From Actinopolyspora alba (GTDB lineage Bacteria > Actinomycetota > Actinomycetes > Mycobacteriales > Pseudonocardiaceae): 64,000 nt of DNA. Under the pieces are notes generated by a model. It did no database searches, had not been told where the DNA came from, and worked only from the letters and a program-made list of their open reading frames with translations. This document shows positions 1 through 64,000 of this stretch, one piece after another (the stretch's first letter is position 1; each line of letters starts with the position of its first letter). The position numbers and the translations under genes were made by a program. The stretch covers positions 1 to 64,000 of the forward strand of contig NZ_FOMZ01000007.1 of the NCBI RefSeq assembly GCF_900112765.1, read 5' to 3'.

Positions 1-359
1 CGCCCACACACACCATGTGACACGCAAGCGTGAGACATCGCCACCACTATACGGCTCCCAACCCAACCACCACCCCGACACGCTTTTCAACTGAACACAG
101 CGGCTGACACCCCCAACAGCCCCCCAAGGTTCTTTGGGTCGGTGGCCACAGCGGAGGAGACACGCCCGGCATCCATCCCGAACCCGGCAGCTAAGCCCTC
201 CAGCGCCCCAGGTACTGCACCCCCACGGGTGTGGGAGACACGGACACCGCCGACCCAACCCCCCAAGACCGGCCCCACCCCCACCAGGGTGGGGCCGGAC
301 TCATACCCAACCCCGAAAACCCGATTGCCCGGGGACCGGATACTGAAGATCATGCCGGT
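1..359. other. Left-edge intergenic region
   Basis: I see no convincing gene in this stretch. It is C-rich on the + strand, reading frames on both strands look like low-complexity shadows, and it holds one clear hairpin (269-298) that probably ends a gene lying outside the window. Confidence 0.6.
269..298. terminator. GC-rich hairpin terminator
   Basis: Perfect 12-bp stem, CCGGCCCCACCC at 269-280 and GGGTGGGGCCGG at 287-298, with a 6-nt loop. No T-run follows, which is common for actinobacterial terminators. It lies upstream of the GNAT gene and could stop transcription coming from outside the window. Confidence 0.6.
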
Positions 360-1205
360 ATGCACGTCGAACGCCACGACTCGTTCGCTTCCTTCCGGGA
401 AACCGCCGAACGGTTCTACCGGGCCGATCCCGTACGGCACACCATTCCCGTGACGGTTCTGGCCGCGGCACGCAGTTACGAAGCAGGCACCGCTCCCGTA
501 CTGCTCACCCTGCACGAGGATCGAACCGTGCTGGGTGCTTATCTCCGCACACCACCTTTCCCCGCGCATGTCGGTGCACTACCCGAAGCGGACGCCGCGG
601 AACTCGTTGCCGCGCTGTGCGAACACGATCCGGAGCCCGGAGCCCTGCTCGGCCCCACCGAACAGGTCGATCGGTTGGCGGCTGAATGGTGTCGCGCTAC
701 CGGAGCGACCCGCGAACTCCGGATACGACAGCGACTCTACGAATTGCACACCCCGGAATTCCCCACCGAAGTAGGGGGTGAAGAACGTGCTTTCTTCCAC
801 TCCGATCTTCCCTGGCTGGCGAACTGGCGAGCGGAATACGCCCGTGACGCCGGGGACGTCGGAGTCGGTACCGACGCATCGGAGCGGGAACTGCGGTCCT
901 TCTTGGACAGCGGCCGGGTTCCGGTGCTCTGGTCCGCCGGTGGCCGCCCGGTGGCGATGGCCTTCCACAGCACGCCGAAGTACGGGATGTCCCGGATCGG
1001 ACACGTCTACACCCCCGCGCGGTTCCGCCGTAACGGATACGGAGCGGCTGTCACGTTGGCGGCTGCCCGGCGAGCCGTCGCGGCGGGCGCGGAGCGGGTC
1101 GTACTGTTCGCGGACCTGGCCAATCCCACTTCGAACTCCGTATACCGGCGCATCGGTTTCCGGCCGGTGCACGACACCGACGAGATCGTGCTGCACCGGC
1201 TGTGA
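360..1205 (+). CDS. GNAT-family N-acetyltransferase
   Basis: A 281-residue protein of the GNAT acyl-CoA N-acyltransferase type; the substrate is unknown. The C-terminal third carries the acetyl-CoA-binding signature: a beta strand (IGHVYTP), then the R-x-x-G-x-G/A-like loop FRRNGYGAAVT, and a closing segment FADLANPTSNSVYRRIGF typical of GNAT motif A/B. The N-terminal half is a divergent domain, as in two-domain GNATs that end in a FR47-like fold. A longer reading frame begins at 231, but its first 43 residues are Pro/Gly rich and run through the hairpin at 269-298, so ATG 360 is preferred. The gene touches the next one, whose start lies 33 nt downstream of this stop. Confidence 0.8.
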   Translation: MHVERHDSFASFRETAERFYRADPVRHTIPVTVLAAARSYEAGTAPVLLTLHEDRTVLGAYLRTPPFPAHVGALPEADAAELVAALCEHDPEPGALLGPTEQVDRLAAEWCRATGATRELRIRQRLYELHTPEFPTEVGGEERAFFHSDLPWLANWRAEYARDAGDVGVGTDASERELRSFLDSGRVPVLWSAGGRPVAMAFHSTPKYGMSRIGHVYTPARFRRNGYGAAVTLAAARRAVAAGAERVVLFADLANPTSNSVYRRIGFRPVHDTDEIVLHRL

Positions 1206-1224
1206 CTCGGATCGCTCCCGTTCG

Positions 1225-1230
1225 TATCCT
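1225..1230 (+). promoter_or_regulatory. Leaderless -10 hexamer for the GATase-like gene
   Basis: TATCCT ends 7 nt before ATG 1238. This is the spacing expected when transcription starts at the start codon itself, and it decides the start. Confidence 0.5.
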
Positions 1231-1237
1231 GGCAGCT

Positions 1238-1990
1238 ATGACCGGAGTGCGGATTCTCGTGGTGCAACCGTCCGAAAACCTCCCGCTCGGCATGCTGGGG
1301 GACTGGTTCGTCGAACTAGGGGCCGAGCTGGAGGTGCGCGATCCGCATCGGGAGGAAATCCCGGAGACGGCGGGGGACTACGCCGGGCTGGTGGTACTCG
1401 GCGGTGAGACGAACGCCGGAGCCGATCTCGAACACCCCTGGCTGAGTTCGGTGCGGAAACTGCTCAGCACCGCCACGTCGGCCGGGATCCCGGTGCTGGC
1501 GCTCGGCCTCGGAGCACAGCTGCTGGCGATGGCGACCGGTGGTCGAATCGCCACCCGCCGCGACGGCCCTGAAGCAGGGACGTTGCTGGTGGCGAAGCGG
1601 GACACCGCGGCCGAGGACGTGCTCGTCGGCCCGCTGCCACTCACCCCGGATGTGTTCCAGTTTCACCGGGACGAGATCAGTACCCTCCCTCCGACCGCTC
1701 AGCTGCTGGCGGCCTCCCCCAAGGGTGAGAACCAGGCGTTTCGAGTCGGGTCGCGGGCCTACGGTTTCCAGTTCCACGTCGAGACCACCCCCGAAGTGGT
1801 ACGTGGCCTGGCCGAAGCGGATCCGGAGTTGGCGGCAGCGGCCCGCGGCGGCCAGTTCGACGCCGAGCATCTCCGTGAATTCCACGCCGATCTCGCGGAG
1901 ACCTGGCAGCCGGTGGCGCGGCGGTTCTACGAGCTCGCCGCCACTCCCCCGGAGGAACGAACCACCACCCGTTCCCTGCCACTGGCCTGA
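1238..1990 (+). CDS. Class I glutamine amidotransferase-like protein lacking the nucleophile Cys
   Basis: A 250-residue single-domain protein with the class I (triad) glutamine amidotransferase fold. The nucleophile elbow, normally G-I-C-L-G-A-Q, reads LALGLGAQLL here, so Gly90 sits where the catalytic Cys should be; the whole protein has no cysteine. The His and Glu of the triad remain (GFQFHVET, H180 and E182). Glutaminase activity by the usual mechanism is therefore not expected. It may act as a binding or regulatory homologue. The start at ATG 1238 rather than GTG 1202 is chosen from the -10 hexamer placement. It lies between a GNAT gene and glnE on the same strand, which hints at a link to nitrogen metabolism, but that is inference. 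Confidence 0.8.
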   Translation: MTGVRILVVQPSENLPLGMLGDWFVELGAELEVRDPHREEIPETAGDYAGLVVLGGETNAGADLEHPWLSSVRKLLSTATSAGIPVLALGLGAQLLAMATGGRIATRRDGPEAGTLLVAKRDTAAEDVLVGPLPLTPDVFQFHRDEISTLPPTAQLLAASPKGENQAFRVGSRAYGFQFHVETTPEVVRGLAEADPELAAAARGGQFDAEHLREFHADLAETWQPVARRFYELAATPPEERTTTRSLPLA

Positions 1991-2145
1991 TCGAACTCCT
2001 CCAGCGGGATCCCGGAACGCGCTGCCGTCACGCACTGTCGTCCCGCCGCCCTGCCGGGCACGGTTCCGCTGGAGCACGAAGCCGATTCGCGATCCGGTGT
2101 GCAACAACGGTCACGACGGGATCCCCGCCGACCGTCGCTTCGGAT

Positions 2146-2151
2146 TACGGT
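2146..2151 (+). promoter_or_regulatory. Leaderless -10 hexamer for glnE
   Basis: TACGGT ends 6 nt before ATG 2158. The same TACGGTACG string sits at the same position before ilvE (30932). Confidence 0.5.
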
Positions 2152-2157
2152 ACGGAC

Positions 2158-5100
2158 ATGGCCCAAGCCAACTGGCAGCGCTCCGGGGCGGTGCCGTCCC
2201 CCGCGCGGTACGGATTCAGCGACGTCGAACGAGCCGAGACCCAGCTCCGCGCGGCGGGTTGGTGGGGGGACAACGGCCCGCTGCCCGAGACGGAACCGGT
2301 GCTGGAGACCCTCTCCCGCACGCCTGATCCCGATCTCGCCCTGCACTCCGTGGATCGGCTGCGTGAGTCGTCCGAAGCGGAATGGACGGAACTCGAGCGT
2401 CGGCTGTCCACCGAGTCGGAACTGCGAGCCAGGCTCCTCGCCACCATCGGCTACTCGAGCGCGCTGGCCGACCACCTGGTCGCGCACCCCGCCGACTGGC
2501 GTCGCCTGGCGGGTGACGACATCCGGCAGCGCGGTGTTCGGGAATTCAGCGCCGAGCTGTTGCACAGCGTCGGAGCGATGACCACTTCCTCACCGGAAAG
2601 CGGAATCCCGGAGCTTCCGGTGGCCACGGTGGACAGCAGTACCGCGGTGACCCCGCTTCGCGCCGCCTACCGCGGACTGCTGCTGGAGATCGCCGCCGCC
2701 GACCTGGCCGGATCCGTCGATCCGAGCATCACCGCTCCCTCGTACGAGGAGATCACGGGCAGGCTCTCCGACGCGGCGGTCGCCGCGTTGCGCGCGGCAT
2801 GGGCGGTGGCCGCCTCCGAGCTTTCCGGGCAGTACACACCGCGCCTCTCGGTGATCGCGATGGGCAAGTGCGGCGGCAGGGAACTGAACTACGTCAGCGA
2901 TGTCGACGTCGTGTTCGTGGCCGCTTCGGAGGAGGACGTCGCACCGGCCACACGGCTGGCGAGCACCCTCATGCGCGTCGCCGGGGCCGCCTTCTTCGAC
3001 GTGGATGCCGCCCTCCGGCCGGAGGGCAAGGCCGGGGCGCTGGTGCGCACGCTGGAAGGACATCTGAGCTACTACCGTCGCTGGGCCCGCACCTGGGAGT
3101 TCCAGGCGTTGCTCAAGGCGCGCCCGGTGGCGGGCGACACCGAGCTGGGCGAGCGCTACTCGGAGGCGGTCCGGCCGTTGATCTGGACGGCCGCGGAGCG
3201 GGAGGACTTCGTCACCGACGTGCGCTCCATGCGGCAACGCGTCGAACAGCACGTCCCCGTCGAGCAGACCGATCGCGAACTCAAGCTCGGCAGGGGCGGA
3301 CTGCGCGACGTGGAGTTCGCGGTGCAGCTGTTGCAGCTGGTGCACGGCAGAGGGGACGAGCACATCCGGTCTCGGTCCACCATGACGGCGCTTCGCTCGT
3401 TGGGCGAACGTGGGTACGTGGCCCGCAGCGACGCCGGTGCGATGGCCGATTCCTACGCCTTTCTGCGTGGAGTGGAACACCGGTTGCAGCTGCGCAGGTT
3501 GCGACGCACCCACCTGTTCCCGCCCTCGACGGAGCGGGCCACGCTCCACCACCTGGCGCGCGCGCTGGGGATGCGTTCGCAGGGCAGCCAGGAAGCGGCC
3601 GACGTGCTGCTCGGTGAGTACCGCAAACAGGGCAACCGGGTGCGCAGGTTGCACGAGAAGTTGTTCTACCGGCCGTTGCTGGAGTCGGTCGCGAAGGTGC
3701 CCACCGAGGCGTTGCGGTTGACCACCGGGGCAGCGGTTGATCGGTTGGCAGCGTTGGGCTACACCTCCCCGGAGGGGGCGTTGCGCCACATCGCGGCGCT
3801 GACCTCGGGGATGACGCGTCGTGCCAGCATCCAGGGCACCCTGCTGCCGGTGCTGCTGGACCTGCTGGGACGAACTCCCGATCCGGACGGCGGGCTGTTG
3901 GCATACCGCAACGTTTCCGAGGCGCTCGCGGACACCCCCTGGTATCTGCGGTTGTTGCGGGACGAGGCAGTGGTCGCCGAACGGCTCGCCTTCCTGCTGG
4001 GAACCTCGAAACTGGTTCCCGAGTTGCTGGTACGCGCTCCCGAAGTGCTTCGGCTGTTGGCCGACACCGCGGAACTGTCCGAACGGGATCCGGCGGAGGT
4101 GGCCGGTTCGCTGTGCAGCGCGGTGGCGCGGCACAGCGAACCGGAGCGGGCTGCCTCGGCGGCACGTTCGTTGCGCAGACACGAGTTGCTGCGTGTGGCG
4201 GCGGGAGATCTGCTCGGGGTGATCCAGCCGCACGACGTGTTCGCCGCGCTCTCGACGGTGTGGGTGGCGGTGTTGCAGGCCACGTTGGACGCCGCTGTCC
4301 GTGACGTGGCGGCCAGGTCGGAGTGGTCGGCTCCCAACGGTGGGGTCGCCGGTGCCGCACGGCCCGCCAGGATCGCCGTGATCGGGATGGGCAGGCTGGG
4401 AGGTGCCGAACTCGGCTACGGTTCCGACGCCGACGTGATGTTCGTCTGCGAGCCGGTCGAGGGAGCGGACGACAGTACCGCCGTGCGGTTCGCGACCGCT
4501 GTGGTCGAGCAGGTGCGCAGGCTGTTGGGCAAGCCGAGTCAGGACCCGCCGTTGGAGGTGGACACCGATCTACGACCGGAAGGAAGGTCGGGACCGCTGG
4601 TCCGGACGCTGGACTCCTATCTGAACTACTACCGGAGGTGGGCTCAGATCTGGGAAGCCCAGGCGTTGTTGCGGGCGCGTCCGGTGGCGGGGGATCCCGA
4701 GCTGGGGGAGAGGTTCCGCTCCGCCGTGGACCCGATCCGATATCCGGAAGGTGGACTGGACGCGGGCAGGGTACGTGAGATTCGACGTATCAAGGCGCGG
4801 GTCGATGCCGAGCGGTTGCCGCGCGGTGCCGATCCGACCACCCACACCAAGCTGGGGCGTGGCGGACTGGCCGATGTGGAGTGGACGCTGCAACTGTTGC
4901 AGCTGCGTTTCGCCCACGAGTTCCCCGAACTGCGCACCACCTCGACGGTCGGTGGGTTGCGCGCAGCTGCCGGTGCCGGACTGCTGACCGAAGAGGACGT
5001 GGCGACCCTGGAGAGCGCGTGGACGCTGGCCATGCGGGCGCGTAACGCCGTGATGCTGGTTCGGGGAAAGGGAAGTGATCAGCTTCCCAAACACTCCAGG

Positions 5101-5238
5101 GAGCTCAACGCGGTCGCTGCGGCGTTGGGCTATCCGAGCGGCTCGGACTCCGGTCAGGTGATGGACGACTACCTGCGCGCGACCCGGCGTGCCAGGAGCG
5201 TGGTCGAGCGGGTCTTCTACGAGGACGTGCTGAGTTGA
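2158..5238 (+). CDS. glnE: Bifunctional glutamine synthetase adenylyltransferase/deadenylyltransferase
   Basis: GlnE attaches AMP to, and removes it from, a Tyr of glutamine synthetase in response to nitrogen status. At 1026 residues it has the full family length. Two nucleotidyltransferase domains are visible, each with the G/V-S-D-x-D catalytic signature: YVSDVDVVFVA near residue 246 (deadenylylase half) and YGSDADVMFVC near residue 754 (adenylylase half). Each is followed by a DLRPEG/ALRPEG motif, an L-x-Y-YRRWA segment and a KLGRGGL-x-DVE motif, so the internal duplication is obvious. The helical linker lies between. Its target glnA is about 7 kb downstream on the other strand and carries the matching Tyr loop. 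The start is fixed by a TACGGT hexamer 6 nt upstream. Confidence 0.97.
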   Translation: MAQANWQRSGAVPSPARYGFSDVERAETQLRAAGWWGDNGPLPETEPVLETLSRTPDPDLALHSVDRLRESSEAEWTELERRLSTESELRARLLATIGYSSALADHLVAHPADWRRLAGDDIRQRGVREFSAELLHSVGAMTTSSPESGIPELPVATVDSSTAVTPLRAAYRGLLLEIAAADLAGSVDPSITAPSYEEITGRLSDAAVAALRAAWAVAASELSGQYTPRLSVIAMGKCGGRELNYVSDVDVVFVAASEEDVAPATRLASTLMRVAGAAFFDVDAALRPEGKAGALVRTLEGHLSYYRRWARTWEFQALLKARPVAGDTELGERYSEAVRPLIWTAAEREDFVTDVRSMRQRVEQHVPVEQTDRELKLGRGGLRDVEFAVQLLQLVHGRGDEHIRSRSTMTALRSLGERGYVARSDAGAMADSYAFLRGVEHRLQLRRLRRTHLFPPSTERATLHHLARALGMRSQGSQEAADVLLGEYRKQGNRVRRLHEKLFYRPLLESVAKVPTEALRLTTGAAVDRLAALGYTSPEGALRHIAALTSGMTRRASIQGTLLPVLLDLLGRTPDPDGGLLAYRNVSEALADTPWYLRLLRDEAVVAERLAFLLGTSKLVPELLVRAPEVLRLLADTAELSERDPAEVAGSLCSAVARHSEPERAASAARSLRRHELLRVAAGDLLGVIQPHDVFAALSTVWVAVLQATLDAAVRDVAARSEWSAPNGGVAGAARPARIAVIGMGRLGGAELGYGSDADVMFVCEPVEGADDSTAVRFATAVVEQVRRLLGKPSQDPPLEVDTDLRPEGRSGPLVRTLDSYLNYYRRWAQIWEAQALLRARPVAGDPELGERFRSAVDPIRYPEGGLDAGRVREIRRIKARVDAERLPRGADPTTHTKLGRGGLADVEWTLQLLQLRFAHEFPELRTTSTVGGLRAAAGAGLLTEEDVATLESAWTLAMRARNAVMLVRGKGSDQLPKHSRELNAVAAALGYPSGSDSGQVMDDYLRATRRARSVVERVFYEDVLS

Positions 5239-5390
5239 CCGGGGTTTCCGGGGGCGGGAGCCCGACAGGTTGCTGTCTCCCACCGGTTCTCGTCACCGTC
5301 GACCGGGCGGGTGGAAAGCTCGACCAGCGGATCGGACGCGCTGCTCCGAATGCCGGAATAAGATCGCGACGAAACGTCGTTGCAGAGAGC

Positions 5391-6326
5391 ATGAAGGCTA
5401 TCGCGCTCACCGAATTCGGCGAACCCGACGTTCTTTCGTACCAGGAGTTGGACGATCCGCTGGTCGGTCCCGACCGAGTGCTCGTCGAGACCAGGGCGGC
5501 GGGAGTGAACCCGGTGGACTGGAAGATCCGCCGCGGTTACCTGCGCGGTCTCTTCCCGCACCACACGCCGTTGATCTCCGGTTGGGACCTCGCGGGCGTG
5601 GTCCGTGCCGTCGGGCCCGCCGTAACCGAGTACAAACCCGGTGACGAGGTCGTGGGCTACGTGCGCGAGGACCACGTGCAGCACGGCACCTATGCCGAGC
5701 TGGTCGCCGCTCCGGTGCGCACCCTGGCCCACAAACCGGGCGCGGCGGACTTCACGCAGGCGGCGGGACTACCGCTGGCCGGACTCACCGCGCTGCAGAT
5801 GCTGCAGGCGGTGGAGACCGGCACCGACGATTCCGTGCTGGTGCACGCCGCGGCAGGCGGTGTCGGGCACCTCGCGGTGCAGATCGCGTTCGCGCTGGGG
5901 GCGTCCCGGGTGATCGGTACCGCCTCGGAACGCAATCACGACTTCCTGCGCGAGCTGGGAGCCGAGCCGGTCACCTACGGACCGGGGCTGCAGGGGCGCG
6001 TCGCCGAGCTCGTCGGTGGTGACGGCAAGGTCGACACCGCGGTGGACATGGCCGGTGGAACCGCGCTGCGCGAAACCCCGGAGATCCTGCGGGACAGCTC
6101 GCGGCACGCTTCGGTGGAGGATCCCGAGACCGTGCTGCAGCAGGGCGGGCACTACGTGTTCGTCCGGCCGGACACCGAGGACCTGACCTGGTTGAGCAAG
6201 CTGATAGATCGCGGTCAGCTGCGGGTGGAGGTGCAGCGCACCTTCCCGCTGCGCGACGCCGCCCAGGCGCACGAACTGCTGGAGCAGGGCCACGTGCGGG
6301 GCAAGCTGGTGCTCACCGTCGACTGA
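5391..6326 (+). CDS. NADP-dependent zinc-type alcohol dehydrogenase-like oxidoreductase (quinone oxidoreductase type)
   Basis: A 311-residue medium-chain dehydrogenase/reductase of the zinc-free quinone-oxidoreductase branch. The N-terminal GroES-like domain begins MKAIALTEFGEPDVL, followed by the family segment AAGVNPVDWKIRRGY and GWDLAGVV. The Rossmann nucleotide-binding loop is VHAAAGGVGHLAVQIA. No catalytic-zinc Cys/His set is seen. It probably reduces enones or quinones with NAD(P)H; the substrate is unknown. ATG 5391 is preceded by a purine-rich GAGAG; the reading frame extends upstream to 5235 but that part overlaps the glnE stop and has no family homology. A terminator at 6353-6398 follows. 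Confidence 0.9.
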   Translation: MKAIALTEFGEPDVLSYQELDDPLVGPDRVLVETRAAGVNPVDWKIRRGYLRGLFPHHTPLISGWDLAGVVRAVGPAVTEYKPGDEVVGYVREDHVQHGTYAELVAAPVRTLAHKPGAADFTQAAGLPLAGLTALQMLQAVETGTDDSVLVHAAAGGVGHLAVQIAFALGASRVIGTASERNHDFLRELGAEPVTYGPGLQGRVAELVGGDGKVDTAVDMAGGTALRETPEILRDSSRHASVEDPETVLQQGGHYVFVRPDTEDLTWLSKLIDRGQLRVEVQRTFPLRDAAQAHELLEQGHVRGKLVLTVD

Positions 6327-6352
6327 ACCGAGGCCACCCACCCGTGAGAGTG

Positions 6353-6398
6353 CGTCGGGCGCGGTGCCGTGCTCGTGAAGCCCGCGCCGCGCCCGACG
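6353..6398. terminator. Hairpin terminator after the oxidoreductase
   Basis: CGTCGGGCGCGG (6353-6364) pairs perfectly with CCGCGCCCGACG (6387-6398) across a 22-nt loop. It lies 27 nt after the oxidoreductase stop, in a convergent gap with the DUF6194 gene, so it could serve both strands. Confidence 0.65.
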
Positions 6399-6575
6399 TC
6401 GATGTACTCCCACCTCTCGGTTGTCCTCCGTGGGTGGGCTGCTGGGCCGAGCCCGGTGATGATGGTGCTTGTTCGGTGCCTGCCGCACGCGTTCAGCGGC
6501 AGGCCGAGCACCAGCGCTCGACGTCACGGATGCCGAGCCGTTCCCCGATCCCGTGGCAGCGGCTCACGCGGTGTC

Positions 6576-7085
6576 TCACTGCTCCGGTCCGCTGCTGTGA
6601 TTGTGCTCGCTCTCGGGCGCTCGGCGGTCGACGTGGCGCCGTTGTTTTTCGTACGCGCCGTGCAGGAGATCAACCAGGGTGGCCATGGTCCGTTCCGCCG
6701 GGTTCACGACAGCCACCCAGCCGCGAGCACCGTACACGGGATGGGGCATGAACACGTCCGATTCACCGAATTCTCGCGATTTCTTGTCGCTCGAGTCGAA
6801 GTCGCGGGGGGTTTCGCCGGTGAGCTCGGTGAATGTCGACCGGCCGACATCGACATTCACGCGGTATCGGTCCGCTGCCCCCAGGTTCGACGACGGCTCG
6901 CCGGGATAGTCCTTCGTGACGATCGTGGCGAACGGCTGGTGGTGCCGCGGGATTCGCCCGTCCGGTGAGTAGTAGAAGAAGTGATCGCCCCAGGCGATCT
7001 CGGGAAACTCGCTTCCCGCACCGGGTGCGAGCTCGAGGAGTCCTTCGAATTCGCGGACCGCGCTGAGGATGTGGTGCATACTCAT
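6576..7085 (-). CDS. DUF6194 family protein
   Basis: A 169-residue soluble protein resembling the DUF6194 family, recognised by the run PEIAWGDHFFYYSPDG, then QPFATIVTKDYPGE, a RVNVDVG strand and GWVAVVNPAERT. The family has no assigned function. The last 20 residues are polar and His/Glu rich. ATG 7085 is used; it is divergent from the double-MerR gene with only about 44 bp between starts, so that regulator is a good candidate to control it. Confidence 0.75.
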   Translation of the reverse strand: MSMHHILSAVREFEGLLELAPGAGSEFPEIAWGDHFFYYSPDGRIPRHHQPFATIVTKDYPGEPSSNLGAADRYRVNVDVGRSTFTELTGETPRDFDSSDKKSREFGESDVFMPHPVYGARGWVAVVNPAERTMATLVDLLHGAYEKQRRHVDRRAPESEHNHSSGPEQ

Positions 7086-7129
7086 GGTTCGAGCGTGGCA
7101 TTGAAGTGCTTGTGGAGGGTTCGACCGCT

Positions 7130-7855
7130 GTGAATGCTTCTGGGGGGCGCCGGGGGAGTCTCAACACCTCCGCCGTTGCCGCGGCCGCGGGCTACTCGCC
7201 TCAGCAGGTCCGCGAGCTCGAACGGCTGGGAGTCATCCCGGCTGTCCCTCGAGCTGTGAACGGATACCGTGAGTTCTCCAGCGTCCATCTGCTCGCGCTG
7301 CGCACCTACCGCAACCTGGCCGTCGCCATTGGCCCGGTGGAGGCGAGAGATGTTCTTCGGCGAGTGCCAACCCTTCCCACCGACGAGGCGGTGGCGCTGA
7401 TCAGTTCTTTGCACGGCAAGCTCGTCCGTGCGCGGGAGGACGCCCTCGAAGCCCAACGAGCGCTGCTGTCGATACGCGACGAAGCCGTGTACGACTCCGA
7501 AACCGGTGCGGCGGACACCATGACGATCGCGGAACTGGCCACGGCCCTCGGCGTCCGCACATCGACGCTGCGGTTCTGGGAACAAGCCGGATTGGTGTCC
7601 CCGGAACGCGTGACCAGTCGCAGCGTTCGCCGATATCCCTTGTCCGCGATCCGAGAGGCTCGCATCACCGCCGCGCTACGCGCAGCGGGTTACCGGATCC
7701 CCGATATCCGCAAAACCATGCACGACATCCGAGAGCTCCACGAGATCGACGACCCGATCGCGGCACTACAAGCCAGGATCGACGTCATCGCGCAGCGCAC
7801 ACTCGCCCTTCTCACAGCAGGCACCGATCTCACGGAAATCATCCGGAACGGCTAG
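7130..7855 (+). CDS. MerR-family regulator with two tandem HTH domains
   Basis: A 241-residue transcription factor. Residues near 14-70 form one MerR-type winged helix (SAVAAAAGYSPQQVRELERLG, then PRAVNGYREFS). A linker follows, and a second MerR HTH begins near residue 125 (TIAELATALGVRTSTLRFWE, then RSVRRYPLSAIREARI). Two complete MerR DNA-binding units in one chain is unusual, since the family normally dimerises through a coiled coil; the C-terminal helix here (about 20 residues after the second HTH) is short. GTG 7130 is chosen because GGAGGG lies 10 nt upstream; in-frame GTGs exist at 7106 and 7112. It is divergent from the DUF6194 gene and is followed by the hairpin at 7912. Confidence 0.85.
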   Translation: MNASGGRRGSLNTSAVAAAAGYSPQQVRELERLGVIPAVPRAVNGYREFSSVHLLALRTYRNLAVAIGPVEARDVLRRVPTLPTDEAVALISSLHGKLVRAREDALEAQRALLSIRDEAVYDSETGAADTMTIAELATALGVRTSTLRFWEQAGLVSPERVTSRSVRRYPLSAIREARITAALRAAGYRIPDIRKTMHDIRELHEIDDPIAALQARIDVIAQRTLALLTAGTDLTEIIRNG

Positions 7856-7911
7856 CCCTCCATGGTACGACTTCCGCGCCGAACAGGCGGCGAGCGGAAC
7901 AGCACACGACA

Positions 7912-7939
7912 GAGGGGACCCGCCGCGGCGGGCCCCCTC
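7912..7939. terminator. Palindromic hairpin, probably the original glnA terminator
   Basis: GAGGGG-A-CCCGCCG pairs with CGGCGGG-C-CCCCTC, a 14-bp stem with one mismatch. It stands just left of the 7958-7988 copy of the glnA 3' end, so before the island inserted it would have followed glnA on the minus strand. It can also stop the MerR gene on the plus strand. Confidence 0.65.
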
Positions 7940-7957
7940 GTGTCACGCGGTGCGTCG

Positions 7958-7988
7958 GTCGATCACACGTCGAAGTACATCGCGAACT
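7958..7988. repeat. Left attachment-site copy (glnA 3'-end duplication)
   Basis: Thirty-one bases identical to 12111-12141, running from GTCGATCACACGTCG to CATCGCGAACT. They correspond to the last eight glnA sense codons, the stop codon and five bases beyond it. Identity ends sharply on both sides. With the right copy it brackets 4.15 kb holding an integrase remnant, as expected for the two hybrid att sites of an integrated element. Confidence 0.85.
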
Positions 7989-8089
7989 GAGACCAGGAGC
8001 TTTCGAGCTGGCCCGCTTTTGGGCTATGCATGTTCTGACCTGGTGTGATGCGTCGCTCTGTGTTGGCTGACGTTGAGTGATTTCGATCG

Positions 8090-8111
8090 TTTCGCGGACT
8101 ATTCGCGGACT
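8090..8111 (+). repeat. Left subterminal repeat pair (possible integrase arm sites)
   Basis: TTTCGCGGACT, four bases, then GCGGACT. The same arrangement with the same 4-nt spacing occurs at 12046-12067 near the other end of the element. The left pair lies about 100 bp inside the att copy. Confidence 0.4.
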
Positions 8112-8307
8112 GTCCATTAAGGATCAATCGACGGATCTCGCCACCTGATCGCGTTCCCGCTATCCTCGGTGCGTACCTCTTCGCGGAGGTTTTGCCCCCG
8201 CTCGACGGGCCGGGGGTTCGGAGAAGAACCCCCGCATGGTCGACGAATCACCGGACAATGAGTCCCAATCTCCGGTGATCACGATTAACTCCGGGCCGTC
8301 TGCTGGG

Positions 8308-8313
8308 TAGCCT
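8308..8313 (+). promoter_or_regulatory. Leaderless -10 hexamer for the XRE regulator
   Basis: TAGCCT ends 7 nt before GTG 8321, with no Shine-Dalgarno sequence in between. Confidence 0.5.
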
Positions 8314-8320
8314 TGCACAT

Positions 8321-9499
8321 GTGGAGTCGGATATCGGTCGCAAGCTGCGCCAGATCCGGCACGTGCGCGGCAAGTCCTTGTCCGTGGTCGCCGGATTGGC
8401 GGGTATCAGTGCTAGTTACTTGTCTCGGCTGGAGTCCGGTGAACGTGCCCTCGACCGCCGGTCTCTGATCACTTCTCTTGCCGAAGCTCTGGAAGTCGCC
8501 CCCACCGAACTCACCGAGTCCACACTCGGCGGCGCGGGTGAGGCGAACGAGGATGGGCAACTCAACGAAGTGCGACTCGCCCTTCTCGGCGCGAGCATCG
8601 GCGAACCACGCGGCCAAGTATGGCCCGTGGCGGGGTTGAACGATCGGCTGGCCGCGTTGCTCAGCGCTCAGCAGGCATGCCGACACGCAGAGGTAGGACA
8701 AGAGCTGCCGGGGTTGATTCGAGATACTCACGAAACCCTGCGTGCTGGCAAGCATGATGGCGCGGTATTGCGCTCTTTGGTCCTGTTGCACGTTCAGGGA
8801 ACGCAGGCCTGGTTGCGGGACGTTGGTGCTTCCCTCGATCTCGGCTGGCAGGCGGCCCAACTCGCGCAACAGGCGGCACACCACTTGGACGAGCCGCTCA
8901 TGCTCGGCGTAGCGGGCTTCGGGGTATCGCACGGGCTCATGGCGGCCGGGGCGTTCGACCTGGCCACCGACACGCTCAAGGCTGTTTCACCGGGAACGGC
9001 GACTTCGGAAGACATGCAGTTGTCCGGGATGTTGGCCTTTACCAACTCCCTGTTGGCTGCCGCGGCTGGGCGAACGAACGAACGTACCCCGCCGTTGGAA
9101 CATGCGGCTGAACTTGCCGAACGGACGGGGGAGGCCAACGCGCTGTGGTTCGGTTTCGGTCCTTCGAATGTCGCCGTGTGGCGCATGGCCGTTGCCCTGG
9201 AATGCGGTGAATTCATCGAGGCCGCCCGTCTGGGCGCGAGCGTAGATCCGAGAATGATCCCGTCTCCGACCAGGAAAGCAGCGTACTGGGGCGATTACGG
9301 TCGTGCGCTGGCACGGATACCAAAGCAACGAGAAACGGCGGTGCGGGCTCTTCGCACGGCGGAACGAATCTCGCCCCCACGAGTACACAAACACCCGTTC
9401 ACTCGTTCCACCCTCGCTGAGCTACTGCTCAAGACCAATCGCGACGCGGTGGGACGCGAACTTCGTGGTATGGCCTACCGAGCAGGACTTCACGTGTAA
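8321..9499 (+). CDS. XRE-family helix-turn-helix regulator with helical C-terminal sensor region
   Basis: A 392-residue protein. Residues about 5-65 are an XRE/Cro-type HTH (GRKLRQIRHVRGKSLSVVAG, then SASYLSRLESGERALDRRSL). The remaining 320 residues are Ala/Leu-rich helices resembling the TPR-like sensor region found in many actinobacterial XRE regulators of mobile elements and secondary metabolism. A ligand or peptide signal is likely but unknown. GTG start set by the TAGCCT hexamer. It is the first and largest intact gene in the glnA-inserted element and probably controls the small genes downstream, which start 80 nt after its stop. Confidence 0.8.
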   Translation: MESDIGRKLRQIRHVRGKSLSVVAGLAGISASYLSRLESGERALDRRSLITSLAEALEVAPTELTESTLGGAGEANEDGQLNEVRLALLGASIGEPRGQVWPVAGLNDRLAALLSAQQACRHAEVGQELPGLIRDTHETLRAGKHDGAVLRSLVLLHVQGTQAWLRDVGASLDLGWQAAQLAQQAAHHLDEPLMLGVAGFGVSHGLMAAGAFDLATDTLKAVSPGTATSEDMQLSGMLAFTNSLLAAAAGRTNERTPPLEHAAELAERTGEANALWFGFGPSNVAVWRMAVALECGEFIEAARLGASVDPRMIPSPTRKAAYWGDYGRALARIPKQRETAVRALRTAERISPPRVHKHPFTRSTLAELLLKTNRDAVGRELRGMAYRAGLHV

Positions 9500-9581
9500 C
9501 CCATTCGAGTGGGTTTGCCACTGTGTCAAAGCCGCGTCCTTCAATCTCCATAGCGTCGCTTCGATTACTGGAGGTGACGCT

Positions 9582-9788
9582 ATGCGAGAGCCCGTGTTGG
9601 TGCGGTGCAATACCGTTGAGCACGACGGCACCGAATCACTACAGCTGTCGGTCGAGGGTGGTCGGCTGACGATCATCACTCCCACCGTCTACAACCGCAC
9701 CCGGTGGAGTGCCGAGCAGGTGCGCCAGCTGCGCGACACGTTGACGAGGCTGTTGGGCCAGTTGCCGGGCGGGGGTGGTGTCCGGTGA
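9582..9788 (+). CDS. Small hypothetical protein in the island
   Basis: A 68-residue protein I do not recognise. It begins MREPVLVRCNTV, has a beta-rich middle (LSVEGGRLTIIT) and ends in a helix followed by a Gly-rich tail. ATG 9582 has a strong ribosome site, GGAGGTGA, 4 nt upstream; the longer frame from 9303 overlaps the XRE gene and is not credible. Its stop overlaps the next start as GTGA, indicating translational coupling. Confidence 0.65.
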   Translation: MREPVLVRCNTVEHDGTESLQLSVEGGRLTIITPTVYNRTRWSAEQVRQLRDTLTRLLGQLPGGGGVR

Positions 9789-10012
9789 GTCAGCCGCATA
9801 CGCAGTTGGCGACGTTGCTGCGGCGTTGTCAGTGGATGGTGGACGAGGCGGCCTACAAGCTCGGCGGCAAGCGGCTTCCGGCGGCCGATCGGCAGGGGCT
9901 GGCCGAGGCGTTGGACGAACTCGCGGCCGCGCTGCGTGAGTACCGCGACGCTCCCACCGACACGGATGCGGACGAAGGGGAGCCGCCCACGATCGTGGAC
10001 CCGGAGTCGTGA
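9785..10012 (+). CDS. Small hypothetical helical protein in the island
   Basis: A 75-residue, mostly helical protein (THTQ-like start SQPHTQLATLLRRCQWMVDE, then LAEALDELAAALREYRD) with an acidic tail. No family recognised. GTG 9785 overlaps the previous stop by 4 nt (GTGA), so it is read as part of the same translation unit. Its own stop overlaps the next possible start in the same way. Confidence 0.6.
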   Translation: MSQPHTQLATLLRRCQWMVDEAAYKLGGKRLPAADRQGLAEALDELAAALREYRDAPTDTDADEGEPPTIVDPES

Positions 10013-10236
10013 CTGTGCGAAGGGGCCGGCCCTATCTTGGCCGGCATGGTTTCCGCCCCTGCCGGCTGTCGGGGCACGTGCCCGTGTTGTCCGGTGATCT
10101 CGCGGCGCCGGGGCCGCCCACCATGTCCCGGCCGGGCGGTGATCGGCACGCCACCGGCAGCGGGCCGGTCGTGTCCGGCTGGTCGCGTGACTCGGGCACT
10201 CTGGCCCGCGTGTTGGAGGGGCTGCGGCGGCTGTGA
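10009..10236 (+). CDS. Possible small hypothetical protein
   Basis: A 75-residue frame beginning at GTG 10009, again overlapping the preceding stop as GTGA. Codon third positions are G/C rich and the end (GTLARVLEGLRRL) is helical, but the body is Pro/Gly/Arg rich and unlike any family I know. The coupling pattern is the main support; it may be a chance frame. Confidence 0.4.
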   Translation: MTVRRGRPYLGRHGFRPCRLSGHVPVLSGDLAAPGPPTMSRPGGDRHATGSGPVVSGWSRDSGTLARVLEGLRRL

Positions 10237-10507
10237 CAGCGGCTCTCACGGATCGCTGAGTGGGCCATAGAGCGACGATTGCGCCCCGGTTGGTGTGATG
10301 GGGCCGGGGCGTTCCCTGACTCATGCCGGGGGTGGTGGGGGCACGCGATGGCGGCGGCGTTCGTGCATCTCGAATCGCAGTCGGGTCACGAAGTCGTCTA
10401 GGTGTGCTGTTCGGGGAGGTTGTGTATGCGGCTGGCGGGGGTGGCTCTTCTCGACGAATGTGGAGATGCCGCCACCGGTGCCAGTTCTCGGCCCACACGG
10501 CCTCCTG
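10237..10507. other. Island interior with no clear gene
   Basis: Frames here are short or low in coding quality on both strands. A minus-strand frame that would follow the ORF at 10508-10795 opens with WAENWHRWRH but soon becomes Pro/Thr/Arg rich and is not credible as a protein. This may be decayed coding sequence. Confidence 0.5.
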
Positions 10508-10795
10508 TCACTGGCGCGACATGCGGCTGAACTCGGCTTCCCGGGCCAGCGCCAGCAACAGTCCCACCGAGACGGTGATCTCAGGCTTCGGGCATATCTC
10601 CGTGAGATCCACCGTGGTCACCCGCACCCGGTAGGCACGCCAGGGGCAGCACCGAGCGGCCTTGACCACGGGTGCGCTTGCCCACCGGTGGACGCTGTGC
10701 AGGTGGGTTGCCGCGGAACGGGCACCGGGCTGCCAGGCTCTACCGGGACCGGCCCGGAGCCGGAGCGAACGCCACGGCCCGGGCAGTTGCCGCAT
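10508..10795 (-). CDS. Possible small protein, perhaps frameshifted
   Basis: A 95-residue frame whose last 45 residues look genuine (CCPWRAYRVRVTTVDLTE, then VGLLLALAREAEFSRM), while the first half is Arg/Pro rich. A GTG at 10814, overlapping the stop of the upstream minus-strand gene as GTGA, opens a different frame (VSTTEVDAATARAVAFAPAP) that hits a stop after 24 codons. The two halves may once have been one gene broken by a frameshift. No function can be given. Confidence 0.35.
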   Translation of the reverse strand: MRQLPGPWRSLRLRAGPGRAWQPGARSAATHLHSVHRWASAPVVKAARCCPWRAYRVRVTTVDLTEICPKPEITVSVGLLLALAREAEFSRMSRQ

Positions 10796-10810
10796 CGACT
10801 TCGGTCGTAC

Positions 10811-11290
10811 TCACCGGTTCACCTCCCGGTGAGCGACCAGCGCCATCTGAGCCAAGTGCGCGGACAGCGACAGCATCTCGTCGACGCTGAGACTTGTGAG
10901 CGCTTCGCGGCGGTTCACGTCGATGTACCCCACCGGGCCGAGGTCCGGGTCCTGGAGCAGTTCGACGTTGGCTTCGCTTCCACAGAGCGTGGTGCTCTCC
11001 CGGTAAAGCTGTCGTATCTCCGGGTCGTTCTGGAGTATCACCGAGTGCCTGTCTGCCCCGGCGGCATCGGCCGAGGTGGCAGCCTGCGCGGCAAGCTCCC
11101 GGAGCTGCCCCGGAGTGAGGCCGGACAGCACCCGGTCACCGACGTACACGCTGCCGGTGCACCGAGCGTCCGCGGTGCCGTAGACCGCCGACCCCACGGC
11201 CGCGCCATCGGCGACGCGCTCGCCGTGCTTCATCAACTCGGCTTGCTCATTGCTGGTGTTTTCGGGGTTACTCACTTCCTGTGAGGTCAT
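10811..11290 (-). CDS. Hypothetical protein in the island
   Basis: A 159-residue soluble protein beginning MTSQEVSNPENT, acidic and without membrane segments or recognised domains. A middle part (LTPGQLRELAAQAATSADAAG) and an end (SVDEMLSLSAHLAQMALVAH) are helical, and a segment CGSEANVELLQDPDLGPVGY lies between. ATG 11290 has GAAAGG upstream; a longer frame to 11347 adds a Pro/Gly segment and is less likely. It is transcribed opposite to the XRE operon and integrase remnant. Confidence 0.6.
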   Translation of the reverse strand: MTSQEVSNPENTSNEQAELMKHGERVADGAAVGSAVYGTADARCTGSVYVGDRVLSGLTPGQLRELAAQAATSADAAGADRHSVILQNDPEIRQLYRESTTLCGSEANVELLQDPDLGPVGYIDVNRREALTSLSVDEMLSLSAHLAQMALVAHREVNR

Positions 11291-11572
11291 AGCAGGACCT
11301 TTCTCGTAGGCGGTGCCGAATCCTTGTTGGGGCACAGGGGGCGGCACCGCTTTTCATGGCTGTACTGTGTCGAACTCACGCGGCATCACCGCTGTTCGCG
11401 CATAGTTCCGCATCGAACCGTTCGATTTCGACTGGTGAGTACAAGACGCGCTTATCGGCTTTGATTCCGTGCGATCCGTAGCCGATCGTTCGTCAGTGCT
11501 GGACGGTCGACGGGGCTGTGCGGTAGAGCTCGGCTACTTCGTTCGTTATGTGCTACCGCTGAGGGACCTCGG
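11291..11572. other. Island interior, probable eroded 5' part of the integrase
   Basis: No intact gene is seen. By position it should hold the N-terminal and first catalytic portions of the integrase whose C-terminus follows, but I could not find the usual GLRxGE motif (first catalytic Arg) in any frame. Confidence 0.4.
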
Positions 11573-11920
11573 GTGTGTTCGCCTCGTTCCGCTGCGGTTG
11601 CTGTGTCCAGAGCCGTGCTCTTGGGGCGAAACTCGCCCGCCGTGCAGTATCCGGAGGAAGAGTTGAAAACGGAGATGTCGCGCACGACGGTGCCGATCGC
11701 GGACACACTCGTGAAGGTCCTCTCCGAGCAAGTACGGCGCTGGCCTGGCGAGACGGTCCTGACGGCCGGAGAAGGTGAGCAGGTGGGGCCGTGGAAGATC
11801 GAACGGGAAGTCCGCCGTGTCCGCAAGCATGTCGCGTGCTTACCGGGGGATTTCCGGTTTCAGGATCTCCGTCATTACTTCGCGAGTCTACTGATCAGCT
11901 CGGGCGCGGACGTGAGAACA

Positions 11921-11965
11921 GTCCAGCGTCGTCTTCGCCACGCTTCGGCGAAGACGACGCTGGAC
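11921..11965. repeat. Perfect 19-bp inverted repeat inside the integrase fragment
   Basis: GTCCAGCGTCGTCTTCGCC at 11921-11939 is the exact reverse complement of 11947-11965, with a 7-nt loop. It spans codons for VQRRLRHASAKTTLD, so the coding constraint and the palindrome coincide. Confidence 0.75.
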
Positions 11966-12045
11966 GCTTACGGACACTCGGGGCCGGACACCGAGGAATC
12001 CACACGGACCGCTGTGGAAGCTGTGATGTCGGCCGAGTTCGGAGA

Positions 12046-12067
12046 TTTCGCGGACTCCGTGCGGACT
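12046..12067 (+). repeat. Right subterminal repeat pair (possible integrase arm sites)
   Basis: TTTCGCGGACT, four bases, GCGGACT, matching 8090-8111 in sequence, spacing and orientation. It lies 44 bp inside the right att copy, within the 3' end of the integrase frame. Confidence 0.4.
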
Positions 12068-12110
12068 CACGGATCTTGACTTGATGGAAAAACCAGGTCA
12101 AGCCCGTTCA

Positions 12111-12141
12111 GTCGATCACACGTCGAAGTACATCGCGAACT
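12111..12141. repeat. Right attachment-site copy at the glnA 3' end
   Basis: Identical over 31 bases to 7958-7988. Here it is the functional end of glnA: it encodes the final residues FAMYFDV, the stop codon and five further bases. Integration therefore left the glnA product unchanged but replaced everything downstream. Confidence 0.85.
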
Positions 12142-13540
12142 CGTGCGGGTGCGGACGCAGCCGGATCGGGTCGATCTCGTTCTCCCGCTTGAGCGAGATG
12201 AAGTTCTCCAGCAGGTCCTCGGTGAACACGCCGCCTTCCAGCAGGTACTCGTGGTCGGACTCGAGGTTGTCCACCGCGTCGCTGAGGCTGGAGGGAACCT
12301 GCGGCACGTTCTTGGCCTCTTCCGGCGGCAGCTCGTAGAGGTCCTTGTCGATCGGGTCCGCGGGCTCGATCTTGTTGCGGATGCCGTCCAGGCCCGCCAT
12401 CAGCATCGAGGCGAAGCCGAGGTAGGGGTTACCGGACGGGTCGGGGCAGCGGAACTCTACGCGCTTGGCCTTCGGGTTCGTCCCGGTGATCGGGATGCGC
12501 ATGCAGGCCGAGCGGTTCCGCTGCGAGTAGACCAGGTTCACCGGCGCCTCGAAGCCGGGCACCAGACGGTGGTAGGAGTTCACCGTCGGGTTGGTCAGCG
12601 CCAGCAGGCTCGGGGCGTGGTGCAGGATGCCGCCGATGTAGTACCGCGCGGTGTCCGACAGTCCCGCGTATCCGGACTCGTCGTGGAACAGCGGCGAGCC
12701 GCCCTGCCACAGCGACATGTGGCAGTGCATACCGGAGCCGTTGTCACCGAACAGCGGCTTCGGCATGAAGGTCACGGTCTTGCCGTGCCGCCAAGCGGTG
12801 TTCTTGATGATGTACTTGAACAGCTGCAGGTCGTCGGCGGCGTGCAGCATCGTGTTGAACTTGTAGTTGATCTCTGCCTGGCCGCCGGTTCCCACCTCGT
12901 GGTGGGCCCGCTCCACCTCGAACCCGGCCTTGGCGAGCTCGGTGCTCATCTCGTCGCGCAGGTCGGCGTAGTGGTCGTACGGCGAGACCGGGAAGTAGCC
13001 GCCCTTGTAGCGGGTCTTGTAACCCAGGTTTCCGCCGTCCTCGGCGCGGCCGGTGTTCCACCAGCCCTCGATCGAGTCGACCTCGTGGAACGAGGAGTTC
13101 GCGTCCTCGGAGTAGCGCACCGAGTCGAAGATGTAGAACTCGGCCTCGGAGGCGAAGAAGGCCGTGTCGGCGATGCCGGACTCGTTCAGGTACTGCTCCG
13201 CCTTGCGGGCGATGTTGCGCGGGTCACGGCTGTAGGGCTCCAACGTGAACGGGTCGTGCACGAAGAAGTTGAGGATCAGCGTCTTCTCGATCCGGAACGG
13301 GTCGATACGAGCCGTGTACGGGTCGGGCAGCAGCAGCATGTCCGACTCGTGGATCGACTGGAAACCACGCACCGACGAACCATCGAAGGCCAGACCCTCG
13401 GTGAAGGTGTCGTGGTCGAACGCCGAAGCGGGAACGGTGAAGTGCTGCATGACGCCCGGCAGGTCGCAGAACCGGACATCGACGAACTTCACGCCCTCGT
13501 CGGAGATGAAGCGTAGGACCTCGTCTGGATTCTTGAACAC
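12116..13540 (-). CDS. glnA: Type I glutamine synthetase
   Basis: Makes glutamine from glutamate, ammonia and ATP as a cytoplasmic dodecamer. The 474-residue product has the standard length for the GSI-beta type. Visible landmarks are the N-terminal [11 protein letters not shown] strand, the DGSSVRGF loop, [10 protein letters not shown], the ATP-site region and the adenylylation loop [15 protein letters not shown], whose Tyr is the target of GlnE (encoded in this window). GTG 13540 is used because AAGGAG lies about 10 nt upstream and the resulting VFKNPDEVL start matches the family; a longer frame to 13582 does not. A GlnR-type operator lies 80-120 bp upstream. The 3' end is the integration site of the adjacent island, so its original terminator now lies 4.2 kb away. 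Confidence 0.97.
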
Positions 13541-13621
13541 CCTCGATGGCTCCTTCACGCATTGGTGCCGCTCACCGGCCATTCCTCGTCGCCGGCTCGT
13601 GAACGAGGCTAGGGGGGCGGT

Positions 13622-13659
13622 GTTGCCCGGTCGTCACCCGCGTGTTTCGCCGACGTTAA
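13622..13659 (-). promoter_or_regulatory. GlnR-type operator upstream of glnA
   Basis: Read on the minus strand, four pentamers are each separated by exactly 6 nt: TTAAC, GAAAC, GTGAC, GCAAC. This matches the known GlnR a/b-box pattern GTnAC-n6-GAAAC repeated twice, with small deviations in the first and last boxes. It lies 82-119 bp upstream of the glnA start, where nitrogen control of glnA would act. Confidence 0.7.
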
Positions 13660-13721
13660 CGAAACGGTCCGTTGTCCCCGGGGCGGAGCGGGCGTCGGTT
13701 CGGAGCGGTCGAACGCCCCCG

Positions 13722-13727
13722 TATGCT
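13722..13727 (+). promoter_or_regulatory. Leaderless -10 hexamer for the RDD gene
   Basis: TATGCT ends 6 nt before GTG 13734. Confidence 0.5.
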
Positions 13728-13733
13728 GGTCAC

Positions 13734-14189
13734 GTGGGTAGAATACTCGGTTCCTGGCTCTCCGGCCCCGCATCCGTGCGGGAGTCGGGACAACCGGAGC
13801 AACACTGGCGGGGCGAACGTCTGGGGCTGCCCGAGCAGGGATCCGGCTCGGTGGCGCCCACGGGACGGCGAGCACTGGGGTTTCTGGTGGACATCGTGCT
13901 AGCGGCGCTCGTGGCCGGGCTGTTCACGGCCCCGGAGCTGCCCGGTAACTGGAGTCTGGTCTCGTGGGCGCTGATCACGGTGTTGCCGGTCGCGTTCTTC
14001 GGATTCACGCCGGGCATGGCCGTGACGGGGATCTGGGTGGCACGTGTCGACGCCACCCCGACCGTGGGGCTGCCACGTGCGCTGCTTCGCTGCGTGCTGA
14101 CCGCTGTGATCGTGCCCGCCGTGCTGTGGAACCTCGACGGCCGTTCCTGGCACGACCGGCTAAGCGGCACCGTGGTGCTGCGCCGCTGA
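13734..14189 (+). CDS. RDD-family membrane protein
   Basis: A 151-residue protein with an RDD domain: ALGFLVDIVLAALVAGLF as first transmembrane helix, a second helix around ALITVLPVAFFGFTPGMA with the typical G-M-x-x-x-G-I segment, and a third at LTAVIVPAVLWNLDGRSW followed by the closing HDRLSGTVVLRR. The exact role of RDD proteins is unclear; some relate to transport. In mycobacteria an RDD gene also sits beside glnA1 and a DUF4191 gene. The start was set by the TATGCT hexamer. Confidence 0.85.
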   Translation: MGRILGSWLSGPASVRESGQPEQHWRGERLGLPEQGSGSVAPTGRRALGFLVDIVLAALVAGLFTAPELPGNWSLVSWALITVLPVAFFGFTPGMAVTGIWVARVDATPTVGLPRALLRCVLTAVIVPAVLWNLDGRSWHDRLSGTVVLRR

Positions 14190-14428
14190 CCTCGGACGGG
14201 ACACTGGACGGGCCGCTGGCCCCGTTGGTCCCGGACGGTTCGCGCTCTCGCGCTGCTTCGACGTTGCCGTGACGACCGGCGGGTGCCCGAATCCGGGTGC
14301 CCGACAACCGCCGTGTAACACCGCGACGGATCGCTTCACTCGTTCGGAGGAGTCGGGTAATCCGCCCTTCATCGGGTGGAAAAGCGGAGGCGGAAAGCGC
14401 GGCACGCGCCGCGCTCTGCCGTACTCGG

Positions 14429-15154
14429 TTACTTCCTGCGGCTCGCGCGTTGCATGTTGCGCATCTTCGCGCCCTGCGGCGCGGGACCCTTCGGCATCGG
14501 ATTGGCCCTGTTGCCCAGCGCCTCGAGCTGCTTCTCCAACGAGTCGATCTGCCCGGCGTTGATGTTGCGGGGCAGCTTCATGATGTTGGACTGCAGTTTC
14601 CGCAGCGGAACCTGCTCCTGCCCGTCACCGACCATGATCTCGTAGATCGGTGTCTCGCCGACCAGCCGCGAGATGCGTTTCTTCTCCTGGGCCATCAGGC
14701 TCTTGACCCGATGCGGTTCCCCCTCGCCGACGAGGACGATTCCGGGCTTGCCCACGAGCCGGTGCACCGCGTCCAGCTGGCTGTTGCCGGTGATGCCCTG
14801 GGTCAGTTCCCACTTGCCGCGCATGTTCTCCAGCGCCCAGCCCGCCGCGCCCGGTTGGCCGCTGGCCTTGCTGTAGACGTTGCGCTGCACGCGCCTGCCG
14901 AACACGATCACCGCGCCCAACGCGCCGAGGGCCACACCCACGGGTAGGGCGAACCACTGCAACCCCCAGACGAGGCCGAGCAGGAACGCGACGACCGCCG
15001 CACCGAGCAGTACCGCCAGCATCAGCGGTACCAGCAGCCGGTCCTCGCGGCGTTGCATCTTGAACGCCTCGAACAGCTGTTTAAAACGACCGCTCGACGC
15101 CTGTCGTCTCTGTTTGGCCGCTTCTTTCTTCGCGGCTCGGTCCTGCTTGGCCAT
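14429..15154 (-). CDS. DUF4191 domain-containing membrane protein
   Basis: A 241-residue protein of the actinobacterial DUF4191 family (mycobacterial neighbour of glnA1). It begins with a Lys/Arg-rich cytoplasmic stretch (KKEAAKQRRQ, FKQLFEAFKM), then two adjacent transmembrane helices (LLVPLMLAVLLGAAVVAFLL and the VALGALGAVIVF segment), and a cytoplasmic domain with KPGIVLVGEGEPHRVK and a basic tail. Function unknown. ATG 15154 is preceded by TATCCT at leaderless spacing; the longer frame to 15310 has no support. Confidence 0.85.
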   Translation of the reverse strand: MAKQDRAAKKEAAKQRRQASSGRFKQLFEAFKMQRREDRLLVPLMLAVLLGAAVVAFLLGLVWGLQWFALPVGVALGALGAVIVFGRRVQRNVYSKASGQPGAAGWALENMRGKWELTQGITGNSQLDAVHRLVGKPGIVLVGEGEPHRVKSLMAQEKKRISRLVGETPIYEIMVGDGQEQVPLRKLQSNIMKLPRNINAGQIDSLEKQLEALGNRANPMPKGPAPQGAKMRNMQRASRRK

Positions 15155-15160
15155 AGCTCC

Positions 15161-15166
15161 AGGATA
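15161..15166 (-). promoter_or_regulatory. Leaderless -10 hexamer for the DUF4191 gene
   Basis: On the minus strand TATCCT ends 6 nt before ATG 15154. Confidence 0.5.
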
Positions 15167-15286
15167 CGGCGCGGGCCCTCGGACGCGTCCATACGGTCCG
15201 GGCGTTTCCCGTCGCGAAAAGCGCCGGAGGGAGGCATCGCCGTCGTACACTGCCCGCCAGAACCGTCGCTCACGGAGGTGCTGCAG

Positions 15287-16714
15287 GTGTGCCGGGCTGC
15301 CGTGTTCCAACTGGACGCCTCTTACCGGGCCGTCGGCGCGTCCCCACCGCCGGAGCTCGGGAGCGCCCGGCTCGCTCCGCGCGAGGAGACACGTCGCGAT
15401 CCGTGGGAGGAACTCCCGTTCGGTGCTCCGGCCGGTGCGTGGCGGTTGCTGGCCCGACTCCGTCCCTCCGGGGTCCGTCGGAGCCGGATGTGGCGCAGTC
15501 CGCTACGCGGGCCCTGGCTGACCTCGGTGTTCGGGGCCGTGCTGCTGGTGACGCTACCGCTGGTGACCATCACCGGGTTGCTTTCCTACATCGCCTATGG
15601 TCCGCAGTTCGGCCAGGCGTTTCCCCGTGAGGTCGGTTGGTTGCGGCTGCCCGCCTTCGACTGGCCCACCAGCCCGGCCTGGTTGTACGTGCTCAACCAG
15701 GGGACGCACGTGATTCTCGGGTTGGTGCTCATCCCGGTTGTGCTGGCGAAACTCTGGTCGGTGGTGCCGAAACTGCTCGAATGGCCCCCTGCCCGCTCCC
15801 CGGCCAAGGTCCTGGAACGCCTCGCGCTGCTGCTGTTGGTCGGGGGCGTCCTCTTCGAGATCGTCACCGGTGTCCTCAACATCCAGTACGACTACGTGTT
15901 CGGCTTCAGCTTCTACACCGCGCACTACTTCGGCGCCTGGGTGTTCATCGCGGGATTCGTCGTGCACGTGGCGCTCAAGATCCCCCGCATGCTCGCCGCG
16001 CTGCGATCACGTTCGCCTCGTTCCGTACTGCGAACCACGCGGGCCGAAACCCGCCCCGAACCGTTGGACAGCACCGGCCTGGTGGCAGCCGAGCCCGCCG
16101 CGCCCACCATGAGCCGCCGTGGTGCGCTCGGTCTGGTGGGAGCCGGATCCCTGCTGCTGGGGGTGCTCAGCATCGGTCAGGTGGTGGGAGGCCCCGCTCG
16201 TCGGGCGGCCCTGTTGTTGCCCCGCGGCAGAAGCTACGGTTCCGGTCCCAACGATTTCCAGGTCAACCGCACTGCCGAGGCCGCTGGGATAGATCCCGCC
16301 GATACGGAGGAGAGCTGGCGGCTGGTGCTGCGCTCCCGGAACGGGACCAGCCGGTTCTTCCGAGGGGAGTTGCTGGGAATGCCGCAGCACACCGCGACAC
16401 TGCCGATCGCCTGTGTGGAGGGGTGGGCCACGACCCAACGCTGGACCGGGGTACGGCTGCGTGAGCTGGCCGTGCTGGCCGGGGTTCCCGAGCCGACCTG
16501 GGCCAGGGTGAGTTCGATCGAGACCGTCGGTGCGTTCCGGGCGGCCACGCTGCAGTCCAACCAGGTGCTCGATCCCGACGCGTTGTTGGCGCTGCGGGTC
16601 AACGACGTCGACCTCGCCCTGGACCACGGTTACCCGGCCAGAGTGATAGTGCCCGCGCTGCCTGGGGTGCACAACACCAAATGGGTGCGTGACATCGAAT
16701 TCGGGAGCGATTGA
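15287..16714 (+). CDS. Cytochrome b561-like membrane domain fused to a sulfite-oxidase-type molybdopterin domain
   Basis: A 475-residue fusion. Residues about 80-270 hold four or five transmembrane helices with His residues placed for b-type heme (NQGTHVILGLVL; FYTAHYFGAWVF; FVVHVALKI). After a short Arg/Glu linker and a further hydrophobic helix (ALGLVGAGSLLLGVLSIGQV), the C-terminal half is a sulfite oxidase/YedY-like Mo-cofactor domain: the segment LPIACVEGWATTQRWTGV carries the Cys expected to ligate molybdenum, and HGYPARVIVPALPGVHNTKW closes it. The arrangement suggests electron exchange between the Mo centre and the quinone pool through heme. GTG 15287 has GGAGG 8 nt upstream. The next gene starts 1 nt after the stop, so they form an operon. 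Confidence 0.85.
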   Translation: MCRAAVFQLDASYRAVGASPPPELGSARLAPREETRRDPWEELPFGAPAGAWRLLARLRPSGVRRSRMWRSPLRGPWLTSVFGAVLLVTLPLVTITGLLSYIAYGPQFGQAFPREVGWLRLPAFDWPTSPAWLYVLNQGTHVILGLVLIPVVLAKLWSVVPKLLEWPPARSPAKVLERLALLLLVGGVLFEIVTGVLNIQYDYVFGFSFYTAHYFGAWVFIAGFVVHVALKIPRMLAALRSRSPRSVLRTTRAETRPEPLDSTGLVAAEPAAPTMSRRGALGLVGAGSLLLGVLSIGQVVGGPARRAALLLPRGRSYGSGPNDFQVNRTAEAAGIDPADTEESWRLVLRSRNGTSRFFRGELLGMPQHTATLPIACVEGWATTQRWTGVRLRELAVLAGVPEPTWARVSSIETVGAFRAATLQSNQVLDPDALLALRVNDVDLALDHGYPARVIVPALPGVHNTKWVRDIEFGSD

Positions 16715-16715
16715 G

Positions 16716-17201
16716 ATGCGTGTGTTGCTCCGCCGGTTCTCGCGGGCCTACGGTGCCGCTCCGCACCAGCCGCTGCTGGTGCTGGGGGCTTTCGCGCTGA
16801 CCGCCTACGTGGTGGTGCTGCTCGTGCCCGATTCGAGCTTCACTCGGATGTTGGTCTGGTTCCTCGCCGCGGTGGTGCTGCACGACCTGGTGCTGTTCCC
16901 CGTCTACGCGGGGGCGGATCGGCTGCTCCGCGCCGGTGCCCGTCGCGGGAGGACGGCAGTGGGCTGGGTCAACCACGTACGCGTGCCGGTGCTCGGGTCC
17001 GCGTTGCTGCTGCTGGTGTTCCTGCCCGGCATCATCAGGCAGGGGGAGTTCACCTACTACGCGGCGACCGGACAGACCCAGCAGCCCTTCCTGGGACGCT
17101 GGTTACTGCTCACCGCCGCGATGTTCGCGCTTTCCGCGCTGTGGTACCTGGTTCGCGTCATGCGCTCCCGGCACCTCGGCGTCGGCCGGGACGGGAATTG
17201 A
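16716..17201 (+). CDS. Four-helix integral membrane protein, partner of the molybdoprotein
   Basis: A 161-residue membrane protein with about four hydrophobic helices (LLVLGAFALTAYVVVLLV; LVWFLAAVVLHDLVLF; VPVLGSALLLLVFLPGII; LLLTAAMFALSALWYLV). I do not recognise the family. His residues in or next to helices (VVLHDLV, WVNHVRV) could bind cofactor but this is speculative. Its ATG lies 1 nt after the stop of the b561/molybdopterin fusion gene, so the two are co-translated and probably work together. Confidence 0.75.
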   Translation: MRVLLRRFSRAYGAAPHQPLLVLGAFALTAYVVVLLVPDSSFTRMLVWFLAAVVLHDLVLFPVYAGADRLLRAGARRGRTAVGWVNHVRVPVLGSALLLLVFLPGIIRQGEFTYYAATGQTQQPFLGRWLLLTAAMFALSALWYLVRVMRSRHLGVGRDGN

Positions 17202-17228
17202 TCCACCAGCCACGATTCGCCGATGCCG

Positions 17229-17268
17229 TCCCCCGGAACGCGTGGGAGAGCCCACGCGCTCCGGGGGA
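17229..17268. terminator. Bidirectional hairpin between convergent operons
   Basis: TCCCCCGG and CGCGTGGG pair with CCCACGCG and CCGGGGGA, interrupted by a 2-nt internal bulge, with a 4-nt loop. It stands between the membrane-protein stop (17201) and the lipA stop (17274). Confidence 0.75.
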
Positions 17269-17273
17269 GCGGT

Positions 17274-18275
17274 TCAGCGGGAGAGCAGGTTGCTCGCCTC
17301 CTGGGCGGCGGTTCCCGCCTGCGCCAGGTGCGCGAGGTTCTCCGGCAGCGGCATGCCGCGGTGCTCGGTAGCCTTGGCGTACAGCCGCCCCGCCCGGTAG
17401 CTGGAGCGGACCAGCGGACCCGCCATGACGCCCGGGAAACCGATGCGCTCCGCCGCCTTGGTGTGCTCGACGAACTCCTCGGGCTTGACCCAGCGGTCCA
17501 CCGGGTGGTGCCGGGGGCTGGGGCGCAGGTACTGCGTGATGGTGATGATGTCGCAACCCGCCTCGTGCAGGTCCCGCAGGGTGGGCTCGACCTCCTCGGG
17601 CGTCTCGCCCATGCCGAGGATCAGGTTCGACTTGGTCACCAGACCCGCCTCACGCGCGAGGGTGAGGACCTTCAGCGAGCGGTCGTACCGGAACGCGGGG
17701 CGCATCCGCTTGAACACGCTCGGCACGGTCTCGATGTTGTGCGCGAGCACCTCGGGGCGCGACCCGAACACCTCGGCGAGCTGGTCCGGCTCGGCGTTGA
17801 AGTCGGGGATCAGCAGTTCGACACCCGTACCGGGGTTGAGCTCGTGGATCTGGCGCACCGTCTCCGCGTACAGCCACGCGCCGCCGTCGTCGAGGTCGTC
17901 GCGGGCCACACCGGTCACCGTCGAATAGCGCAGCCCCATGGCCTGCACCGACTCGGCGACCTTGCGCGGTTCGGTGGTGTCGAGCTCGGCGGGTTTGCCC
18001 GTGTCGATCTGGCAGAAGTCGCACCGGCGGGTGCACTGGTCACCGCCGATGAGGAACGTGGCCTCCCGGTCCTCCCAACACTCGAAGATATTGGGACAAC
18101 CCGCCTCCTCGCAGACGGTGTTGAGGCCCTCGCGCCGCACCAGCCCCTTGAGTTCCTGGTACTCCGGACCCATGCGAGCGCGCGTTTTGATCCAGGACGG
18201 CTTCTTCTCGATCGGCGTCTGACTGTTGCGGGCTTCGAGCCGCAACAACTTCCGCCCCTCCGGCGCCACAGTCAC
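17274..18275 (-). CDS. lipA: Lipoyl synthase
   Basis: Radical-SAM enzyme that inserts two sulfur atoms into octanoyl groups on lipoyl domains. The 333-residue product has both cluster motifs: the auxiliary cluster [12 protein letters not shown] and the radical-SAM triad CTRRCDFC. The C-terminal R-S-S-Y motif (LVRSSYRA) that ligates the auxiliary cluster is also present. GTG 18275 is chosen over GTG 18281 because TAGCCT ends exactly 6 nt before it. The partner octanoyltransferase lipB is 3.4 kb away on the same strand, and the lipoyl-bearing SucB follows at 23.7 kb. Confidence 0.97.
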
Positions 18276-18281
18276 GACCAC

Positions 18282-18287
18282 AGGCTA
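18282..18287 (-). promoter_or_regulatory. Leaderless -10 hexamer for lipA
   Basis: TAGCCT on the minus strand, 6 nt before GTG 18275. Confidence 0.5.
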
Positions 18288-18405
18288 CGCCCCGACCACC
18301 GGTGCTCGACAATGACCGAACTCACCCGATCCCGCTCTTCACCGAAACAGCGTGCGGGAGGTTCCGCCGAGCGGGTAGCTCGACGACCCGCCCGGAGAAC
18401 TTCGA

Positions 18406-19341
18406 TCAGAACGGTTCGGGCGAGATCCCGGTCAGCTCCGCGGTGCTCTCCCACAGCCGTCCCGCGCTGGTGTCGTTCCGCGCGGCCGGATTGAGCCGGG
18501 CCCGCTTGGGATGGCCACGGACCTCGGCCAGTCGCGCCGGCCCGAAGTAGTCACCGCCTGCCACGTTCGGCGCGGTGGCCGCGTACAGCTGTGGCAGTGC
18601 TCCGAGTTCCACCCGTTGGGTGATCAGTGTGTTGCCCTTGCTCACCGCGGCACTGACGACGCCGGGGAGCGCGCGGTGCCGTGCCGAGTTGGGGGCCAGT
18701 TCCGTGTCGGTCATACCGGGGTGGGCCGCGGCGCTGGTGATGTCGAGCCCGGCCGATCGGAGTCTGGAGTCGAGTTCCCTGGTGAACAACAGGTTCGCCA
18801 GTTTCGACTGGGCGTAGGCCCGCAGCGGCGAGTAGCGGCGGCGCCGGAAGTTCGGATCCTCGGTGTCCAGGCCGTTGCCGTGGTGCGCGAGGCTGGAAAG
18901 CGTCACCACCCGGGAGTGCCCTCCACCGCGCAAGGCGGGCATCAGCAGCCAGGTCAACGCGGCGTGCCCGAGGTGGTTGGTCCCGAACTGCAGCTCGAAA
19001 CCGTCCGCGGTGTGGCGGAAGGGCGTCGCCATCACGCCCGCGTTGTTCATCAGCACTTCGAGACGGTCACCGGTGCGTTCCCTGACCCGCGAAGCCGCCT
19101 CGCGAACCGAGCTCAGATCGGCCAGGTCGAGTTCGACGACCTCGGGGCGCACGTGCGCCGATCCCTCGATTCGTTCCGCGGCCTGCTTGCCGCGTTCGGG
19201 ATCCCGGCAGCCGAGCAGCACCCATGCTCCCCGGGAGGCCAGCACCTGTGCGCTTCGCAGTCCCAGCCCAGAGTTGGCGCCGGTGATCAGCACCGTCCGC
19301 CCCGACTGGTCCGGTACGGCGGTCTCGTCCCATTTGGTCAT
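18406..19341 (-). CDS. Short-chain dehydrogenase/reductase
   Basis: A 311-residue SDR of the retinol-dehydrogenase/WWOX-like branch. It has the cofactor motif TGANSGLGLRSAQVLA, the NNAG motif (LMNNAGVM), the catalytic Ser in VVTLSSLAHH and the YAQSK active site Tyr-Lys. The family uses NADP(H) to reduce or oxidise ketone/alcohol substrates; the substrate is unknown. ATG 19341 (MTKWDET) is the likely start since the family begins close to the Rossmann strand; a frame to 19377 also exists. The gene stands alone, separated by 130 bp from lipA. Confidence 0.9.
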   Translation of the reverse strand: MTKWDETAVPDQSGRTVLITGANSGLGLRSAQVLASRGAWVLLGCRDPERGKQAAERIEGSAHVRPEVVELDLADLSSVREAASRVRERTGDRLEVLMNNAGVMATPFRHTADGFELQFGTNHLGHAALTWLLMPALRGGGHSRVVTLSSLAHHGNGLDTEDPNFRRRRYSPLRAYAQSKLANLLFTRELDSRLRSAGLDITSAAAHPGMTDTELAPNSARHRALPGVVSAAVSKGNTLITQRVELGALPQLYAATAPNVAGGDYFGPARLAEVRGHPKRARLNPAARNDTSAGRLWESTAELTGISPEPF

Positions 19342-19394
19342 GGCCGCATTTCTATATCCCGCCGAGGTTTCGAACAACTCTCGCGTTTGGGGTC

Positions 19395-19886
19395 TCAGAC
19401 CGTGACCGGTGCCGGGGTGTGCGGTTCGGCGTGCTCAGCGGCGTGCAGCAGGCGCGACAACGCCGCTCCGGAGCGGCTTATCTCGGCATCCGGCTCGGAG
19501 TGCTCGGCCACGCCAGCTGTGAGCGCCAGCAGGCGTCGCTCCCGTTCCACGGCTTCCCGCAGTTCGCCCTTCGGGGCAGTGGCGTGCCGGTCCAGCGCCG
19601 CGCGCAGCACGGGGTTCTCGGCCGCGGTGTCCTGCCATGCCAGCCGAGCGGCCTCCAGCCTGTCACCGCTACTGCCGTCGCACTCGCTCAGTCGCGTGTC
19701 GAGTCGGCCGGTCAGCTGCTGCGTCCATTTGTGCTGCAGCGCGCACAGCAGTCGCTGCCTGTCGGCGAACACGTCCGACAGTTCGTCGTGACTTCGCGGG
19801 TCCGGAAGCCGGTCCGGGGTTCGCGCCAGTCGCTCCAGCAGGAATCCGATCGCTTGTTGCCTGCGGTGGAACCGCTGCCAGGACAT
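19395..19886 (-). CDS. Hypothetical helical protein under divergent TetR control
   Basis: A 163-residue, mostly helical, soluble protein with no recognised domain. It has many Arg/Leu/Ala segments (HRRQQAIGFLLERLARTPDR; LQHKWTQQLTGRLDTRL) and an acidic Pro-rich end. ATG 19886 has GAGGT 5 nt upstream. The promoter region is shared with the TetR gene and contains two palindromic operators, so its expression is probably repressed by that regulator. Longer minus-strand frames extending through the TetR gene are antisense artefacts. Confidence 0.7.
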   Translation of the reverse strand: MSWQRFHRRQQAIGFLLERLARTPDRLPDPRSHDELSDVFADRQRLLCALQHKWTQQLTGRLDTRLSECDGSSGDRLEAARLAWQDTAAENPVLRAALDRHATAPKGELREAVERERRLLALTAGVAEHSEPDAEISRSGAALSRLLHAAEHAEPHTPAPVTV

Positions 19887-19923
19887 GCCTACCTCGCAAG
19901 TTGGCCGTACCTGTGGTGTGTGG

Positions 19924-19938
19924 CATACCAACGGTATG
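19924..19938. promoter_or_regulatory. TetR operator, box 1
   Basis: CATACC-AAC-GGTATG, a perfect inverted repeat with a 3-nt centre. It lies 38-52 bp upstream of the minus-strand gene and matches box 2 in all but two positions. Confidence 0.65.
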
Positions 19939-19966
19939 TCGCTTGTGGTGACGTTATCAGCCCGTA

Positions 19967-19981
19967 CGTACCGACGGTATG
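19967..19981. promoter_or_regulatory. TetR operator, box 2
   Basis: CGTACC-GAC-GGTATG. The centre is 43 bp from box 1, about four helical turns, and the right arm overlaps the likely -10 hexamer TATGGT (19978-19983) of the TetR gene. This predicts autorepression. Confidence 0.65.
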
Positions 19982-19991
19982 GTGAAGCGAT

Positions 19992-20600
19992 GTGAGTAGG
20001 GCGACAGAGCAACCACGCCGGGTCGAGTACTCGGAATCCACCCGTGCCGCGCTGGTGGATTCCGCCGTGGAGCTGTTCACCGAACGCGGATACGCCCGGG
20101 CGTCGTTGGACGAGATCACCGGACGTGCCCGCGTGACGAAGGGAGCCCTCTACCACCACTTCGGGGGCAAGCGTGCGCTGTTCGAGGCCGCCTTCGAGGA
20201 GGTCGAGATCGGTGTCGTCGCCCGGCTGGCCGACGTGATGCCCGGTGAACGCGATCCGTGGGAGGAACTGCGTGCCGGGCTGGAGGCGTTCCTGCGGGTC
20301 TGCCTGGAGCCTTCCTTCCAGCGCATCGTCGCCCAGGAGGGGCCGGTGGTGCTGGGCTACCAGCGTTGGTACGACCTCGGCGAGCGCTACACGTTCGGCC
20401 TGGTGCGCGGAAGCGTCCAGCGGCTGGTGCACACCGGCCGTATCGAGGAGTCGGTGTCGGTGGACGTGCTCGCCCGGGTGATCTTCGGTGGGCTTTCCTC
20501 CGGGGCCGCCACCATCGCCGGATCGGATGATCCCAATCGGACCAGCGTCGAGGTGGGGGAGGCGCTGGAACGGCTGCTGCGTGGTCTGCGCGACGGTTGA
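19992..20600 (+). CDS. TetR-family transcriptional regulator
   Basis: A 202-residue repressor. The N-terminal HTH is classic TetR: STRAALVDSAVELFTERGYA, then SLDEITGRARVTKGALYHHF and GGKRALFEAAF. The C-terminal helices form the ligand and dimer domain. GTG 19992 is used; upstream sequence is filled by operator and promoter. It is divergent from the 163-residue helical protein, and 56 bp upstream of the F420 oxidoreductase gene, which has its own promoter. The ligand is unknown. Confidence 0.92.
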   Translation: MSRATEQPRRVEYSESTRAALVDSAVELFTERGYARASLDEITGRARVTKGALYHHFGGKRALFEAAFEEVEIGVVARLADVMPGERDPWEELRAGLEAFLRVCLEPSFQRIVAQEGPVVLGYQRWYDLGERYTFGLVRGSVQRLVHTGRIEESVSVDVLARVIFGGLSSGAATIAGSDDPNRTSVEVGEALERLLRGLRDG

Positions 20601-20644
20601 CCGCCACCCCCGCCCGTGTGACTCCCGAACTCGCACGGGCCGGT

Positions 20645-20650
20645 TAGCCT
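20645..20650 (+). promoter_or_regulatory. Leaderless -10 hexamer for the F420 oxidoreductase
   Basis: TAGCCT ends 6 nt before GTG 20657. Confidence 0.5.
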
Positions 20651-20656
20651 CGGGAC

Positions 20657-21604
20657 GTGACCGAGGAATTCAAACTCAGAATCTTCACCGAGCCCCAGCA
20701 GGGCGCCACCTACGACGATCTGCTCCGCGTCGCCCGCACCACCGAGTCGGCGGGTTACGATGCCTTCTTCCGCTCCGACCACTACCTGCGGATGGGCGAT
20801 TCGAGCGGTCTGCCTGGGCCGACGGACGCGTGGCTGACCCTGGCAGGGCTCGCGCGGGAGACCTCCCGGTTGCGACTGGGGACGCTGATGAGCGCGGCGA
20901 CGTTCCGCCTTCCCGGCCCGTTGGCCGTCTCGGTGGCCCAGGCCGATCAGATGTCGGGTGGGCGCATCGAGTTCGGAATCGGCAGCGGTTGGTACGAGGA
21001 GGAGCACACCGCCTACGGCATCCCGTTTCCCTCGCTGCGGGAGCGTTTCCAGCGTTACGCCGAGCAGCTGGAGATCGTCACGGGGCTGTGGTCCACGCCC
21101 TCGGGTGAGACCTTCGACTACTCGGGAACGTACTACCGGCTCGATGACTCGCCCGCGTTGCCCAAGCCGGTGCAACAGCCACGTCCTCCGGTGCTGATCG
21201 GAGGTGCGGGCAAGAAGCGGACCCCGGAACTGGCGGCGAGGTTCGCCGACGAGTTCAACCTGCCGTTCGTCGACCAGGAGACCGCGGCGGCACAGTTCGA
21301 CAGGGTGGGGCGGGCGTGCACCGCCATCGGCAGGAATCCCGACGAGATCGTGCGTTCCGCCGCGCTCGTCCTCTGCGTCGGCAAGGACGAGGCCCAGCTG
21401 GCCCGGCGTGCCGAGGCGATCGGTCGTGACCCGGTCGAGCTCCGCGCCAACGGCCTCGCCGGTACTCCCGAGGAGGTGGCCGACAAAATCGGCCAGTGGC
21501 GACGGAACACCGGCATCACCAGGCTGTACCTGCAGGTGCTGGATCTGTCGGACCTGGATCACATCGAACTGGTCGCCGCCGAGGTCGCGAATCGGCTCGA
21601 CTGA
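20657..21604 (+). CDS. LLM-class F420-dependent oxidoreductase
   Basis: A 315-residue luciferase-like (TIM-barrel) enzyme. Family signatures are YDAFFRSDHYLRM near the N-terminus, LRLGTLMSAATFRLPGPLAV, the ADQMSGGRIEFGIGSGW strand-loop, and PPVLIGGAGKKRTPELAARF. Such proteins use coenzyme F420 or FMN for hydride transfer; the F420 subgroup is typical of actinobacteria. Substrate unknown. The short leader between it and the TetR gene includes its own -10, so it need not be in the TetR operon. A hairpin follows at 21648. Confidence 0.9.
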   Translation: MTEEFKLRIFTEPQQGATYDDLLRVARTTESAGYDAFFRSDHYLRMGDSSGLPGPTDAWLTLAGLARETSRLRLGTLMSAATFRLPGPLAVSVAQADQMSGGRIEFGIGSGWYEEEHTAYGIPFPSLRERFQRYAEQLEIVTGLWSTPSGETFDYSGTYYRLDDSPALPKPVQQPRPPVLIGGAGKKRTPELAARFADEFNLPFVDQETAAAQFDRVGRACTAIGRNPDEIVRSAALVLCVGKDEAQLARRAEAIGRDPVELRANGLAGTPEEVADKIGQWRRNTGITRLYLQVLDLSDLDHIELVAAEVANRLD

Positions 21605-21647
21605 TCGGACCCTCCCGTCCCGCAGCCCGGTCGCGGGGAGGGACGAC

Positions 21648-21680
21648 GGCGTGGTGGGTGAGCCGCTCGCCCACCACGCC
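21648..21680. terminator. Hairpin between convergent genes
   Basis: GGCGTGGTGGG pairs perfectly with CCCACCACGCC (11 bp). It is preceded by a second, weaker stem (CCTCCC at 21611 with GGGAGG at 21636). It separates the F420 oxidoreductase stop from the lipB stop. Confidence 0.7.
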
Positions 21681-21707
21681 ACGAGTGCTCGGCCGGGGTG
21701 GCGTCGG

Positions 21708-22454
21708 TCAGCGCAGCTCCGGATCCAGCGCGAACGTCACGCCCGCCGGGGCCTCCGACTGCTTCCTGACGTCGCGGTCGGTGACCGGAAGGGCACCGTC
21801 CAGGGCCTCCGGGACGGCCTGCTTCACCAGCGGCAGCGCTTCGGCCACCGTGACGTCCCTGCCCAGTTCGGCCGACAGCGAGGTGACCCCGGCATCGCTG
21901 ATTCCGCAGGGGACGATCCGGTCGAACTCGGCCATGTCGGAATCACAGTTCAACTCCAGGCCGTGCATGGTCACCCCACCCTGCACCCGGATGCCGATCG
22001 CCGCGATCTTGCGTTCGGGCCGATCGCCGTCAGCGGCGAGCCACACGCCGCTGCGCCCCTCCACCCGGCCGGTTCGCAGCCCGAACTGCTCGCACACCCG
22101 GATCAGTGCCTGCTCCAGCCTGCGCACGTAGTCGACCACGTCGATCGGATCGGACAGCCGCACGATCGGATAGCCGACCAGTTGGCCGGGGCCGTGCCAG
22201 GTGATCTTGCCACCGCGATCGACGTCGATCACCGGCGTGCCGTCCCGCGGGCGGTCCTCCGGTTCGGTTCGCTTGCCCGCCGTGTACACGGAAGGGTGTT
22301 CCAGCAGCAGCAGCGTGTCCGGTCCGGTTCCCGCCGCGCGGGCCGTGGCCAGTTCCTGCTGACGTTGCCAAGCCGTCAGATAGTCGATCGTGCCCAGCTC
22401 GAGTCTCTCGATCGGCTGATCCGAGGCCCGGCACGAGTTCTCACCGTGACTCAC
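21708..22454 (-). CDS. lipB: Octanoyl-[ACP]:protein N-octanoyltransferase
   Basis: Moves octanoyl groups from acyl carrier protein to lipoyl domains, the first step of lipoate synthesis. The 248-residue product has the family landmarks [36 protein letters not shown], the Lys of [20 protein letters not shown] and the acyl-carrying Cys in [16 protein letters not shown] 22454 is chosen because TAGGGT ends 7 nt upstream; GTG 22463 would place the hexamer across the start. With lipA and the SucB/LpdA pair nearby, the window encodes the whole lipoylation route and its main client. Confidence 0.96.
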
Positions 22455-22461
22455 GGGCGCC

Positions 22462-22467
22462 ACCCTA
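22462..22467 (-). promoter_or_regulatory. Leaderless -10 hexamer for lipB
   Basis: TAGGGT on the minus strand, 7 nt before GTG 22454. Confidence 0.45.
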
Positions 22468-22564
22468 CCGCTGTCGGTTTCGACCGCGATATCGCGCTTC
22501 GTGCTCGTCGCGGCACCGCGGCCCGTACGTTTCGCGAAATCGTCGACCGTGGTGCGGTAGCCGG

Positions 22565-23449
22565 TCAGGCCGACACCGCCGCTCCGAGCGCGGAACGAAC
22601 CGTCGGGTGCTGGAAGGTGAAGCCGTGTTCCTCCAGCACAGCGGGCACCGCACGCTGTCCGGTCAGTGCGAGTTCCTGGGCGAGCTCACCGAGCACCCCT
22701 CGCATGGCGAAACCGGGAACGACCCACGGTGCCGGGCGGCCGAGCGCCTCGCCCAGCGCTCTGGTGAACTCCGCGTTGGTCACCGGTTCGGGCCCGGTCA
22801 TGTTGACCGGTCCCGAGATCTCCCGGTTCTCCAGTACGAACCGGATGGCGGCTATCTCGTCGTCCAGCGATATCCAGGGCATGTACTGGGTGCCGTCACC
22901 GAGCCTGCCGCCGAGCATCAGCGAGAACAGCGGTTTGAGCTGGCCGAGCAGTCCGCCGGACGGGGAGAGCACCGGGCCGGTACGCAACCGCACCACCCGG
23001 GCGGGACGGGCGGCGTCGGCCGCTGCTTCCCAGCGCTGACACAGATCGGCGAGGAAACCGTTGCCGGGACCGGCCGCTTCGGTGATCAGCCTGCCGCCGG
23101 TGTCGCCGTAGAAATCCACCCCGGAAGCGTTGATCAGGGCGGGGACGCCGCTTTCCCCGATGGCCTCGGCGAGTACGGCGGTGGGCCTGGTGCGGGAACG
23201 CAGCAGCTCCCGCTTGCGTTCGGCGGTCCACCGCTTGCCCGCGAGCGGGGCGCCGCAGAGATTGATCACCGCGTCGGCGCCGTCCAGGGCGCCCGCCTCG
23301 ATCTCACCGGACTCGGGGTCCCAGCCGCGTTCGTCCGGGGCCTGTGCGGCGCGTCTGACCAGGCGAATCACTTCGTGGCGGGCGTGCCGGAGCGCCGGCA
23401 CCAGATGGGTTCCGAGCAGGCCGGAGGATCCGGCGATAACCACACGCAT
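22565..23449 (-). CDS. TIGR01777-family SDR epimerase-like protein
   Basis: A 294-residue NAD(P)-binding protein of the SDR39U1/TIGR01777 family. It opens with [20 protein letters not shown] (Rossmann GxxGxxG), continues with [33 protein letters not shown], and the C-terminal DUF1731-like segment [20 protein letters not shown] with [18 protein letters not shown]. The family is uncharacterised in detail. In mycobacteria a gene of this family also lies between the dihydrolipoamide acyltransferase gene and lipB, as here, so a link to lipoyl or 2-oxoacid metabolism is possible but unproven. Confidence 0.9.
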
Positions 23450-23612
23450 GCCCCGATCTTGTCGCAATGATCGCCACAGTGCGAGACCGTCGCCCGATCG
23501 AGTGGGTAGCGTTTCGCTGCGCCGCGTTCCGCGGGATCGTCGCTACGGGACTCGGGACGGTTCGTGCTTGGTCACCGGCCACGAGAACCGGGGCCGCCCA
23601 CCGAGAGTGGAC

Positions 23613-23684
23613 GGCCCCGGAAAGTCAAGCGGCCCCGGAAAGTCAAGCGGCCCCGGAAAGTCAGGCGGCCCCGGAAAGTCAGGC
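23613..23684. repeat. Four tandem 18-bp repeats downstream of sucB
   Basis: Unit GGCCCCGGAAAGTCAAGC at 23613 and 23631, and the variant ending AGGC at 23649 and 23667, followed by a partial fifth unit. It lies between the sucB stop and the start of the TIGR01777 gene, both on the minus strand. The 18-bp period would keep a reading frame but no gene is supported. Confidence 0.8.
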
Positions 23685-23722
23685 GGCCCCGCCGCCTCAC
23701 CGGTTGTGGTCGACCGGCGAAC

Positions 23723-25504
23723 TCACACCCCGAGGTCGGCGTCGAAGGAGCCCTCCTCCAGCCGCTGCTTGACGGTGTTGAGGAAACGAGCGGCGTCGGC
23801 ACCGTCGACGAGGCGGTGGTCGTAGGACAGCGCGAGGTAGACCATCGAGCGAATGGCGATGGTGTCACCGCCCGCTTCGTCGGAGACGACCACGGGACGT
23901 TTGACGACCGTGCCGGTACCCAGCATTCCCACCTGCGGCGGGTTCAGGATCGGCGTGTCGAACAGGGCCCCCCGGCTGCCGGTGTTGGTCAGCGTGAACG
24001 TGCCGCCGGACAGCTCGTCGGGTTTGACCTTGTTGTCGCGGGTGCGATCGGCCACGTCGGCGATCTTGCGGGCGAGCCCGCCGAGATTGAGGTCACCGGC
24101 GTCGTGGATGACCGGGCTCAGCAGCCCCCGGTCGGTGTCCACGGCGATCGCCAGGTGCTCGGCACCGTGGTAGGTGATCTCGTTGGCCTGCTCGTCGATC
24201 GAGGCGTTGAGCTTGGGGTGCAGCTTGAGCGCCTCCACCGTGGCCTTGGCGAAGAACGGCAGGAAGGAGAGCTTGACGCCCTCCGACGCCTCGAAGTCGT
24301 CCTTGGCGCGCTGGCGCAGTCGTGCGATGCGGGTGACGTCGACCTCGATGACGGTGGTCAGCTGGGCCGCGGTCTGCAGCGAGTCCACCATCCGCTGGGC
24401 GAGCACCTGCCGCAGCCGCGACATCTTCTGGGTGGTGCCGCGAAGCGCCCTCGCCTCGGCGGAGGGCTCCTCCTGCCCCGTGGCCGAAGCGGCCGGTTCG
24501 GCGGTGGCCGCTTCCGCGGGCTGCCCGTCGGGACGCGAGCCGGTGGCCGCGCCCGCCGACCGCTGCGTGATGGCGGCCTGCACGTCCTGCTTGCGGATGC
24601 GTCCGCCGACGCCGGTTCCCCGCAACGAGTGCAGGTCGATACCGTGCTCGTTCGCCAGCTTGCGCACCAGCGGAGTCACGTACGGCGCCGACCCCTCAGC
24701 GCCCTGCTGGGCCGGAGCGGCTTGTGCCGGAGCCGACTGGGCCGAAGCCGACTGGGCCGCCGGAGCGCTCGGCGCGGGCTGCGGTGCGGCTTCCTCTCGC
24801 GGCGGTTCCGGGGCCGGCTCGGGAGCGGCGGGGGGCGCCGCGGGTTGTGGTTCCGGGGCGGGTTGTGGCGCGGCTGCCGGTTCCGCCGACTGGTCGCCGA
24901 CCACCGCGAGTTTGGCACCGACCTCGACGGTGTCGTCCTCACCGGCCGACAGTTCCAGGATCGTGCCTGCCACGGGGGAGGGGATCTCGGTGTCGACCTT
25001 GTCGGTGGAGACTTCCAGCAGGGGTTCGTCGACCTCGACGGTGTCGCCGACCTGCTTGAGCCACCGGGTGATGGTGCCTTCGCTGACGCTTTCACCCAGG
25101 GCGGGCATGTGCACGTCGGTGCCCTGGGTCGCGGACGCCCGGGGCTGTGCCGCGGGCTCCGGCTCGGGGGCGGGTTCCGGCGCGGGCTGTGGTGCGGCTG
25201 CCGGTTCCGCCGGTGCCTGCGAGGGCTGTTCGCTCGCGGCCGGTTGCTGCGGTGCGGCCCGCTCACCGCTGTCGCCGATCAGCGCGAGTTCGCCGCCGAC
25301 CTCGACGGTGTCGTCCTCGCTGGCGATGAGTTGCTGTACCACCCCGGCGGCGGGGGAGGGGATCTCGGTGTCGACCTTGTCGGTGGAGACTTCCAGCAGG
25401 GGTTCGTCGACCTCGACGGTGTCGCCGACCTGCTTGAGCCACCGGGTGATGGTGCCTTCGCTGACGCTCTCACCGAGTGCCGGCATCTGGACGGAGAAGG
25501 CCAT
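23723..25504 (-). CDS. sucB: 2-oxoglutarate dehydrogenase E2, dihydrolipoamide succinyltransferase, with two lipoyl domains
   Basis: E2 core of a 2-oxoacid dehydrogenase complex (the actinobacterial SucB/DlaT that also serves pyruvate dehydrogenase). The 593-residue product has two N-terminal lipoyl domains, each with the lipoylation site [12 protein letters not shown] (Lys near residues 43 and 169), joined by long Ala/Pro/Glu linkers. A peripheral-subunit-binding domain follows ([20 protein letters not shown]), then the catalytic acyltransferase domain ending with the active-site His in [19 protein letters not shown]. Start ATG 25504 gives the standard [14 protein letters not shown]. lpdA lies 66 bp upstream on the same strand. 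The two lipoyl domains share 118 bp of identical DNA. Confidence 0.95.
24973..25090. repeat. Lipoyl-domain DNA repeat, copy 1
   Basis: 118 bases identical to 25351-25468, offset 378 bp, within sucB. They encode the core of the second lipoyl domain, including the DKVDTE lipoylation loop. Confidence 0.85.
25351..25468. repeat. Lipoyl-domain DNA repeat, copy 2
   Basis: Identical to 24973-25090. It encodes the core of the first lipoyl domain. Synonymous positions are identical too, which points to recent duplication or gene conversion. Confidence 0.85.
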
Positions 25505-25570
25505 CTGTTGCTGACTCCTCGTACTCGTGGCGTGTGATGGGCTCTGACGTGACCGGTTGAGCGGAATGCG

Positions 25571-26941
25571 TCAGCCGTGTACGTGGAGCGGTTTGCCCGC
25601 CAGGGCGAGATGCGCTTCGCCGAGCGCCTCGGACTGGGTCGGGTGGGCGTGCACCAGCGGAGCGACGTCCTCCGGCAGGGCCTCCCAGTTGTAGATGAGC
25701 TGGGCTTCGCTGATCAGTTCGCCCACCCGGTCACCGATCAGGTGCAGCCCCAGCACCGGCCCGTCCGCGGCACGAACGATCTTGGCGGCTCCCGCCGTCT
25801 TGAGGATCTGGCTCTTGCCGTTGCCCGCGAGGTCGTAGGTGAAGGTCTCCACCTTGTCGTACTGCTCCCGGGCGGCGCTCTCGGTCAGTCCGACCGAGGC
25901 GACCTCGGGGTTGCTGTAGGTCACTCGCGGGATGCCTGCCTCGTCGATGACCGGCGGGTTCAGCCCCGCGATGTCCTCGGCGATGAACACACCCTGCTGG
26001 AACCCGCGGTGCGCCAACTGCAGCCCGGGGACGATGTCGCCCACCGCGTAGACGCCGGGGAGGTTGGTGCGCAACCGCTCGTCGGTGCGCACGAAACCGC
26101 GCTCCAGGGACACGCCCGCCTCTTCGTAGCCGTGCCCCGCCGTGTTGGGTCCGCGTCCCACAGCGACCAGCAGCAGATCGGCGTCGATGGTCTCGCCGTT
26201 CTCCAGGCTGACGGTCACGCCGGACTCGCTCTGCTCCGCGCCGGTGAACTTCACGCCGGTGGAGAACTTGATCCCCCGCTTGCGGAAGGCGCGTTCGAGC
26301 TGCTTGGAGCAGTACTCGTCCTCGTTCGGCACCAGGTGGGGCAGCGCCTCGACGATGTTGACCTCCGCACCGAAGGAGCGCCACACGCTGGCGAACTCCA
26401 CACCGATGACGCCGCCGCCGAGCACGACGACCTTCTCCGGTACGTAGTCGAGATTGAGTGCCTGTTCGCTGGCGATGATCCGACCGCCGAACTCCAGACC
26501 GGGCAGCGTCTTGGAGTAGGAACCGGTGGCGAGCACCACGTTGGTGCCGGTGTAGCGGGTGCCGTCGACCTCCACCGTGTTGGCGTCGACGAGGGTGCCC
26601 GCGCCCTCAACGTAGTTGATCTTGTGGGCCTTGGCGAGCCCCTGCAGCCCCTTGTGCAGTTTGGTGACGATGCCGTCCTTGTACGAGTTGACGCCATCGA
26701 TGTCGATGCCCTCGAGGGAGGCCTTCACGCCGAACTGCTCGCTCTCGCGGGCCGAGTCCGCGACCTCCGCGGCGTGCAACAGCGCTTTGGTGGGGATGCA
26801 CCCTCGGTGCAGACAGGTCCCACCGAGCTTGTCCTTTTCGATGAGGGTGACGGAAAGGCCCAGCTCCGCCGCGCGGAAAGCGCAGGCGTAGCCGCCGGAG
26901 CCGCCACCGAGAATGACTAGATCGGCGGACGTGTCGGTCAC
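25571..26941 (-). CDS. lpdA: Dihydrolipoyl dehydrogenase (E3)
   Basis: Flavoprotein that reoxidises dihydrolipoyl groups of E2 with NAD+. At 456 residues it is family length. Motifs: FAD site LVILGGGSGGYACAFRAAEL, redox disulfide GGTCLHRGCIPTK, NAD site VVVLGGGVIGVEFASVW, second FAD motif GVYAVGDIVPGLQLAH and the C-terminal active site HAHPTQSEALGEAHL with the His-Glu pair. GTG 26941 is selected because GAGGAG lies 6 nt upstream; a longer frame reaches 26965. It is followed by sucB, consistent with an E3-E2 operon, and is divergent from the small basic protein gene at 27173. Confidence 0.96.
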   Translation of the reverse strand: MTDTSADLVILGGGSGGYACAFRAAELGLSVTLIEKDKLGGTCLHRGCIPTKALLHAAEVADSARESEQFGVKASLEGIDIDGVNSYKDGIVTKLHKGLQGLAKAHKINYVEGAGTLVDANTVEVDGTRYTGTNVVLATGSYSKTLPGLEFGGRIIASEQALNLDYVPEKVVVLGGGVIGVEFASVWRSFGAEVNIVEALPHLVPNEDEYCSKQLERAFRKRGIKFSTGVKFTGAEQSESGVTVSLENGETIDADLLLVAVGRGPNTAGHGYEEAGVSLERGFVRTDERLRTNLPGVYAVGDIVPGLQLAHRGFQQGVFIAEDIAGLNPPVIDEAGIPRVTYSNPEVASVGLTESAAREQYDKVETFTYDLAGNGKSQILKTAGAAKIVRAADGPVLGLHLIGDRVGELISEAQLIYNWEALPEDVAPLVHAHPTQSEALGEAHLALAGKPLHVHG

Positions 26942-27172
26942 TTCGCACTCCTCGACAGGCATCATTTCTTCAACTCGTTACCGGAGCCCGCGCGGAGCTC
27001 CGGCACCGAAAGCCATCTTGTCACCACGCGAGTCACGGGCGCGAGACGGGCTGCCCGTGTTCCCGGGACAAATGGCGCGAAGATCACATTCGCTACCGGG
27101 TGCAACGTCACGAAAGGTGGTTTTTATGCCCCGACTGGCAATATCGTGGTAACCGGTCAAGGAGGGAGAACC

Positions 27173-27523
27173 GTGGGCCTGTTCGAGCGTCTACGCCGTC
27201 GTGGTCGGTCGCGACGCACCCGCCCCGAGCGGAACCAGGACACCGAACACCTCCGGCAGTGGGCTGCTCAGCGTCGCGGTGTCGAGGGGTTCCTGGAACC
27301 ACCGACTCCGGTCACCGAGACGACGATCGTCTTCGTCGCCCACGACGGGGAGTGGACGCGGCGTCGGATCGAGGGACGGGACGCCGCGATCCGTTTCACG
27401 CATCGACTTGGTGTCCCGTTCTACGAGGTCAACAAGGTCGGTTATCCGCAGCGGATGCGCGACTACCAGCGCAGGCAGCGCGTGCTGCGCCGCCGCGAGT
27501 ACCGCCGCGGGCTCGAGAAGTGA
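27173..27523 (+). CDS. Small basic conserved hypothetical protein
   Basis: A 116-residue, strongly basic protein. Residues 1-25 are Arg rich (LFERLRRRGRSRRTR), the middle has a short alpha/beta core (TTIVFVAHDGEWTRRRIEG, then GVPFYEVNKVGYPQRMRDY) and the end is Arg rich again (RRQRVLRRREYRRGLEK). No family recognised. GTG 27173 has a near-perfect AAGGAGGGA 5 nt upstream, so translation is probably strong. It is divergent from lpdA. Confidence 0.75.
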   Translation: MGLFERLRRRGRSRRTRPERNQDTEHLRQWAAQRRGVEGFLEPPTPVTETTIVFVAHDGEWTRRRIEGRDAAIRFTHRLGVPFYEVNKVGYPQRMRDYQRRQRVLRRREYRRGLEK

Positions 27524-27632
27524 TCCCACGGCGGTACCCGCGTGTCGCTACTCGAGAGCCGGCCCGACGCTCCCAAGGCGCCGACTCACGTGCCGGCTAC
27601 CCGACCGGCTGGGCAAGCTCCGCTGCGGGCTC

Positions 27633-29126
27633 TCAGCTTCGTTCGGCGATGTCCGCCAGCACCGCGGCCATCGTCCGCACCGGAACGCCGGTGCCTCCCT
27701 TGGGGGTGTAGCCCCACGGGGAGTTCGAGTTGTACGCCGGACCGGCCACGTCGATGTGTGCCCAGGCGACGTCCTCCGCCACGAACTCGCTGAGGAAACG
27801 TCCGGCCACCAGCATGCCCGCCCAGCGCTGACCGGTGACATTGGCGATGTCGGCCAGCTTCGAGTCGAGGTCGGCCCGCAACTCGTCCGGCAACGGCATG
27901 GCCCAACCGGCTTCCCCGGTCGCCCTGGACAGTTCGGCCACGCGGTCCCGGAAACCCTCGCTTCCCATGACACCCGGTGTCCGCTTGCCCAACGCGACCA
28001 GCTGCGCACCGGTCAGGGTCGATGCCTCGACCAGGTACTCGGGCTCGTCCTCGCAGGCGCGGGTGATCGCGTCCGCCAGGATCAGCCTGCCCTCGGCGTC
28101 GGTGTTGAGAACCTCGACGGTCTTGCCGCCGTACATGCTCAACACGTCACCCGGCCGGTAAGCGGTGCCGGACGGCATGTTCTCCGCCATCGGAACGGTG
28201 GCGGTGATGTCGAGCGGGTAGTTGAGTTTGGCCGCCAGCACCATGGTCGCGATGACCGCGGCCGCACCGGACATGTCCGAGGTCATCTCGTCCATGCCCG
28301 CGGCGGGTTTGAGTGAGATGCCGCCGGTGTCGAAGGTCACGCCCTTGCCGACCAGCGCCACCTTCCGGGCACCCTTCTGCCCCTTGTGCCGCATCCGGAC
28401 CAACCGCGGTGGCCGGGAGGATCCCTCGCCGACGCCCAGGATGCCGCCGTAGCCGTGTTTGCGCAGGTCGTCGGCATCGAGCACTTCGACGTCCAGCCCG
28501 GCCGAACGGCCCAGTTCGGAGGCGCGCTCCGCCATCGCGGCAGGCGGAAGATCGTTCGGCGGGGTGTTGATCAGATCCCGGGCGGTGTTGACCGCCTCAC
28601 CGATCACCGTGGCGCCCTTCAGCGCGGATTTCGCGGAGTCGTCCTTGGCCTCGGGTACCACGAGGTCCACTTTGCTCACCGGGTCGTCACCTGGCGAGGA
28701 CTTGTACCTGGTGAACGCGTAGGAACCCATCACCGTTCCCTGCACCGCCGCTGAAACGTCCAGTTCGGACAGCGTGGTGGCCGCGTGCGAGACCCCGGTC
28801 ATCGCGCGCGCCGCCGCGCCCGCCGCGCGGCGCACCGACTCGCTCGGGATCTCCTCGTTCGGATCGCGCTTGCCGAGTCCGACAGCGAGCAGGACTTCCG
28901 CCCGCAACGACCCACTCGCCGCGAGTTTGACGACCTCCTCGGCCTTGCCGGTGGCGCCCAGCAGGGTCAGCGTCTCGGTCAGGTTGCCGTCGAACGCCGC
29001 GGCGATCTCGTTCGTTCCCGGTGCGAGTTCGAGGCCGTCCGTGCCTTCCACGGTTCCGATGACGAGGGTTTCCACCGTCAGCTTCGCCGCGGCGCCGTCG
29101 ACCAGGGCGAGTTTGGGGGTTGTCAC
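27633..29126 (-). CDS. pepA: Leucyl aminopeptidase (M17)
   Basis: Cytoplasmic two-metal aminopeptidase that removes N-terminal residues from peptides. The 497-residue product has the M17 catalytic signature [13 protein letters not shown], the metal-site segments [18 protein letters not shown] and [15 protein letters not shown], and a C-terminal [16 protein letters not shown] 29126 is used because GGAGGAG lies 8 nt upstream; the frame extends to 29183 without family similarity. In mycobacteria pepB occupies the same neighbourhood between ilvE and the dlaT gene. Confidence 0.95.
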
Positions 29127-29491
29127 CTGTGGCTCCTCCCGGAGTTGTGTGCCGTCGGGCCGATGCTTCCAGCACCTGCCCACCGCATATCGCTTCCGCG
29201 GGCACTGTAGAACGGTGCCTCCGCCGGTGCGCGTACCAGCCCGTGTTCGTGTCGCCGTGTCGTCGGGGGATCACTCACGGCGCATGGTTTCGCCTCGAGT
29301 CCCCGACTTCACGGTTTCGTCGCCGAGTACCGTTTCGGTGAGCGGTCGATGCCGTCAGTGCGTTGCCCGGTGGTGACGTGCGCGTCGAGGCTCTCTTGCC
29401 GTGCGGTGCGGCCCGCACCTGATCGGGGATTAGCGGCAGGGGACCGGCGGGACGTTCCTCGGGGCGAGGACGAGGTCTCATTACTACGAGG
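29127..29491. other. Divergent intergenic region between pepA and the permease
   Basis: Holds the pepA ribosome site and presumably both promoters. I see no gene, strong hairpin or operator in it. Confidence 0.5.
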
Positions 29492-30787
29492 ATGGTTTGC
29501 TTGGCCGAACGATCGGGCCCCTCGGTTGGTTCGACAGTCGTGAGGCGAGCGGTTCCGCTCGCGCTCGGTGCCATGCTGGGTGCCGGGGTGTTCCTCGGCG
29601 TGGCACCGGCCGTGTCGATCGCGGGACCGTGGACGCCGTTCGCCGTGCCGGTGGCGGTCGTCACCGCCTGGTGCGCCGCGAGCGCCACGAGACACCAGGC
29701 CGAGTCCTACGGGCCGACAGGTGCCGGATACGCGTGTGTGCGGGACAAGCTGGGAGTGGTTCCCGGCCGAATCGCCGCCGGTACGGGACTGTTCGGTCAT
29801 GTCGCGGCGCTGACGGCCGTAGCGGGCGCGGCCGCCCGCTATCTACCGACCCCACAGCCGTTGGCCGCGGTCTCGCTCCCGCTGCTCGCGGTACTCGCCG
29901 CCACCGCCGGACTTCGGATCAGGGGGGTGGCCGGTTGGCTCTGGCTGGCGCTGACGATCGCGGTGCTCGGCGTGGTGACCGCCGCGTGCCTGGCGATCAC
30001 TCCGGTGGACTCCCCGTCGATCTCACCCCAGGGGCCGTTGGCGGTCTCCGGAGCGGCGGGAGTGCTGTTCTTCGGCCTCGTCGGTTTCGAGCGGCTGACC
30101 GCCGCCGCGGACAGGGCGGATCGGTATCCGGCGGCCGTGCTGGACCGTGCCCTGCCCGCTGTGCTGCTCGTCGCCGGTGTGGTGCTGGCGGTGGTGCTGG
30201 GGGCGGTGTCGTACCAGCTCGGTTCCGCGCGGCTGGCGCTGTCGCCGGCACCGCTGCTCGACGCGTTGCGTGCGGCCGACGCGGCAGCGCTGACCTCGGT
30301 AGTGGGGACGGCGGCCGCGCTGGCCATGTTGCCGGTGCTGCTCGCGGTGCTGGAGTCGGCGCGCTCCACCGGTGCGGCTCTGGTCTCCGACGGTGAGCTG
30401 CCGGTACTGGCGCGTCGTGCCGGTCCCGCGGGCACCCCCTACCCGTTCGATCTGGCGTTGGCCGTGGTGGCCGCGTCGCTGACGTCGCTCCTCGGGCCGG
30501 AACAGGCCGTCGCGATCGCCGCGTGCTGTCTGCTGGTCCATTACGCGCTGGTCAACGCGGCGGCGCGAGTTCTGTTGCTCGACGGCGGGAAACTGCCCAG
30601 GCGGACGGCCTGCCTGGGGATGGGCCTGTCGGTGATTCTGGCCATGAGCATGCCCGTGCCCGCGATGGCGGTCACGCTGGCGGTGGTGGTTCTGGTGCCG
30701 GTGGTGGCGGGTTCGGTTCGGCGGTGGCGGGGTTCGGAGCGGAGCTCGCGCCACGAGCGCCCTCCCGAGGAACACGACGTCCGGTAA
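29492..30787 (+). CDS. APC-superfamily amino acid permease
   Basis: A 431-residue integral membrane protein with about twelve hydrophobic helices and the APC start VPLALGAMLGAGVFLGVAPA, where the unwound first helix G-x-G-x-F binds substrate. GVLFFGLVGFERLTAAADRA matches the helix-6 region (family YxGFE/AF-E). The tail is basic and acidic (RRWRGSERSSRHERPPEE). The substrate, probably an amino acid or amine, cannot be told. ATG 29492 has GAGG immediately upstream, which is tight; an in-frame GTG at 29540 is an alternative. ilvE follows 156 bp later with its own promoter. Confidence 0.85.
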   Translation: MVCLAERSGPSVGSTVVRRAVPLALGAMLGAGVFLGVAPAVSIAGPWTPFAVPVAVVTAWCAASATRHQAESYGPTGAGYACVRDKLGVVPGRIAAGTGLFGHVAALTAVAGAAARYLPTPQPLAAVSLPLLAVLAATAGLRIRGVAGWLWLALTIAVLGVVTAACLAITPVDSPSISPQGPLAVSGAAGVLFFGLVGFERLTAAADRADRYPAAVLDRALPAVLLVAGVVLAVVLGAVSYQLGSARLALSPAPLLDALRAADAAALTSVVGTAAALAMLPVLLAVLESARSTGAALVSDGELPVLARRAGPAGTPYPFDLALAVVAASLTSLLGPEQAVAIAACCLLVHYALVNAAARVLLLDGGKLPRRTACLGMGLSVILAMSMPVPAMAVTLAVVVLVPVVAGSVRRWRGSERSSRHERPPEEHDVR

Positions 30788-30931
30788 CTCCGCGAACACC
30801 CAACGCCCAACGAGCTCTCACGACGCTTCCCGCGAGGTGTTTACGACTGTCGTACGACCGACCATAAGTGACGCTGATACTCGGTCGCCCAATCGTTACC
30901 GGTCAGGTTTCCACTGCTCTCGGGCGCGCGA

Positions 30932-30937
30932 TACGGT
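30932..30937 (+). promoter_or_regulatory. Leaderless -10 hexamer for ilvE
   Basis: TACGGT ends 6 nt before ATG 30944, the same arrangement as before glnE. Confidence 0.5.
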
Positions 30938-30943
30938 ACGTTC

Positions 30944-32047
30944 ATGAGCCAACCCGTCGTTTTCACCCGGACCGAGACCCCGCGACCCGCGAGTGCGGAA
31001 CATCGTTCGAAGGTACTCGCCGATCCCGGGTTCGGGAATTACTTCACCGATCACATGGTCACCGCACGGTGGAGCACCGAGCAGGGTTGGCACGACGCCA
31101 GGCTGGAGCCCTATCACCCCGTCGAGTTGGATCCCGCCACTACGGTGCTGCACTACGGACAGGCCATCTTCGAGGGGCTGAAGGCCTACCACCAGCCCGA
31201 CGGCTCGATCGCCTCGTTCCGCCCGTGGGCCAATGCCGCCCGCTTCCAGGACTCGGCACGCAGGCTGGCCATGCCGGAACTGCCCGAGGAGATCTTCCTC
31301 GACTCGCTGCGTGAGCTGGTCTCGGTCGACAACCAGTGGGTGCCGACGGAGGGCGAGAGCTCGCTGTACCTGCGGCCGTTCATGATCTCCACCGAGCGAA
31401 CCCTGGGCGTCAACCGCCCGGCGAGCAGCTATCTGTACATGCTGATCGCCTCGCCCGCCGGCTCCTACTTCGCGAGCGGCGTCAAGCCGGTCACCGTGTG
31501 GCTCAGCAGGGAGTACGTCCGCGCCAGCCCGGGGGGCACCGGAGCCGCGAAGTTCGCGGGCAACTACGCCGCCTCGTTCGTGGCGCAGGCCCAGGCCGCC
31601 GAACAGGGCTGCGACCAGGTCGTCTGGCTGGATGCCGTGGAACGGCGTGCCGTCGAGGAGATGGGCGGCATGAACCTGTTCTTCGTGCTCGGTTCGGGTG
31701 CGGAGGCACGGTTGGTCACCCCGGAACTGACCGGCAGCCTGCTGCCCGGCATCACCAGGTCCTCGTTGCTGCGAATGGGCGAGCGGCTCGGGCTCGAAGT
31801 CGAGGAACGCCGCATCACCACCGACGAATGGGAGCAGAAGGCCCTCTCCGGCGAGATCACCGAGGTGTTCGCCTGCGGGACCGCCGCCGTCATCACCCCG
31901 GTGGGCAAGGTCAGGCACAGCGGCGGCGAATTCACGATCGGGGACGGCGGCCCCGGGGAGCTGACCATGAAGCTCCGTGAGCAGCTGACCGGCATCCAGT
32001 ACGGCGAACTTCCCGATCCCGAGGGCTGGATGACGAAGCTGGCCTGA
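30944..32047 (+). CDS. ilvE: Branched-chain amino acid aminotransferase
   Basis: PLP enzyme of fold type IV for the last step of Leu, Ile and Val synthesis and the first step of their breakdown, using glutamate/2-oxoglutarate. The 367-residue product has [33 protein letters not shown], the PLP Lys in [16 protein letters not shown], and the later [12 protein letters not shown] and [15 protein letters not shown]. It is full length. The gene stands between the permease and the BNR-repeat gene, in the same order relative to pepA and cob genes as in mycobacteria. Confidence 0.96.
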
Positions 32048-32143
32048 TCACCTCCTTTCGATCCGGTTACCGCGACACGGCGATTGTCGGGGGTCCGGCG
32101 TACCTTCCCGGTGAGAGCCCACTCACATCCACGGGAGGCAGTC

Positions 32144-33229
32144 GTGTCCTCGTCCGTATTGCTCGTGATCGGTACCCGGAAGGGGCTGTGGCTGGCGCGC
32201 CGGAAGGATGGGCGTTGGCGACTCACCGGCCCCTGGTTGCCGATGACCGAGGTCTACTCGGTGGCCATCGACACCAGGGGCAAACCGCGGGTGTTGGCCG
32301 GTACCGAGAGTCCGCACTTCGGTCCCACCCTGGTGACCAGTGACGATCTGGGACACAGCTGGCAGGAGCCCGAGCACGCCCCGGTGGCTTTTCCCACCGA
32401 CACCGAGACCTCGTTGCGGCGCGTGTGGCAGATCGTGCCCGGACCTTCCGGCGAGCCCGGAGTGGTGTACGCGGGGACGGAGCCGTCCGCGTTGTTCCGC
32501 TCCGAGGACGGCGGCAGCAACTACGAACTCGTGCGCGGGCTCTGGGACCACCCGCATCGCGCCGAGTGGTTCCCGGGGTTCGGGGGACAGGCGGTGCACA
32601 CGATCCTGCCCGATCCCCGGCAACCGAACCGGATCCTGGTGGGTATGTCCACCGGCGGCGTTTACCGCACCACCGACGGCGGTGCCGAGTGGACCCCCGC
32701 CAACCACGGCGTCCGCGCCTACTTCATGCCGGAGAACGAATACCCGGAATTCGGGCAGTGCGTACACCGGATGGCCCGGAACACCGCCGCGCCCGAGCGG
32801 ATCTACCTGCAGAACCACCACGGCGTCTACCGCAGCGACGACGGTGCCGACACCTGGGAGTCCATCGCCGAGGGGCTACCCGTCGACTTCGGTTTCCCCG
32901 TCGCTGTGGATCCCGCCGACCCCGACACGGTCTACACCTTCCCACTGGTCGCCGATGCGCACCGGTTCCCACCGGAGGGAGACTGCCGGATCTACCGCAG
33001 CAGGGACGCCGGTGCGTCCTGGGAAGGCCTGGGTGAAGGACTCCCCCGGCAGGGGTTCTGGTCCGCCGTCATGCGTGACGCGCTCTGTCTCGACGACGGT
33101 GATCCCGCCGGAGTGTACTTCGGATCCCGGTCCGGTGAGGTCTACGCGAGTTCCGACCGGGGGGAGAGCTGGAGCCGGATCGCCGAACACCTGCCGGACG
33201 TGCTGTCGCTGCGCGCTGCCGTGGTCTGA
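32144..33229 (+). CDS. BNR/VPS10-type beta-propeller protein (sialidase-like fold)
   Basis: A 361-residue protein built from repeated beta-propeller blades with Asp-box-like turns (TSDDLGHSWQEP; RSEDGGSNYELV; RTTDGGAEWTP; RSDDGADTWESI; SRDAGASWEGL; SSDRGESWSRI). No signal peptide, so cytoplasmic; the blades do not prove sialidase activity. GTG 32144 is chosen because GGGAGG lies just upstream; the frame extends to 32084. The MoaD/ThiS-like gene starts 48 nt after the stop, so the two are probably co-transcribed. Actinobacterial genomes often pair such a propeller with a MoaD-like protein, but the role is unknown. Confidence 0.85.
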   Translation: MSSSVLLVIGTRKGLWLARRKDGRWRLTGPWLPMTEVYSVAIDTRGKPRVLAGTESPHFGPTLVTSDDLGHSWQEPEHAPVAFPTDTETSLRRVWQIVPGPSGEPGVVYAGTEPSALFRSEDGGSNYELVRGLWDHPHRAEWFPGFGGQAVHTILPDPRQPNRILVGMSTGGVYRTTDGGAEWTPANHGVRAYFMPENEYPEFGQCVHRMARNTAAPERIYLQNHHGVYRSDDGADTWESIAEGLPVDFGFPVAVDPADPDTVYTFPLVADAHRFPPEGDCRIYRSRDAGASWEGLGEGLPRQGFWSAVMRDALCLDDGDPAGVYFGSRSGEVYASSDRGESWSRIAEHLPDVLSLRAAVV

Positions 33230-33276
33230 CCACCAGCCGCGAACCGCTGCCCGTCCACTGCCATCGGGAGACGATC

Positions 33277-33561
33277 ATGCGAATCACCCTGGTAATCCCG
33301 CAGATGCTTCGTTCCACGGTCGATGGGGCGGGCACCCTGCGGCTGTCCCTCGAAGAGGAGGCCACGCTGCGACAGCTGCTCGACGAGCTGGCCGTCACCC
33401 ACCCCGCCCTGGAACGCAGACTGCGGGACGAGACCCGAACGTTGCGCCGCTACGTCAACTTCTACGTCGACGGCACGGAGTGCCGCGCGCTGGACGGCGT
33501 CGCCACCGAGCTCGGCGACGGTGTCGAGGTCCGGATCGTGCCCTCCGTCGCGGGCGGATAG
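33277..33561 (+). CDS. MoaD/ThiS-family ubiquitin-like protein
   Basis: A 94-residue beta-grasp protein ending in the Gly-Gly tail (SVAGG) that in this family is adenylated and converted to a thiocarboxylate for sulfur transfer. The EEATLRQLLDELAVTHPALER helix and the DGVEVRIVPSVAGG C-terminus fit MoaD/ThiS. No activating E1-like enzyme or molybdenum gene is adjacent; its neighbour is the beta-propeller protein. It may serve sulfur transfer or protein modification. ATG 33277 is the only sensible start. Confidence 0.88.
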   Translation: MRITLVIPQMLRSTVDGAGTLRLSLEEEATLRQLLDELAVTHPALERRLRDETRTLRRYVNFYVDGTECRALDGVATELGDGVEVRIVPSVAGG

Positions 33562-33575
33562 CTGCGTTGCGGGGC

Positions 33576-33648
33576 GGCGATTTCGCGAGAAATTGACATC
33601 CCCGTGCGGCGGTGTGGCCCCAGCTCCGTCAATTTCCCACGAAATCGC
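33576..33648. repeat. Inverted pair of GATTTCGCGAGAAATTGAC modules
   Basis: Left arm 33576-33598 and inverted right arm 33628-33648 (GTCAATTTCCCACGAAATCG) can form a long stem with a 29-nt loop. The left arm shares a 23-bp core with 60061-60083 and resembles the perfect palindromes at 44365 and 44420. Confidence 0.7.
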
Positions 33649-33678
33649 GGGGAGCGGGTTCCGGAGCCGAGCCCCTCA

Positions 33679-33803
33679 CCACCCTCGCAGCCCGCACCGC
33701 CGCGGGTTCTCCGGGGAGTGCCTCGTGAGGACGGCCCCGACGTTGTGTAGTAACTACCCGATGTCGGGCCTCGCCGCAGCGAGAGCCGTGCGAGAGGTTC
33801 CGC
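33679..33803 (+). repeat. Convergent-gap repeat family, copy A
   Basis: About 125 bp, aligned end to end with 44494-44618 and with the reverse complement of 48754-48868. Its centre folds as GGCCCCGACGTTGTGTAG against CTACCCGATGTCGGGCC. It lies between the convergent MoaD-like gene and cobS. Confidence 0.8.
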
Positions 33804-33845
33804 TTCTCGACCAACTACGACAACCGAGTTGCCAACCCTAAGAGC

Positions 33846-34589
33846 TCAGCCGAGGGCGCATATGGCTAGCAGGAGGGTGGTCCCCAGTTCGCAGCAGGCG
33901 CCGAGCACGTCGCCGGTAACTCCGCCGAACCTGCGTAGCACGTGCCTGCTCAGCACCCACAGCGAGCCGAAGGTCAGTACCACGGCGGCGAGACCGACCC
34001 ACCACGTTCCCGGCGTGGCGAAACCACCGGCGAGCAGCAGTGCCGCCCACCAGGCGAACACGGTGCCGCGGGGTTGCGTGCCCGCCACCAGCGCACCCAT
34101 GCCCTCTTGTCGCGCCGCCGGGATCCCCCTGCGACAGCACAGCGGAAAAGCGGCCCTCCCGCCGGCGCAGGCGAGTACGACGACTCCCCACTCGCCGTGT
34201 GAGGCGGCCGCGGCGAATCCCGTAGCCTGCACTCCGATCGTCAGCACGAGTCCGGCCACCGCGAACGGGCCGGTGCTGCCGTCGCGCATCACCGAAAGCG
34301 CTCGTTCGGCGGCGCCGTAGCAGCCCAACCCGTCCACGGTGTCGGCCAGCCCGTCGATGTGCATCCCCCTGGTGGCCAGTGCCAGCGAGGCCACGGTGAG
34401 CAGTCCCGCCACCAGTGCGGGAGCTCCCAGTGCGAGCAATGCCCAGAGCAGGAGAGCGGCGAACACCCCGAGAGCGGCTCCCACCAGCGGAGCGAACGAG
34501 ATGGCACGCCTGCCGGTGCGCTCGTCGACGGTGTCGACCCGCACCGGCAGTACGCTCAACCAGGCGAACGCCAGTCGAAGCCCTTGCAC
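33846..34589 (-). CDS. cobS: Adenosylcobinamide-GDP ribazoletransferase (cobalamin synthase)
   Basis: Integral membrane enzyme joining adenosylcobinamide-GDP to alpha-ribazole, the last nucleotide-loop step of cobalamin synthesis. The 247-residue product begins QGLRLAFAWLSVLPV, keeps the catalytic acidic segment TRGMHIDGLADTVDGLG and has six or so hydrophobic helices, ending SRHVLRRFGGVTGDVLGACCELG, all typical. GTG 34589 lies 5 nt after the cobT stop, so the two are co-translated; longer upstream frames run antisense or out of frame through cobT. Confidence 0.95.
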   Translation of the reverse strand: MQGLRLAFAWLSVLPVRVDTVDERTGRRAISFAPLVGAALGVFAALLLWALLALGAPALVAGLLTVASLALATRGMHIDGLADTVDGLGCYGAAERALSVMRDGSTGPFAVAGLVLTIGVQATGFAAAASHGEWGVVVLACAGGRAAFPLCCRRGIPAARQEGMGALVAGTQPRGTVFAWWAALLLAGGFATPGTWWVGLAAVVLTFGSLWVLSRHVLRRFGGVTGDVLGACCELGTTLLLAICALG

Positions 34590-34594
34590 GCCGC

Positions 34595-35749
34595 TCAGTC
34601 CGCGGCGTCGGTCGGGGAGACTCCCGCCGCCTCGTCGGAGGTGGGGCCCGCTATACCCGCTTCGGCGAAGCTCGCCATCTCGGCCAGCACCCTGATCGCG
34701 GCGTTGACCACCGGCAGGGCCGAGACGGCTCCGGAACCCTCGCCCAGTCGCATGTCGAGATCCAGCACCGGCCGCAGGTCCAGGTGCTCCAGCACCAGGG
34801 TCGCCCCTGGTTCGACCGAACGATGTCCCGCCATCCACCACTGCGCCGCTCCCGGGGCGAGCTCCTCGGCGACCATCGCCGCGGAGCCGACCACCACGCC
34901 GTCGAGGATCACGGGAGTACGGCGCACCGACGCCTGCGCGAGGAAGCCGGCCATGGCGGCGATGTCGGCACCACCCGCCGTGCGCAGCAGCGCCAACGGA
35001 TCGTCCACCACTTTGCGCGCGCGGCGCAGCGCATCCCGGATGGCCGCGGTCTTGCGCATCCACGCCGCGTCGTCGATCCCGGTGCCACGTCCGACCACCG
35101 CCACCGGCTCGTTCTCGGTCAGGGCCGCGATGAGGGTGGCGGCGGGGGTGGTGTTCCCGATACCCATGTCACCGGCGATCAGCAGATCGGCTCCGCTGTC
35201 GACCTCCTCGTCGGCCAGTGCCCTGCCCGCTGCGACCGCGTCGTGTGCCTGCTGGGCGGTGAGTGCGTCCTCGACGTTGAGCGAACCGGACGACTCGCGG
35301 ACCTTGTGCGCCGAGATCGTCCGGTTCGTCTCGCCGTTCACGGCCATGTCGACGACGCGTACCCCCGCTCCGGCGTTGGCGGCCAGCGCGTTCACGGCGG
35401 CCCCGCCGGCGAGGATGTTCTCGACCATCTGTGCGGTGACCTCGCTGGGGTAGGCCGAGACGCCGTTGGTGGCGATCCCGTGGTCCCCCGCGAAAACCAC
35501 CACGCGGGGCCGGTCGAACGGCCTGGGTGGGCAGGTGCCCTGCCTGGCCGCAACCCAGACGCCCAGTTCCTCCAGCCTGCCGAGTGACCCGGCGGGTTTG
35601 GTGAGCCCGTCGTGCCGCGCCACCGCCTGCCGGTGCGCCTGTTCGTCGGGTGGCCGGACCACGCCGAATTCGATACCCGGCCGGTCCGTGCCGTCCGCCG
35701 GTTCTGCCGATGGGGTGTGCATCGGTTGTGGGTCGGGCACCGTGGACAA
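34595..35749 (-). CDS. cobT: Nicotinate-nucleotide--dimethylbenzimidazole phosphoribosyltransferase
   Basis: Makes alpha-ribazole phosphate from nicotinate mononucleotide and dimethylbenzimidazole. The 384-residue product includes [57 protein letters not shown] with the conserved Asp-Met-Gly-Ile-Gly-Asn, and a C-terminal [25 protein letters not shown] region with the catalytic Glu. A 40-residue N-terminal extension is longer than in enteric CobT. The start is a TTG (35749) with GGAGGT 6 nt upstream, a rare start supported by the ribosome site. It forms an operon with cobS. Confidence 0.95.
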
Positions 35750-35881
35750 GCCTTACCTCCGTAGTCGTTCGGCCGGAGTCGTGCTTGGCAACACCGCGCT
35801 CGGCTACGCACCGCCGCCGAGCTCCCACGTCGGGGTGTGCTCGCGGTGACCGACTCCGGGGATTCAGCGTAGGTCAGCCAC

Positions 35882-36439
35882 TCAACGTAGTCGCAGTGGT
35901 AGTCCCGCGACCAGCAGCAGCACGCTGTCGCAGACTTCGGCGAGCCCGGCGTTGAGCGCACCCAGCTCGTCCCGGAACAGCCGACCCGCCCTGCTCTCCG
36001 GGACCACACCCAGACCGACCTCGGCCGAGACGAGCACCAGCCGTGCCGAACACGATTCGCTCGCGCGTGTCAGTTCGTCACGCTGTCCTCGCACGGTCGT
36101 CAGCGCCGAGGTGTCACGCTCCCACGCACCCGCGTCGTCCAGCGCGCCCGTCAACCAGGTCGCCAGATCGTCGACGAGGATCGGTGGATCCGCCGCTCGG
36201 GCGTTGTCCAGCAGGTCGATCAGGTCGTCCGGACGCGGAGCCTCCACGGTTTTCCAGTTCGCCGGACGGCGCGCGACGTGGTCGGCGATACGCCGGTTCC
36301 ACTCCTCGTCGCGGGGATCCCGCCGTGCGGTGGCGACGTAGGTGGCGGCACCCTCCCGCGGCAGCAGCCCCTCGGCATGGGCGGACTTGCCGGAGCGCGC
36401 TCCGCCCAGTACCAGCGTGCGGTGCTCGGATCCGTTCAC
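35882..36439 (-). CDS. cobU: Adenosylcobinamide kinase/adenosylcobinamide-phosphate guanylyltransferase
   Basis: Phosphorylates adenosylcobinamide and then attaches GMP. The 185-residue protein has the P-loop LVLGGARSGKSAHAE, the ATYVATARRDPRDEEWNRRI motif, ILVDDLATWLTGALDD and the closing VSAEVGLGVVPESRAGRLFRDELG. GTG 36439 overlaps the stop of the upstream aldo/keto reductase by 4 nt (GTGA), so it is translationally coupled to it. cobT starts 132 nt downstream; together cobU, cobT and cobS give the nucleotide-loop assembly branch. The early corrin-ring genes are not in the window. Confidence 0.95.
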   Translation of the reverse strand: MNGSEHRTLVLGGARSGKSAHAEGLLPREGAATYVATARRDPRDEEWNRRIADHVARRPANWKTVEAPRPDDLIDLLDNARAADPPILVDDLATWLTGALDDAGAWERDTSALTTVRGQRDELTRASESCSARLVLVSAEVGLGVVPESRAGRLFRDELGALNAGLAEVCDSVLLLVAGLPLRLR

Positions 36440-37422
36440 GGCGTGGTGGTGTGGCGGGGGTCGGTCTCCGCCACGTGCCCGATGACCTCGTCGATCTTGT
36501 CGAGCACGTCCTGGTCGAGCTTCACCCCTGCCGCCCGCACGTTGTCGGTGACCTGCTCCGGGCGGGACGCGCCGATGATCGCGGCGGAGACGTTCGAGTT
36601 CTGCAGCACCCAGGCCACGGCCAGCTGGGCCATGGACAGCCCCAGGTCCTCGGCGATCGGCTTGAGCTGCTGCACCGGTTCCAGCACCTCGTCCCGCATC
36701 CAACGCGAGATCATGTTCGCGCCGCCCGCCTCGTCGGTCGCCCTCGAACCGGTGGGAGCCTCCTGCCCGGGCAGGTACTTGCCGGTCAGCGCGCCCTGCG
36801 CGATCGGCGACCACACGATCTGGCCGAGGCCCTCCCGCTCCGAGGTCGGGATCACCTGGGACTCGATCACCCGCCACAGCATCGAGTACTGCGGCTGGTT
36901 GGACACCAGCGGTACGCGCAGTTCCCGTGCCAGCTCGGCGGCCCGGCTGATCTGCTCGGCGTTCCACTCCGAAACGCCGATGTAGAGCGCCTTGCCCTGA
37001 CGCACCAGATCGGCGAACGCGGTCATGGTCTCTTCCAGCGGAACGGTCCGGTCGAACCGGTGCGCCTGGTAGAGATCCACGTAGTCGGTCTGCAGCCTGC
37101 GCAGCGAGGCCTCACAGGACTCCATGATGTGCTTGCGGCCCAGACCGCGGTCGTTGGGCCCCTGCCCGGTGGGGAAGTAGACCTTGGTGAACAGCTCGAT
37201 GCTCTCCCGGCGCACCCCCGACAGCGCGCGCCCGAGCACCGCCTCGGCCCGGGTGGCCGCGTAGACGTCGGCCGTGTCGAAGGTGGTGATCCCCTCGTCG
37301 AGAGCGGTCAGCACGCACGCCTGCGCCTGTTCCTCCTCGACCTGCGAACCGTGGGTGAGCCAGTTTCCGTAAGCGATCTCGCTGATGTTCAGGCCGCTGC
37401 GGCCGAGCCGACGAAACTCCAT
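36436..37422 (-). CDS. Aldo/keto reductase (potassium-channel beta-subunit-like group)
   Basis: A 328-residue NADPH-dependent TIM-barrel oxidoreductase. It begins MEFRRLGRSGLNISEIAYG and keeps the catalytic Asp-Tyr-Lys-His set: FDTADVYA, LFTKVYF and DYVDLYQAHRFD. GLSMAQLAVAWVLQNSNVSAAIIGASRPEQV is the cofactor end. The group resembles the Kv-beta/YghZ subfamily acting on aldehydes; substrate unknown. TAGGCT ends 7 nt before ATG 37422. It overlaps cobU, an odd partner, perhaps only sharing a promoter. Confidence 0.92.
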   Translation of the reverse strand: MEFRRLGRSGLNISEIAYGNWLTHGSQVEEEQAQACVLTALDEGITTFDTADVYAATRAEAVLGRALSGVRRESIELFTKVYFPTGQGPNDRGLGRKHIMESCEASLRRLQTDYVDLYQAHRFDRTVPLEETMTAFADLVRQGKALYIGVSEWNAEQISRAAELARELRVPLVSNQPQYSMLWRVIESQVIPTSEREGLGQIVWSPIAQGALTGKYLPGQEAPTGSRATDEAGGANMISRWMRDEVLEPVQQLKPIAEDLGLSMAQLAVAWVLQNSNVSAAIIGASRPEQVTDNVRAAGVKLDQDVLDKIDEVIGHVAETDPRHTTTP

Positions 37423-37429
37423 GACATCC

Positions 37430-37435
37430 AGCCTA
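37430..37435 (-). promoter_or_regulatory. Leaderless -10 hexamer for the aldo/keto reductase-cobU unit
   Basis: TAGGCT on the minus strand, 7 nt before ATG 37422. Confidence 0.5.
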
Positions 37436-37479
37436 GATCCACATCCCGGTGTGCGCCCAGCACTGTGACCGAGCCGTGC

Positions 37480-38118
37480 TCACCGGACCTCGTTGATGTC
37501 CTTCGGAGTGACCCGGGGGCGGGGAACACGCAGTTTGCGCAGCTGCATCGCACGGGTGAAGGCGTACCACCCCATGCTGATCCCCTTGTCCTTGGCGTCG
37601 GGGAACTTGGCGCGCACCTGTTTCGTGACGATCCGGCCGAGCATGGTGCCCTCGAAGATCATCGTTATCAGCAGCGCCAGGCAGAACACCGTGGCGATCT
37701 GGACGACCATCTGGATCTGCACCAGCGTGGCCAGGAATATCACCAGCACCAGCGGCATGAACAGCCCCATCAGGTGCCTGCGGGAGTCCACGATGTCGCG
37801 AACGTGTGCTCGGACCGGTCCGCGGTCGCGCGGCATGAGGTAACGGTCGTCACCCGCCATCATCCGTTCGCGCCGTTCGGCCGCGGCCTTGCGCCGCTCC
37901 GGCTTGTTGCGACGCATCCGCTTGAACGCCTCGCGCTGGGTCCGTGGCGGCGGCGGAACCGGGCCCCGACGTTTGCTCTCGGACTCGCGACGTTTCGGGG
38001 TCGGCCTACCCTTGGCCTGGCTCGAATCGTTCGCGTTCTCCCGCGTCGCCTCGCCACCGTGCTCGTCGCTGTCGACGGTGGCGGTTTGCTCGGCGGTGTT
38101 GCGACGGAGGAACTTCAC
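37480..38118 (-). CDS. DUF3043 domain-containing membrane protein
   Basis: A 212-residue actinobacterial DUF3043 protein. The N-terminal 100 residues are charged (RRESESKRRGPVPPPP; FKRMRRNKPERRKAAAERRE), followed by two adjacent transmembrane helices (GLFMPLVLVIFLATLVQIQM and IATVFCLALLITMIFEGTML) and a basic tail (KQVRAKFPDAKDKGISMGWY). Function unknown. GTG 38118 set by TACGCT 6 nt upstream. Confidence 0.88.
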   Translation of the reverse strand: MKFLRRNTAEQTATVDSDEHGGEATRENANDSSQAKGRPTPKRRESESKRRGPVPPPPRTQREAFKRMRRNKPERRKAAAERRERMMAGDDRYLMPRDRGPVRAHVRDIVDSRRHLMGLFMPLVLVIFLATLVQIQMVVQIATVFCLALLITMIFEGTMLGRIVTKQVRAKFPDAKDKGISMGWYAFTRAMQLRKLRVPRPRVTPKDINEVR

Positions 38119-38124
38119 ACCACC

Positions 38125-38130
38125 AGCGTA
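38125..38130 (-). promoter_or_regulatory. Leaderless -10 hexamer for the DUF3043 gene
   Basis: TACGCT on the minus strand, 6 nt before GTG 38118. Confidence 0.5.
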
Positions 38131-38416
38131 AGCGACACCGTCCCTGTCACGAATACCGACTCCGCGGTTGGGAGCCGATCGTGGAAATCGCTCGTGTCGC
38201 GGTGGGCCGCTCCGGCAGCGGCCCGCGCGGCGCGGCTCCCGTGCCGGGGCCTGGTCTCGTTCGCGACGCGCACCGTTTTCCGTGCGTATCATGTGCGGTG
38301 CTACCCGCGGGTGTCACAATCGGCGTGCGCGGGTTGGACCGCGGGAATACTCGCACTTACCGTGACCGTTGGAGTCGCGGGAACCTGCCAGCAGCCGCTA
38401 ACCGCAAGGGAGAGCC

Positions 38417-38782
38417 ATGACCGCCCAGGAAACAACCGTGGAGACCGAAGCGCCCGCTCATGGCGTCACGTTGACCGACCCGGCGGCCAGCAAGGCCAAG
38501 ACCCTGCTGGACCAGGAGGGACGCGATGACATGCACCTTCGCATCGCGGTCCAGCCGGGTGGGTGTGCCGGACTGCGCTACCAGCTGTTCTTCGACGAGC
38601 GCACGCTCGACGGGGACGCGGTGCGCGACTTCAACGGCCTGGACGTGGTCGTCGACAGGATGAGCGCCCCCTACCTGCAGGGCGCCGTGATCGACTTCGT
38701 GGATTCGATCGAGAAGCAGGGCTTCACGATCGACAACCCGAACGCCGGCGGCTCGTGCGCCTGCGGTGACTCGTTCCACTGA
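38417..38782 (+). CDS. A-type iron-sulfur cluster carrier (HesB/IscA/ErpA family)
   Basis: A 121-residue A-type carrier that delivers Fe-S clusters to apoproteins. The three cluster Cys are in place: GGCAGLRYQLFFDE and the C-terminal CACGDSFH. VTLTDPAASKAKTLLDQEG begins the fold after a 16-residue acidic leader. Client proteins could include LipA, whose clusters need such carriers; inference. ATG 38417 has GGGAGAG upstream. The gene is monocistronic and ends at a strong T-run terminator. Close homologues are called ErpA or IscA without a clear distinction, so no symbol is given. Confidence 0.93.
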   Translation: MTAQETTVETEAPAHGVTLTDPAASKAKTLLDQEGRDDMHLRIAVQPGGCAGLRYQLFFDERTLDGDAVRDFNGLDVVVDRMSAPYLQGAVIDFVDSIEKQGFTIDNPNAGGSCACGDSFH

Positions 38783-38804
38783 GCGGACGCGATCGGCTTT
38801 TTCC

Positions 38805-38848
38805 GGGGATGGTGCGGCGAGGGATCTCGTCACACCATCCCCGTTTTT
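38805..38848. terminator. Rho-independent terminator after the Fe-S carrier
   Basis: GGGGATGGTG (38805-38814) pairs with CACCATCCCC (38833-38842), followed by GTTTTT. A CTTTTTCC run on the other side suggests partial activity for proA as well. Confidence 0.85.
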
Positions 38849-38868
38849 CGTGCGTCGCACGTCACTGT

Positions 38869-40185
38869 TCAGGGGCGGGTGTGTCCGTCACCCCAGACGA
38901 GCCACTTCGTGGTGGTCAGTTCCGGCAGCGCCATCGGGCCGCGGGCGTGCAGCTTCTGCGTCGAGATCCCGATCTCGGCTCCCATGCCGAACTGGCCGCC
39001 GTCGGTGAAAGCGGTGGACGCGTTGACCACGACCGCGGCTGAGTCGACCCGCGTGGTGAACCGGCGGACGGTTGAGACGTCCTCGCTGACGATGGCCTCG
39101 GTGTGCCCCGTGCCGTGTCGTGCGATGTGCGCCATCGCCTCGTCCGGGGAATCGACCACCGCCACCGCCAGGTCCATCGACAGGTACTCGGTGTCCCAGT
39201 CCTGCTCGGTGGCGGGAGTGACCGGTGCCGCGTTCCCGATCGCCTCGGCAGCACGCTCGTCCGCGTGCAGCGTCACCCCGGTCTCGGCCAGTTCCCGGGC
39301 CAGCCCCGGAAGCAGCGTCTCGGCGACCTCCCGGTGCACCAGCAGCGTCTCCGCCGCGTTGCACACGCTGACCCGGCGCGTCTTGGCGTTGCGGACCACC
39401 TGCCGTGTCTTTTCCGCGTCGGCGGCGCGGTCCACGTAGACGTGACAGTTACCCACGCCGGTCTCGATGACCGGCACCGTCGCCTCCTCGACCACCGCGT
39501 TGATCAGCCCGGCACCGCCGCGTGGGATCACCAGGTCCACGAGACCGCGCGCGGTGACCAGGTGCCCCACCGAGGAACGGTCCGCACACGGCAACAGCGT
39601 CACAAGGTTCGGGGAGAAGCCGGATTCGACCAGCACGTCCCGCAGGATCGACACCAGCGCGGTGTTGGAACGTACCGCCGAGGATGAGCCGCGCAGCAGC
39701 ACGGCGTTACCCGACTTCAGGGTCAGTCCGGCCGCGTCCACGGTGACGTTCGGACGCCCCTCGTAGACGATGCCGACCACCCCGAGCGGCACCCGCACCT
39801 GTCGCAGCTCCAGCCCGTTCGGCAGCATGTTGCCGCGCACCGTCTCCCCGATAGGATCCGGCAGCCCAGCCACCGTACGCAGCCCGGAAGCGACCTCGGC
39901 CACCCGTGATTCGGTCAGCTTCAGGCGATCCAGCATCGCCTCCGGCATCCCGGAGTCGCGTGCCGCGTTGAGGTCGAGCTCGTTGGCGTCGAGAACCTCC
40001 CCGGAGCGGCGTGCCAACGCGTCGGCCATCGCGTTCAGCAGGGTGTCCTTGGTGTCCCGGGTCGCGGCGGCGAACTCGGCGGCGGCCTCGCGGGCACCGC
40101 GCGCCGCGGCCAGGATCTCCTCCCGGCCGGTGTCCGCTCCGGCGGCGGAACCCGTGGGTGACTTTTCCGGCATAGTGGTGCTCAC
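38869..40185 (-). CDS. proA: Gamma-glutamyl phosphate reductase
   Basis: Second enzyme of proline synthesis, reducing gamma-glutamyl phosphate with NADPH to glutamate semialdehyde. The 438-residue product is family length, of aldehyde dehydrogenase fold, with [20 protein letters not shown], the [12 protein letters not shown] cofactor segment, the catalytic Cys in [15 protein letters not shown], and [16 protein letters not shown] near the end. GTG 40185 is fixed by TATCCT 7 nt upstream; an in-frame ATG four codons later is possible. proB is not in the window. Confidence 0.96.
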
Positions 40186-40538
40186 ACCGCCCAGGATAGA
40201 AGATTCACATCCGGCAGTGGGAGCGTGGTGAGGCGACTACCTCACGTGATCCGGTGGTTCGCGGCGGCACTCGGAGTGCCCTTTCCGGAGTATCGCGGAA
40301 AAGCGCGAACCCCTCTCGGTGTTTCCTTTTGGCGGTTCCGGTTCTTCCGGGGATTTCTCGGATGTCGGTCCCGAAATTCTGAACAGCTGAAAGACGTCGT
40401 TTTCCAGGGGACTCTTCTTTATCGATTGCGCAAGTGCTGTTGCGTATGTAGAACACCGTCCCGGACGAATCGTCGGCCGGGCGTTGTGCGGTGCCCGGGA
40501 AGTGTTTCGCCGACCTTTCGAGCACTGGAGAGGAAACG
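40186..40538. other. Divergent regulatory region between proA and the glucoamylase
   Basis: Less GC-rich than its surroundings, with T-rich patches. It contains the palindrome TTGCGCAA at 40426-40433 followed by TTGCG again 12 bp later, a possible repressor site for the sugar hydrolase. No gene is seen. Confidence 0.45.
40193..40198 (-). promoter_or_regulatory. Leaderless -10 hexamer for proA
   Basis: TATCCT on the minus strand, 7 nt before GTG 40185. Confidence 0.5.
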
Positions 40539-42698
40539 ATGATGGGTTTACCGCCGAAGCGGGGAACGAGGAGGCGGGCCAGCCGCTCGGCTGCGCTCTC
40601 CGCCGCTGTGCTCGCCCTGGTGACCGCCCTCGGGGCGGGTGTACCGGCCGGAGCGGTTTCCGCGACCGCGCCGGGCGCTCCGGGCATATCCTCCGCGTGG
40701 ACCACGGGTGCCAAACGAGGTGTCGGTACTTCCACCACGCTGGAGTCGAAGGTCTGGCACACCTTGGGGCAGGGGATACTCAACGAGGTCTACTACCCGC
40801 GCCTGGACGTGCCGAACGTGCAGGACATGCAGTACGTCGTCAGTGACGGGCGGAGCTTCACCGAGCTGGAGCGCGACGCCACCACGAGCCGGATCCTGCT
40901 GCCCGACTCGCGGTCGCTGCGGTACCGGCAGGTCAACACCGACCGCGACGGCAGGTATCGCATCACCAAAACCTACATAACCGATCCGCGGCGTTCGGTG
41001 CTGCTGGTCCGGACGCGTTTCGAGGTGCTGGAAGGCGGGCCGCTGCGGCTCTACGCGCTGTACAACCCCTCGCTCAACGGCAGCGGGATGGGCGACAGCG
41101 GAGCCACTTCCGGTGGGACCCTGGTCGCCAGTGACGGCGAGGTGGCCAGCGCGTTGGCCGCTTCGAACGGCTTCAGCGCCGCCACGAGCGGTTACAGCGG
41201 TACGTCCAGCGACGGCTACCGCGACCTCGAGGCCGACCACCGGCTCGACAATCGCTACGACCGGGCGGGCGAAACCGGCAATCTCGTGCAGACGGCTCGC
41301 GTTCCTGTCGAGACCGACACCACATTCACGCTCGCGCTCGGTTTCGGCGAGGACAGGGGGGCGGCGAAGACCGCTGCGCACGGCGCACTGGCGAGTGGTT
41401 ACGGCGCGGCCAGGCACGAGTACGACGCGGGCTGGCACCGTTACCTCGCCTCGATCGACCCCGTCCCCCGCTCCGTCGCCTCGCGCGGGCTGATCACCCA
41501 GTACAACGTCGCCGCCATGACGCTGAAGTCCCAGGAGGACAAGACCTACCGAGGTGCTTTCGTGGCGTCGACCTCGATTCCGTGGGGTGGTGCCAAGAAC
41601 GCCGACAGCTGCTGCACCGGCGGGTACCACCTGGTGTGGTCGCGTGATCTGTACCACACCGCGACGGCCGCGATGGCGCTGGGCGATCGCGCCGCCGCCA
41701 ACCGAGCGCTCGACTACCTGCTGAACGTGCAGTGGCGGGAGGACGGTTCGTTCCCGCAGAACACCTGGCTCGACGGTGAACCGCACTGGCCGAGTCTGCA
41801 GCTGGACGAAGTCGCCTATCCCATCGTGCTGGCGCAGCAGTTGGGCCGGACCGGCGACGCGGAGTGGGCCAAGCTCCGGAAGTCCGCCGACTTCATCGTC
41901 GAGAACGGTCCCGCCACCCCGCAGGAGCGTTGGGAGGAGGAAAGCGGCTACTCGCCCTCGACCATCGCGGCCGAGATCGCGGGCCTGGTCACCGCGGCCG
42001 ACATCGCCCGACAGCACGGTGACCGGCAGGCGGCACGACGGTATCTCGCCACCGCCGACGAATGGCAGCGCAAGGTGGCGGACTGGACCTTCACCACGAC
42101 CGGCCCGCACGGTGACGGCGAGTACTACCAGCGCGTGGACGACGACGGTGATCCGAACAACGGCCACCAGCTGTGTCTGAACAACGGGGGCGGATGCCAC
42201 GACGAGCGTGCCGTGGTCGACGCGGGATTCCTGGAACTGGTGCGGCTCGGCGTCAAGCCCGCCGACGATCCGACGGTGCTCGACTCGCTGCCCGAAACCG
42301 ACGACCGGCTGCGGGTCCGGACTCCGAACGGACCCGGCTGGTACCGCTACAACCACGACGGCTACGGCGAGGCCGCGGGCGGTGAGCCCTACACCGGAAC
42401 GGGCATCGGCAGGCTCTGGCCGTTGCTGACGGGCGAACGCGGTGAGTACGAGATCGCCTCCGGCGATTCGGCCGGTACTCATCTGGAGACGATGGCCAGG
42501 ATGGCCAACGAGGGCTACCTCATTCCCGAACAGGTCTGGGACAGGCCGTCCGAGAACGGTTTCGTTTTCGGTGAGGGAACCGGATCGGCCACTCCGCTCG
42601 CGTGGTCCATGAGCCAGTTCGTCCAGCTGGCGAACAACATGGACGCGGGCAGGAATCTGGAGACACCGGACGTGGTGGCCCGGCGCTACACCGATTGA
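40539..42698 (+). CDS. Secreted GH15 glucoamylase-like glycoside hydrolase
   Basis: A 719-residue secreted enzyme that should release glucose from the ends of starch or related glucans. Residues 1-41 are a signal peptide (basic KRGTRRRASR, hydrophobic ALSAAVLALVTALGAG, cleavage near AGAVSA). A beta-sandwich domain typical of bacterial glucoamylase/glucodextranase follows, then the (alpha/alpha)6 catalytic domain from about residue 310: GGYHLVWSRDLYHTATAAMA, LQLDEVAYPIVLAQQ, EEESGYSPSTIAAEIAG with the probable general acid Glu, and YTGTGIGRLWPLLTGERGEYE with the probable general base. ATG 40539 has GGAGAGG upstream. A terminator follows at 42728. Confidence 0.93.
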   Translation: MMGLPPKRGTRRRASRSAALSAAVLALVTALGAGVPAGAVSATAPGAPGISSAWTTGAKRGVGTSTTLESKVWHTLGQGILNEVYYPRLDVPNVQDMQYVVSDGRSFTELERDATTSRILLPDSRSLRYRQVNTDRDGRYRITKTYITDPRRSVLLVRTRFEVLEGGPLRLYALYNPSLNGSGMGDSGATSGGTLVASDGEVASALAASNGFSAATSGYSGTSSDGYRDLEADHRLDNRYDRAGETGNLVQTARVPVETDTTFTLALGFGEDRGAAKTAAHGALASGYGAARHEYDAGWHRYLASIDPVPRSVASRGLITQYNVAAMTLKSQEDKTYRGAFVASTSIPWGGAKNADSCCTGGYHLVWSRDLYHTATAAMALGDRAAANRALDYLLNVQWREDGSFPQNTWLDGEPHWPSLQLDEVAYPIVLAQQLGRTGDAEWAKLRKSADFIVENGPATPQERWEEESGYSPSTIAAEIAGLVTAADIARQHGDRQAARRYLATADEWQRKVADWTFTTTGPHGDGEYYQRVDDDGDPNNGHQLCLNNGGGCHDERAVVDAGFLELVRLGVKPADDPTVLDSLPETDDRLRVRTPNGPGWYRYNHDGYGEAAGGEPYTGTGIGRLWPLLTGERGEYEIASGDSAGTHLETMARMANEGYLIPEQVWDRPSENGFVFGEGTGSATPLAWSMSQFVQLANNMDAGRNLETPDVVARRYTD

Positions 42699-42727
42699 AC
42701 GGTGCGGTGACGACCGACCGTGAGAAC

Positions 42728-42758
42728 GCGGTGCCCCGGTGGAGCTCCGGGGCACCGC
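42728..42758. terminator. Hairpin after the glucoamylase
   Basis: GCGGTGCCCCGG pairs perfectly with CCGGGGCACCGC (12 bp), 30 nt after the stop. Confidence 0.75.
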
Positions 42759-42911
42759 GCGGTGGCGGTCGAAGCCGGGGCCCTGCCGGGTGCTATGGAC
42801 TTCGTGCTCTGTCCCCACCCGCCCGCACTCCCTAATGTCCGTGCAACGGGCGGCTCGGTGCGACCCGCCCGCGTCCCCGACGTAGCTACCCGGGATCCGA
42901 GGTGACCGGAC

Positions 42912-44339
42912 ATGGCAGTACGGGATGTGGACCCGGCGACCGTCGATCGGCTCCGCGGCGGTTTCCACGGTGTGATTCACACACCGCGCGACGCGGACTA
43001 CGAGAGGCAGCGCGAGATCTTCAACGCGATGATCGAATCCCGGCCCGCGGCGATCGCGGCCTGCGCCGACATCGACGACATCCGTCGGGCCCTGGACTTC
43101 GCCGGGGAACAGGACCTCGAAGTCGCGGTGCGCGGCGGCGGGCACAGCGTCGCCGGTGCCGGTCTCGTCGACGGTGGGCTGGTCATCGACATGCGCCGGT
43201 TCAACCGGGTGACGGTGGATCCGCGGACTCGGTTGGCCACGGTGGGCGGCGGCACGCTCTGGGGAGAGTTCGACGGGGCGGGACGCCCCTACAAGCTCGC
43301 GACCACCGGAGGCCGGGTCTCCACGACCGGAGTGGCCGGACTGACCCTCGGCGGCGGTTCCGGCTGGATGGAACGGAAATGGGGACTGGCCTGCGACAGC
43401 CTGGTGTCGATCGAGCTCGTCACCGCTTCGGGAGAGCGGGTGACAGCCGACGCGGAACGGAATCCGGAACTGTTCTGGGCACTGCACGGTGGGGGAGGCA
43501 ATTTCGGGATCGCCACCTCGTTGACGTTCCGGTTGCACGAGATTCCGGAATTCTCGATGGCGTTGTTGCTCTGGCCCGCGGAACGGGGGCGCATCGTGGC
43601 GGGCGAGTATCGTGATTTCATCGCGGGAGCACCGGACGAGATCAGTGGTGGGCTGATCTACCTGACCGGGCCGCCGGAGGATTTCGTTCCTGCCGAACTC
43701 GTCGACACGCTGTGCTGTGCCGTCCTGGTCACTTTCGCGGGCAACGAGTCGGAGCTGCGCGAGCTGATCCGACCGTTGCTGGGGCTGCGCCCCGCCGGAC
43801 AGCTGATCACCGACATCGAGTACGCCGAGCTGCAGTCACTGCTGGACGATCCACCCGGTTACCGCAACTACTGGTCGGCCGAGCACATGGCCGAGCTGCC
43901 CGACGAGGCGCTTGACCGGTTCTGCGCCCGGGCGTACGACATGCCGGTGCCGTCCCCGGCACAGCACGCGTTGTTGCCGTGGGGTGGCGCGGTGTCGGCC
44001 AACGGGGTGGGCGCGGCGATGTCCGACCGTGCGGTTCCGTGGGTGGTGCACCCGCTCGGGTTGTGGTCGGACGCCGCCACCGATGAGCGAGCCATCCGCT
44101 GGGTCCGCGAGCTCCGCGAGGACATGCGGCCATGGACCACCGGAGCGGTCTACCTCAACTTCATCGGTGATGAGGGGCACGACCGGGTGGTGGCCGGTTA
44201 CGGCGACGACAATTACCGGCGACTCGCACGGGTCAAGGCGGAGTACGACCCGGACAACGTCTTCAACCGCTGGCACGACATTCTTCCCGCCGCCGCGCCG
44301 GACCGGAGCACCGCGACGCCGACCCCGACCGGCGGCTGA
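42912..44339 (+). CDS. FAD-binding oxidoreductase of the berberine-bridge/PCMH type
   Basis: A 475-residue flavoprotein oxidase. The PCMH FAD domain shows VAVRGGGHSVAGAGLVDGGL, whose His is the usual covalent FAD attachment point, then LATVGGGTLWGEFD, TTGVAGLTLGGGSGWMERKWG and WALHGGGGNFGIATS. The C-terminal BBE element is NYRRLARVKAEYDPDNVFN. Such enzymes oxidise alcohols, sugars or secondary-metabolite intermediates. There is no signal peptide. ATG 42912 gives the natural N-terminus. The gene is alone, 213 bp after the glucoamylase; a shared role in sugar oxidation is conceivable but not shown. Confidence 0.92.
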   Translation: MAVRDVDPATVDRLRGGFHGVIHTPRDADYERQREIFNAMIESRPAAIAACADIDDIRRALDFAGEQDLEVAVRGGGHSVAGAGLVDGGLVIDMRRFNRVTVDPRTRLATVGGGTLWGEFDGAGRPYKLATTGGRVSTTGVAGLTLGGGSGWMERKWGLACDSLVSIELVTASGERVTADAERNPELFWALHGGGGNFGIATSLTFRLHEIPEFSMALLLWPAERGRIVAGEYRDFIAGAPDEISGGLIYLTGPPEDFVPAELVDTLCCAVLVTFAGNESELRELIRPLLGLRPAGQLITDIEYAELQSLLDDPPGYRNYWSAEHMAELPDEALDRFCARAYDMPVPSPAQHALLPWGGAVSANGVGAAMSDRAVPWVVHPLGLWSDAATDERAIRWVRELREDMRPWTTGAVYLNFIGDEGHDRVVAGYGDDNYRRLARVKAEYDPDNVFNRWHDILPAAAPDRSTATPTPTGG

Positions 44340-44364
44340 GCACCGCCACTCGACTGCCCGCCCG

Positions 44365-44388
44365 CGTCGATTTCTCGAGAAATCGACG
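44365..44388. repeat. Perfect 24-bp palindrome, first copy
   Basis: The half-site is CGTCGATTTCTC followed by its exact inverse. An identical copy begins at 44420, 55 bp away. Confidence 0.85.
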
Positions 44389-44419
44389 GGCCACCACTGC
44401 GGCGGTGCGCCCCTACGGG

Positions 44420-44443
44420 CGTCGATTTCTCGAGAAATCGACG
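44420..44443. repeat. Perfect 24-bp palindrome, second copy
   Basis: Identical to 44365-44388 and extended by one more paired base on each side. Confidence 0.85.
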
Positions 44444-44493
44444 CGCCGCTAAGACGCGGTGCCGAACCGACCAGCCTCGTAGGCCGCACTCCG

Positions 44494-44618
44494 ACCACCC
44501 TCGCAGTGGCACCGCCGCGGGTTCTCCGGTGCGGCTCTCGCGAGGAAGGCCCGACGTCGTGCAGGTCGCTACCCGATGTCGGGCCTCCCCGCGGCGAGAG
44601 CCGTGCCAGAGGTTCCGC
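44494..44618 (+). repeat. Convergent-gap repeat family, copy B
   Basis: Aligned over its 125 bp with 33679-33803 and, inverted, with 48754-48868. It lies between the convergent flavoprotein gene and asnB. Confidence 0.8.
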
Positions 44619-44657
44619 CACGGGATCGGCTAGGAAAACCGGGCCGCCAGAGATTTA

Positions 44658-46586
44658 CTAAAGCTTCACGGGGTAGTGGGGCTCCGGCACCTGGGGCGTG
44701 AGCCGGTTCTCCACGAATATCCCGTGCCAGATCATGAACACCAGCAGCGCCCACAGCCTGCGACTGTGGTCCAGCACTCCGGAACGGTGCTCCTCCAGCA
44801 GCTGCAGCACCGCCGGTTTGTTCAGCAGGGCGTCGGTCTGGGACTCCTTGATGATGTCGCGTGCCCAGTCGTGCATCTCGTCTCGCAACCAGTGTCGGAT
44901 CGGGACGGGGAAACCGAGCTTGCGCCGGTTGAGCACGTGGCCGGGAACCACCTTGGCCAGCGCACGGCGCAGCGCGTACTTGGTGGTGTCCTTGGTGATC
45001 TTCTGTTCCAGCGGGATCGTGCTCGCCGTGCGGAACACCTCGTTGTCGAGGAACGGAACCCGCAGCTCCAGGGAATTGGCCATGGTTACCTTGTCGGCCT
45101 TGACGAGGATGTCCCCCCGCAACCAGGTGAACAGGTCCACGTGCTGCATCCGGGTCACCGGGTCCCAGCCCTGCGAGGTCCGGTAGGCCGCCGCCGTCAC
45201 GTCGGTGTGCGAAACGTGCGGGTCGTAGTCCGGCAGCAGGTTCCGCAACTCGTCGTCGCGGAAGATCCGGGCGTTGCCGTAGTAGCGTTCCTCCAACGGC
45301 AGCGCGCCCCGCCGGAGCAGGTCCTTGCCGCGGACCCCCTCCGGAATCGCGGTCGAGACCCGACCCATCACCTTGCGCACGGATCCGGGGACCCGCTCGA
45401 ACGGGGCCAACGAGAGCGGTTCCCGGTAGATCGAGTACCCGCCGAACAGTTCGTCGGCGCCCTCTCCGGAGAGCACGACCTTGACGTGCTTGCGCGCCTC
45501 CCTGGCGATGAACCACAGCGGAACCAGCGCGGGGTCCGCCACCGGATCGTCCAGGTACCAGATGATCAGCGGCAGCGTCCGCATCATCTCCTCCGCGGAG
45601 ACCGTACGCACGACGTGCTTCACCCCGATGGCCGCCGCCGATTCCGCGGCCACGTCCACTTCCGAGTAGCCCTGCCGCTCGAACCCGGTGGTGAACGTGA
45701 TCAGGTCCGGATTGTGCTCCTTGGCCAGCGCGGCGATCGCCGTCGAGTCGATTCCGCCGGAGAGGAAGGCACCGACGGTGACGTCGGCACGCATGTGCTT
45801 GGCCACCGAGTCGCGCATCACGTCGACGATCTCGTTGTGCAGCCGATTGGCCTCGCCGTCGTTGTGAATCTCACGCGAGGTGAAGTTGGGGGAGAAGTAC
45901 CGCTCGGTGACCAGCTGCCCACCCGGGGCCACGGTGAACGAGGTACCCGACTCGATCCGCCTGATCGAACGGTGCAGCGATTCCGGCTCCGGCACGTACT
46001 GCAGCAGCAGGTAGTGCTGCAGCGAACGCCGGTCGACGTCCTCGTTGATCCCCAGCGTCGCCGCGAGGTGCAGCAGGCTCTTCTTCTCACTGGCGAAACC
46101 GACCCCGTTGGGGCCGGTCGCGTAGTACATCGGCTTGATCCCGAAGGGATCCCTGGCGCCGAACACCACGTGCCGGTCGTTGTCCCAGATCAGGAACGCG
46201 AACATCCCGCGCAGCCGACCCACCATCGAAGTCCCGAGGTAGTGGTAGGCGACGATGATCGTCTCGCTGTCCCCGTCGGTGTTGAACGCGGCGCCGTACT
46301 GCTCGGTCAGCTCGGCCCGCAGTTCCAGGTAGTTGTAGATCTCACCGTTGAACAGGATCGTGTACCTGCCCGGTGATTCCGGCGGCCCCCAGCTCAGCGG
46401 CTGGTGCGAATGCTCGACGTCGATGACCGACAGGCGGTTGAAACCGAAGACGACCTCGCCGCCCTGCCACGTGTCACTCTCGTCCGGTCCTCGGTGCCGC
46501 TGACACGGCAGCGCGTTGGCCACCGCGTTCGTTGCGTTGCTTGCGTTCTCTTCGGTGGGACAAACCAGTCCAAGCAGGCCGCACAC
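44658..46586 (-). CDS. asnB: Asparagine synthase (glutamine-hydrolysing)
   Basis: Makes asparagine from aspartate, glutamine and ATP. The 642-residue product starts with the Ntn amidotransferase Cys (M-C-GLLGLV), continues with RHRGPDESDTW, FNGEIYNYLELR, and the synthetase domain with the ATP-pyrophosphatase loop AFLSGGIDSTAIAALA, then LSGEGADELFGGYSIY and VPFLDNEVFR. Length and motifs match the mycobacterial AsnB type. The start is GTG 46586, which places Cys at position 2 as needed for catalysis. It is divergent from ctaC, as in mycobacteria. Confidence 0.95.
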   Translation of the reverse strand: MCGLLGLVCPTEENASNATNAVANALPCQRHRGPDESDTWQGGEVVFGFNRLSVIDVEHSHQPLSWGPPESPGRYTILFNGEIYNYLELRAELTEQYGAAFNTDGDSETIIVAYHYLGTSMVGRLRGMFAFLIWDNDRHVVFGARDPFGIKPMYYATGPNGVGFASEKKSLLHLAATLGINEDVDRRSLQHYLLLQYVPEPESLHRSIRRIESGTSFTVAPGGQLVTERYFSPNFTSREIHNDGEANRLHNEIVDVMRDSVAKHMRADVTVGAFLSGGIDSTAIAALAKEHNPDLITFTTGFERQGYSEVDVAAESAAAIGVKHVVRTVSAEEMMRTLPLIIWYLDDPVADPALVPLWFIAREARKHVKVVLSGEGADELFGGYSIYREPLSLAPFERVPGSVRKVMGRVSTAIPEGVRGKDLLRRGALPLEERYYGNARIFRDDELRNLLPDYDPHVSHTDVTAAAYRTSQGWDPVTRMQHVDLFTWLRGDILVKADKVTMANSLELRVPFLDNEVFRTASTIPLEQKITKDTTKYALRRALAKVVPGHVLNRRKLGFPVPIRHWLRDEMHDWARDIIKESQTDALLNKPAVLQLLEEHRSGVLDHSRRLWALLVFMIWHGIFVENRLTPQVPEPHYPVKL

Positions 46587-46951
46587 GCGTCTCGCGCACC
46601 TCTCGTGTCGCGGGTTGTCGGGTTTCGCTCAAGCCCAATAGGGGGTGATCCGGTTCTACAGTATGCCGTGCGCCTGCGGGCGAACCGCACGCACGGGTTC
46701 ATTGTGCCGGTGCTCCGGTCGACGGCGCCCGGTGTTCACCGCGCGTCGTACGGCCGGATGACTGACTGGTGATCTTCGGTCACGGGCACGACCATGATTC
46801 GGGCGGTGTCGTGACCCCGGAGCAGTATCGCGGCTACTACTGGGCTAGGGTCGCTACAGTATTCCGGCGGCCGATCTTCCGCCCCGAACGCGAGGCGGGG
46901 ATCAACGCCAGCGCCGTGCCGGTGAGTTTCACATGGAGGAGGCGTCGCGCA
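46587..46951. other. Divergent promoter region between asnB and ctaC
   Basis: No gene. Two plus-strand copies of CTACAGTAT with -10-like TACAGT occur at 46657-46662 and 46855-46860 and may be tandem promoters for ctaC, though no good -35 was found. A strong ribosome site GGAGGAGG lies at 46935-46942. A longer ctaC frame crosses part of this region but lacks family similarity. Confidence 0.45.
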
Positions 46952-47893
46952 GTGGCCCTGAAGGACGGGACCCGAGTGCCACGGCTGGTCAAGGTCGGTG
47001 GACTGGTCGGCTTGGTGTGTGTCGTGGCCACGGGCTGCTCCCCTGACCAGGTCCTGCGGTTCGGCTGGCCCACCGGTGTCACCAGTGACGCCGAGTCGAT
47101 GCGCCAGCTCTGGACCTGGTCGGTGATCGCGGCTCTCGCGGTTGGTGTGCTCGTGTGGGGACTGATCTTCTGGACGGTGGCATTCCACCGCAAGAAGAGT
47201 GACGAGCTGCCTCGTCAGTTCCAGTACAACAACCCGCTCGAGATCATATACACGGTCATCCCCTTCGTGATGGTCGTCGTGCTGTTCTACTTCACTGCCA
47301 CGACGCAGCAGGAGGTGCAGGCAGAGGAGGAACCGGACGTCGCCGTTGACGTGATCTCGTTCCAGTGGAACTGGGAGTTCCGCTACCCGGGGTACACCAC
47401 CCCGGACGGTGAAGCGGTCAACACCGTCGGCACGACCAACTGGACGCCGCTGTTGGTGCTGCCGACCGACTCCAACGTCGAGTACCGGCTCAGCTCCAAG
47501 GACGTCATCCACTCGTTCTTCGTCCCCAAGTTCCACTTCAAGCGGGACACTTTCCCGCACCCGGACAAGAACAACCAGGACAACGTCTTCCAGAACACGA
47601 TCGACCGTGAGGGGTCGTTCGTCGGACGCTGCGCCGAACTGTGCGGTACCTACCACTCGATGATGAACTTCGAGGTGCGTGCGCTCTCACCGGACAAGTT
47701 CGAGCGCTTCATGGACCTGCGTACGCAGGTGAACCCGAGCACGGGCCAGCCCTACACCACGGCCGAGGCGTTGACCGAGATGGACTGCGGTGAGCTCTGC
47801 AACCCGAACTCGGTGACGACCATCCCGTTCGATCCGGATCGGCAGAGCTCGACTCCGCAGCAGGATGGTCAGGCCGTCGGCGCGGGCAACTGA
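46952..47893 (+). CDS. ctaC: Cytochrome c oxidase subunit II
   Basis: Subunit II of the aa3 oxidase, holding the CuA centre that receives electrons from cytochrome c. The 313-residue protein is a lipoprotein: the signal ends VCVVATGC, with the lipid Cys. Two transmembrane helices follow (WSVIAALAVGVLVWGLIFWT and PLEIIYTVIPFVMVVVLFYF), then the cupredoxin domain with DVISFQWNWEFRYPG and the CuA set CAELCGTYHSMM. A C-terminal tail of 45 residues carries two extra Cys (MDCGELCN). GTG 46952 sits 9 nt after GGAGGAGG. ctaF follows 69 nt downstream. ctaD is not in the window. Confidence 0.95.
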   Translation: MALKDGTRVPRLVKVGGLVGLVCVVATGCSPDQVLRFGWPTGVTSDAESMRQLWTWSVIAALAVGVLVWGLIFWTVAFHRKKSDELPRQFQYNNPLEIIYTVIPFVMVVVLFYFTATTQQEVQAEEEPDVAVDVISFQWNWEFRYPGYTTPDGEAVNTVGTTNWTPLLVLPTDSNVEYRLSSKDVIHSFFVPKFHFKRDTFPHPDKNNQDNVFQNTIDREGSFVGRCAELCGTYHSMMNFEVRALSPDKFERFMDLRTQVNPSTGQPYTTAEALTEMDCGELCNPNSVTTIPFDPDRQSSTPQQDGQAVGAGN

Positions 47894-47962
47894 CGGTGTC
47901 GACGGGAAACCAGGTCACACGAGTGCGCCGGACGCGGCGTACGGGGTGAGAGTGAGGACTCC

Positions 47963-48361
47963 ATGAGGGTCGAAGCCAAGATCTTCAACATCATTACCTT
48001 CTTCTTCTTCCTGTCGGCTCTGGTCTACGGGCTCTGGGCCAAGGAACCGGTGGGGACGGTGGCGCTGATCCTGGTCGGTGCGCTGTCACTGCTGATCGGC
48101 AGCTACTTCCAGTTCGTCGCTCGCCGCATCGAGTTGCGTCCGGAGGACCGTGAGGAGGCCGAGATCAGTGACGGTGCCGGTGACCTCGGGTTCTTCAGTC
48201 CCGGCAGCTACTGGCCCTTCGGGCTGGCCGCGGCCTCGGCCCTGACCGGTGTGGCCCTGGCCTTCGGCCACGTCTGGATGATCGTGCTCAGCGCGGGCGC
48301 GGTACTGATCACCGTCTCCGGGCTCGTCTTCGAGTACCACACCGGCCCCAACCACGAGTGA
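47963..48361 (+). CDS. ctaF: Actinobacterial cytochrome c oxidase subunit IV
   Basis: A 132-residue subunit with four helices: ITFFFFLSALVYGLWA, VGTVALILVGALSLLIGSYF, YWPFGLAAASALTGVALAF and VWMIVLSAGAVLITVSGLVF. It starts MRVEAKIFNI as in mycobacterial CtaF. It lies downstream of ctaC in the same operon and belongs to the aa3 part of the supercomplex. ATG 47963 has a purine-rich GTGAGGA upstream. Confidence 0.93.
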   Translation: MRVEAKIFNIITFFFFLSALVYGLWAKEPVGTVALILVGALSLLIGSYFQFVARRIELRPEDREEAEISDGAGDLGFFSPGSYWPFGLAAASALTGVALAFGHVWMIVLSAGAVLITVSGLVFEYHTGPNHE

Positions 48362-48431
48362 GCCCGAGTACGCTCCCGCGCGTCCGGCCGACGCGAGGGA
48401 GCCGAGCTGCCGCCGCAGGAGGTCCGCAACC

Positions 48432-48713
48432 GTGATTACCGCGTTCGTGTTGATCCAAACCGCCGCTGATCGTCTGACGGAGGCCGCGCAGGAGATCGCC
48501 GACATCGACGGTGTCACCGAGGTCTACTCCTGCGCGGGCGACGTGGACCTGATCGCCGTGATCCGTGCGTCCGAGCACGAGCGGATCGCCGAGATCGTGC
48601 CGGGCGCGATCAACAAGGTCGACGGAGTGGTGGACACCGACACCCACATCGCGTTCCGCTCGTACTCGAAGCAGGACTCCGAGGACGCCTTCTCCATCGG
48701 CCTGGATTCCTGA
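48432..48713 (+). CDS. Stand-alone Lrp/AsnC ligand-binding (RAM) domain protein
   Basis: A 93-residue protein consisting only of the Lrp/AsnC effector domain: ITAFVLIQTAADRLTEAAQE, then DGVTEVYSCAGDVDLIAVIR and a final GVVDTDTHIAFRSYSK. There is no HTH, so it cannot bind DNA like Lrp; such proteins may sense amino acids or pair with full-length Lrp members. GTG 48432 has GGAGG 9 nt upstream. It is 70 bp after ctaF on the same strand and close to asnB and trpD, so an amino-acid signal would make sense, but this is inference. Confidence 0.88.
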   Translation: MITAFVLIQTAADRLTEAAQEIADIDGVTEVYSCAGDVDLIAVIRASEHERIAEIVPGAINKVDGVVDTDTHIAFRSYSKQDSEDAFSIGLDS

Positions 48714-48753
48714 AACCGGGTTCTTCCGGTCGGTTTGCCAAGTCGGTTCCTTG

Positions 48754-48868
48754 GCGGAACCTCTCGCGGGCTCTCGCTGCGGGGAGGTCCGACATCGGGT
48801 AGGCACCTACACAACGTCGGGCCTTCCTCGCGAGAGCACCACGAGAGAACCCGCCCCGGTGCGAGTCG
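48754..48868 (-). repeat. Convergent-gap repeat family, copy C
   Basis: The reverse complement aligns with copies A and B over most of their length, including the GGCCCGACGTTGTGTAGG core stem. It lies between the convergent RAM-domain gene and the decayed metallophosphoesterase. Confidence 0.8.
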
Positions 48869-49003
48869 TGTGAGTGATGGGGCTCGGCCTGTGAAGGGTC
48901 GGGTGTCCGGTGCCGGGAACGCCGGACAGTTCGGTGTGCGAGTTCCGAACTCGGACGGCTGGGCTCGCGACTGGTCGAGTGTTCGGTCCGGCCGGTGCCC
49001 CGG

Positions 49004-49506
49004 TCAGGTGAGATAGCGGTAGTGCGTGGTCAGGGTGCCGTTCTCGAGGACGTGGAACGCCATCCCCGGCGGGTACCCCCTGGTCCAACACCCTCTCGTC
49101 CTCCCAGGGCAGTTTCAGCCCCGACACGATCCCCACAGCGCTCCGCCCGCGCGGTGTGCCCGGTTGATCGGTGTCGTGGCGCCGGGTTCACCGAGCAGCG
49201 ACTCACGGTAGGCGGCCCGATCGTCGTGGTTGCCCGGGCAGCTGAACACCGGAAAGGGCAGCTCGAACAGTTCGGTGGCCCGCCGGTACTCCGCCGCGGC
49301 ACCGTTGTCGGCTACGTCACCGGTTATCCCATCGCGTCGAGCGCCCCGCGCAGCTTTCGCAAGTGGTCCAGCACCCGCTCGAAGCGGGCGGTGCTGTGCT
49401 CGCCGCCGTCCAGGTGTGGATCGCTCAGCTGCGCCACGACCAGCCGATCGGAGCAGCCGGTCTCGTCGGGGTAGTGCTGCCGGGGCACGGATTCGTTCGC
49501 GCTCAC
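49004..49506 (-). pseudogene. Decayed calcineurin-like metallophosphoesterase
   Basis: Remains of a phosphodiesterase of the cAMP-phosphodiesterase-like (Icc/CpdA) type. In the first frame the N-terminus reads VVAQLSDPHLDGGEHSTARF with the D-x-H metal motif. Near 49330 the frame shifts and continues ITGDVADNGAAAEYRRATEL and PVFSCPGNHDDRAAYRESLL with the GD and GNHD motifs. A further break leads to LKLPWEDERVLDQGVP, then another to AFHVLENGTLTTHYRYLT and the stop. About 500 bp remain where an intact gene needs over 800, so the middle is deleted too. Its GTG start overlaps the trpD stop as GTGA, so it was once the last gene of the trpD unit. Confidence 0.8.
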
Positions 49507-50555
49507 CCGTGCTCCCGCAGTTTTCCGGAGAGTTCCCTCCAGGAGCCGAGCAGCCGTGCGGCGGCGCCGGAGTCGATGGCCTCGGCGGCGCGCTCGATTC
49601 CCTCGGCCAGCTTTCCGTTCAGATCGGTGATGGGCCCCTCGTAGGCGGCGATGGCCCCCGCGGTGTTCAGCAGTACCGCGTCCCGGACCGGGCCTCGGGT
49701 GCCGTTCAGCAGGTCACGGACCACTCCGGCGTTCACCGTCGCGTCACCCCCCTGCAGCTGTTCGGGCTCGGTCAACGACAGACCCAACGCGGTGGGGTCG
49801 ATCCGCGCATCCCGGACGGTGCCCTCGCCGATGATCCAGGCCGTGCTGGTCGTCGTCGTGGTGATCTCGTCCATCCCGTCGTCCCCGCTGACCAGCAGTA
49901 CCGAGTGGCCGCGTCGGGCGAACACCTCGGCCATGACCGGTGCCAGTCCGCGGTCCGCGCACCCGATCAGACCACTGGTGGGGCGGGCCGGATTGGTCAG
50001 CGGGCCGAGCACGTTGAACGCGGTGGGAATGCCGATTTCCCGGCGGGGAGCGGAGGTGTGCTTGAAAGCGGGGTGGAACAGCCCCGCGAAGCAGAATCCG
50101 ATCCCCAGCTCCGTCACACATCGCTCGACGCCCTCGGGAGGCAGGTCGATCGCCACACCGAGCTCTTCGAGCACGTCGGCGGTGCCGCACTTCGACGAGG
50201 CCGCGCGGTTACCGTGCTTTACGACCGTGCTGCCGCACGCGGCCAGCACGATCGAGGTCATCGTGGAGATGTTCACCGTGCCCGCACGATCGCCGCCGGT
50301 GCCCACCACGTCGACGGCACGAGTGGAGAGGTCGAGCTGCCGTGCGTGCGAGAGCATCGTGTCGGCCATTCCGATGATCTCGGAAGAGCTCTCACCCTTG
50401 GCGCGCAGCGCGACCGCGAACGCCGCGACCCTGGCTGGAGTGGCTTCGCCGGTCATGACCTGGTCCATGGCCCAGGAGGTCTCGGCGACCGAGAGGTCCT
50501 CGCGGGAGACGAGCCGGTTCAGCAGGTCGGGCCAGGTCGTTGTCGCTGTCTGCAC
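49503..50555 (-). CDS. trpD: Anthranilate phosphoribosyltransferase
   Basis: Transfers phosphoribose to anthranilate, the second committed step of tryptophan synthesis. The 350-residue product has VDVVGTGGDRAGTVNISTMT (PRPP-binding GTGGD), KHGNRAASSKCGTADVLEEL, and AFNVLGPLTNPARP. No other trp genes are near, as in mycobacteria where trpD also stands alone beside the ctaE-qcr cluster. ATG 50555. The upstream receiver-like gene ends 23 nt before it, so the two are probably co-transcribed. Confidence 0.96.
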   Translation of the reverse strand: MQTATTTWPDLLNRLVSREDLSVAETSWAMDQVMTGEATPARVAAFAVALRAKGESSSEIIGMADTMLSHARQLDLSTRAVDVVGTGGDRAGTVNISTMTSIVLAACGSTVVKHGNRAASSKCGTADVLEELGVAIDLPPEGVERCVTELGIGFCFAGLFHPAFKHTSAPRREIGIPTAFNVLGPLTNPARPTSGLIGCADRGLAPVMAEVFARRGHSVLLVSGDDGMDEITTTTTSTAWIIGEGTVRDARIDPTALGLSLTEPEQLQGGDATVNAGVVRDLLNGTRGPVRDAVLLNTAGAIAAYEGPITDLNGKLAEGIERAAEAIDSGAAARLLGSWRELSGKLREHG

Positions 50556-50577
50556 GTGGCGTCCTCGAAAGTCCGTA

Positions 50578-50988
50578 TCAGCCGCCGGCGGTGGGCAGGG
50601 CGTGGGCGCGCAGCACCTCGGCCACCGACTCTGCCGCCGTCAACGGGTCGAGCGGGTGGACCAGTACCGCGTCCGCCTGGGACCAGGTCGCCAGCCACCG
50701 GTCGTCCTTGCGTCGTACGGTGACCACCGTCGGCGGGCAGGAGGTGAGCTCGTTCTTCAGCTGCCGCGACACTCCCATACCTCCGGTGGGCTGCGCCTCA
50801 CCGTCGAGAATCAGGAGATCCACGTTGCCCGCGTCCACCTCGCCGATCACTTCGGCCACCGTCGATGCCTCAATGTAGTGCACGCTTCGGATATCGGGGG
50901 AGGGGCGACGCCCGATGGCTGTGATGATCGCCTCACGGACTTCCTGGCGGTGGCTGAACACGAGGACGTTGCTCGTCGATGTGCTCAT
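50578..50988 (-). CDS. Atypical receiver-domain protein
   Basis: A 136-residue protein with the length and strand-helix pattern of a response-regulator receiver: NVLVFSHRQEVREAIITAI, then VDLLILDGEAQPTGGMGVSRQL and a final VHPLDPLTAAESVAEVL. The Asp of LLILDG fits the phosphorylation position, but the acidic pair expected after the first strand is replaced by S-H and the Lys before Pro is replaced by His, so ordinary phosphorylation is doubtful. No output domain and no adjacent kinase. ATG 50988 is used; an ATG two codons earlier is possible. It precedes trpD by 23 bp. Confidence 0.75.
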   Translation of the reverse strand: MSTSTSNVLVFSHRQEVREAIITAIGRRPSPDIRSVHYIEASTVAEVIGEVDAGNVDLLILDGEAQPTGGMGVSRQLKNELTSCPPTVVTVRRKDDRWLATWSQADAVLVHPLDPLTAAESVAEVLRAHALPTAGG

Positions 50989-51096
50989 GGGCACTCCTTG
51001 GCTGCCGGTGCGGCCCGCACGGACGGGGCGGTTCGTGTCGGGTAGTCACGAGTGCTCGTATCGTATCCGTAACGCCGCTCCGGAGGGTAATACACC

Positions 51097-51561
51097 TCAC
51101 TGACGTGATCGATCACTCTCGTTCGGCGGCTGCAACGCCTGCCATCCGGCCAGGTGCCCGCCGTGTCGCTGCGCCAGTCCCACCATCCGGGAGCTCTCTC
51201 TGGCGCACGTCATCGCGTCTATCCGGCGAACACACTGCGCGACGAGCATCGTGGATTCCGAGGCGGACGCGTCGCCCGAACCTCGCGTCGTCGTTTCGGT
51301 GCGCAGTAGCCAACCCTCGGCCTCGAGGGGCTCGCGGAGTTCGGGCGCGGCGGCGGAGCCGACCGCGATCCGGTAGCGCAGCACAACGGGAAATTCCGGG
51401 ATCCACGCAGGTGAACGGGCCAATACCGTGGAGGCCGACTCCGTCTCGTCGGTCGCTTCCACCACCACCGTCAGCTCCGGATCGTCCGGAGTGGGCCATG
51501 CCGGTTCCCGACTGCCGCGCCACGTGCGCAACAGTCGCGACAGACCACCGCGAATGCTCAC
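51097..51561 (-). CDS. Hypothetical protein
   Basis: A 154-residue soluble protein of unknown function with two strand-rich segments (DPELTVVVEATDETESA; PEFPVVLRYRIAVGSAA) followed by a helical end (SSRMVGLAQRHGGHLAGWQ). It has the look of a small ferredoxin-like or RnaseE-inhibitor-like protein, but I cannot assign it. GTG 51561 is selected because GGGAGG lies 9-10 nt upstream; the frame extends to ATG 51645, overlapping the ctaE promoter. It is divergent from ctaE. Confidence 0.65.
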   Translation of the reverse strand: MSIRGGLSRLLRTWRGSREPAWPTPDDPELTVVVEATDETESASTVLARSPAWIPEFPVVLRYRIAVGSAAAPELREPLEAEGWLLRTETTTRGSGDASASESTMLVAQCVRRIDAMTCARESSRMVGLAQRHGGHLAGWQALQPPNESDRSRQ

Positions 51562-51642
51562 GCGGGGTAACCTCCCGTCGATCTCGTAGTAGGCGAACGG
51601 GGTTGCGACGGACCCGACCGGGCGTCCCGAAATCGTCCGCGA

Positions 51643-51648
51643 CATAAT
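51643..51648 (+). promoter_or_regulatory. Leaderless -10 hexamer for ctaE
   Basis: CATAAT ends 7 nt before GTG 51656, which supports that start over ATG 51647 inside the hexamer. Confidence 0.4.
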
Positions 51649-51655
51649 GCGTCGC

Positions 51656-52258
51656 GTGACAACGGCAGCGCCCTCAATCAGTCAACGCGTGCACTCGCTG
51701 AACCGACCGAACATGGTCAGCGTGGGCACCATCGTTTGGTTGGCCAGCGAGCTGATGTTCTTCGCCGGGCTCTTCGCCATGTTCTTCACGGTGAAGGCCC
51801 AGAACGAGGGACCCTGGCCGCCGCCGCCCTCCGAACTCAACGTGGCCTACGCCCTACCCTTCACTGTGATTCTGGTGGCCTCCTCGTTCACCTGCCAGTG
51901 GGGTGTGTTCGCGGCGGAGCGCGGTGACGTCTACGGCCTTCGCCGCTGGTACATGCTCACGCTCGCCATGGGCACCATCTTCGTGCTGGGCCAGGCGGGT
52001 GAGTACCACACGCTGATCACCGAGCACCACACCACGATGGCCAGCTCGGCGTTCGGCACGGTGTTCTACATGACCACGGGCTTCCACGGTCTGCACGTGA
52101 TCGGCGGACTGGTCGCCTTCGTGATCCTGATGATCCGTACCAGGATGAGCAAGTTCACACCGGCCCAGGCGGTGGCATCGATCGTCGTGTCGTACTACTG
52201 GCACTTCGTCGACATCGTGTGGATCGGCCTGTTCATGGTCATCTACCTGGTGCCGTGA
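51656..52258 (+). CDS. ctaE: Cytochrome c oxidase subunit III
   Basis: A 200-residue subunit III of the aa3 oxidase with five hydrophobic helices. It begins with the conserved [20 protein letters not shown] and includes [17 protein letters not shown] and the late motif [19 protein letters not shown]. The E of SELMFF and the helix order match the short actinobacterial form. It opens the ctaE-qcrC-qcrA-qcrB cluster, with qcrC 115 bp downstream. Confidence 0.95.
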
Positions 52259-52373
52259 CGCGGCGGCGAGTATGTCGCGACAGAGCCATGGGTAGGCAGC
52301 TAGGCGAGAAGTCAAGCGTGATGTTGTTGCCGCTGAACCACCCCGAACATGACAGCAAGGGTTTTGCGCACTC

Positions 52374-53180
52374 ATGACCACCAACAAGAAACGCAACCGC
52401 GCGGGTTCCAAGTTCCGGCGACGGCTTTCGGGTGTGCTGGCGCTCGGGATCGCCTTGGTGGCTGCGGGCGGCCTGTACAGCCTGCTGCTCCCCGAGCCGC
52501 AGACCGCCACCGCGGCCGAGGACCCGGCACTGATCAGGCAGGGTAAGGAGCTCTACAACAATGCCTGCATCACTTGCCACGGCGAGAACCTGCAGGGCGT
52601 TGAGGATCGGGGCCCCAGCCTGATCGGTGTCGGTGGTGCGGCCGTGCACTTCCAGGTCTCCAGTGGTCGGATGCCGCTGATGCGGCAGGAGGCACAGGCG
52701 CAGCGCAAGCCTCCGAAGTACTCCGAGAAGGAGATCCAGGCACTGGCCGCGTACGCGCAGGCCGTCGGCGGTGGACCCGAGCAGCCGGCGGAAACGGGCG
52801 AGCAGCTCCAGGGGGACGACCCCGCACGTGGTGCGGAGTTGTTCCGGCTGAACTGCGCTTCCTGTCACAACTTCACCGGACGCGGTATCGCGCTTTCGTC
52901 GGGCAAGTACGCCCCGAACCTGGATCCCGCGTCCGAGCAGCAGATCTACGAGGCGATGGAGACCGGCCCGGAGAACATGCCCAAGTTCTCCGAGCGCCAG
53001 CTCACACCCGACGAGAAGAAGGACATCATCGCCTACGTGAAGTCGGTGACCGACGGCAACAACAACCCCGGCGGCAACGCGCTCGGCGGTTACGGGCCCG
53101 GCCCGGAGACGGTCGTGGCCTGGGTCATCGGGCTGGGTAGTCTCGTCGGCCTCACGCTGTGGATCGGAGCCAGGGCATGA
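52374..53180 (+). CDS. qcrC: Diheme cytochrome c subunit of the bc1 complex
   Basis: Carries electrons from the Rieske protein to the oxidase within the bc1-aa3 supercomplex. The 268-residue protein has an N-terminal membrane anchor or signal ([20 protein letters not shown]), two c-type heme sites CITCHG (residues 65-70) and CASCHN (161-166), methionine ligand segments ([26 protein letters not shown]), and a C-terminal helix ([20 protein letters not shown]). ATG 52374 has AAGGG upstream. Its stop overlaps the qcrA start as ATGA. Confidence 0.95.
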
Positions 53181-54376
53181 GTGAGCGGGATATGAGCGAA
53201 CACAGCAGCGGACAGCACGACGAGGAACACACCTCCGGCGAGCGAGCGGTCGGGAACGAGGGCGCCAACCCGACGGACGCCGAACTCGCGGAGATGAGCA
53301 GGGACGAGAAGGTCCGGCTCGGACTGGCCCAGGACGACGTCGAGCTCGTCGAGTACCCGGACCCGTGGCCGGTCAAGGGGACCCGCGCCGAGCGGCGCGC
53401 CGAGCGCGCGGTGGCGGCCTGGTTCTCCCTGGCCGGACTGTCGGCACTGGCCTTCATCGGCGTGTTCATCTTCTGGCCGTGGCGCTACGTCAATCCGCTG
53501 GTCGACGAGCGGGGACACTTCCTGTACTCGCTGTACAACCCGTTGATCGGTTTCTTCCTCGGGTTGTCGATCCTGGCGGTGGGTATCGGCGCCATCCTGT
53601 ACTCCAAGAAGTTCATGCCGCACGAGACGGCTGTGCAGCAGCGACACGACGGGCACGGTTCCTCCGAACTGGACCGGCAGACCACCGTCGCGGAGCTCGC
53701 GGACGCGGGAAACCGCAGCACCATCGCACGTCGTTCCATGATCAAGCGGACCGCTGGTTTCGGCGCGGGGGCCTTCGGGCTGGGAACCGGGGTGCTCGTG
53801 CTCGGCGGCATGGTCAAGAATCCCTGGGCGGAGACCGGTGCGGACTCGCTGCAACACACCGGCTGGTTGCAGACCAACGGCGAGAAGGTCTACCTGCGGC
53901 GCAACACCGGCGATCCGCACGACATCTCGCTGGTGCGACCGCAGGACCTCTCGCCGGGCGGTTTCGAGACGGTCTTTCCGTTCCGCGAGTCCGAACGGCA
54001 CAATGAGGAAGCGCTGTTGCACGCGTTGCGTCGTTCCGACAATCCGACCATGTTGATCCGGTTGCGGCCGGGTGACTCACCGGTGGAGCGCAAGGGCCAG
54101 GAAGACTTCAACTACGGCGACTACTACGCCTACTCGAAGATCTGTACCCACCTGGGCTGCCCCACCTCGTTGTACGAGGCGCAGACCGGCCGGTTGCTCT
54201 GCCCCTGCCACCAGTCGCAGTTCGACGTGGCCAACAGCTACGCCAAGCCTGTTTTCGGGCCGGCGACACGGGCGCTGCCGCAGCTGCCGATCACCGTGGA
54301 CGAGGAAGGGTACTTCGTGGCGCGAAGCGACTTCATCGAGCCGATCGGCCCGGCTTACTGGGAGCGGAATTCATGA
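53177..54376 (+). CDS. qcrA: Rieske iron-sulfur subunit of the bc1 complex
   Basis: The 399-residue protein has an acidic N-terminal region of about 75 residues, three transmembrane helices ([58 protein letters not shown]) as in the actinobacterial form, and the C-terminal Rieske domain with cluster motifs CTHLGC and [10 protein letters not shown] twin-arginine-like pair precedes the third helix ([12 protein letters not shown]). ATG 53177 overlaps the qcrC stop by 4 nt. It transfers electrons from quinol to QcrC. Confidence 0.95.
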
Positions 54377-56067
54377 GTTCGATCACTACCCCGACCAAGT
54401 CGGAAGGTGCGTTGCAGCGTGCCGCCGGTCAGCAGGCCGACGAGGTCGACAAACGGTTCCAGGTAGCGCCGGGCCTTCGTCGGCAGATCAACAAGGTCTT
54501 CCCGACGCACTGGTCGTTCCTGCTCGGCGAGGTGGCGCTCTACACCTTCGTCCTGCTGCTGCTGACCGGTACCTACCTGGCGTTCTTCTTCGACCCGTCG
54601 ATGGCCGAGGTGCAGTACCAGGGGGCCTACACCAACCTGCGCGGCATCGAGATGTCCCGCGCGTTCGCCAGCGCACTGGACATCTCCTTCGAGGTGCGTG
54701 GCGGGATGTTCGCCAGGCAGGTGCACCACTGGGCAGCGCTGCTGTTCATGGCCTCGATCGTGGCCCACATGCTGCGGATCTTCTTCACCGGCGCTTTCCG
54801 GCGTCCCAGGGAGACCAACTGGATGATCGGCATCCTGCTGTTCATCCTCGGCATGTTCGAGGGCTTCACCGGCTACTCGCTGCCGGACGACCTGCTGTCC
54901 GGCACCGGTGTGCGGATCGCCTCGGGGATCACCATGTCCATCCCCGTCGTCGGTACCTGGATCCACTGGATCCTGTTCGGCGGGGAGTTCCCCGGTACCG
55001 AGCTGATCCCGCGCTTCTACATGATGCACATCTTCCTGCTGCCCGGGATCATCCTCGGGTTGATCGCGGTGCACCTGGCGCTGGTCTGGTACCAGAAGCA
55101 CACCCAGTTCCCCGGCGTGCGCCGCAAGGAGACCAACGTCGTCGGCGTGCGGATCCTGCCGGTGTTCGCGACCAAGGCGGGCAGCTTCTTCGCCGTCGTC
55201 ACCGGTGTGACCGCCATCATGGGCGGCGTTTTCCAGATCAACCCGATCTGGCACCTGGGTCCGTACAACGCCTCGCAGGTCTCGGCGGCTTCGCAGCCCG
55301 ACTGGTACATGATCTGGACCGACGGTTCCAGTCGACTGTGGCCGGCCTGGGAGGTCTACCTGTGGGGCGAGTACACGATCCCCGCGGTGTTCTTCCCGAC
55401 TGTGCTGTTCATGGGGATGATATTCACCGTGGCGCTCGCCTACCCGCTCATCGAGCGCAAGCTCAGCGGGGACGAGGCGCACCACAACCTGTTGCAGCGT
55501 CCGCGTGACGTTCCGGTGCGCACCAGCCTGGGCATGATGGCGCTGACGTTCTTCTCGGTCCTGATGATCTCGGGTGCCAACGACATCATCGCGTTCATGT
55601 TCGACATCTCGTTGAACGCGATGACCTGGATCGGCAGGATCGGGCTGTTGGTCGCTCCACCCATCGCCTACTTCATCACCTACCGCATCTGTATCGGGCT
55701 GCAGAAGTCCGACCGCCAGGTGCTGGAGCACGGCATCGAGACCGGCATCATCAAGCGGCTGCCGCACGGTGAGTTCGTCGAGGTGCACCAGCCGCTCGGT
55801 CCGGTGGACGACCACGGCCACCCGGAGGAGCTGGAGTACCAGGGTGCGCCGGTGCCGAAGAAGATGAACAAGCTCGGTGCCGCGGGCAAGCCCGTCGAGG
55901 GCGGTTGGCTCAAGCCGGACCCCTCGGTCGAGACCGCCGCGCTGGAGCACGCTCGGGCCAAGGAGCACGCGGTCACCTCGGAGGAGGAGTCCGTGGAGTC
56001 CGTGGAGTCGGAGGAATCCGAGCGGGGCGAGCTCGTCGGTGGCAAGGCTCGCGAACCGGAGGAGTGA
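54373..56067 (+). CDS. qcrB: Cytochrome b subunit of the bc1 complex
   Basis: The 564-residue membrane subunit holds hemes bL and bH and the quinone sites. Helices include [40 protein letters not shown] with a heme His pair, [20 protein letters not shown], and [20 protein letters not shown] with another His pair. The C-terminal 130 residues form a charged extension ([34 protein letters not shown]) typical of actinobacteria. ATG 54373 overlaps the qcrA stop by 4 nt. This is the target of the anti-tubercular drug class acting on QcrB in mycobacteria. A terminator follows at 56096. Confidence 0.96.
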
Positions 56068-56095
56068 GCTCGCGGCGTTGAATCCGTGAGTACCC

Positions 56096-56126
56096 GTCCC
56101 GGGGGTGGTTCCCGCACCCCCGGGAC
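56096..56126. terminator. Terminator of the ctaE-qcrCAB cluster
   Basis: GTCCCGGGGGTG (56096-56107) pairs perfectly with CACCCCCGGGAC (56115-56126), followed by GTTTCTC. It lies 29 nt after the qcrB stop. Confidence 0.85.
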
Positions 56127-56193
56127 GTTTCTCGTCCGGACCCTCTTGTCCGAACCCGCCGCCGTGCGGCGTGCCCGAGTCGTGCCGTGGCAC

Positions 56194-56199
56194 TACCGT
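56194..56199 (+). promoter_or_regulatory. Leaderless -10 hexamer for the PPOX gene
   Basis: TACCGT ends 7 nt before ATG 56207. Confidence 0.5.
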
Positions 56200-56206
56200 G
56201 GGAATC

Positions 56207-56638
56207 ATGACGACGATCACTTCGGGCAGGGTTCGTTCCTTCCTCGACGAAGGGGGACGTACCGGCAAGGTCGGTTACCTGGGTGCCGACGGCAGGCCGC
56301 TGGTGGTGCCGGTGTGGTTCGCCGTGGACGGCGACCGGATCGTGTTCAACACCGCCGCCGACAGTGCCAAGGGGACGGCCATAGCGCGGGATCCGCGGCT
56401 GACGATGTGCGTCGACGAGCAGAGCGGCCGTACCTTCGTGCAGGTTCAGGGCACCGCCGAGACCACGGCGGAACACGGTGAGGTACTCCGGGTCGCCACC
56501 GCGGTCGCCGCCCGTTACGTGGCCGAGGGCAAAGTGGAGCGAGTGGCGGGCAAGATCGCGGGGCCCGGCCAGCTGGCGGTGTCCCTGCGTCCGACGCGAG
56601 TGGTCACCAGCGGTGATCTGTCCGAACAGGACTCCTGA
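56207..56638 (+). CDS. PPOX-class F420-dependent oxidoreductase
   Basis: A 143-residue split-barrel flavin/F420-binding protein. Typical segments are VRSFLDEGGRTGKVGYLGAD, PLVVPVWFAVDGDRIVFNTA, DSAKGTAIARDPRLTMCVDE and the closing SLRPTRVVTSGDLSEQ. Members of this actinobacterial group reduce diverse substrates with F420H2 or bind heme breakdown products; the substrate here is unknown. The start is set by TACCGT and removes a Pro-rich extension to 56105. It converges on the nuclease gene with only 7 bp between stops. Confidence 0.88.
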   Translation: MTTITSGRVRSFLDEGGRTGKVGYLGADGRPLVVPVWFAVDGDRIVFNTAADSAKGTAIARDPRLTMCVDEQSGRTFVQVQGTAETTAEHGEVLRVATAVAARYVAEGKVERVAGKIAGPGQLAVSLRPTRVVTSGDLSEQDS

Positions 56639-56645
56639 GTTCGGG

Positions 56646-58361
56646 TCAGTCCGCACCTTCGTAGGGGGTACGTGCACCCGCTGCCGCTTTCGCCCACTCA
56701 CGCCAGCTTCCCGCGGCACCGGCGGGTTCGGCCCAGGGGATCTCGCAGCGCACCATGCGGGAGTCCTCGGCGGTGAGCCAGCGGTACACCGCCCCCAGCT
56801 CGTCCACCGGGGCGTCGCGCAGCGGGCCCGGCCCCGGCAACACGGTCTGCGCCGCGGCCTGGAGCCGGTCCACGACCGGCATGGGTGCGGTCCCGCGCGG
56901 AGCCGTTCCGGCCGAGGCCAGCCTGCCGTGCCGCACCACCGCGAACAGCCAGCCACCGGAGCCGTCCGGCCGTGCCGCCACGAGTTCCGGTATCGCCGCC
57001 AGCGCGGCCAGCCGCTGCCCGCGGTCCAGGGTCCGGACGAGCTCGACCAACCTGTCCCGATGCGTCGCCGCGTCCTCGAAGCGCTGTGCCGCGGCGAGTT
57101 CCCCGATCGTCGCCCGCAGCCGTCGCAGCGCGGAGTCGCCGCTGCCGGACAGCACCTCCCGTACCGGCACCACGTGTGCTTCGTACTCGGCCACCCCCTC
57201 GTGGCCGACGCACGGTGCCCCGCAGCGCCCCATCTCGTAGGCGGCGCAGGGGTGCTGTCGGGAACCCGACACCGGAATGCGGTCGGTGCAGCCGCGCAAC
57301 CGTGTGGCGTCCTGCAGCGCCTCCACCGCGTTCCTGGCCGTGTTCCTGCCGCGGAACGGACCCAGTGCGGCGGGCCTCGGTTTTCGGGTGATGGTCAGCC
57401 GGGGGAACACCTCGTCGGTCAGCGAGACCCACCAGACCGCTCGTGGGAACTTGGACCGCCGGTTGTAGCGCGGCTGATGCGCTTCCAGCAGCCGCAGCTC
57501 CCGAACCTCGGCTTCCAGCGCGTGCGCGCACTCCACGTGTTCGACCCGGTGTGCCAGCGCGACCATTTCGCGGATCCGAGCGCGTCGTTCTCCCGCCGTG
57601 AAGTACTGGCGCACCCGTCTGCGCAGGTTCGTGGCGGTGCCGATGTAGAGCACCTCCTCGTTCGGGCCGCGGAAGAGGTAAACGCCGGGTGTGTCCGGCA
57701 GCCCCTCGGCCAGCGTGCGGTTGCGCCGTTGCGGCGGGGTCACTTCCGGCAGGTAGTCGAGCAGGTCCTCGAGGGAGTACACGTGGTGTGTGCCGACCCG
57801 CTCCAGCAGGGCGTGCAACACGTCCACGGTGGCCCGTGCGTCGTCCAGTGCGCGGTGTCGCGGCGCGGTTCGCGCGCCGAGCACGCGGGCGAGCGTCGCG
57901 AGCTTGTGATTCGGTGTCTCCTCGCGGGAGAGCATCCGACGGGACAACCGGACCGTGCACACCACCGGTGGTTTGGGCCAGTGCAGTTCAGCGCGTTCGC
58001 ACGCGGCCCGGAGGAATCCGGTGTCGAAGCTCGCGTTGTGTGCCACCAGTGTGCTTCCCGCGCAGAACTCCAGAAAGGAGGGAAGCACCGAGGTGACAGC
58101 GGGTGCGTCGGCGACCATCTCGTCGGTGATGCCGGTGATGGACACGATGCCGGGCGGGATCGGCCGCCCGGGATTGACCAGGGTGGAGAACTCGCCGACG
58201 GTTTCCCCACCACGTACCTTGACCGCCGCGATCTCGGTGATCTGGTCCGAGGAACCGCGACCGCCCGTGGTCTCCAGGTCCAGTACCACGAAACTGACGT
58301 CCCGCAGCGGCTGTCCCAGCTCGTCGAAGGACAGCTGCGGGTCCTGCGGCAACCGGCTCAT
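56646..58361 (-). CDS. DnaQ-like DEDD exonuclease fused to a UvrC-like GIY-YIG nuclease domain
   Basis: A 571-residue two-part nuclease (Rv2191-like). Residues about 20-185 are a DnaQ/DEDDh exonuclease: VVLDLETTGG, NPGRPIPP-x-I, LVAHNASFDTGFLRA and HRALDDARATVDVL supply the acidic residues and the His. Residues about 215-300 are a GIY-YIG domain (TPGVYLFRGPNEEVLYIGTA, then LRRRVRQYF), followed by a UvrC-like helical and Cys region (CAAYEMGRCGAPCVGH) and a UvrB-contact-like helix (AAQRFEDAATHRDRLVELV). The RNase H-like C-terminal half of true UvrC is absent. Likely a repair or DNA-end processing enzyme. ATG 58361 has TACCGT 8 nt upstream. Confidence 0.9.
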   Translation of the reverse strand: MSRLPQDPQLSFDELGQPLRDVSFVVLDLETTGGRGSSDQITEIAAVKVRGGETVGEFSTLVNPGRPIPPGIVSITGITDEMVADAPAVTSVLPSFLEFCAGSTLVAHNASFDTGFLRAACERAELHWPKPPVVCTVRLSRRMLSREETPNHKLATLARVLGARTAPRHRALDDARATVDVLHALLERVGTHHVYSLEDLLDYLPEVTPPQRRNRTLAEGLPDTPGVYLFRGPNEEVLYIGTATNLRRRVRQYFTAGERRARIREMVALAHRVEHVECAHALEAEVRELRLLEAHQPRYNRRSKFPRAVWWVSLTDEVFPRLTITRKPRPAALGPFRGRNTARNAVEALQDATRLRGCTDRIPVSGSRQHPCAAYEMGRCGAPCVGHEGVAEYEAHVVPVREVLSGSGDSALRRLRATIGELAAAQRFEDAATHRDRLVELVRTLDRGQRLAALAAIPELVAARPDGSGGWLFAVVRHGRLASAGTAPRGTAPMPVVDRLQAAAQTVLPGPGPLRDAPVDELGAVYRWLTAEDSRMVRCEIPWAEPAGAAGSWREWAKAAAGARTPYEGAD

Positions 58362-58579
58362 CGACTACGACGGTATGCCCTCCAGTGCGGGAGCCGGTGG
58401 GCAGGCCGTTCCCGGAGTTCGAGGACCGGCGTGGTTTTCCGGGCCCGGAAGTGGTGGAGCGTTGTGGCCGCGTTCCGTTCCCGCCGAGTGGGGAATCCGG
58501 AGTGCGTGCCGAGAACCTCGGCAGCAGCGCAACACGACACGGGAAACCGCCGGATGCGGGCATCCACACGGGCAGCACT

Positions 58580-58585
58580 TAGCCT
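58580..58585 (+). promoter_or_regulatory. Leaderless -10 hexamer for the NYN gene
   Basis: TAGCCT ends 6 nt before GTG 58592. Confidence 0.5.
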
Positions 58586-58591
58586 GGAAGA

Positions 58592-59986
58592 GTGATACCG
58601 CCGACATCGGGCGACAACGTCGACCCCCAAGCAGCCAACGAGGGTCCCGAGACGGCGAGTGACCTCACCGTGAGTCACGAGGAGCCGTCCGTCGACTGGG
58701 ACGAACTCCCCGGGCCGTTGCGGGGCCGGATAGCCGAGCTGGCCGCTGCCGCACTGGGTGGCATGCGCCCCGGTGACGTTCCGATGCGGTTGCGTCCCGT
58801 CATGCGGTTCGCCGCCGCGAAGCGCGCCAAACTCGGACAGTCGGATCTGCTGGTGGCGATGCGGGACTCGTCGGTGTTCCGCGCGGCGGTAGTGGACTGG
58901 TGCCGCAGGAAACAGCCGGCGGCGCTGCTGCAGCAGCAGGCGGACCCGCTGGGGGCGGCCACGGCGGCCGTACTGCTCAACAGCGTCACCGCTGCTCACT
59001 ACGTCGAGCTCATCGGTCACCGCGTGGAGCACGGGAAGCTGCGCGAGCGGCACGACGCCGCGGTGTCGCGTGCGGAGAGACTCGAGACCGACAACGAGCG
59101 GCTGCGCGGTGAGCTCGACGAGGCCAACCGGCTCGCGCGCTCGGCCGAACAGCACAACAGCTCCGATGCCGACCGGCTGCGCAACCGACTGCGCCAGCAG
59201 GGCGTTCGGCTGAAGGAGCAGAAGGACGAGGTGGCGCGGCTCACCGCCGAACTGGAGCGGGTGGTCGAGGAGAAGGACCGCGAACTGGCCGACCTCGCCG
59301 CGGAGCGGGACCGGGACCGGGCCAGGGCGGCCGACGAGCGTGCCAGGGCCGAGCGTTTCGACCGCGAGGCCGCGACCGCGCAGCAGTCCGCCCGTGAGGC
59401 CAGGCGAGGGGACGAGGTCAGGTTGGCGTTGTTGCTGGACACGTTGGAGGGATCGATCGCCGGTCTGCGGCGTGAGCTCGGCCCCACCAGACGAGGACAA
59501 GCCGGTGGCGGCCCCCTGCCCGCGGAAACCGTGGGTGGGGTTCGGGCCCACACCGCCGTCACGGCGGACGTGCCGGATGCCACCGCGCTGGACCGGTTGC
59601 TGGCGCTGCCCGCGGTGCACCTCGTCGTGGACGGTTACAACGTCACCAAGACCGGTTATCCGGACATCCCGCTGGCCGAGCAGCGTGACCGGTTGGCGCA
59701 CCAGCTGGCCGTGCTGGCGGCCAGATCGGGCGCCGAGGTGACCGTCGTCTTCGACGGTGCCAACGTCGTCTCGGTCCCCAGGACGGGGCCGCGCGGGGTG
59801 CGGGTGCTGTTCAGCGAGCCCGAGGTCCAGGCCGATGACGTGATTCGCGATCTGGTCGACGCCGAACCCGCCGGACGGCAGATCGTGGTGGCCACCTCCG
59901 ATCGTGAAGTGGTCACCTCGGTGCGTAGGAGGGGAGCTTACGCCGTGGCGTCCGCCACGCTCCTGGAGCGCGTCAATCCACTCTGA
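58592..59986 (+). CDS. NYN (YacP-like) domain protein with long coiled coil
   Basis: A 464-residue protein. The first 140 residues are helical (PLRGRIAELAAAALGGMRPG; MRFAAAKRAKLGQSDLLVAM). Residues about 150-285 form a heptad-like Arg/Glu/Ala coiled coil (EVARLTAELERVVEEKDREL). The C-terminal 150 residues are a NYN/YacP nuclease-like domain: VHLVVDGYNVTKTGYPDIPL, EVTVVFDGANVVSV, EVQADDVIRDLVDAE and IVVATSDREVVTSVRRRGAY carry the conserved Asp residues of PIN-like RNases. It may process RNA, by analogy with YacP/Rae1. It is divergent from the nuclease gene, so the pair may share regulation. GTG start set by the TAGCCT hexamer. Confidence 0.88.
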   Translation: MIPPTSGDNVDPQAANEGPETASDLTVSHEEPSVDWDELPGPLRGRIAELAAAALGGMRPGDVPMRLRPVMRFAAAKRAKLGQSDLLVAMRDSSVFRAAVVDWCRRKQPAALLQQQADPLGAATAAVLLNSVTAAHYVELIGHRVEHGKLRERHDAAVSRAERLETDNERLRGELDEANRLARSAEQHNSSDADRLRNRLRQQGVRLKEQKDEVARLTAELERVVEEKDRELADLAAERDRDRARAADERARAERFDREAATAQQSAREARRGDEVRLALLLDTLEGSIAGLRRELGPTRRGQAGGGPLPAETVGGVRAHTAVTADVPDATALDRLLALPAVHLVVDGYNVTKTGYPDIPLAEQRDRLAHQLAVLAARSGAEVTVVFDGANVVSVPRTGPRGVRVLFSEPEVQADDVIRDLVDAEPAGRQIVVATSDREVVTSVRRRGAYAVASATLLERVNPL

Positions 59987-60060
59987 CCTCGCACGATGGT
60001 GATTCCTCTTACCGGAGCGGTCAGCCGGATGGTGAGTGGGTGCCGCTGGCATCGGCGGCG

Positions 60061-60083
60061 CGGCGATTTCGCGAGAAATTGAC
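60061..60083. repeat. Palindromic repeat module, isolated copy
   Basis: Shares a 23-bp core (CGGCGATTTCGCG, then AGAAATTGAC) with 33575-33597 downstream of the MoaD-like gene. Here it follows the NYN gene. Confidence 0.7.
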
Positions 60084-60186
60084 GCCGCCCGGAAGTTCAG
60101 TGGCGCAAAATCTCACTCGGTCAGATGAATCGATCACATTCTGTCGTATTACGCCCCCCGCTCTGGACTGTGCGGGCGACCTCTCG

Positions 60187-60192
60187 TAACCT
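60187..60192 (+). promoter_or_regulatory. Possible -10 element for the NlpC/P60 gene
   Basis: TAACCT with a weak TGGACT-like -35 about 18 bp upstream. It would give a transcript leader of about 215 nt. Confidence 0.35.
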
Positions 60193-60413
60193 AACCGAGA
60201 CTTCGCGGCGATCAGTTGCCCAAACCGGGCGGCTCCGCGGAGTTGTCGCCTGATCGGCTCGTCGGGGGAGCCGGCCCGGGAACCCTCCCGGACGCGCCGT
60301 CGGCTCGAACGGCCCGCACCGTGGTGGTGCGCCGGCACGTCGTTCTCGCGTGCCCGCCGTCGCCGATGGATTCCAGCGTCCGCCGTGGAAGTGTTCTCCC
60401 GGAAGGCGACCGA

Positions 60414-61481
60414 GTGGACGAAGGAGCAATGCGCGACGTGGCCTCGCACGCACTCAAACGCTCGATGCGGGGAGCACTGACGGCCACGGCGGTTGCCACC
60501 GCCGTCACCGTGAGCTCCGCACCCGCCATGGCGGACCCCGAACTTCCCGAAAACAGTTCCGAGGCGCTCCAGCAGCTGCAGGACCTCTCCCACAAGGCGG
60601 AGAAGCTCACCGAGAAGTACAAGCGGGCCAAGGACGACCACGAGGCTCGCCTGGCCGATCTGGAGAAGGCCGAGAAAAAGGCCGCCGAAGCGAAGAAGAC
60701 CCTCCAGCAGGCCCACGCCAAGGAGGAGCGCTTCCGCGGCAAGGTGGACGAACTGACCAAGTCCGTCTACCAGGGCTCCAGGATGAACCAGATCTCCGCG
60801 CTGCTGTCGAGCGAGTCGCCGGACGCCTTCCTCGACCGGGCGTCCATCCTGGATGAACTCGCCCGCGACAAGCAGAACGCGGTCTCGGAGCTCTCCGAGG
60901 CCACCCAGCGGGCCGAGGCCGCCAAGAAGCGTGCCCAGCAGGCCAAGGACCAAGCGGCCAAGGCCGAGGCCGAGGCGAAGAAGCTCCAGGACGAGATCGC
61001 CGAGAAGAAGGCGGCGATGGAGGATCGGATCGCCGAGGTCGAGGAGCAGCTCGAATCGCTGACCGCCGAGGAGGAGCAGGCCTACACCGGTGGCGGGCAG
61101 ACGAACTACGAGTACGCGGGTGGTGCCGGTTCGGCCTCGGGTGCCGTGCAGGCGGCACTGGGCAAGCAGGGATCGCCCTACGTGTACGGGGCCGAGGGAC
61201 CCAGTCAGTTCGACTGCTCGGGCCTGATGTACTGGGCCTACGCCCAGGCAGGGGTGGATCTGCCGCGTTCCAGCAGCGCCCAGGCGCAGGTGGGGCAGCC
61301 GATCTCCGCCTCACAGCTGCGGCCGGGCGATCTCATCTTCTACTACAGCCCGGTCAGCCACGTCTCCATGTACGTGGGCAACGGAAAGGCCGTGCACGCG
61401 CCCACCAGCGGCCAGGTGGTCAAGGTGGTTCCCTACGGCGACATCGCCCCGATCAACCGGATGCGTCGCGTGGTGGGCTGA
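60414..61481 (+). CDS. Secreted NlpC/P60 peptidoglycan hydrolase with coiled-coil region (RipC-like)
   Basis: A 355-residue cell-wall endopeptidase that should cut peptide stems of peptidoglycan. The first 40 residues are a signal peptide (KRSMRGALTATAVATAVTVS, cleavage near APAMA-DP). Residues about 45-215 form two long coiled-coil helices (Lys/Glu/Ala rich), as in Rv2190c/RipC and other FtsX-controlled hydrolases. The C-terminal NlpC/P60 domain has the catalytic Cys in QFDCSGLMYWAYAQAG, the His in PVSHVSMYVGNGKAVH and a third polar residue after it. GTG 60414 has GGAAGG 7 nt upstream; ATG 60429 with AGGAG is an alternative. A strong terminator follows. Confidence 0.92.
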   Translation: MDEGAMRDVASHALKRSMRGALTATAVATAVTVSSAPAMADPELPENSSEALQQLQDLSHKAEKLTEKYKRAKDDHEARLADLEKAEKKAAEAKKTLQQAHAKEERFRGKVDELTKSVYQGSRMNQISALLSSESPDAFLDRASILDELARDKQNAVSELSEATQRAEAAKKRAQQAKDQAAKAEAEAKKLQDEIAEKKAAMEDRIAEVEEQLESLTAEEEQAYTGGGQTNYEYAGGAGSASGAVQAALGKQGSPYVYGAEGPSQFDCSGLMYWAYAQAGVDLPRSSSAQAQVGQPISASQLRPGDLIFYYSPVSHVSMYVGNGKAVHAPTSGQVVKVVPYGDIAPINRMRRVVG

Positions 61482-61546
61482 TCCGAGGCGCGTTCACCCG
61501 GAAGCCGCCCCTTCGGCGACGGACGAAGCCGGGCGGGTACGGACGA

Positions 61547-61587
61547 AGCGGGGCGGGGCACCGATGATGTGCCCCGCCCCGCTTTTT
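61547..61587. terminator. Strong rho-independent terminator
   Basis: AGCGGGGCGGGGCAC (61547-61561) pairs perfectly with GTGCCCCGCCCCGCT (61569-61583), followed by a T-run. It separates the NlpC/P60 gene from the convergent fadD gene. Confidence 0.92.
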
Positions 61588-61629
61588 CGTTCGAACGAGC
61601 GACCCGTCAACCCGGTCGGAGAACTTCAA

Positions 61630-63444
61630 TCAGGAGTAGATGGCGGCTATCTCCGACGCGTAGTTCTCGGCGACCTTGTTGCGCTTGACCTTCAAGCTCG
61701 GGGTCATCTCTCCCCGGTCCTCGGCGAAGTCCCTCGGCAGGATCCGGAACTGCTTGATCCGCTCCGCCTTGGAAACCGCCTGGTTGGCCTCGTCGACAGC
61801 CCGCTGTACCTCGGCACGCATCTCGGGGTCCTCGGCGAGATCGCTCGCCGGGGTGTCCGTGGGACGCCCCCGCTCGGCCAGCCAGGAGGGCAGGAACTCC
61901 GGATCCAGCGTCACCAGCACACCGATGAACGGTTTCTGGTCACCCACCACCATGCACTGACTGATCAGCGGGTGGGCGCGGATGTGGTCCTCCAGCACGG
62001 CCGGTGCCACGTTCTTGCCGCCCGCGGTGACGATGATCTCCTTCTTGCGGCCGGTGATGCGCAGGAACCCGTCCTTGTCCAGCGAGCCGAGATCCCCGGT
62101 GTGGAACCAGCCGTCCTCGAGGGAGTTCTCGGTGGCCGCCTCGTTGTTCCAGTAGCGCCGGAAGACCACGTCGCCCTTGACCAGCACCTCACCGTCCTCG
62201 GCGATGCGGATCGTGGTTCCGGCGATGGGCTTGCCGACCGTGCCGATCCGGTAGTCCTCCTCCACGTTGACCGCCGCCGCCGCGGTGGTCTCGGTCAGGC
62301 CGTAGCCCTCCAGGATCGGGACTCCCACACCGAAGTAGAAGTGAGTCAGCCGCTCGCCGAGCGGGGCACCTCCCGAGACCGCGGCGACGCAGCGGCCTCC
62401 CAGCGAGGCACGCAGCTTGCTGTAGACCAGCTTGTCGAACACGAAGTGCTTGGCCCGCAGCGCCAGCCCCGGGCCTCCGCTGGATTCGGCCTTGGCGCGA
62501 CTGTAGGCCACCGCGGTGGCCTCGGCAGCGTCGAAGATCTTGCCCTTGCCCTCGCTGTGCGCCTTCTGCTTGGCAGTGTTGTAGACCTTCTCGAAGACCC
62601 GCGGCACCGCCAGCACGAAGGTCGGCCGGAACGAGCCCAGGTCGTTGACCAGATCCTTCACGTCGCTGGTGTGCCCCAGGGTCAGCCGGGCGTAGACGCT
62701 GGATATGGAGATCGCCCTGGCGAGCACGTGCGCCATCGGCAGGAACATCAACATCGAGTTCCCGGGCCGCATCAGCTGCGGGAACGCGTCGAGGTCCCCG
62801 CGGACCTCGGCGAGCATGTTGCGGTGCGTCAGCACGCAGCCCTTCGGCCTGCCGGTCGTGCCCGAGGTGTAGATCAGGGTGGCGGTGTCCTCGGCGCCGA
62901 CGGAGCGCCTGCGCTCGTGGACTCGTTCGTCCTCGATCTCCGCGCCGGAGGAGGTGAGCTCGGCCACCGCCGTGGAGCGGTCCTCCTCGACCGGCCCGTC
63001 GATCTGCCAGACGTGTTCCACACCCGTGACGTTGCCGATGATCGTGTTCACCTCGGCGCGGTGCTCGGGCGTCTCAACGATCAGGGCGCGAGCCTCGGAA
63101 TCGCTCAGTATCCACTCGATCTGGTCCGCCGAGGAGGTCTCGTAGATGGGCACGGTCACACAACCGGCCGACCAGATCGCGAAGTCGAACAGGGTCCATT
63201 CGTACCGCGTTCGTGACATCAAGCCCACTCGGTCGCCCTGTCGCAGACCCGCCGCGATGAGCCCCTTGGACACCGCGAGCACCTGCGCGGCGAACTCGGC
63301 CGTGGTCACATCCACCCAGGTGCCGTCCACCCTGCGACGGAAGCCGACCGCGTCGCCGAATCGCTCGGCGTTGGCCCACACCATGTCGGTGAGGTTCTCC
63401 TCGGCGGCCACCGTGACAGTGGCGGGGGCGCTGAACTCTCGCAC
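61630..63444 (-). CDS. Long-chain fatty-acid--CoA ligase (FadD15-like)
   Basis: Activates long-chain fatty acids to acyl-CoA through an acyl-adenylate. The 604-residue product has the ANL-superfamily motifs: P-loop IYTSGTTGRPKGCVLTHRN, the gate region FLPMAHVLARA, EGYGLTETTAAAAVN, DGWFHTGDLGSLDKDGFLRI and GRKKEIIVTAGGKNVAP with the C-terminal Lys in PSLKVKRNKV. GTG 63444 has GGAGGA 7 nt upstream, and the frame beyond it to 63576 is not conserved. In mycobacteria fadD15 lies in the same neighbourhood, close to ripC and Rv2191 homologues. Confidence 0.94.
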   Translation of the reverse strand: MREFSAPATVTVAAEENLTDMVWANAERFGDAVGFRRRVDGTWVDVTTAEFAAQVLAVSKGLIAAGLRQGDRVGLMSRTRYEWTLFDFAIWSAGCVTVPIYETSSADQIEWILSDSEARALIVETPEHRAEVNTIIGNVTGVEHVWQIDGPVEEDRSTAVAELTSSGAEIEDERVHERRRSVGAEDTATLIYTSGTTGRPKGCVLTHRNMLAEVRGDLDAFPQLMRPGNSMLMFLPMAHVLARAISISSVYARLTLGHTSDVKDLVNDLGSFRPTFVLAVPRVFEKVYNTAKQKAHSEGKGKIFDAAEATAVAYSRAKAESSGGPGLALRAKHFVFDKLVYSKLRASLGGRCVAAVSGGAPLGERLTHFYFGVGVPILEGYGLTETTAAAAVNVEEDYRIGTVGKPIAGTTIRIAEDGEVLVKGDVVFRRYWNNEAATENSLEDGWFHTGDLGSLDKDGFLRITGRKKEIIVTAGGKNVAPAVLEDHIRAHPLISQCMVVGDQKPFIGVLVTLDPEFLPSWLAERGRPTDTPASDLAEDPEMRAEVQRAVDEANQAVSKAERIKQFRILPRDFAEDRGEMTPSLKVKRNKVAENYASEIAAIYS

Positions 63445-63680
63445 GTTACATCCTCCGAAAGCACGCCAAATTGTGATGGACAACCTAACCCCGAGCGCTA
63501 CTGGGCGGTAGCCCCCCGTGCCCTCGACATTGTGCCGGGAGGCCGGAATGTGTCGTATCCCGCATTGTTGCCGCAAGCGTCGCGCCGCGCGCGTCCGGTT
63601 CGTCCCGGGTTGGTTCGTTCGAGCACACCTCGGGCGGTTAGGTTGGTCGGGTAGCGGACTCAGCGGCGAACGGAGACAAC

Positions 63681-64000
63681 TTGCGGGTGCATGTGGTCTC
63701 GGATGTGCACGGAAACGTCGAGGACCTCAAACGGGCCGGAGAGGGTGCCGACGCGCTGATCGTACTCGGTGACCTGATCGATTTCGTGGACTATCTCGAC
63801 CATGACAAGGGCATACTCGGTGCCGTGTTCGGGCGGGAGAAGGTCGGGCACTTCGCGTGGTTGCGTCGGAACAACCGGGGACCGGAGATCGGTGCTTATC
63901 TGCGCTCGCTGTGGGAGAGCCTTTCCGAACCGGCCACCGTGGTGCGCCAGGCGGTCCGCCAGCAGTACGCCGAGCTGTTCGCCGCGATGACGGCTCCGAC
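63681..64000 (+). CDS. Metallophosphoesterase, N-terminal part (runs off the window)
   Basis: At least 106 residues of a calcineurin-like phosphoesterase. RVHVVSDVHGNVEDLKRAGE carries the D-x-H metal motif and IVLGDLIDFVDYLDHDKG the GD motif. The remaining motifs (GNHD and the His pair) would lie beyond 64000. TTG 63681 with GGAGA upstream is taken as start; GTG 63687 is equally possible. It is divergent from fadD. Confidence 0.85.
   Translation, partial: MRVHVVSDVHGNVEDLKRAGEGADALIVLGDLIDFVDYLDHDKGILGAVFGREKVGHFAWLRRNNRGPEIGAYLRSLWESLSEPATVVRQAVRQQYAELFAAMTAP

Follow-up and report, generated by a model that had tools for sequence, protein, structure and literature searches.

The locus downstream of glnA

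The glutamine synthetase gene glnA of Actinopolyspora alba borders a segment that is flanked on both sides by the gene's own last bases. The locus lies within the window, the whole stretch of 64,000 nucleotides analysed here (GCF_900112765.1, contig NZ_FOMZ01000007.1, positions 1–64,000, forward strand), and comprises the following features.

7912..7939, minus strand: native glnA terminator-like hairpin, from sequence; it follows glnA directly in the empty congeners L004 and L005
7958..7988, minus strand: attL core, the displaced glnA 3′ end, 31 bp exact
8093–8100 and 8104–8111, minus strand: left-arm repeats, CGCGGACT twice, 11 bp apart, from the arm search
8321..9499, plus strand: XRE-family regulator (HTH_31, family match), cargo or a control gene of the element
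9582..9788, plus strand: small ORF without family match
9785..10012, plus strand: small ORF without family match
10811..11347, minus strand: 178-aa ORF without Pfam, NCBIfam or plasmid match
11403..11546, minus strand: remnant of an Xis-like excisionase, interrupted by an in-frame stop, from tblastn
11636..12079, plus strand: integrase remnant, C-terminal part only, in a frame open from 11573 (PF00589, homology)
12049–12056 and 12060–12067, minus strand: right-arm repeats, CGCGGACT and TGCGGACT, 11 bp apart, in the 3′ codons of the integrase
12111..12141, minus strand: attR core, from the repeat match and empty sites
12116..13582, minus strand: glnA, type I glutamine synthetase, intact, the target gene (PF00120, PF03951)

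The first-pass annotation had described a perfect 31-bp direct repeat around 4.15 kb, with one copy formed by the end of the glnA coding sequence and its stop. Both points are borne out: the two copies, 4153 bp apart, agree without mismatch over 31 bp, or with one mismatch over 34 bp when counted from 7955 and 12108, and the right copy consists of the last 23 sense bases of glnA, the stop codon (12116–12118) and 5 bp beyond it. When positions 12050–12350 were compared with the strain's own genome (E ≤ 0.001), the two core places were the only matches, and chance is excluded for an exact 31-bp repeat at one spot within 5.2 Mb. The left copy could have been the end of a second glnA paralogue, but it proved to be a bare 31–34 bp.

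The integrase ORF (11573–12079) covers positions 59–168 of the 172 in the PF00589 profile (E 9.8e-13). It ends 31 bp from the right core, so the integrase C-terminus proposed just inside this copy stands, although not at the 32 bp first given. The remnant is 65.8% identical to residues 214–359 of an integrase from Prauserella halophila; the region expected to carry the first catalytic arginine is unrecognisable in the window element. By tblastn, the stretch at 11403..11546 resembles a small protein with an HTH motif encoded by the Prauserella element (E 8.7e-14, 52% across 48 residues), and we take both to be Xis-like. The XRE ORF is open across 392 aa. Neither Tra nor Rep families occur among the scanned window ORFs, which leaves incomplete the set of Int, FtsK-type Tra and Rep that characterizes AICEs, and Pfam detects in the element no phage structural or packaging genes of the kind expected of a temperate phage or satellite. 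Direct repeats of a single-copy attB do flank it, while a complete integrase gene beside one att is found only in its relatives. Since just the C-terminal part of the integrase is left, the element is classed as a remnant; judged by its sequence it is a broken one, with the integrase N-terminal part missing and a stop in frame in the putative excisionase.

Empty sites and intact relatives

The element is carried by one of ten genomes of the genus, and the second repeat copy is absent from all nine congeners (E ≤ 0.001). The empty-site comparison suggested by the first-pass annotation gave the foreseen result in L004 and L005: window position 7988 is joined straight to 12108 through a single 34-bp copy, with flanks 96.9–97.7% identical to the window on each side. 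The converse, the same content without a repeat boundary, did not turn up next to glnA in any of the nine congeners. GlnA shows 100% identity across 488 aa with its counterpart in the element-free congener L004; together with the empty sites this shows that, as proposed, the repeat restores the last codons and keeps the enzyme intact. As the repeat is not due to chance and congeners have empty sites, integration at the glnA 3′ end is settled.

Prauserella halophila offers a layout like that of the window, here with a full integrase and the second core at 8.56 kb. This core is absent from six of six congeners (E ≤ 0.001), two of which (G258 and G254) have joined flanks; the window and Prauserella are the two sites with joined empty counterparts. 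A second copy of the glnA end lies 5.3–30 kb away in 20 elements of the integrase clade, and in one further genome (G784) none was found within 38 kb. Such copies provide a simple rule for finding and delimiting small elements. A scan of 390 family genomes with a degenerate glnA-end pattern was dropped as an element count, because it failed to pick up the left copy in the window itself, the pattern starting one base outside the repeat, and because the places listed are a minimum.

One integrase clade at glnA

On the genomic positions collected here, glnA is the standing target of one integrase clade, whose members are spread over several families within a single actinobacterial class. The first-pass annotation was right about integration at this protein-coding gene, and the clade adds that the case is no oddity. 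Thirty of the 33 other genomic clade copies sit at glnA, including all 18 non-own integrases at the level of the order (E < 1e-120), six of seven new ones at class level and six of eight new rows in family f16 (E ≤ 1e-100). Within one family, glnA is occupied by a clade integrase in 20 of 112 genomes. Lower-scoring integrases have no glnA within 1.5 kb, neither at the 11 loci examined with E 1e-60 to 1e-72 nor at four family loci with E 1e-21 to 1e-23. The exceptions are G819 and two extra copies in G1076. G703, at first a candidate exception, was rejected as such and counts among the 18, as a core search placed its element at glnA; about 2 kb separate arm and integrase there, including a presumably DUF262-like gene.

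In a midpoint-rooted tree 27 rows form one 100/100 clade, 24 of them labelled glnA (G703 is there labelled 'other'). The window integrase falls inside this clade, in starred sets of four (95/90) and six rows (100/99), a placement based on 147 residues with 39% of columns filled. Against named records (E ≤ 1e-5) the fragment matches 19 from plasmids and 176 from phages, a breadth usual for tyrosine integrases in general; the full Prauserella integrase has no match among named plasmid or phage records at E ≤ 1e-30.

A gene central to nitrogen metabolism is a standing docking site within an actinobacterial class. In the family to which the window belongs, a strict glnA-end pattern alone matches 336 of 390 genomes, and a site so widely conserved could act as attB for integration vectors, possibly in soil actinobacteria that lack tools.

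Arm repeats around a fixed core

All 19 elements tested share a lambda-like layout, in which one 8-bp motif occurs twice per arm at nearly fixed places. The spacing is 11 bp in 19/19 and 8, 9, 10, 12 or 13 bp in 0/19, and shuffling reproduces the repeats in 0/200 trials for each element, with arm regions and mismatch limit that were set after earlier views of the arm data. The window arms follow the clade pattern (3 mismatches across 6 comparisons; 0/200 shuffles). When the right arm of one element is paired with the left arm of another, 190 of 342 pairs also match, because one motif is common to most elements.

The motif nevertheless varies among elements while the core remains glnA. The AGTCCGCA type accounts for 12 of the 19, AGTCCCC and GGTACGCA for two each, and CGTCCGCA, TGCTCTCA and TTCCTCAG for one each; a viral contig (L156) adds GTTCCGTC. 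Tandem neighbours at one glnA bear different motifs in two clear cases (G1076 and G859) and a less clear one (G626). These observations hint, tentatively and well short of confidence, that one clade gives phages, relaxase-bearing elements and small satellites a common glnA core while their arm motifs have diverged, so that each integrase would be mainly self-acting. If such a private arm code holds, unlike elements could stack at one glnA without mutual excision. The glnA-site elements form a natural set for following the divergence of arm specificity at a fixed core.

The attachment site is also seen outside chromosomes: four of five viral contigs with enough flank have attP-like junctions and look like the unintegrated form. 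In L165 the core is present and the arm quadruple absent.

Folding downstream of glnA

In the window strain the native hairpin lies 4.15 kb from glnA. Several right arms fold strongly just past the glnA stop, which is why a replacement terminator was considered. An element-supplied terminator was rejected as a general rule: 8 of 23 right arms reach −29 kcal/mol in 50 nt, and the folding of the other 15 is not distinct from that of their own elements. The window right arm has a weak hairpin (−16.9), its stability equalled by 30% of random stretches taken from elements. Nine empty congeners give −31 to −49, an uneven comparison since 90 nt were scanned there against 50 nt.

Origin and fate of the window element

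We consider it very probable (roughly 0.93) that the 4.15 kb are a degraded integrative element, inserted when a tyrosine integrase recombined an attP carrying a glnA-like core with the glnA 3′ end. The layout suggests that the integrase would bind the arm repeats and recombine the core much as lambda integrase does. Insertion is documented in the genomic record by the empty site, the two cores, both arm-repeat pairs, full-length homologous integrases at this place in other genomes and the viral attP-like junctions. Had the end of glnA instead been duplicated segmentally or rearranged to make the repeat, the integrase piece would be incidental, and that the window has only a fragment fits this. 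Such an origin is nonetheless highly improbable and already contradicted at the sequence level by the clean single-copy site in two congeners, by 20 other genomes in which a clade integrase has the same position and a second core is present, and by arm repeats at nearly fixed places.

After insertion, the window copy would be unable to leave unaided: it appears stranded because the N-terminal part of its integrase is gone, a stop breaks its excisionase and no other clade integrase was found in the genome. Could it still be moved in trans by the integrase of another resident or incoming element? The retention of two cores and four arm repeats would allow it, and tandem arrangements at glnA elsewhere indicate that a helper could land alongside. 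We think this unlikely, given that the strain's own genome has one clade match and no further clade integrase at E ≤ 1e-60 (5 of 35 first-look candidates scored, 42 contigs). Still less likely is that the host keeps the element for a benefit, be it from cargo (the XRE regulator and small ORFs) or an effect on glnA transcription. The XRE frame has stayed open, whereas integrase and excisionase are broken, and the strong native hairpin has been displaced in favour of a weak one; against this, a single genome in ten of the genus has the element.

Relation to known systems

Temperate phages and islands that use the 3′ end of protein-coding housekeeping genes include phage 21 and e14 in icd and islands in guaA. 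They share with the present case a core at the gene's 3′ end, a restored product and an integrase beside the core; here, in contrast, the target is glnA and several kinds of element use one integrase clade. The lambda att system has a core between arm repeats on both sides; the glnA-site elements share this arrangement but vary in arm motif among elements with the same core.

Macrococcus prophages are phages of Firmicutes. Extracts of PMC12016501 place phiMPNRL/St13/116 and St21/332 downstream of glnA, a likeness in position. According to extracts of PMC3218068, the great majority of actinomycete ICEs with tyrosine recombinases are found in tRNA genes, the pSLS subfamily excepted; they resemble our set in being tyrosine-integrase elements of actinobacteria, and most of them have a directionality factor. 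The term 'glutamine' is absent from the main text of that paper. Among the matches listed in mainly open-access literature on integration at glnA or at glutamine synthetase genes, the Macrococcus prophages were the one precedent and no description of the glnA-site integrase family was found, nor in extracts of PMC8218464, PMC6071183, PMC5133609, PMC3826726 and PMC11318856. PMC2359905 was rejected as a precedent, as its extract concerns glmS despite its wording.

The related elements carry varied contents, among them phage genes and relaxases, with phage structural or packaging genes present in three relatives (L083, L094 and L047). Taken together rather than protein by protein, the 139 proteins of 16 elements include, among other matches, MADS-like and AbiEi ones, which are candidate defence cargo.

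Integration at the 3' end of glnA

The copy in the window is a modest, broken example, and the point of interest is the family of elements behind it that targets glnA. The first-pass annotation had read the 4.15-kb stretch as an element integrated at the glnA 3' end that keeps GlnA intact, and it was right. The perfect direct repeat is indeed exact over 31 bp (34 bp with one mismatch) and its right copy ends glnA. The left copy is isolated rather than the end of a second glnA paralogue: a 590-base glnA query aligns there over bases 1–31 only. The second repeat match is absent in 9/9 other genomes of the genus. In two congeneric loci, L004 and L005, which match the window at ~97% on either side, the predicted empty site is found, with a single 34-bp copy linking 7988 to 12108. 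GlnA is 100% identical between the window and L004 over 488 aa, and therefore the protein is unchanged. These comparisons show that the 4.15-kb stretch is an insertion.

Features of the element and its target in the window
8093–8100 and 8104–8111: arm-motif copies, left arm
8321–9499: XRE-family regulator
Within the 4.15-kb element: small ORFs, no family assigned
Within the 4.15-kb element: integrase, C-terminal part
12049–12056 and 12060–12067: arm-motif copies, right arm
12116–13582, minus strand: glnA

To the left of the site (~6466–7874) lie DUF6194 and MerR genes. Among the nine congeners only L004 and L005 match this DNA beside the site, and we regard it as a separate indel adjoining the insertion.

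Good alignment of the integrase with a 362-aa relative starts only at about residue 214, and a tblastn search with 14 full-length relatives (E<=1e-3) did not find the N-terminal part in the window. An excisionase-like remnant with an in-frame stop lies on the opposite strand (E 8.7e-14 against the Prauserella excisionase), and the own genome holds no further clade integrase at E<=1e-60. The element is thus a remnant. Inside the integrase codons, 11921–11965 form a perfect 19-bp inverted repeat; the motif is found in 25/32 homologs, where only 8–15 of the 19 positions match. It looks as though template switching had perfected a quasi-palindrome.

An integrase clade and its target

The nearest integrase among 386 family genomes (65%) belongs to Prauserella halophila DSM 44617 (G255). 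It ends 30 bp from the glnA stop, versus 36 bp in the window. A second core copy, 29 bp with one mismatch, lies 8.56 kb off; it is absent in 6/6 Prauserella congeners, and in two of these (G258, G254) the flanks are joined. Four further family integrase matches (E 1e-21 to 1e-23) have no glnA nearby.

At E<1e-120, an order-wide search of 397 genomes found 18 integrases outside the own genome, of which 17 adjoin glnA and converge with it. The 18th, in genome G703, is at glnA too, with ~2 kb in between. None of 11 lower-scoring loci examined had glnA within 1.5 kb. A class-wide search (394 genomes) added seven integrases, six of them at glnA; the seventh, in genome G819, lies next to the 3' end of another gene.

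Two departures from the common arrangement
L100 18326–19901 and L085 1–1500: the G703 stretch between right arm and integrase, with a presumably DUF262-like gene
L109 ~1460–1560: the G819 integrase at the 3' end of a gene that we take to be TldD/PmbA-like

The G819 integrase has arm repeats of the same kind as the glnA-site elements. No second copy of the neighbouring gene end was found within the 5.1 kb examined. A switch of target is probable here.

Family f16 carries a clade integrase at E<=1e-100 in 20/112 genomes; six of these genomes are new, each with a copy at glnA. One genome, G1076, has two additional clade integrases away from glnA on another contig (L144), where the match is incomplete or interrupted. 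A phylum sample of 296 genomes returned only G784, already in the set. Altogether 30/33 non-own genomic clade copies are located at glnA, counted at cut-offs of 1e-120 for order and class and 1e-100 for f16. In a midpoint-rooted tree 27 rows including the window form one 100/100 clade, separate from 16 others, among which one gene is doubled and one partial.

A fixed core with varying arms

Other elements bordered by the glnA end, which the first-pass annotation had thought worth seeking, do exist. A second copy was found in 20: 15 order-level loci, G703, three class-level loci and G1076. Core-to-core spacing ranges from 5.3 to 30 kb, and in the 18 elements listed the second copies agree at 23 to 27 of 27 bases. 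None was found within 38 kb in G784, and in four loci (G594, G588, G778, G808) the contig end was reached.

All elements tested with both ends, including the window's (19/19), carry one 8-bp motif twice per arm, 11 bp apart and equally oriented. The right-arm copies lie at +36 to +79 relative to the glnA stop and the left-arm copies at −103 to −127 relative to the core. Over 6 comparisons the four copies show no mismatch in 12 elements, 3 in six and 6 in one. The pattern appeared in no element at spacings of 8, 9, 10, 12 or 13, nor in letter-shuffled arms (200 trials per element), arm regions and mismatch limit having been fixed after earlier inspection of the arms. In 12/19 the motif belongs to the AGTCCGCA type; the remainder have other motifs, the same in both arms of an element. 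The pattern also occurs in G703 and the first G1076 element, both outside the 19. The proposed recombination follows a standard type of mechanism. As far as our literature searches reach, neither the glnA target nor arm motifs that vary around a constant core have been described for actinobacteria.

In three genomes (G1076, G859, G626) another right arm, not chromosome, follows the second copy. In G1076 a second element end with motif TGCTCTCA lies 14.9 kb on from the first (CAGTCCCC), with only 456 bases of this second element on the contig. In G859 a TTCCTCAG-class element is followed by a right arm of class AGTCCGCA. In G626 the right-arm-like stretch that follows lacks a clean pair. The 39.8–39.9 kb examined in G859 and G626 contain no second integrase at E<=1e-10, which argues that these neighbours are probably remnants.

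Cargo and viral relatives

The cargo set comprises 139 proteins from 16 elements, picked from 224 rough gene calls. TrwC relaxase was counted in six of the 139 and seen on single inspection in five (L084, L086, L087, L088, L089); L092:2987-5314 holds the helicase part only. Phage genes occur as well: tape-measure, minor-tail and endolysin genes (L083), a head protease (L094), a terminase (L047) and weak tape-measure matches (L078, L081). A single integrase clade is therefore shared by elements of several kinds.

Among named records, 50,697 from phages and 72,556 from plasmids, nothing matches the Prauserella integrase at E<=1e-30. Scanning viral contigs with alignment A3 yielded 29 loci, 19 of them at 48–60% identity. 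Of nine contigs whose junctions were inspected, L159 and L177 lie at glnA, and L152 and L153 are too short on one side. Four of the five remaining (L148, L154, L155, L156) join a left arm and a right arm through a glnA-like core, and the repeats match. At the end of these cores stands TAA or TAG, where TGA is usual at glnA. These junctions look like the expected attP of an unintegrated form, with integration elsewhere possible. In L165 the core is present and the arm repeats are absent. Besides these nine, L149 is close to a glnA end. In a further viral contig, L176, nothing resembles the Prauserella integrase at E<=1e-4; this contig carries two exact matches to the glnA-end pattern, 13.7 kb apart and one of them inside a glnA end, and perhaps represents a different integrase type at the same site.
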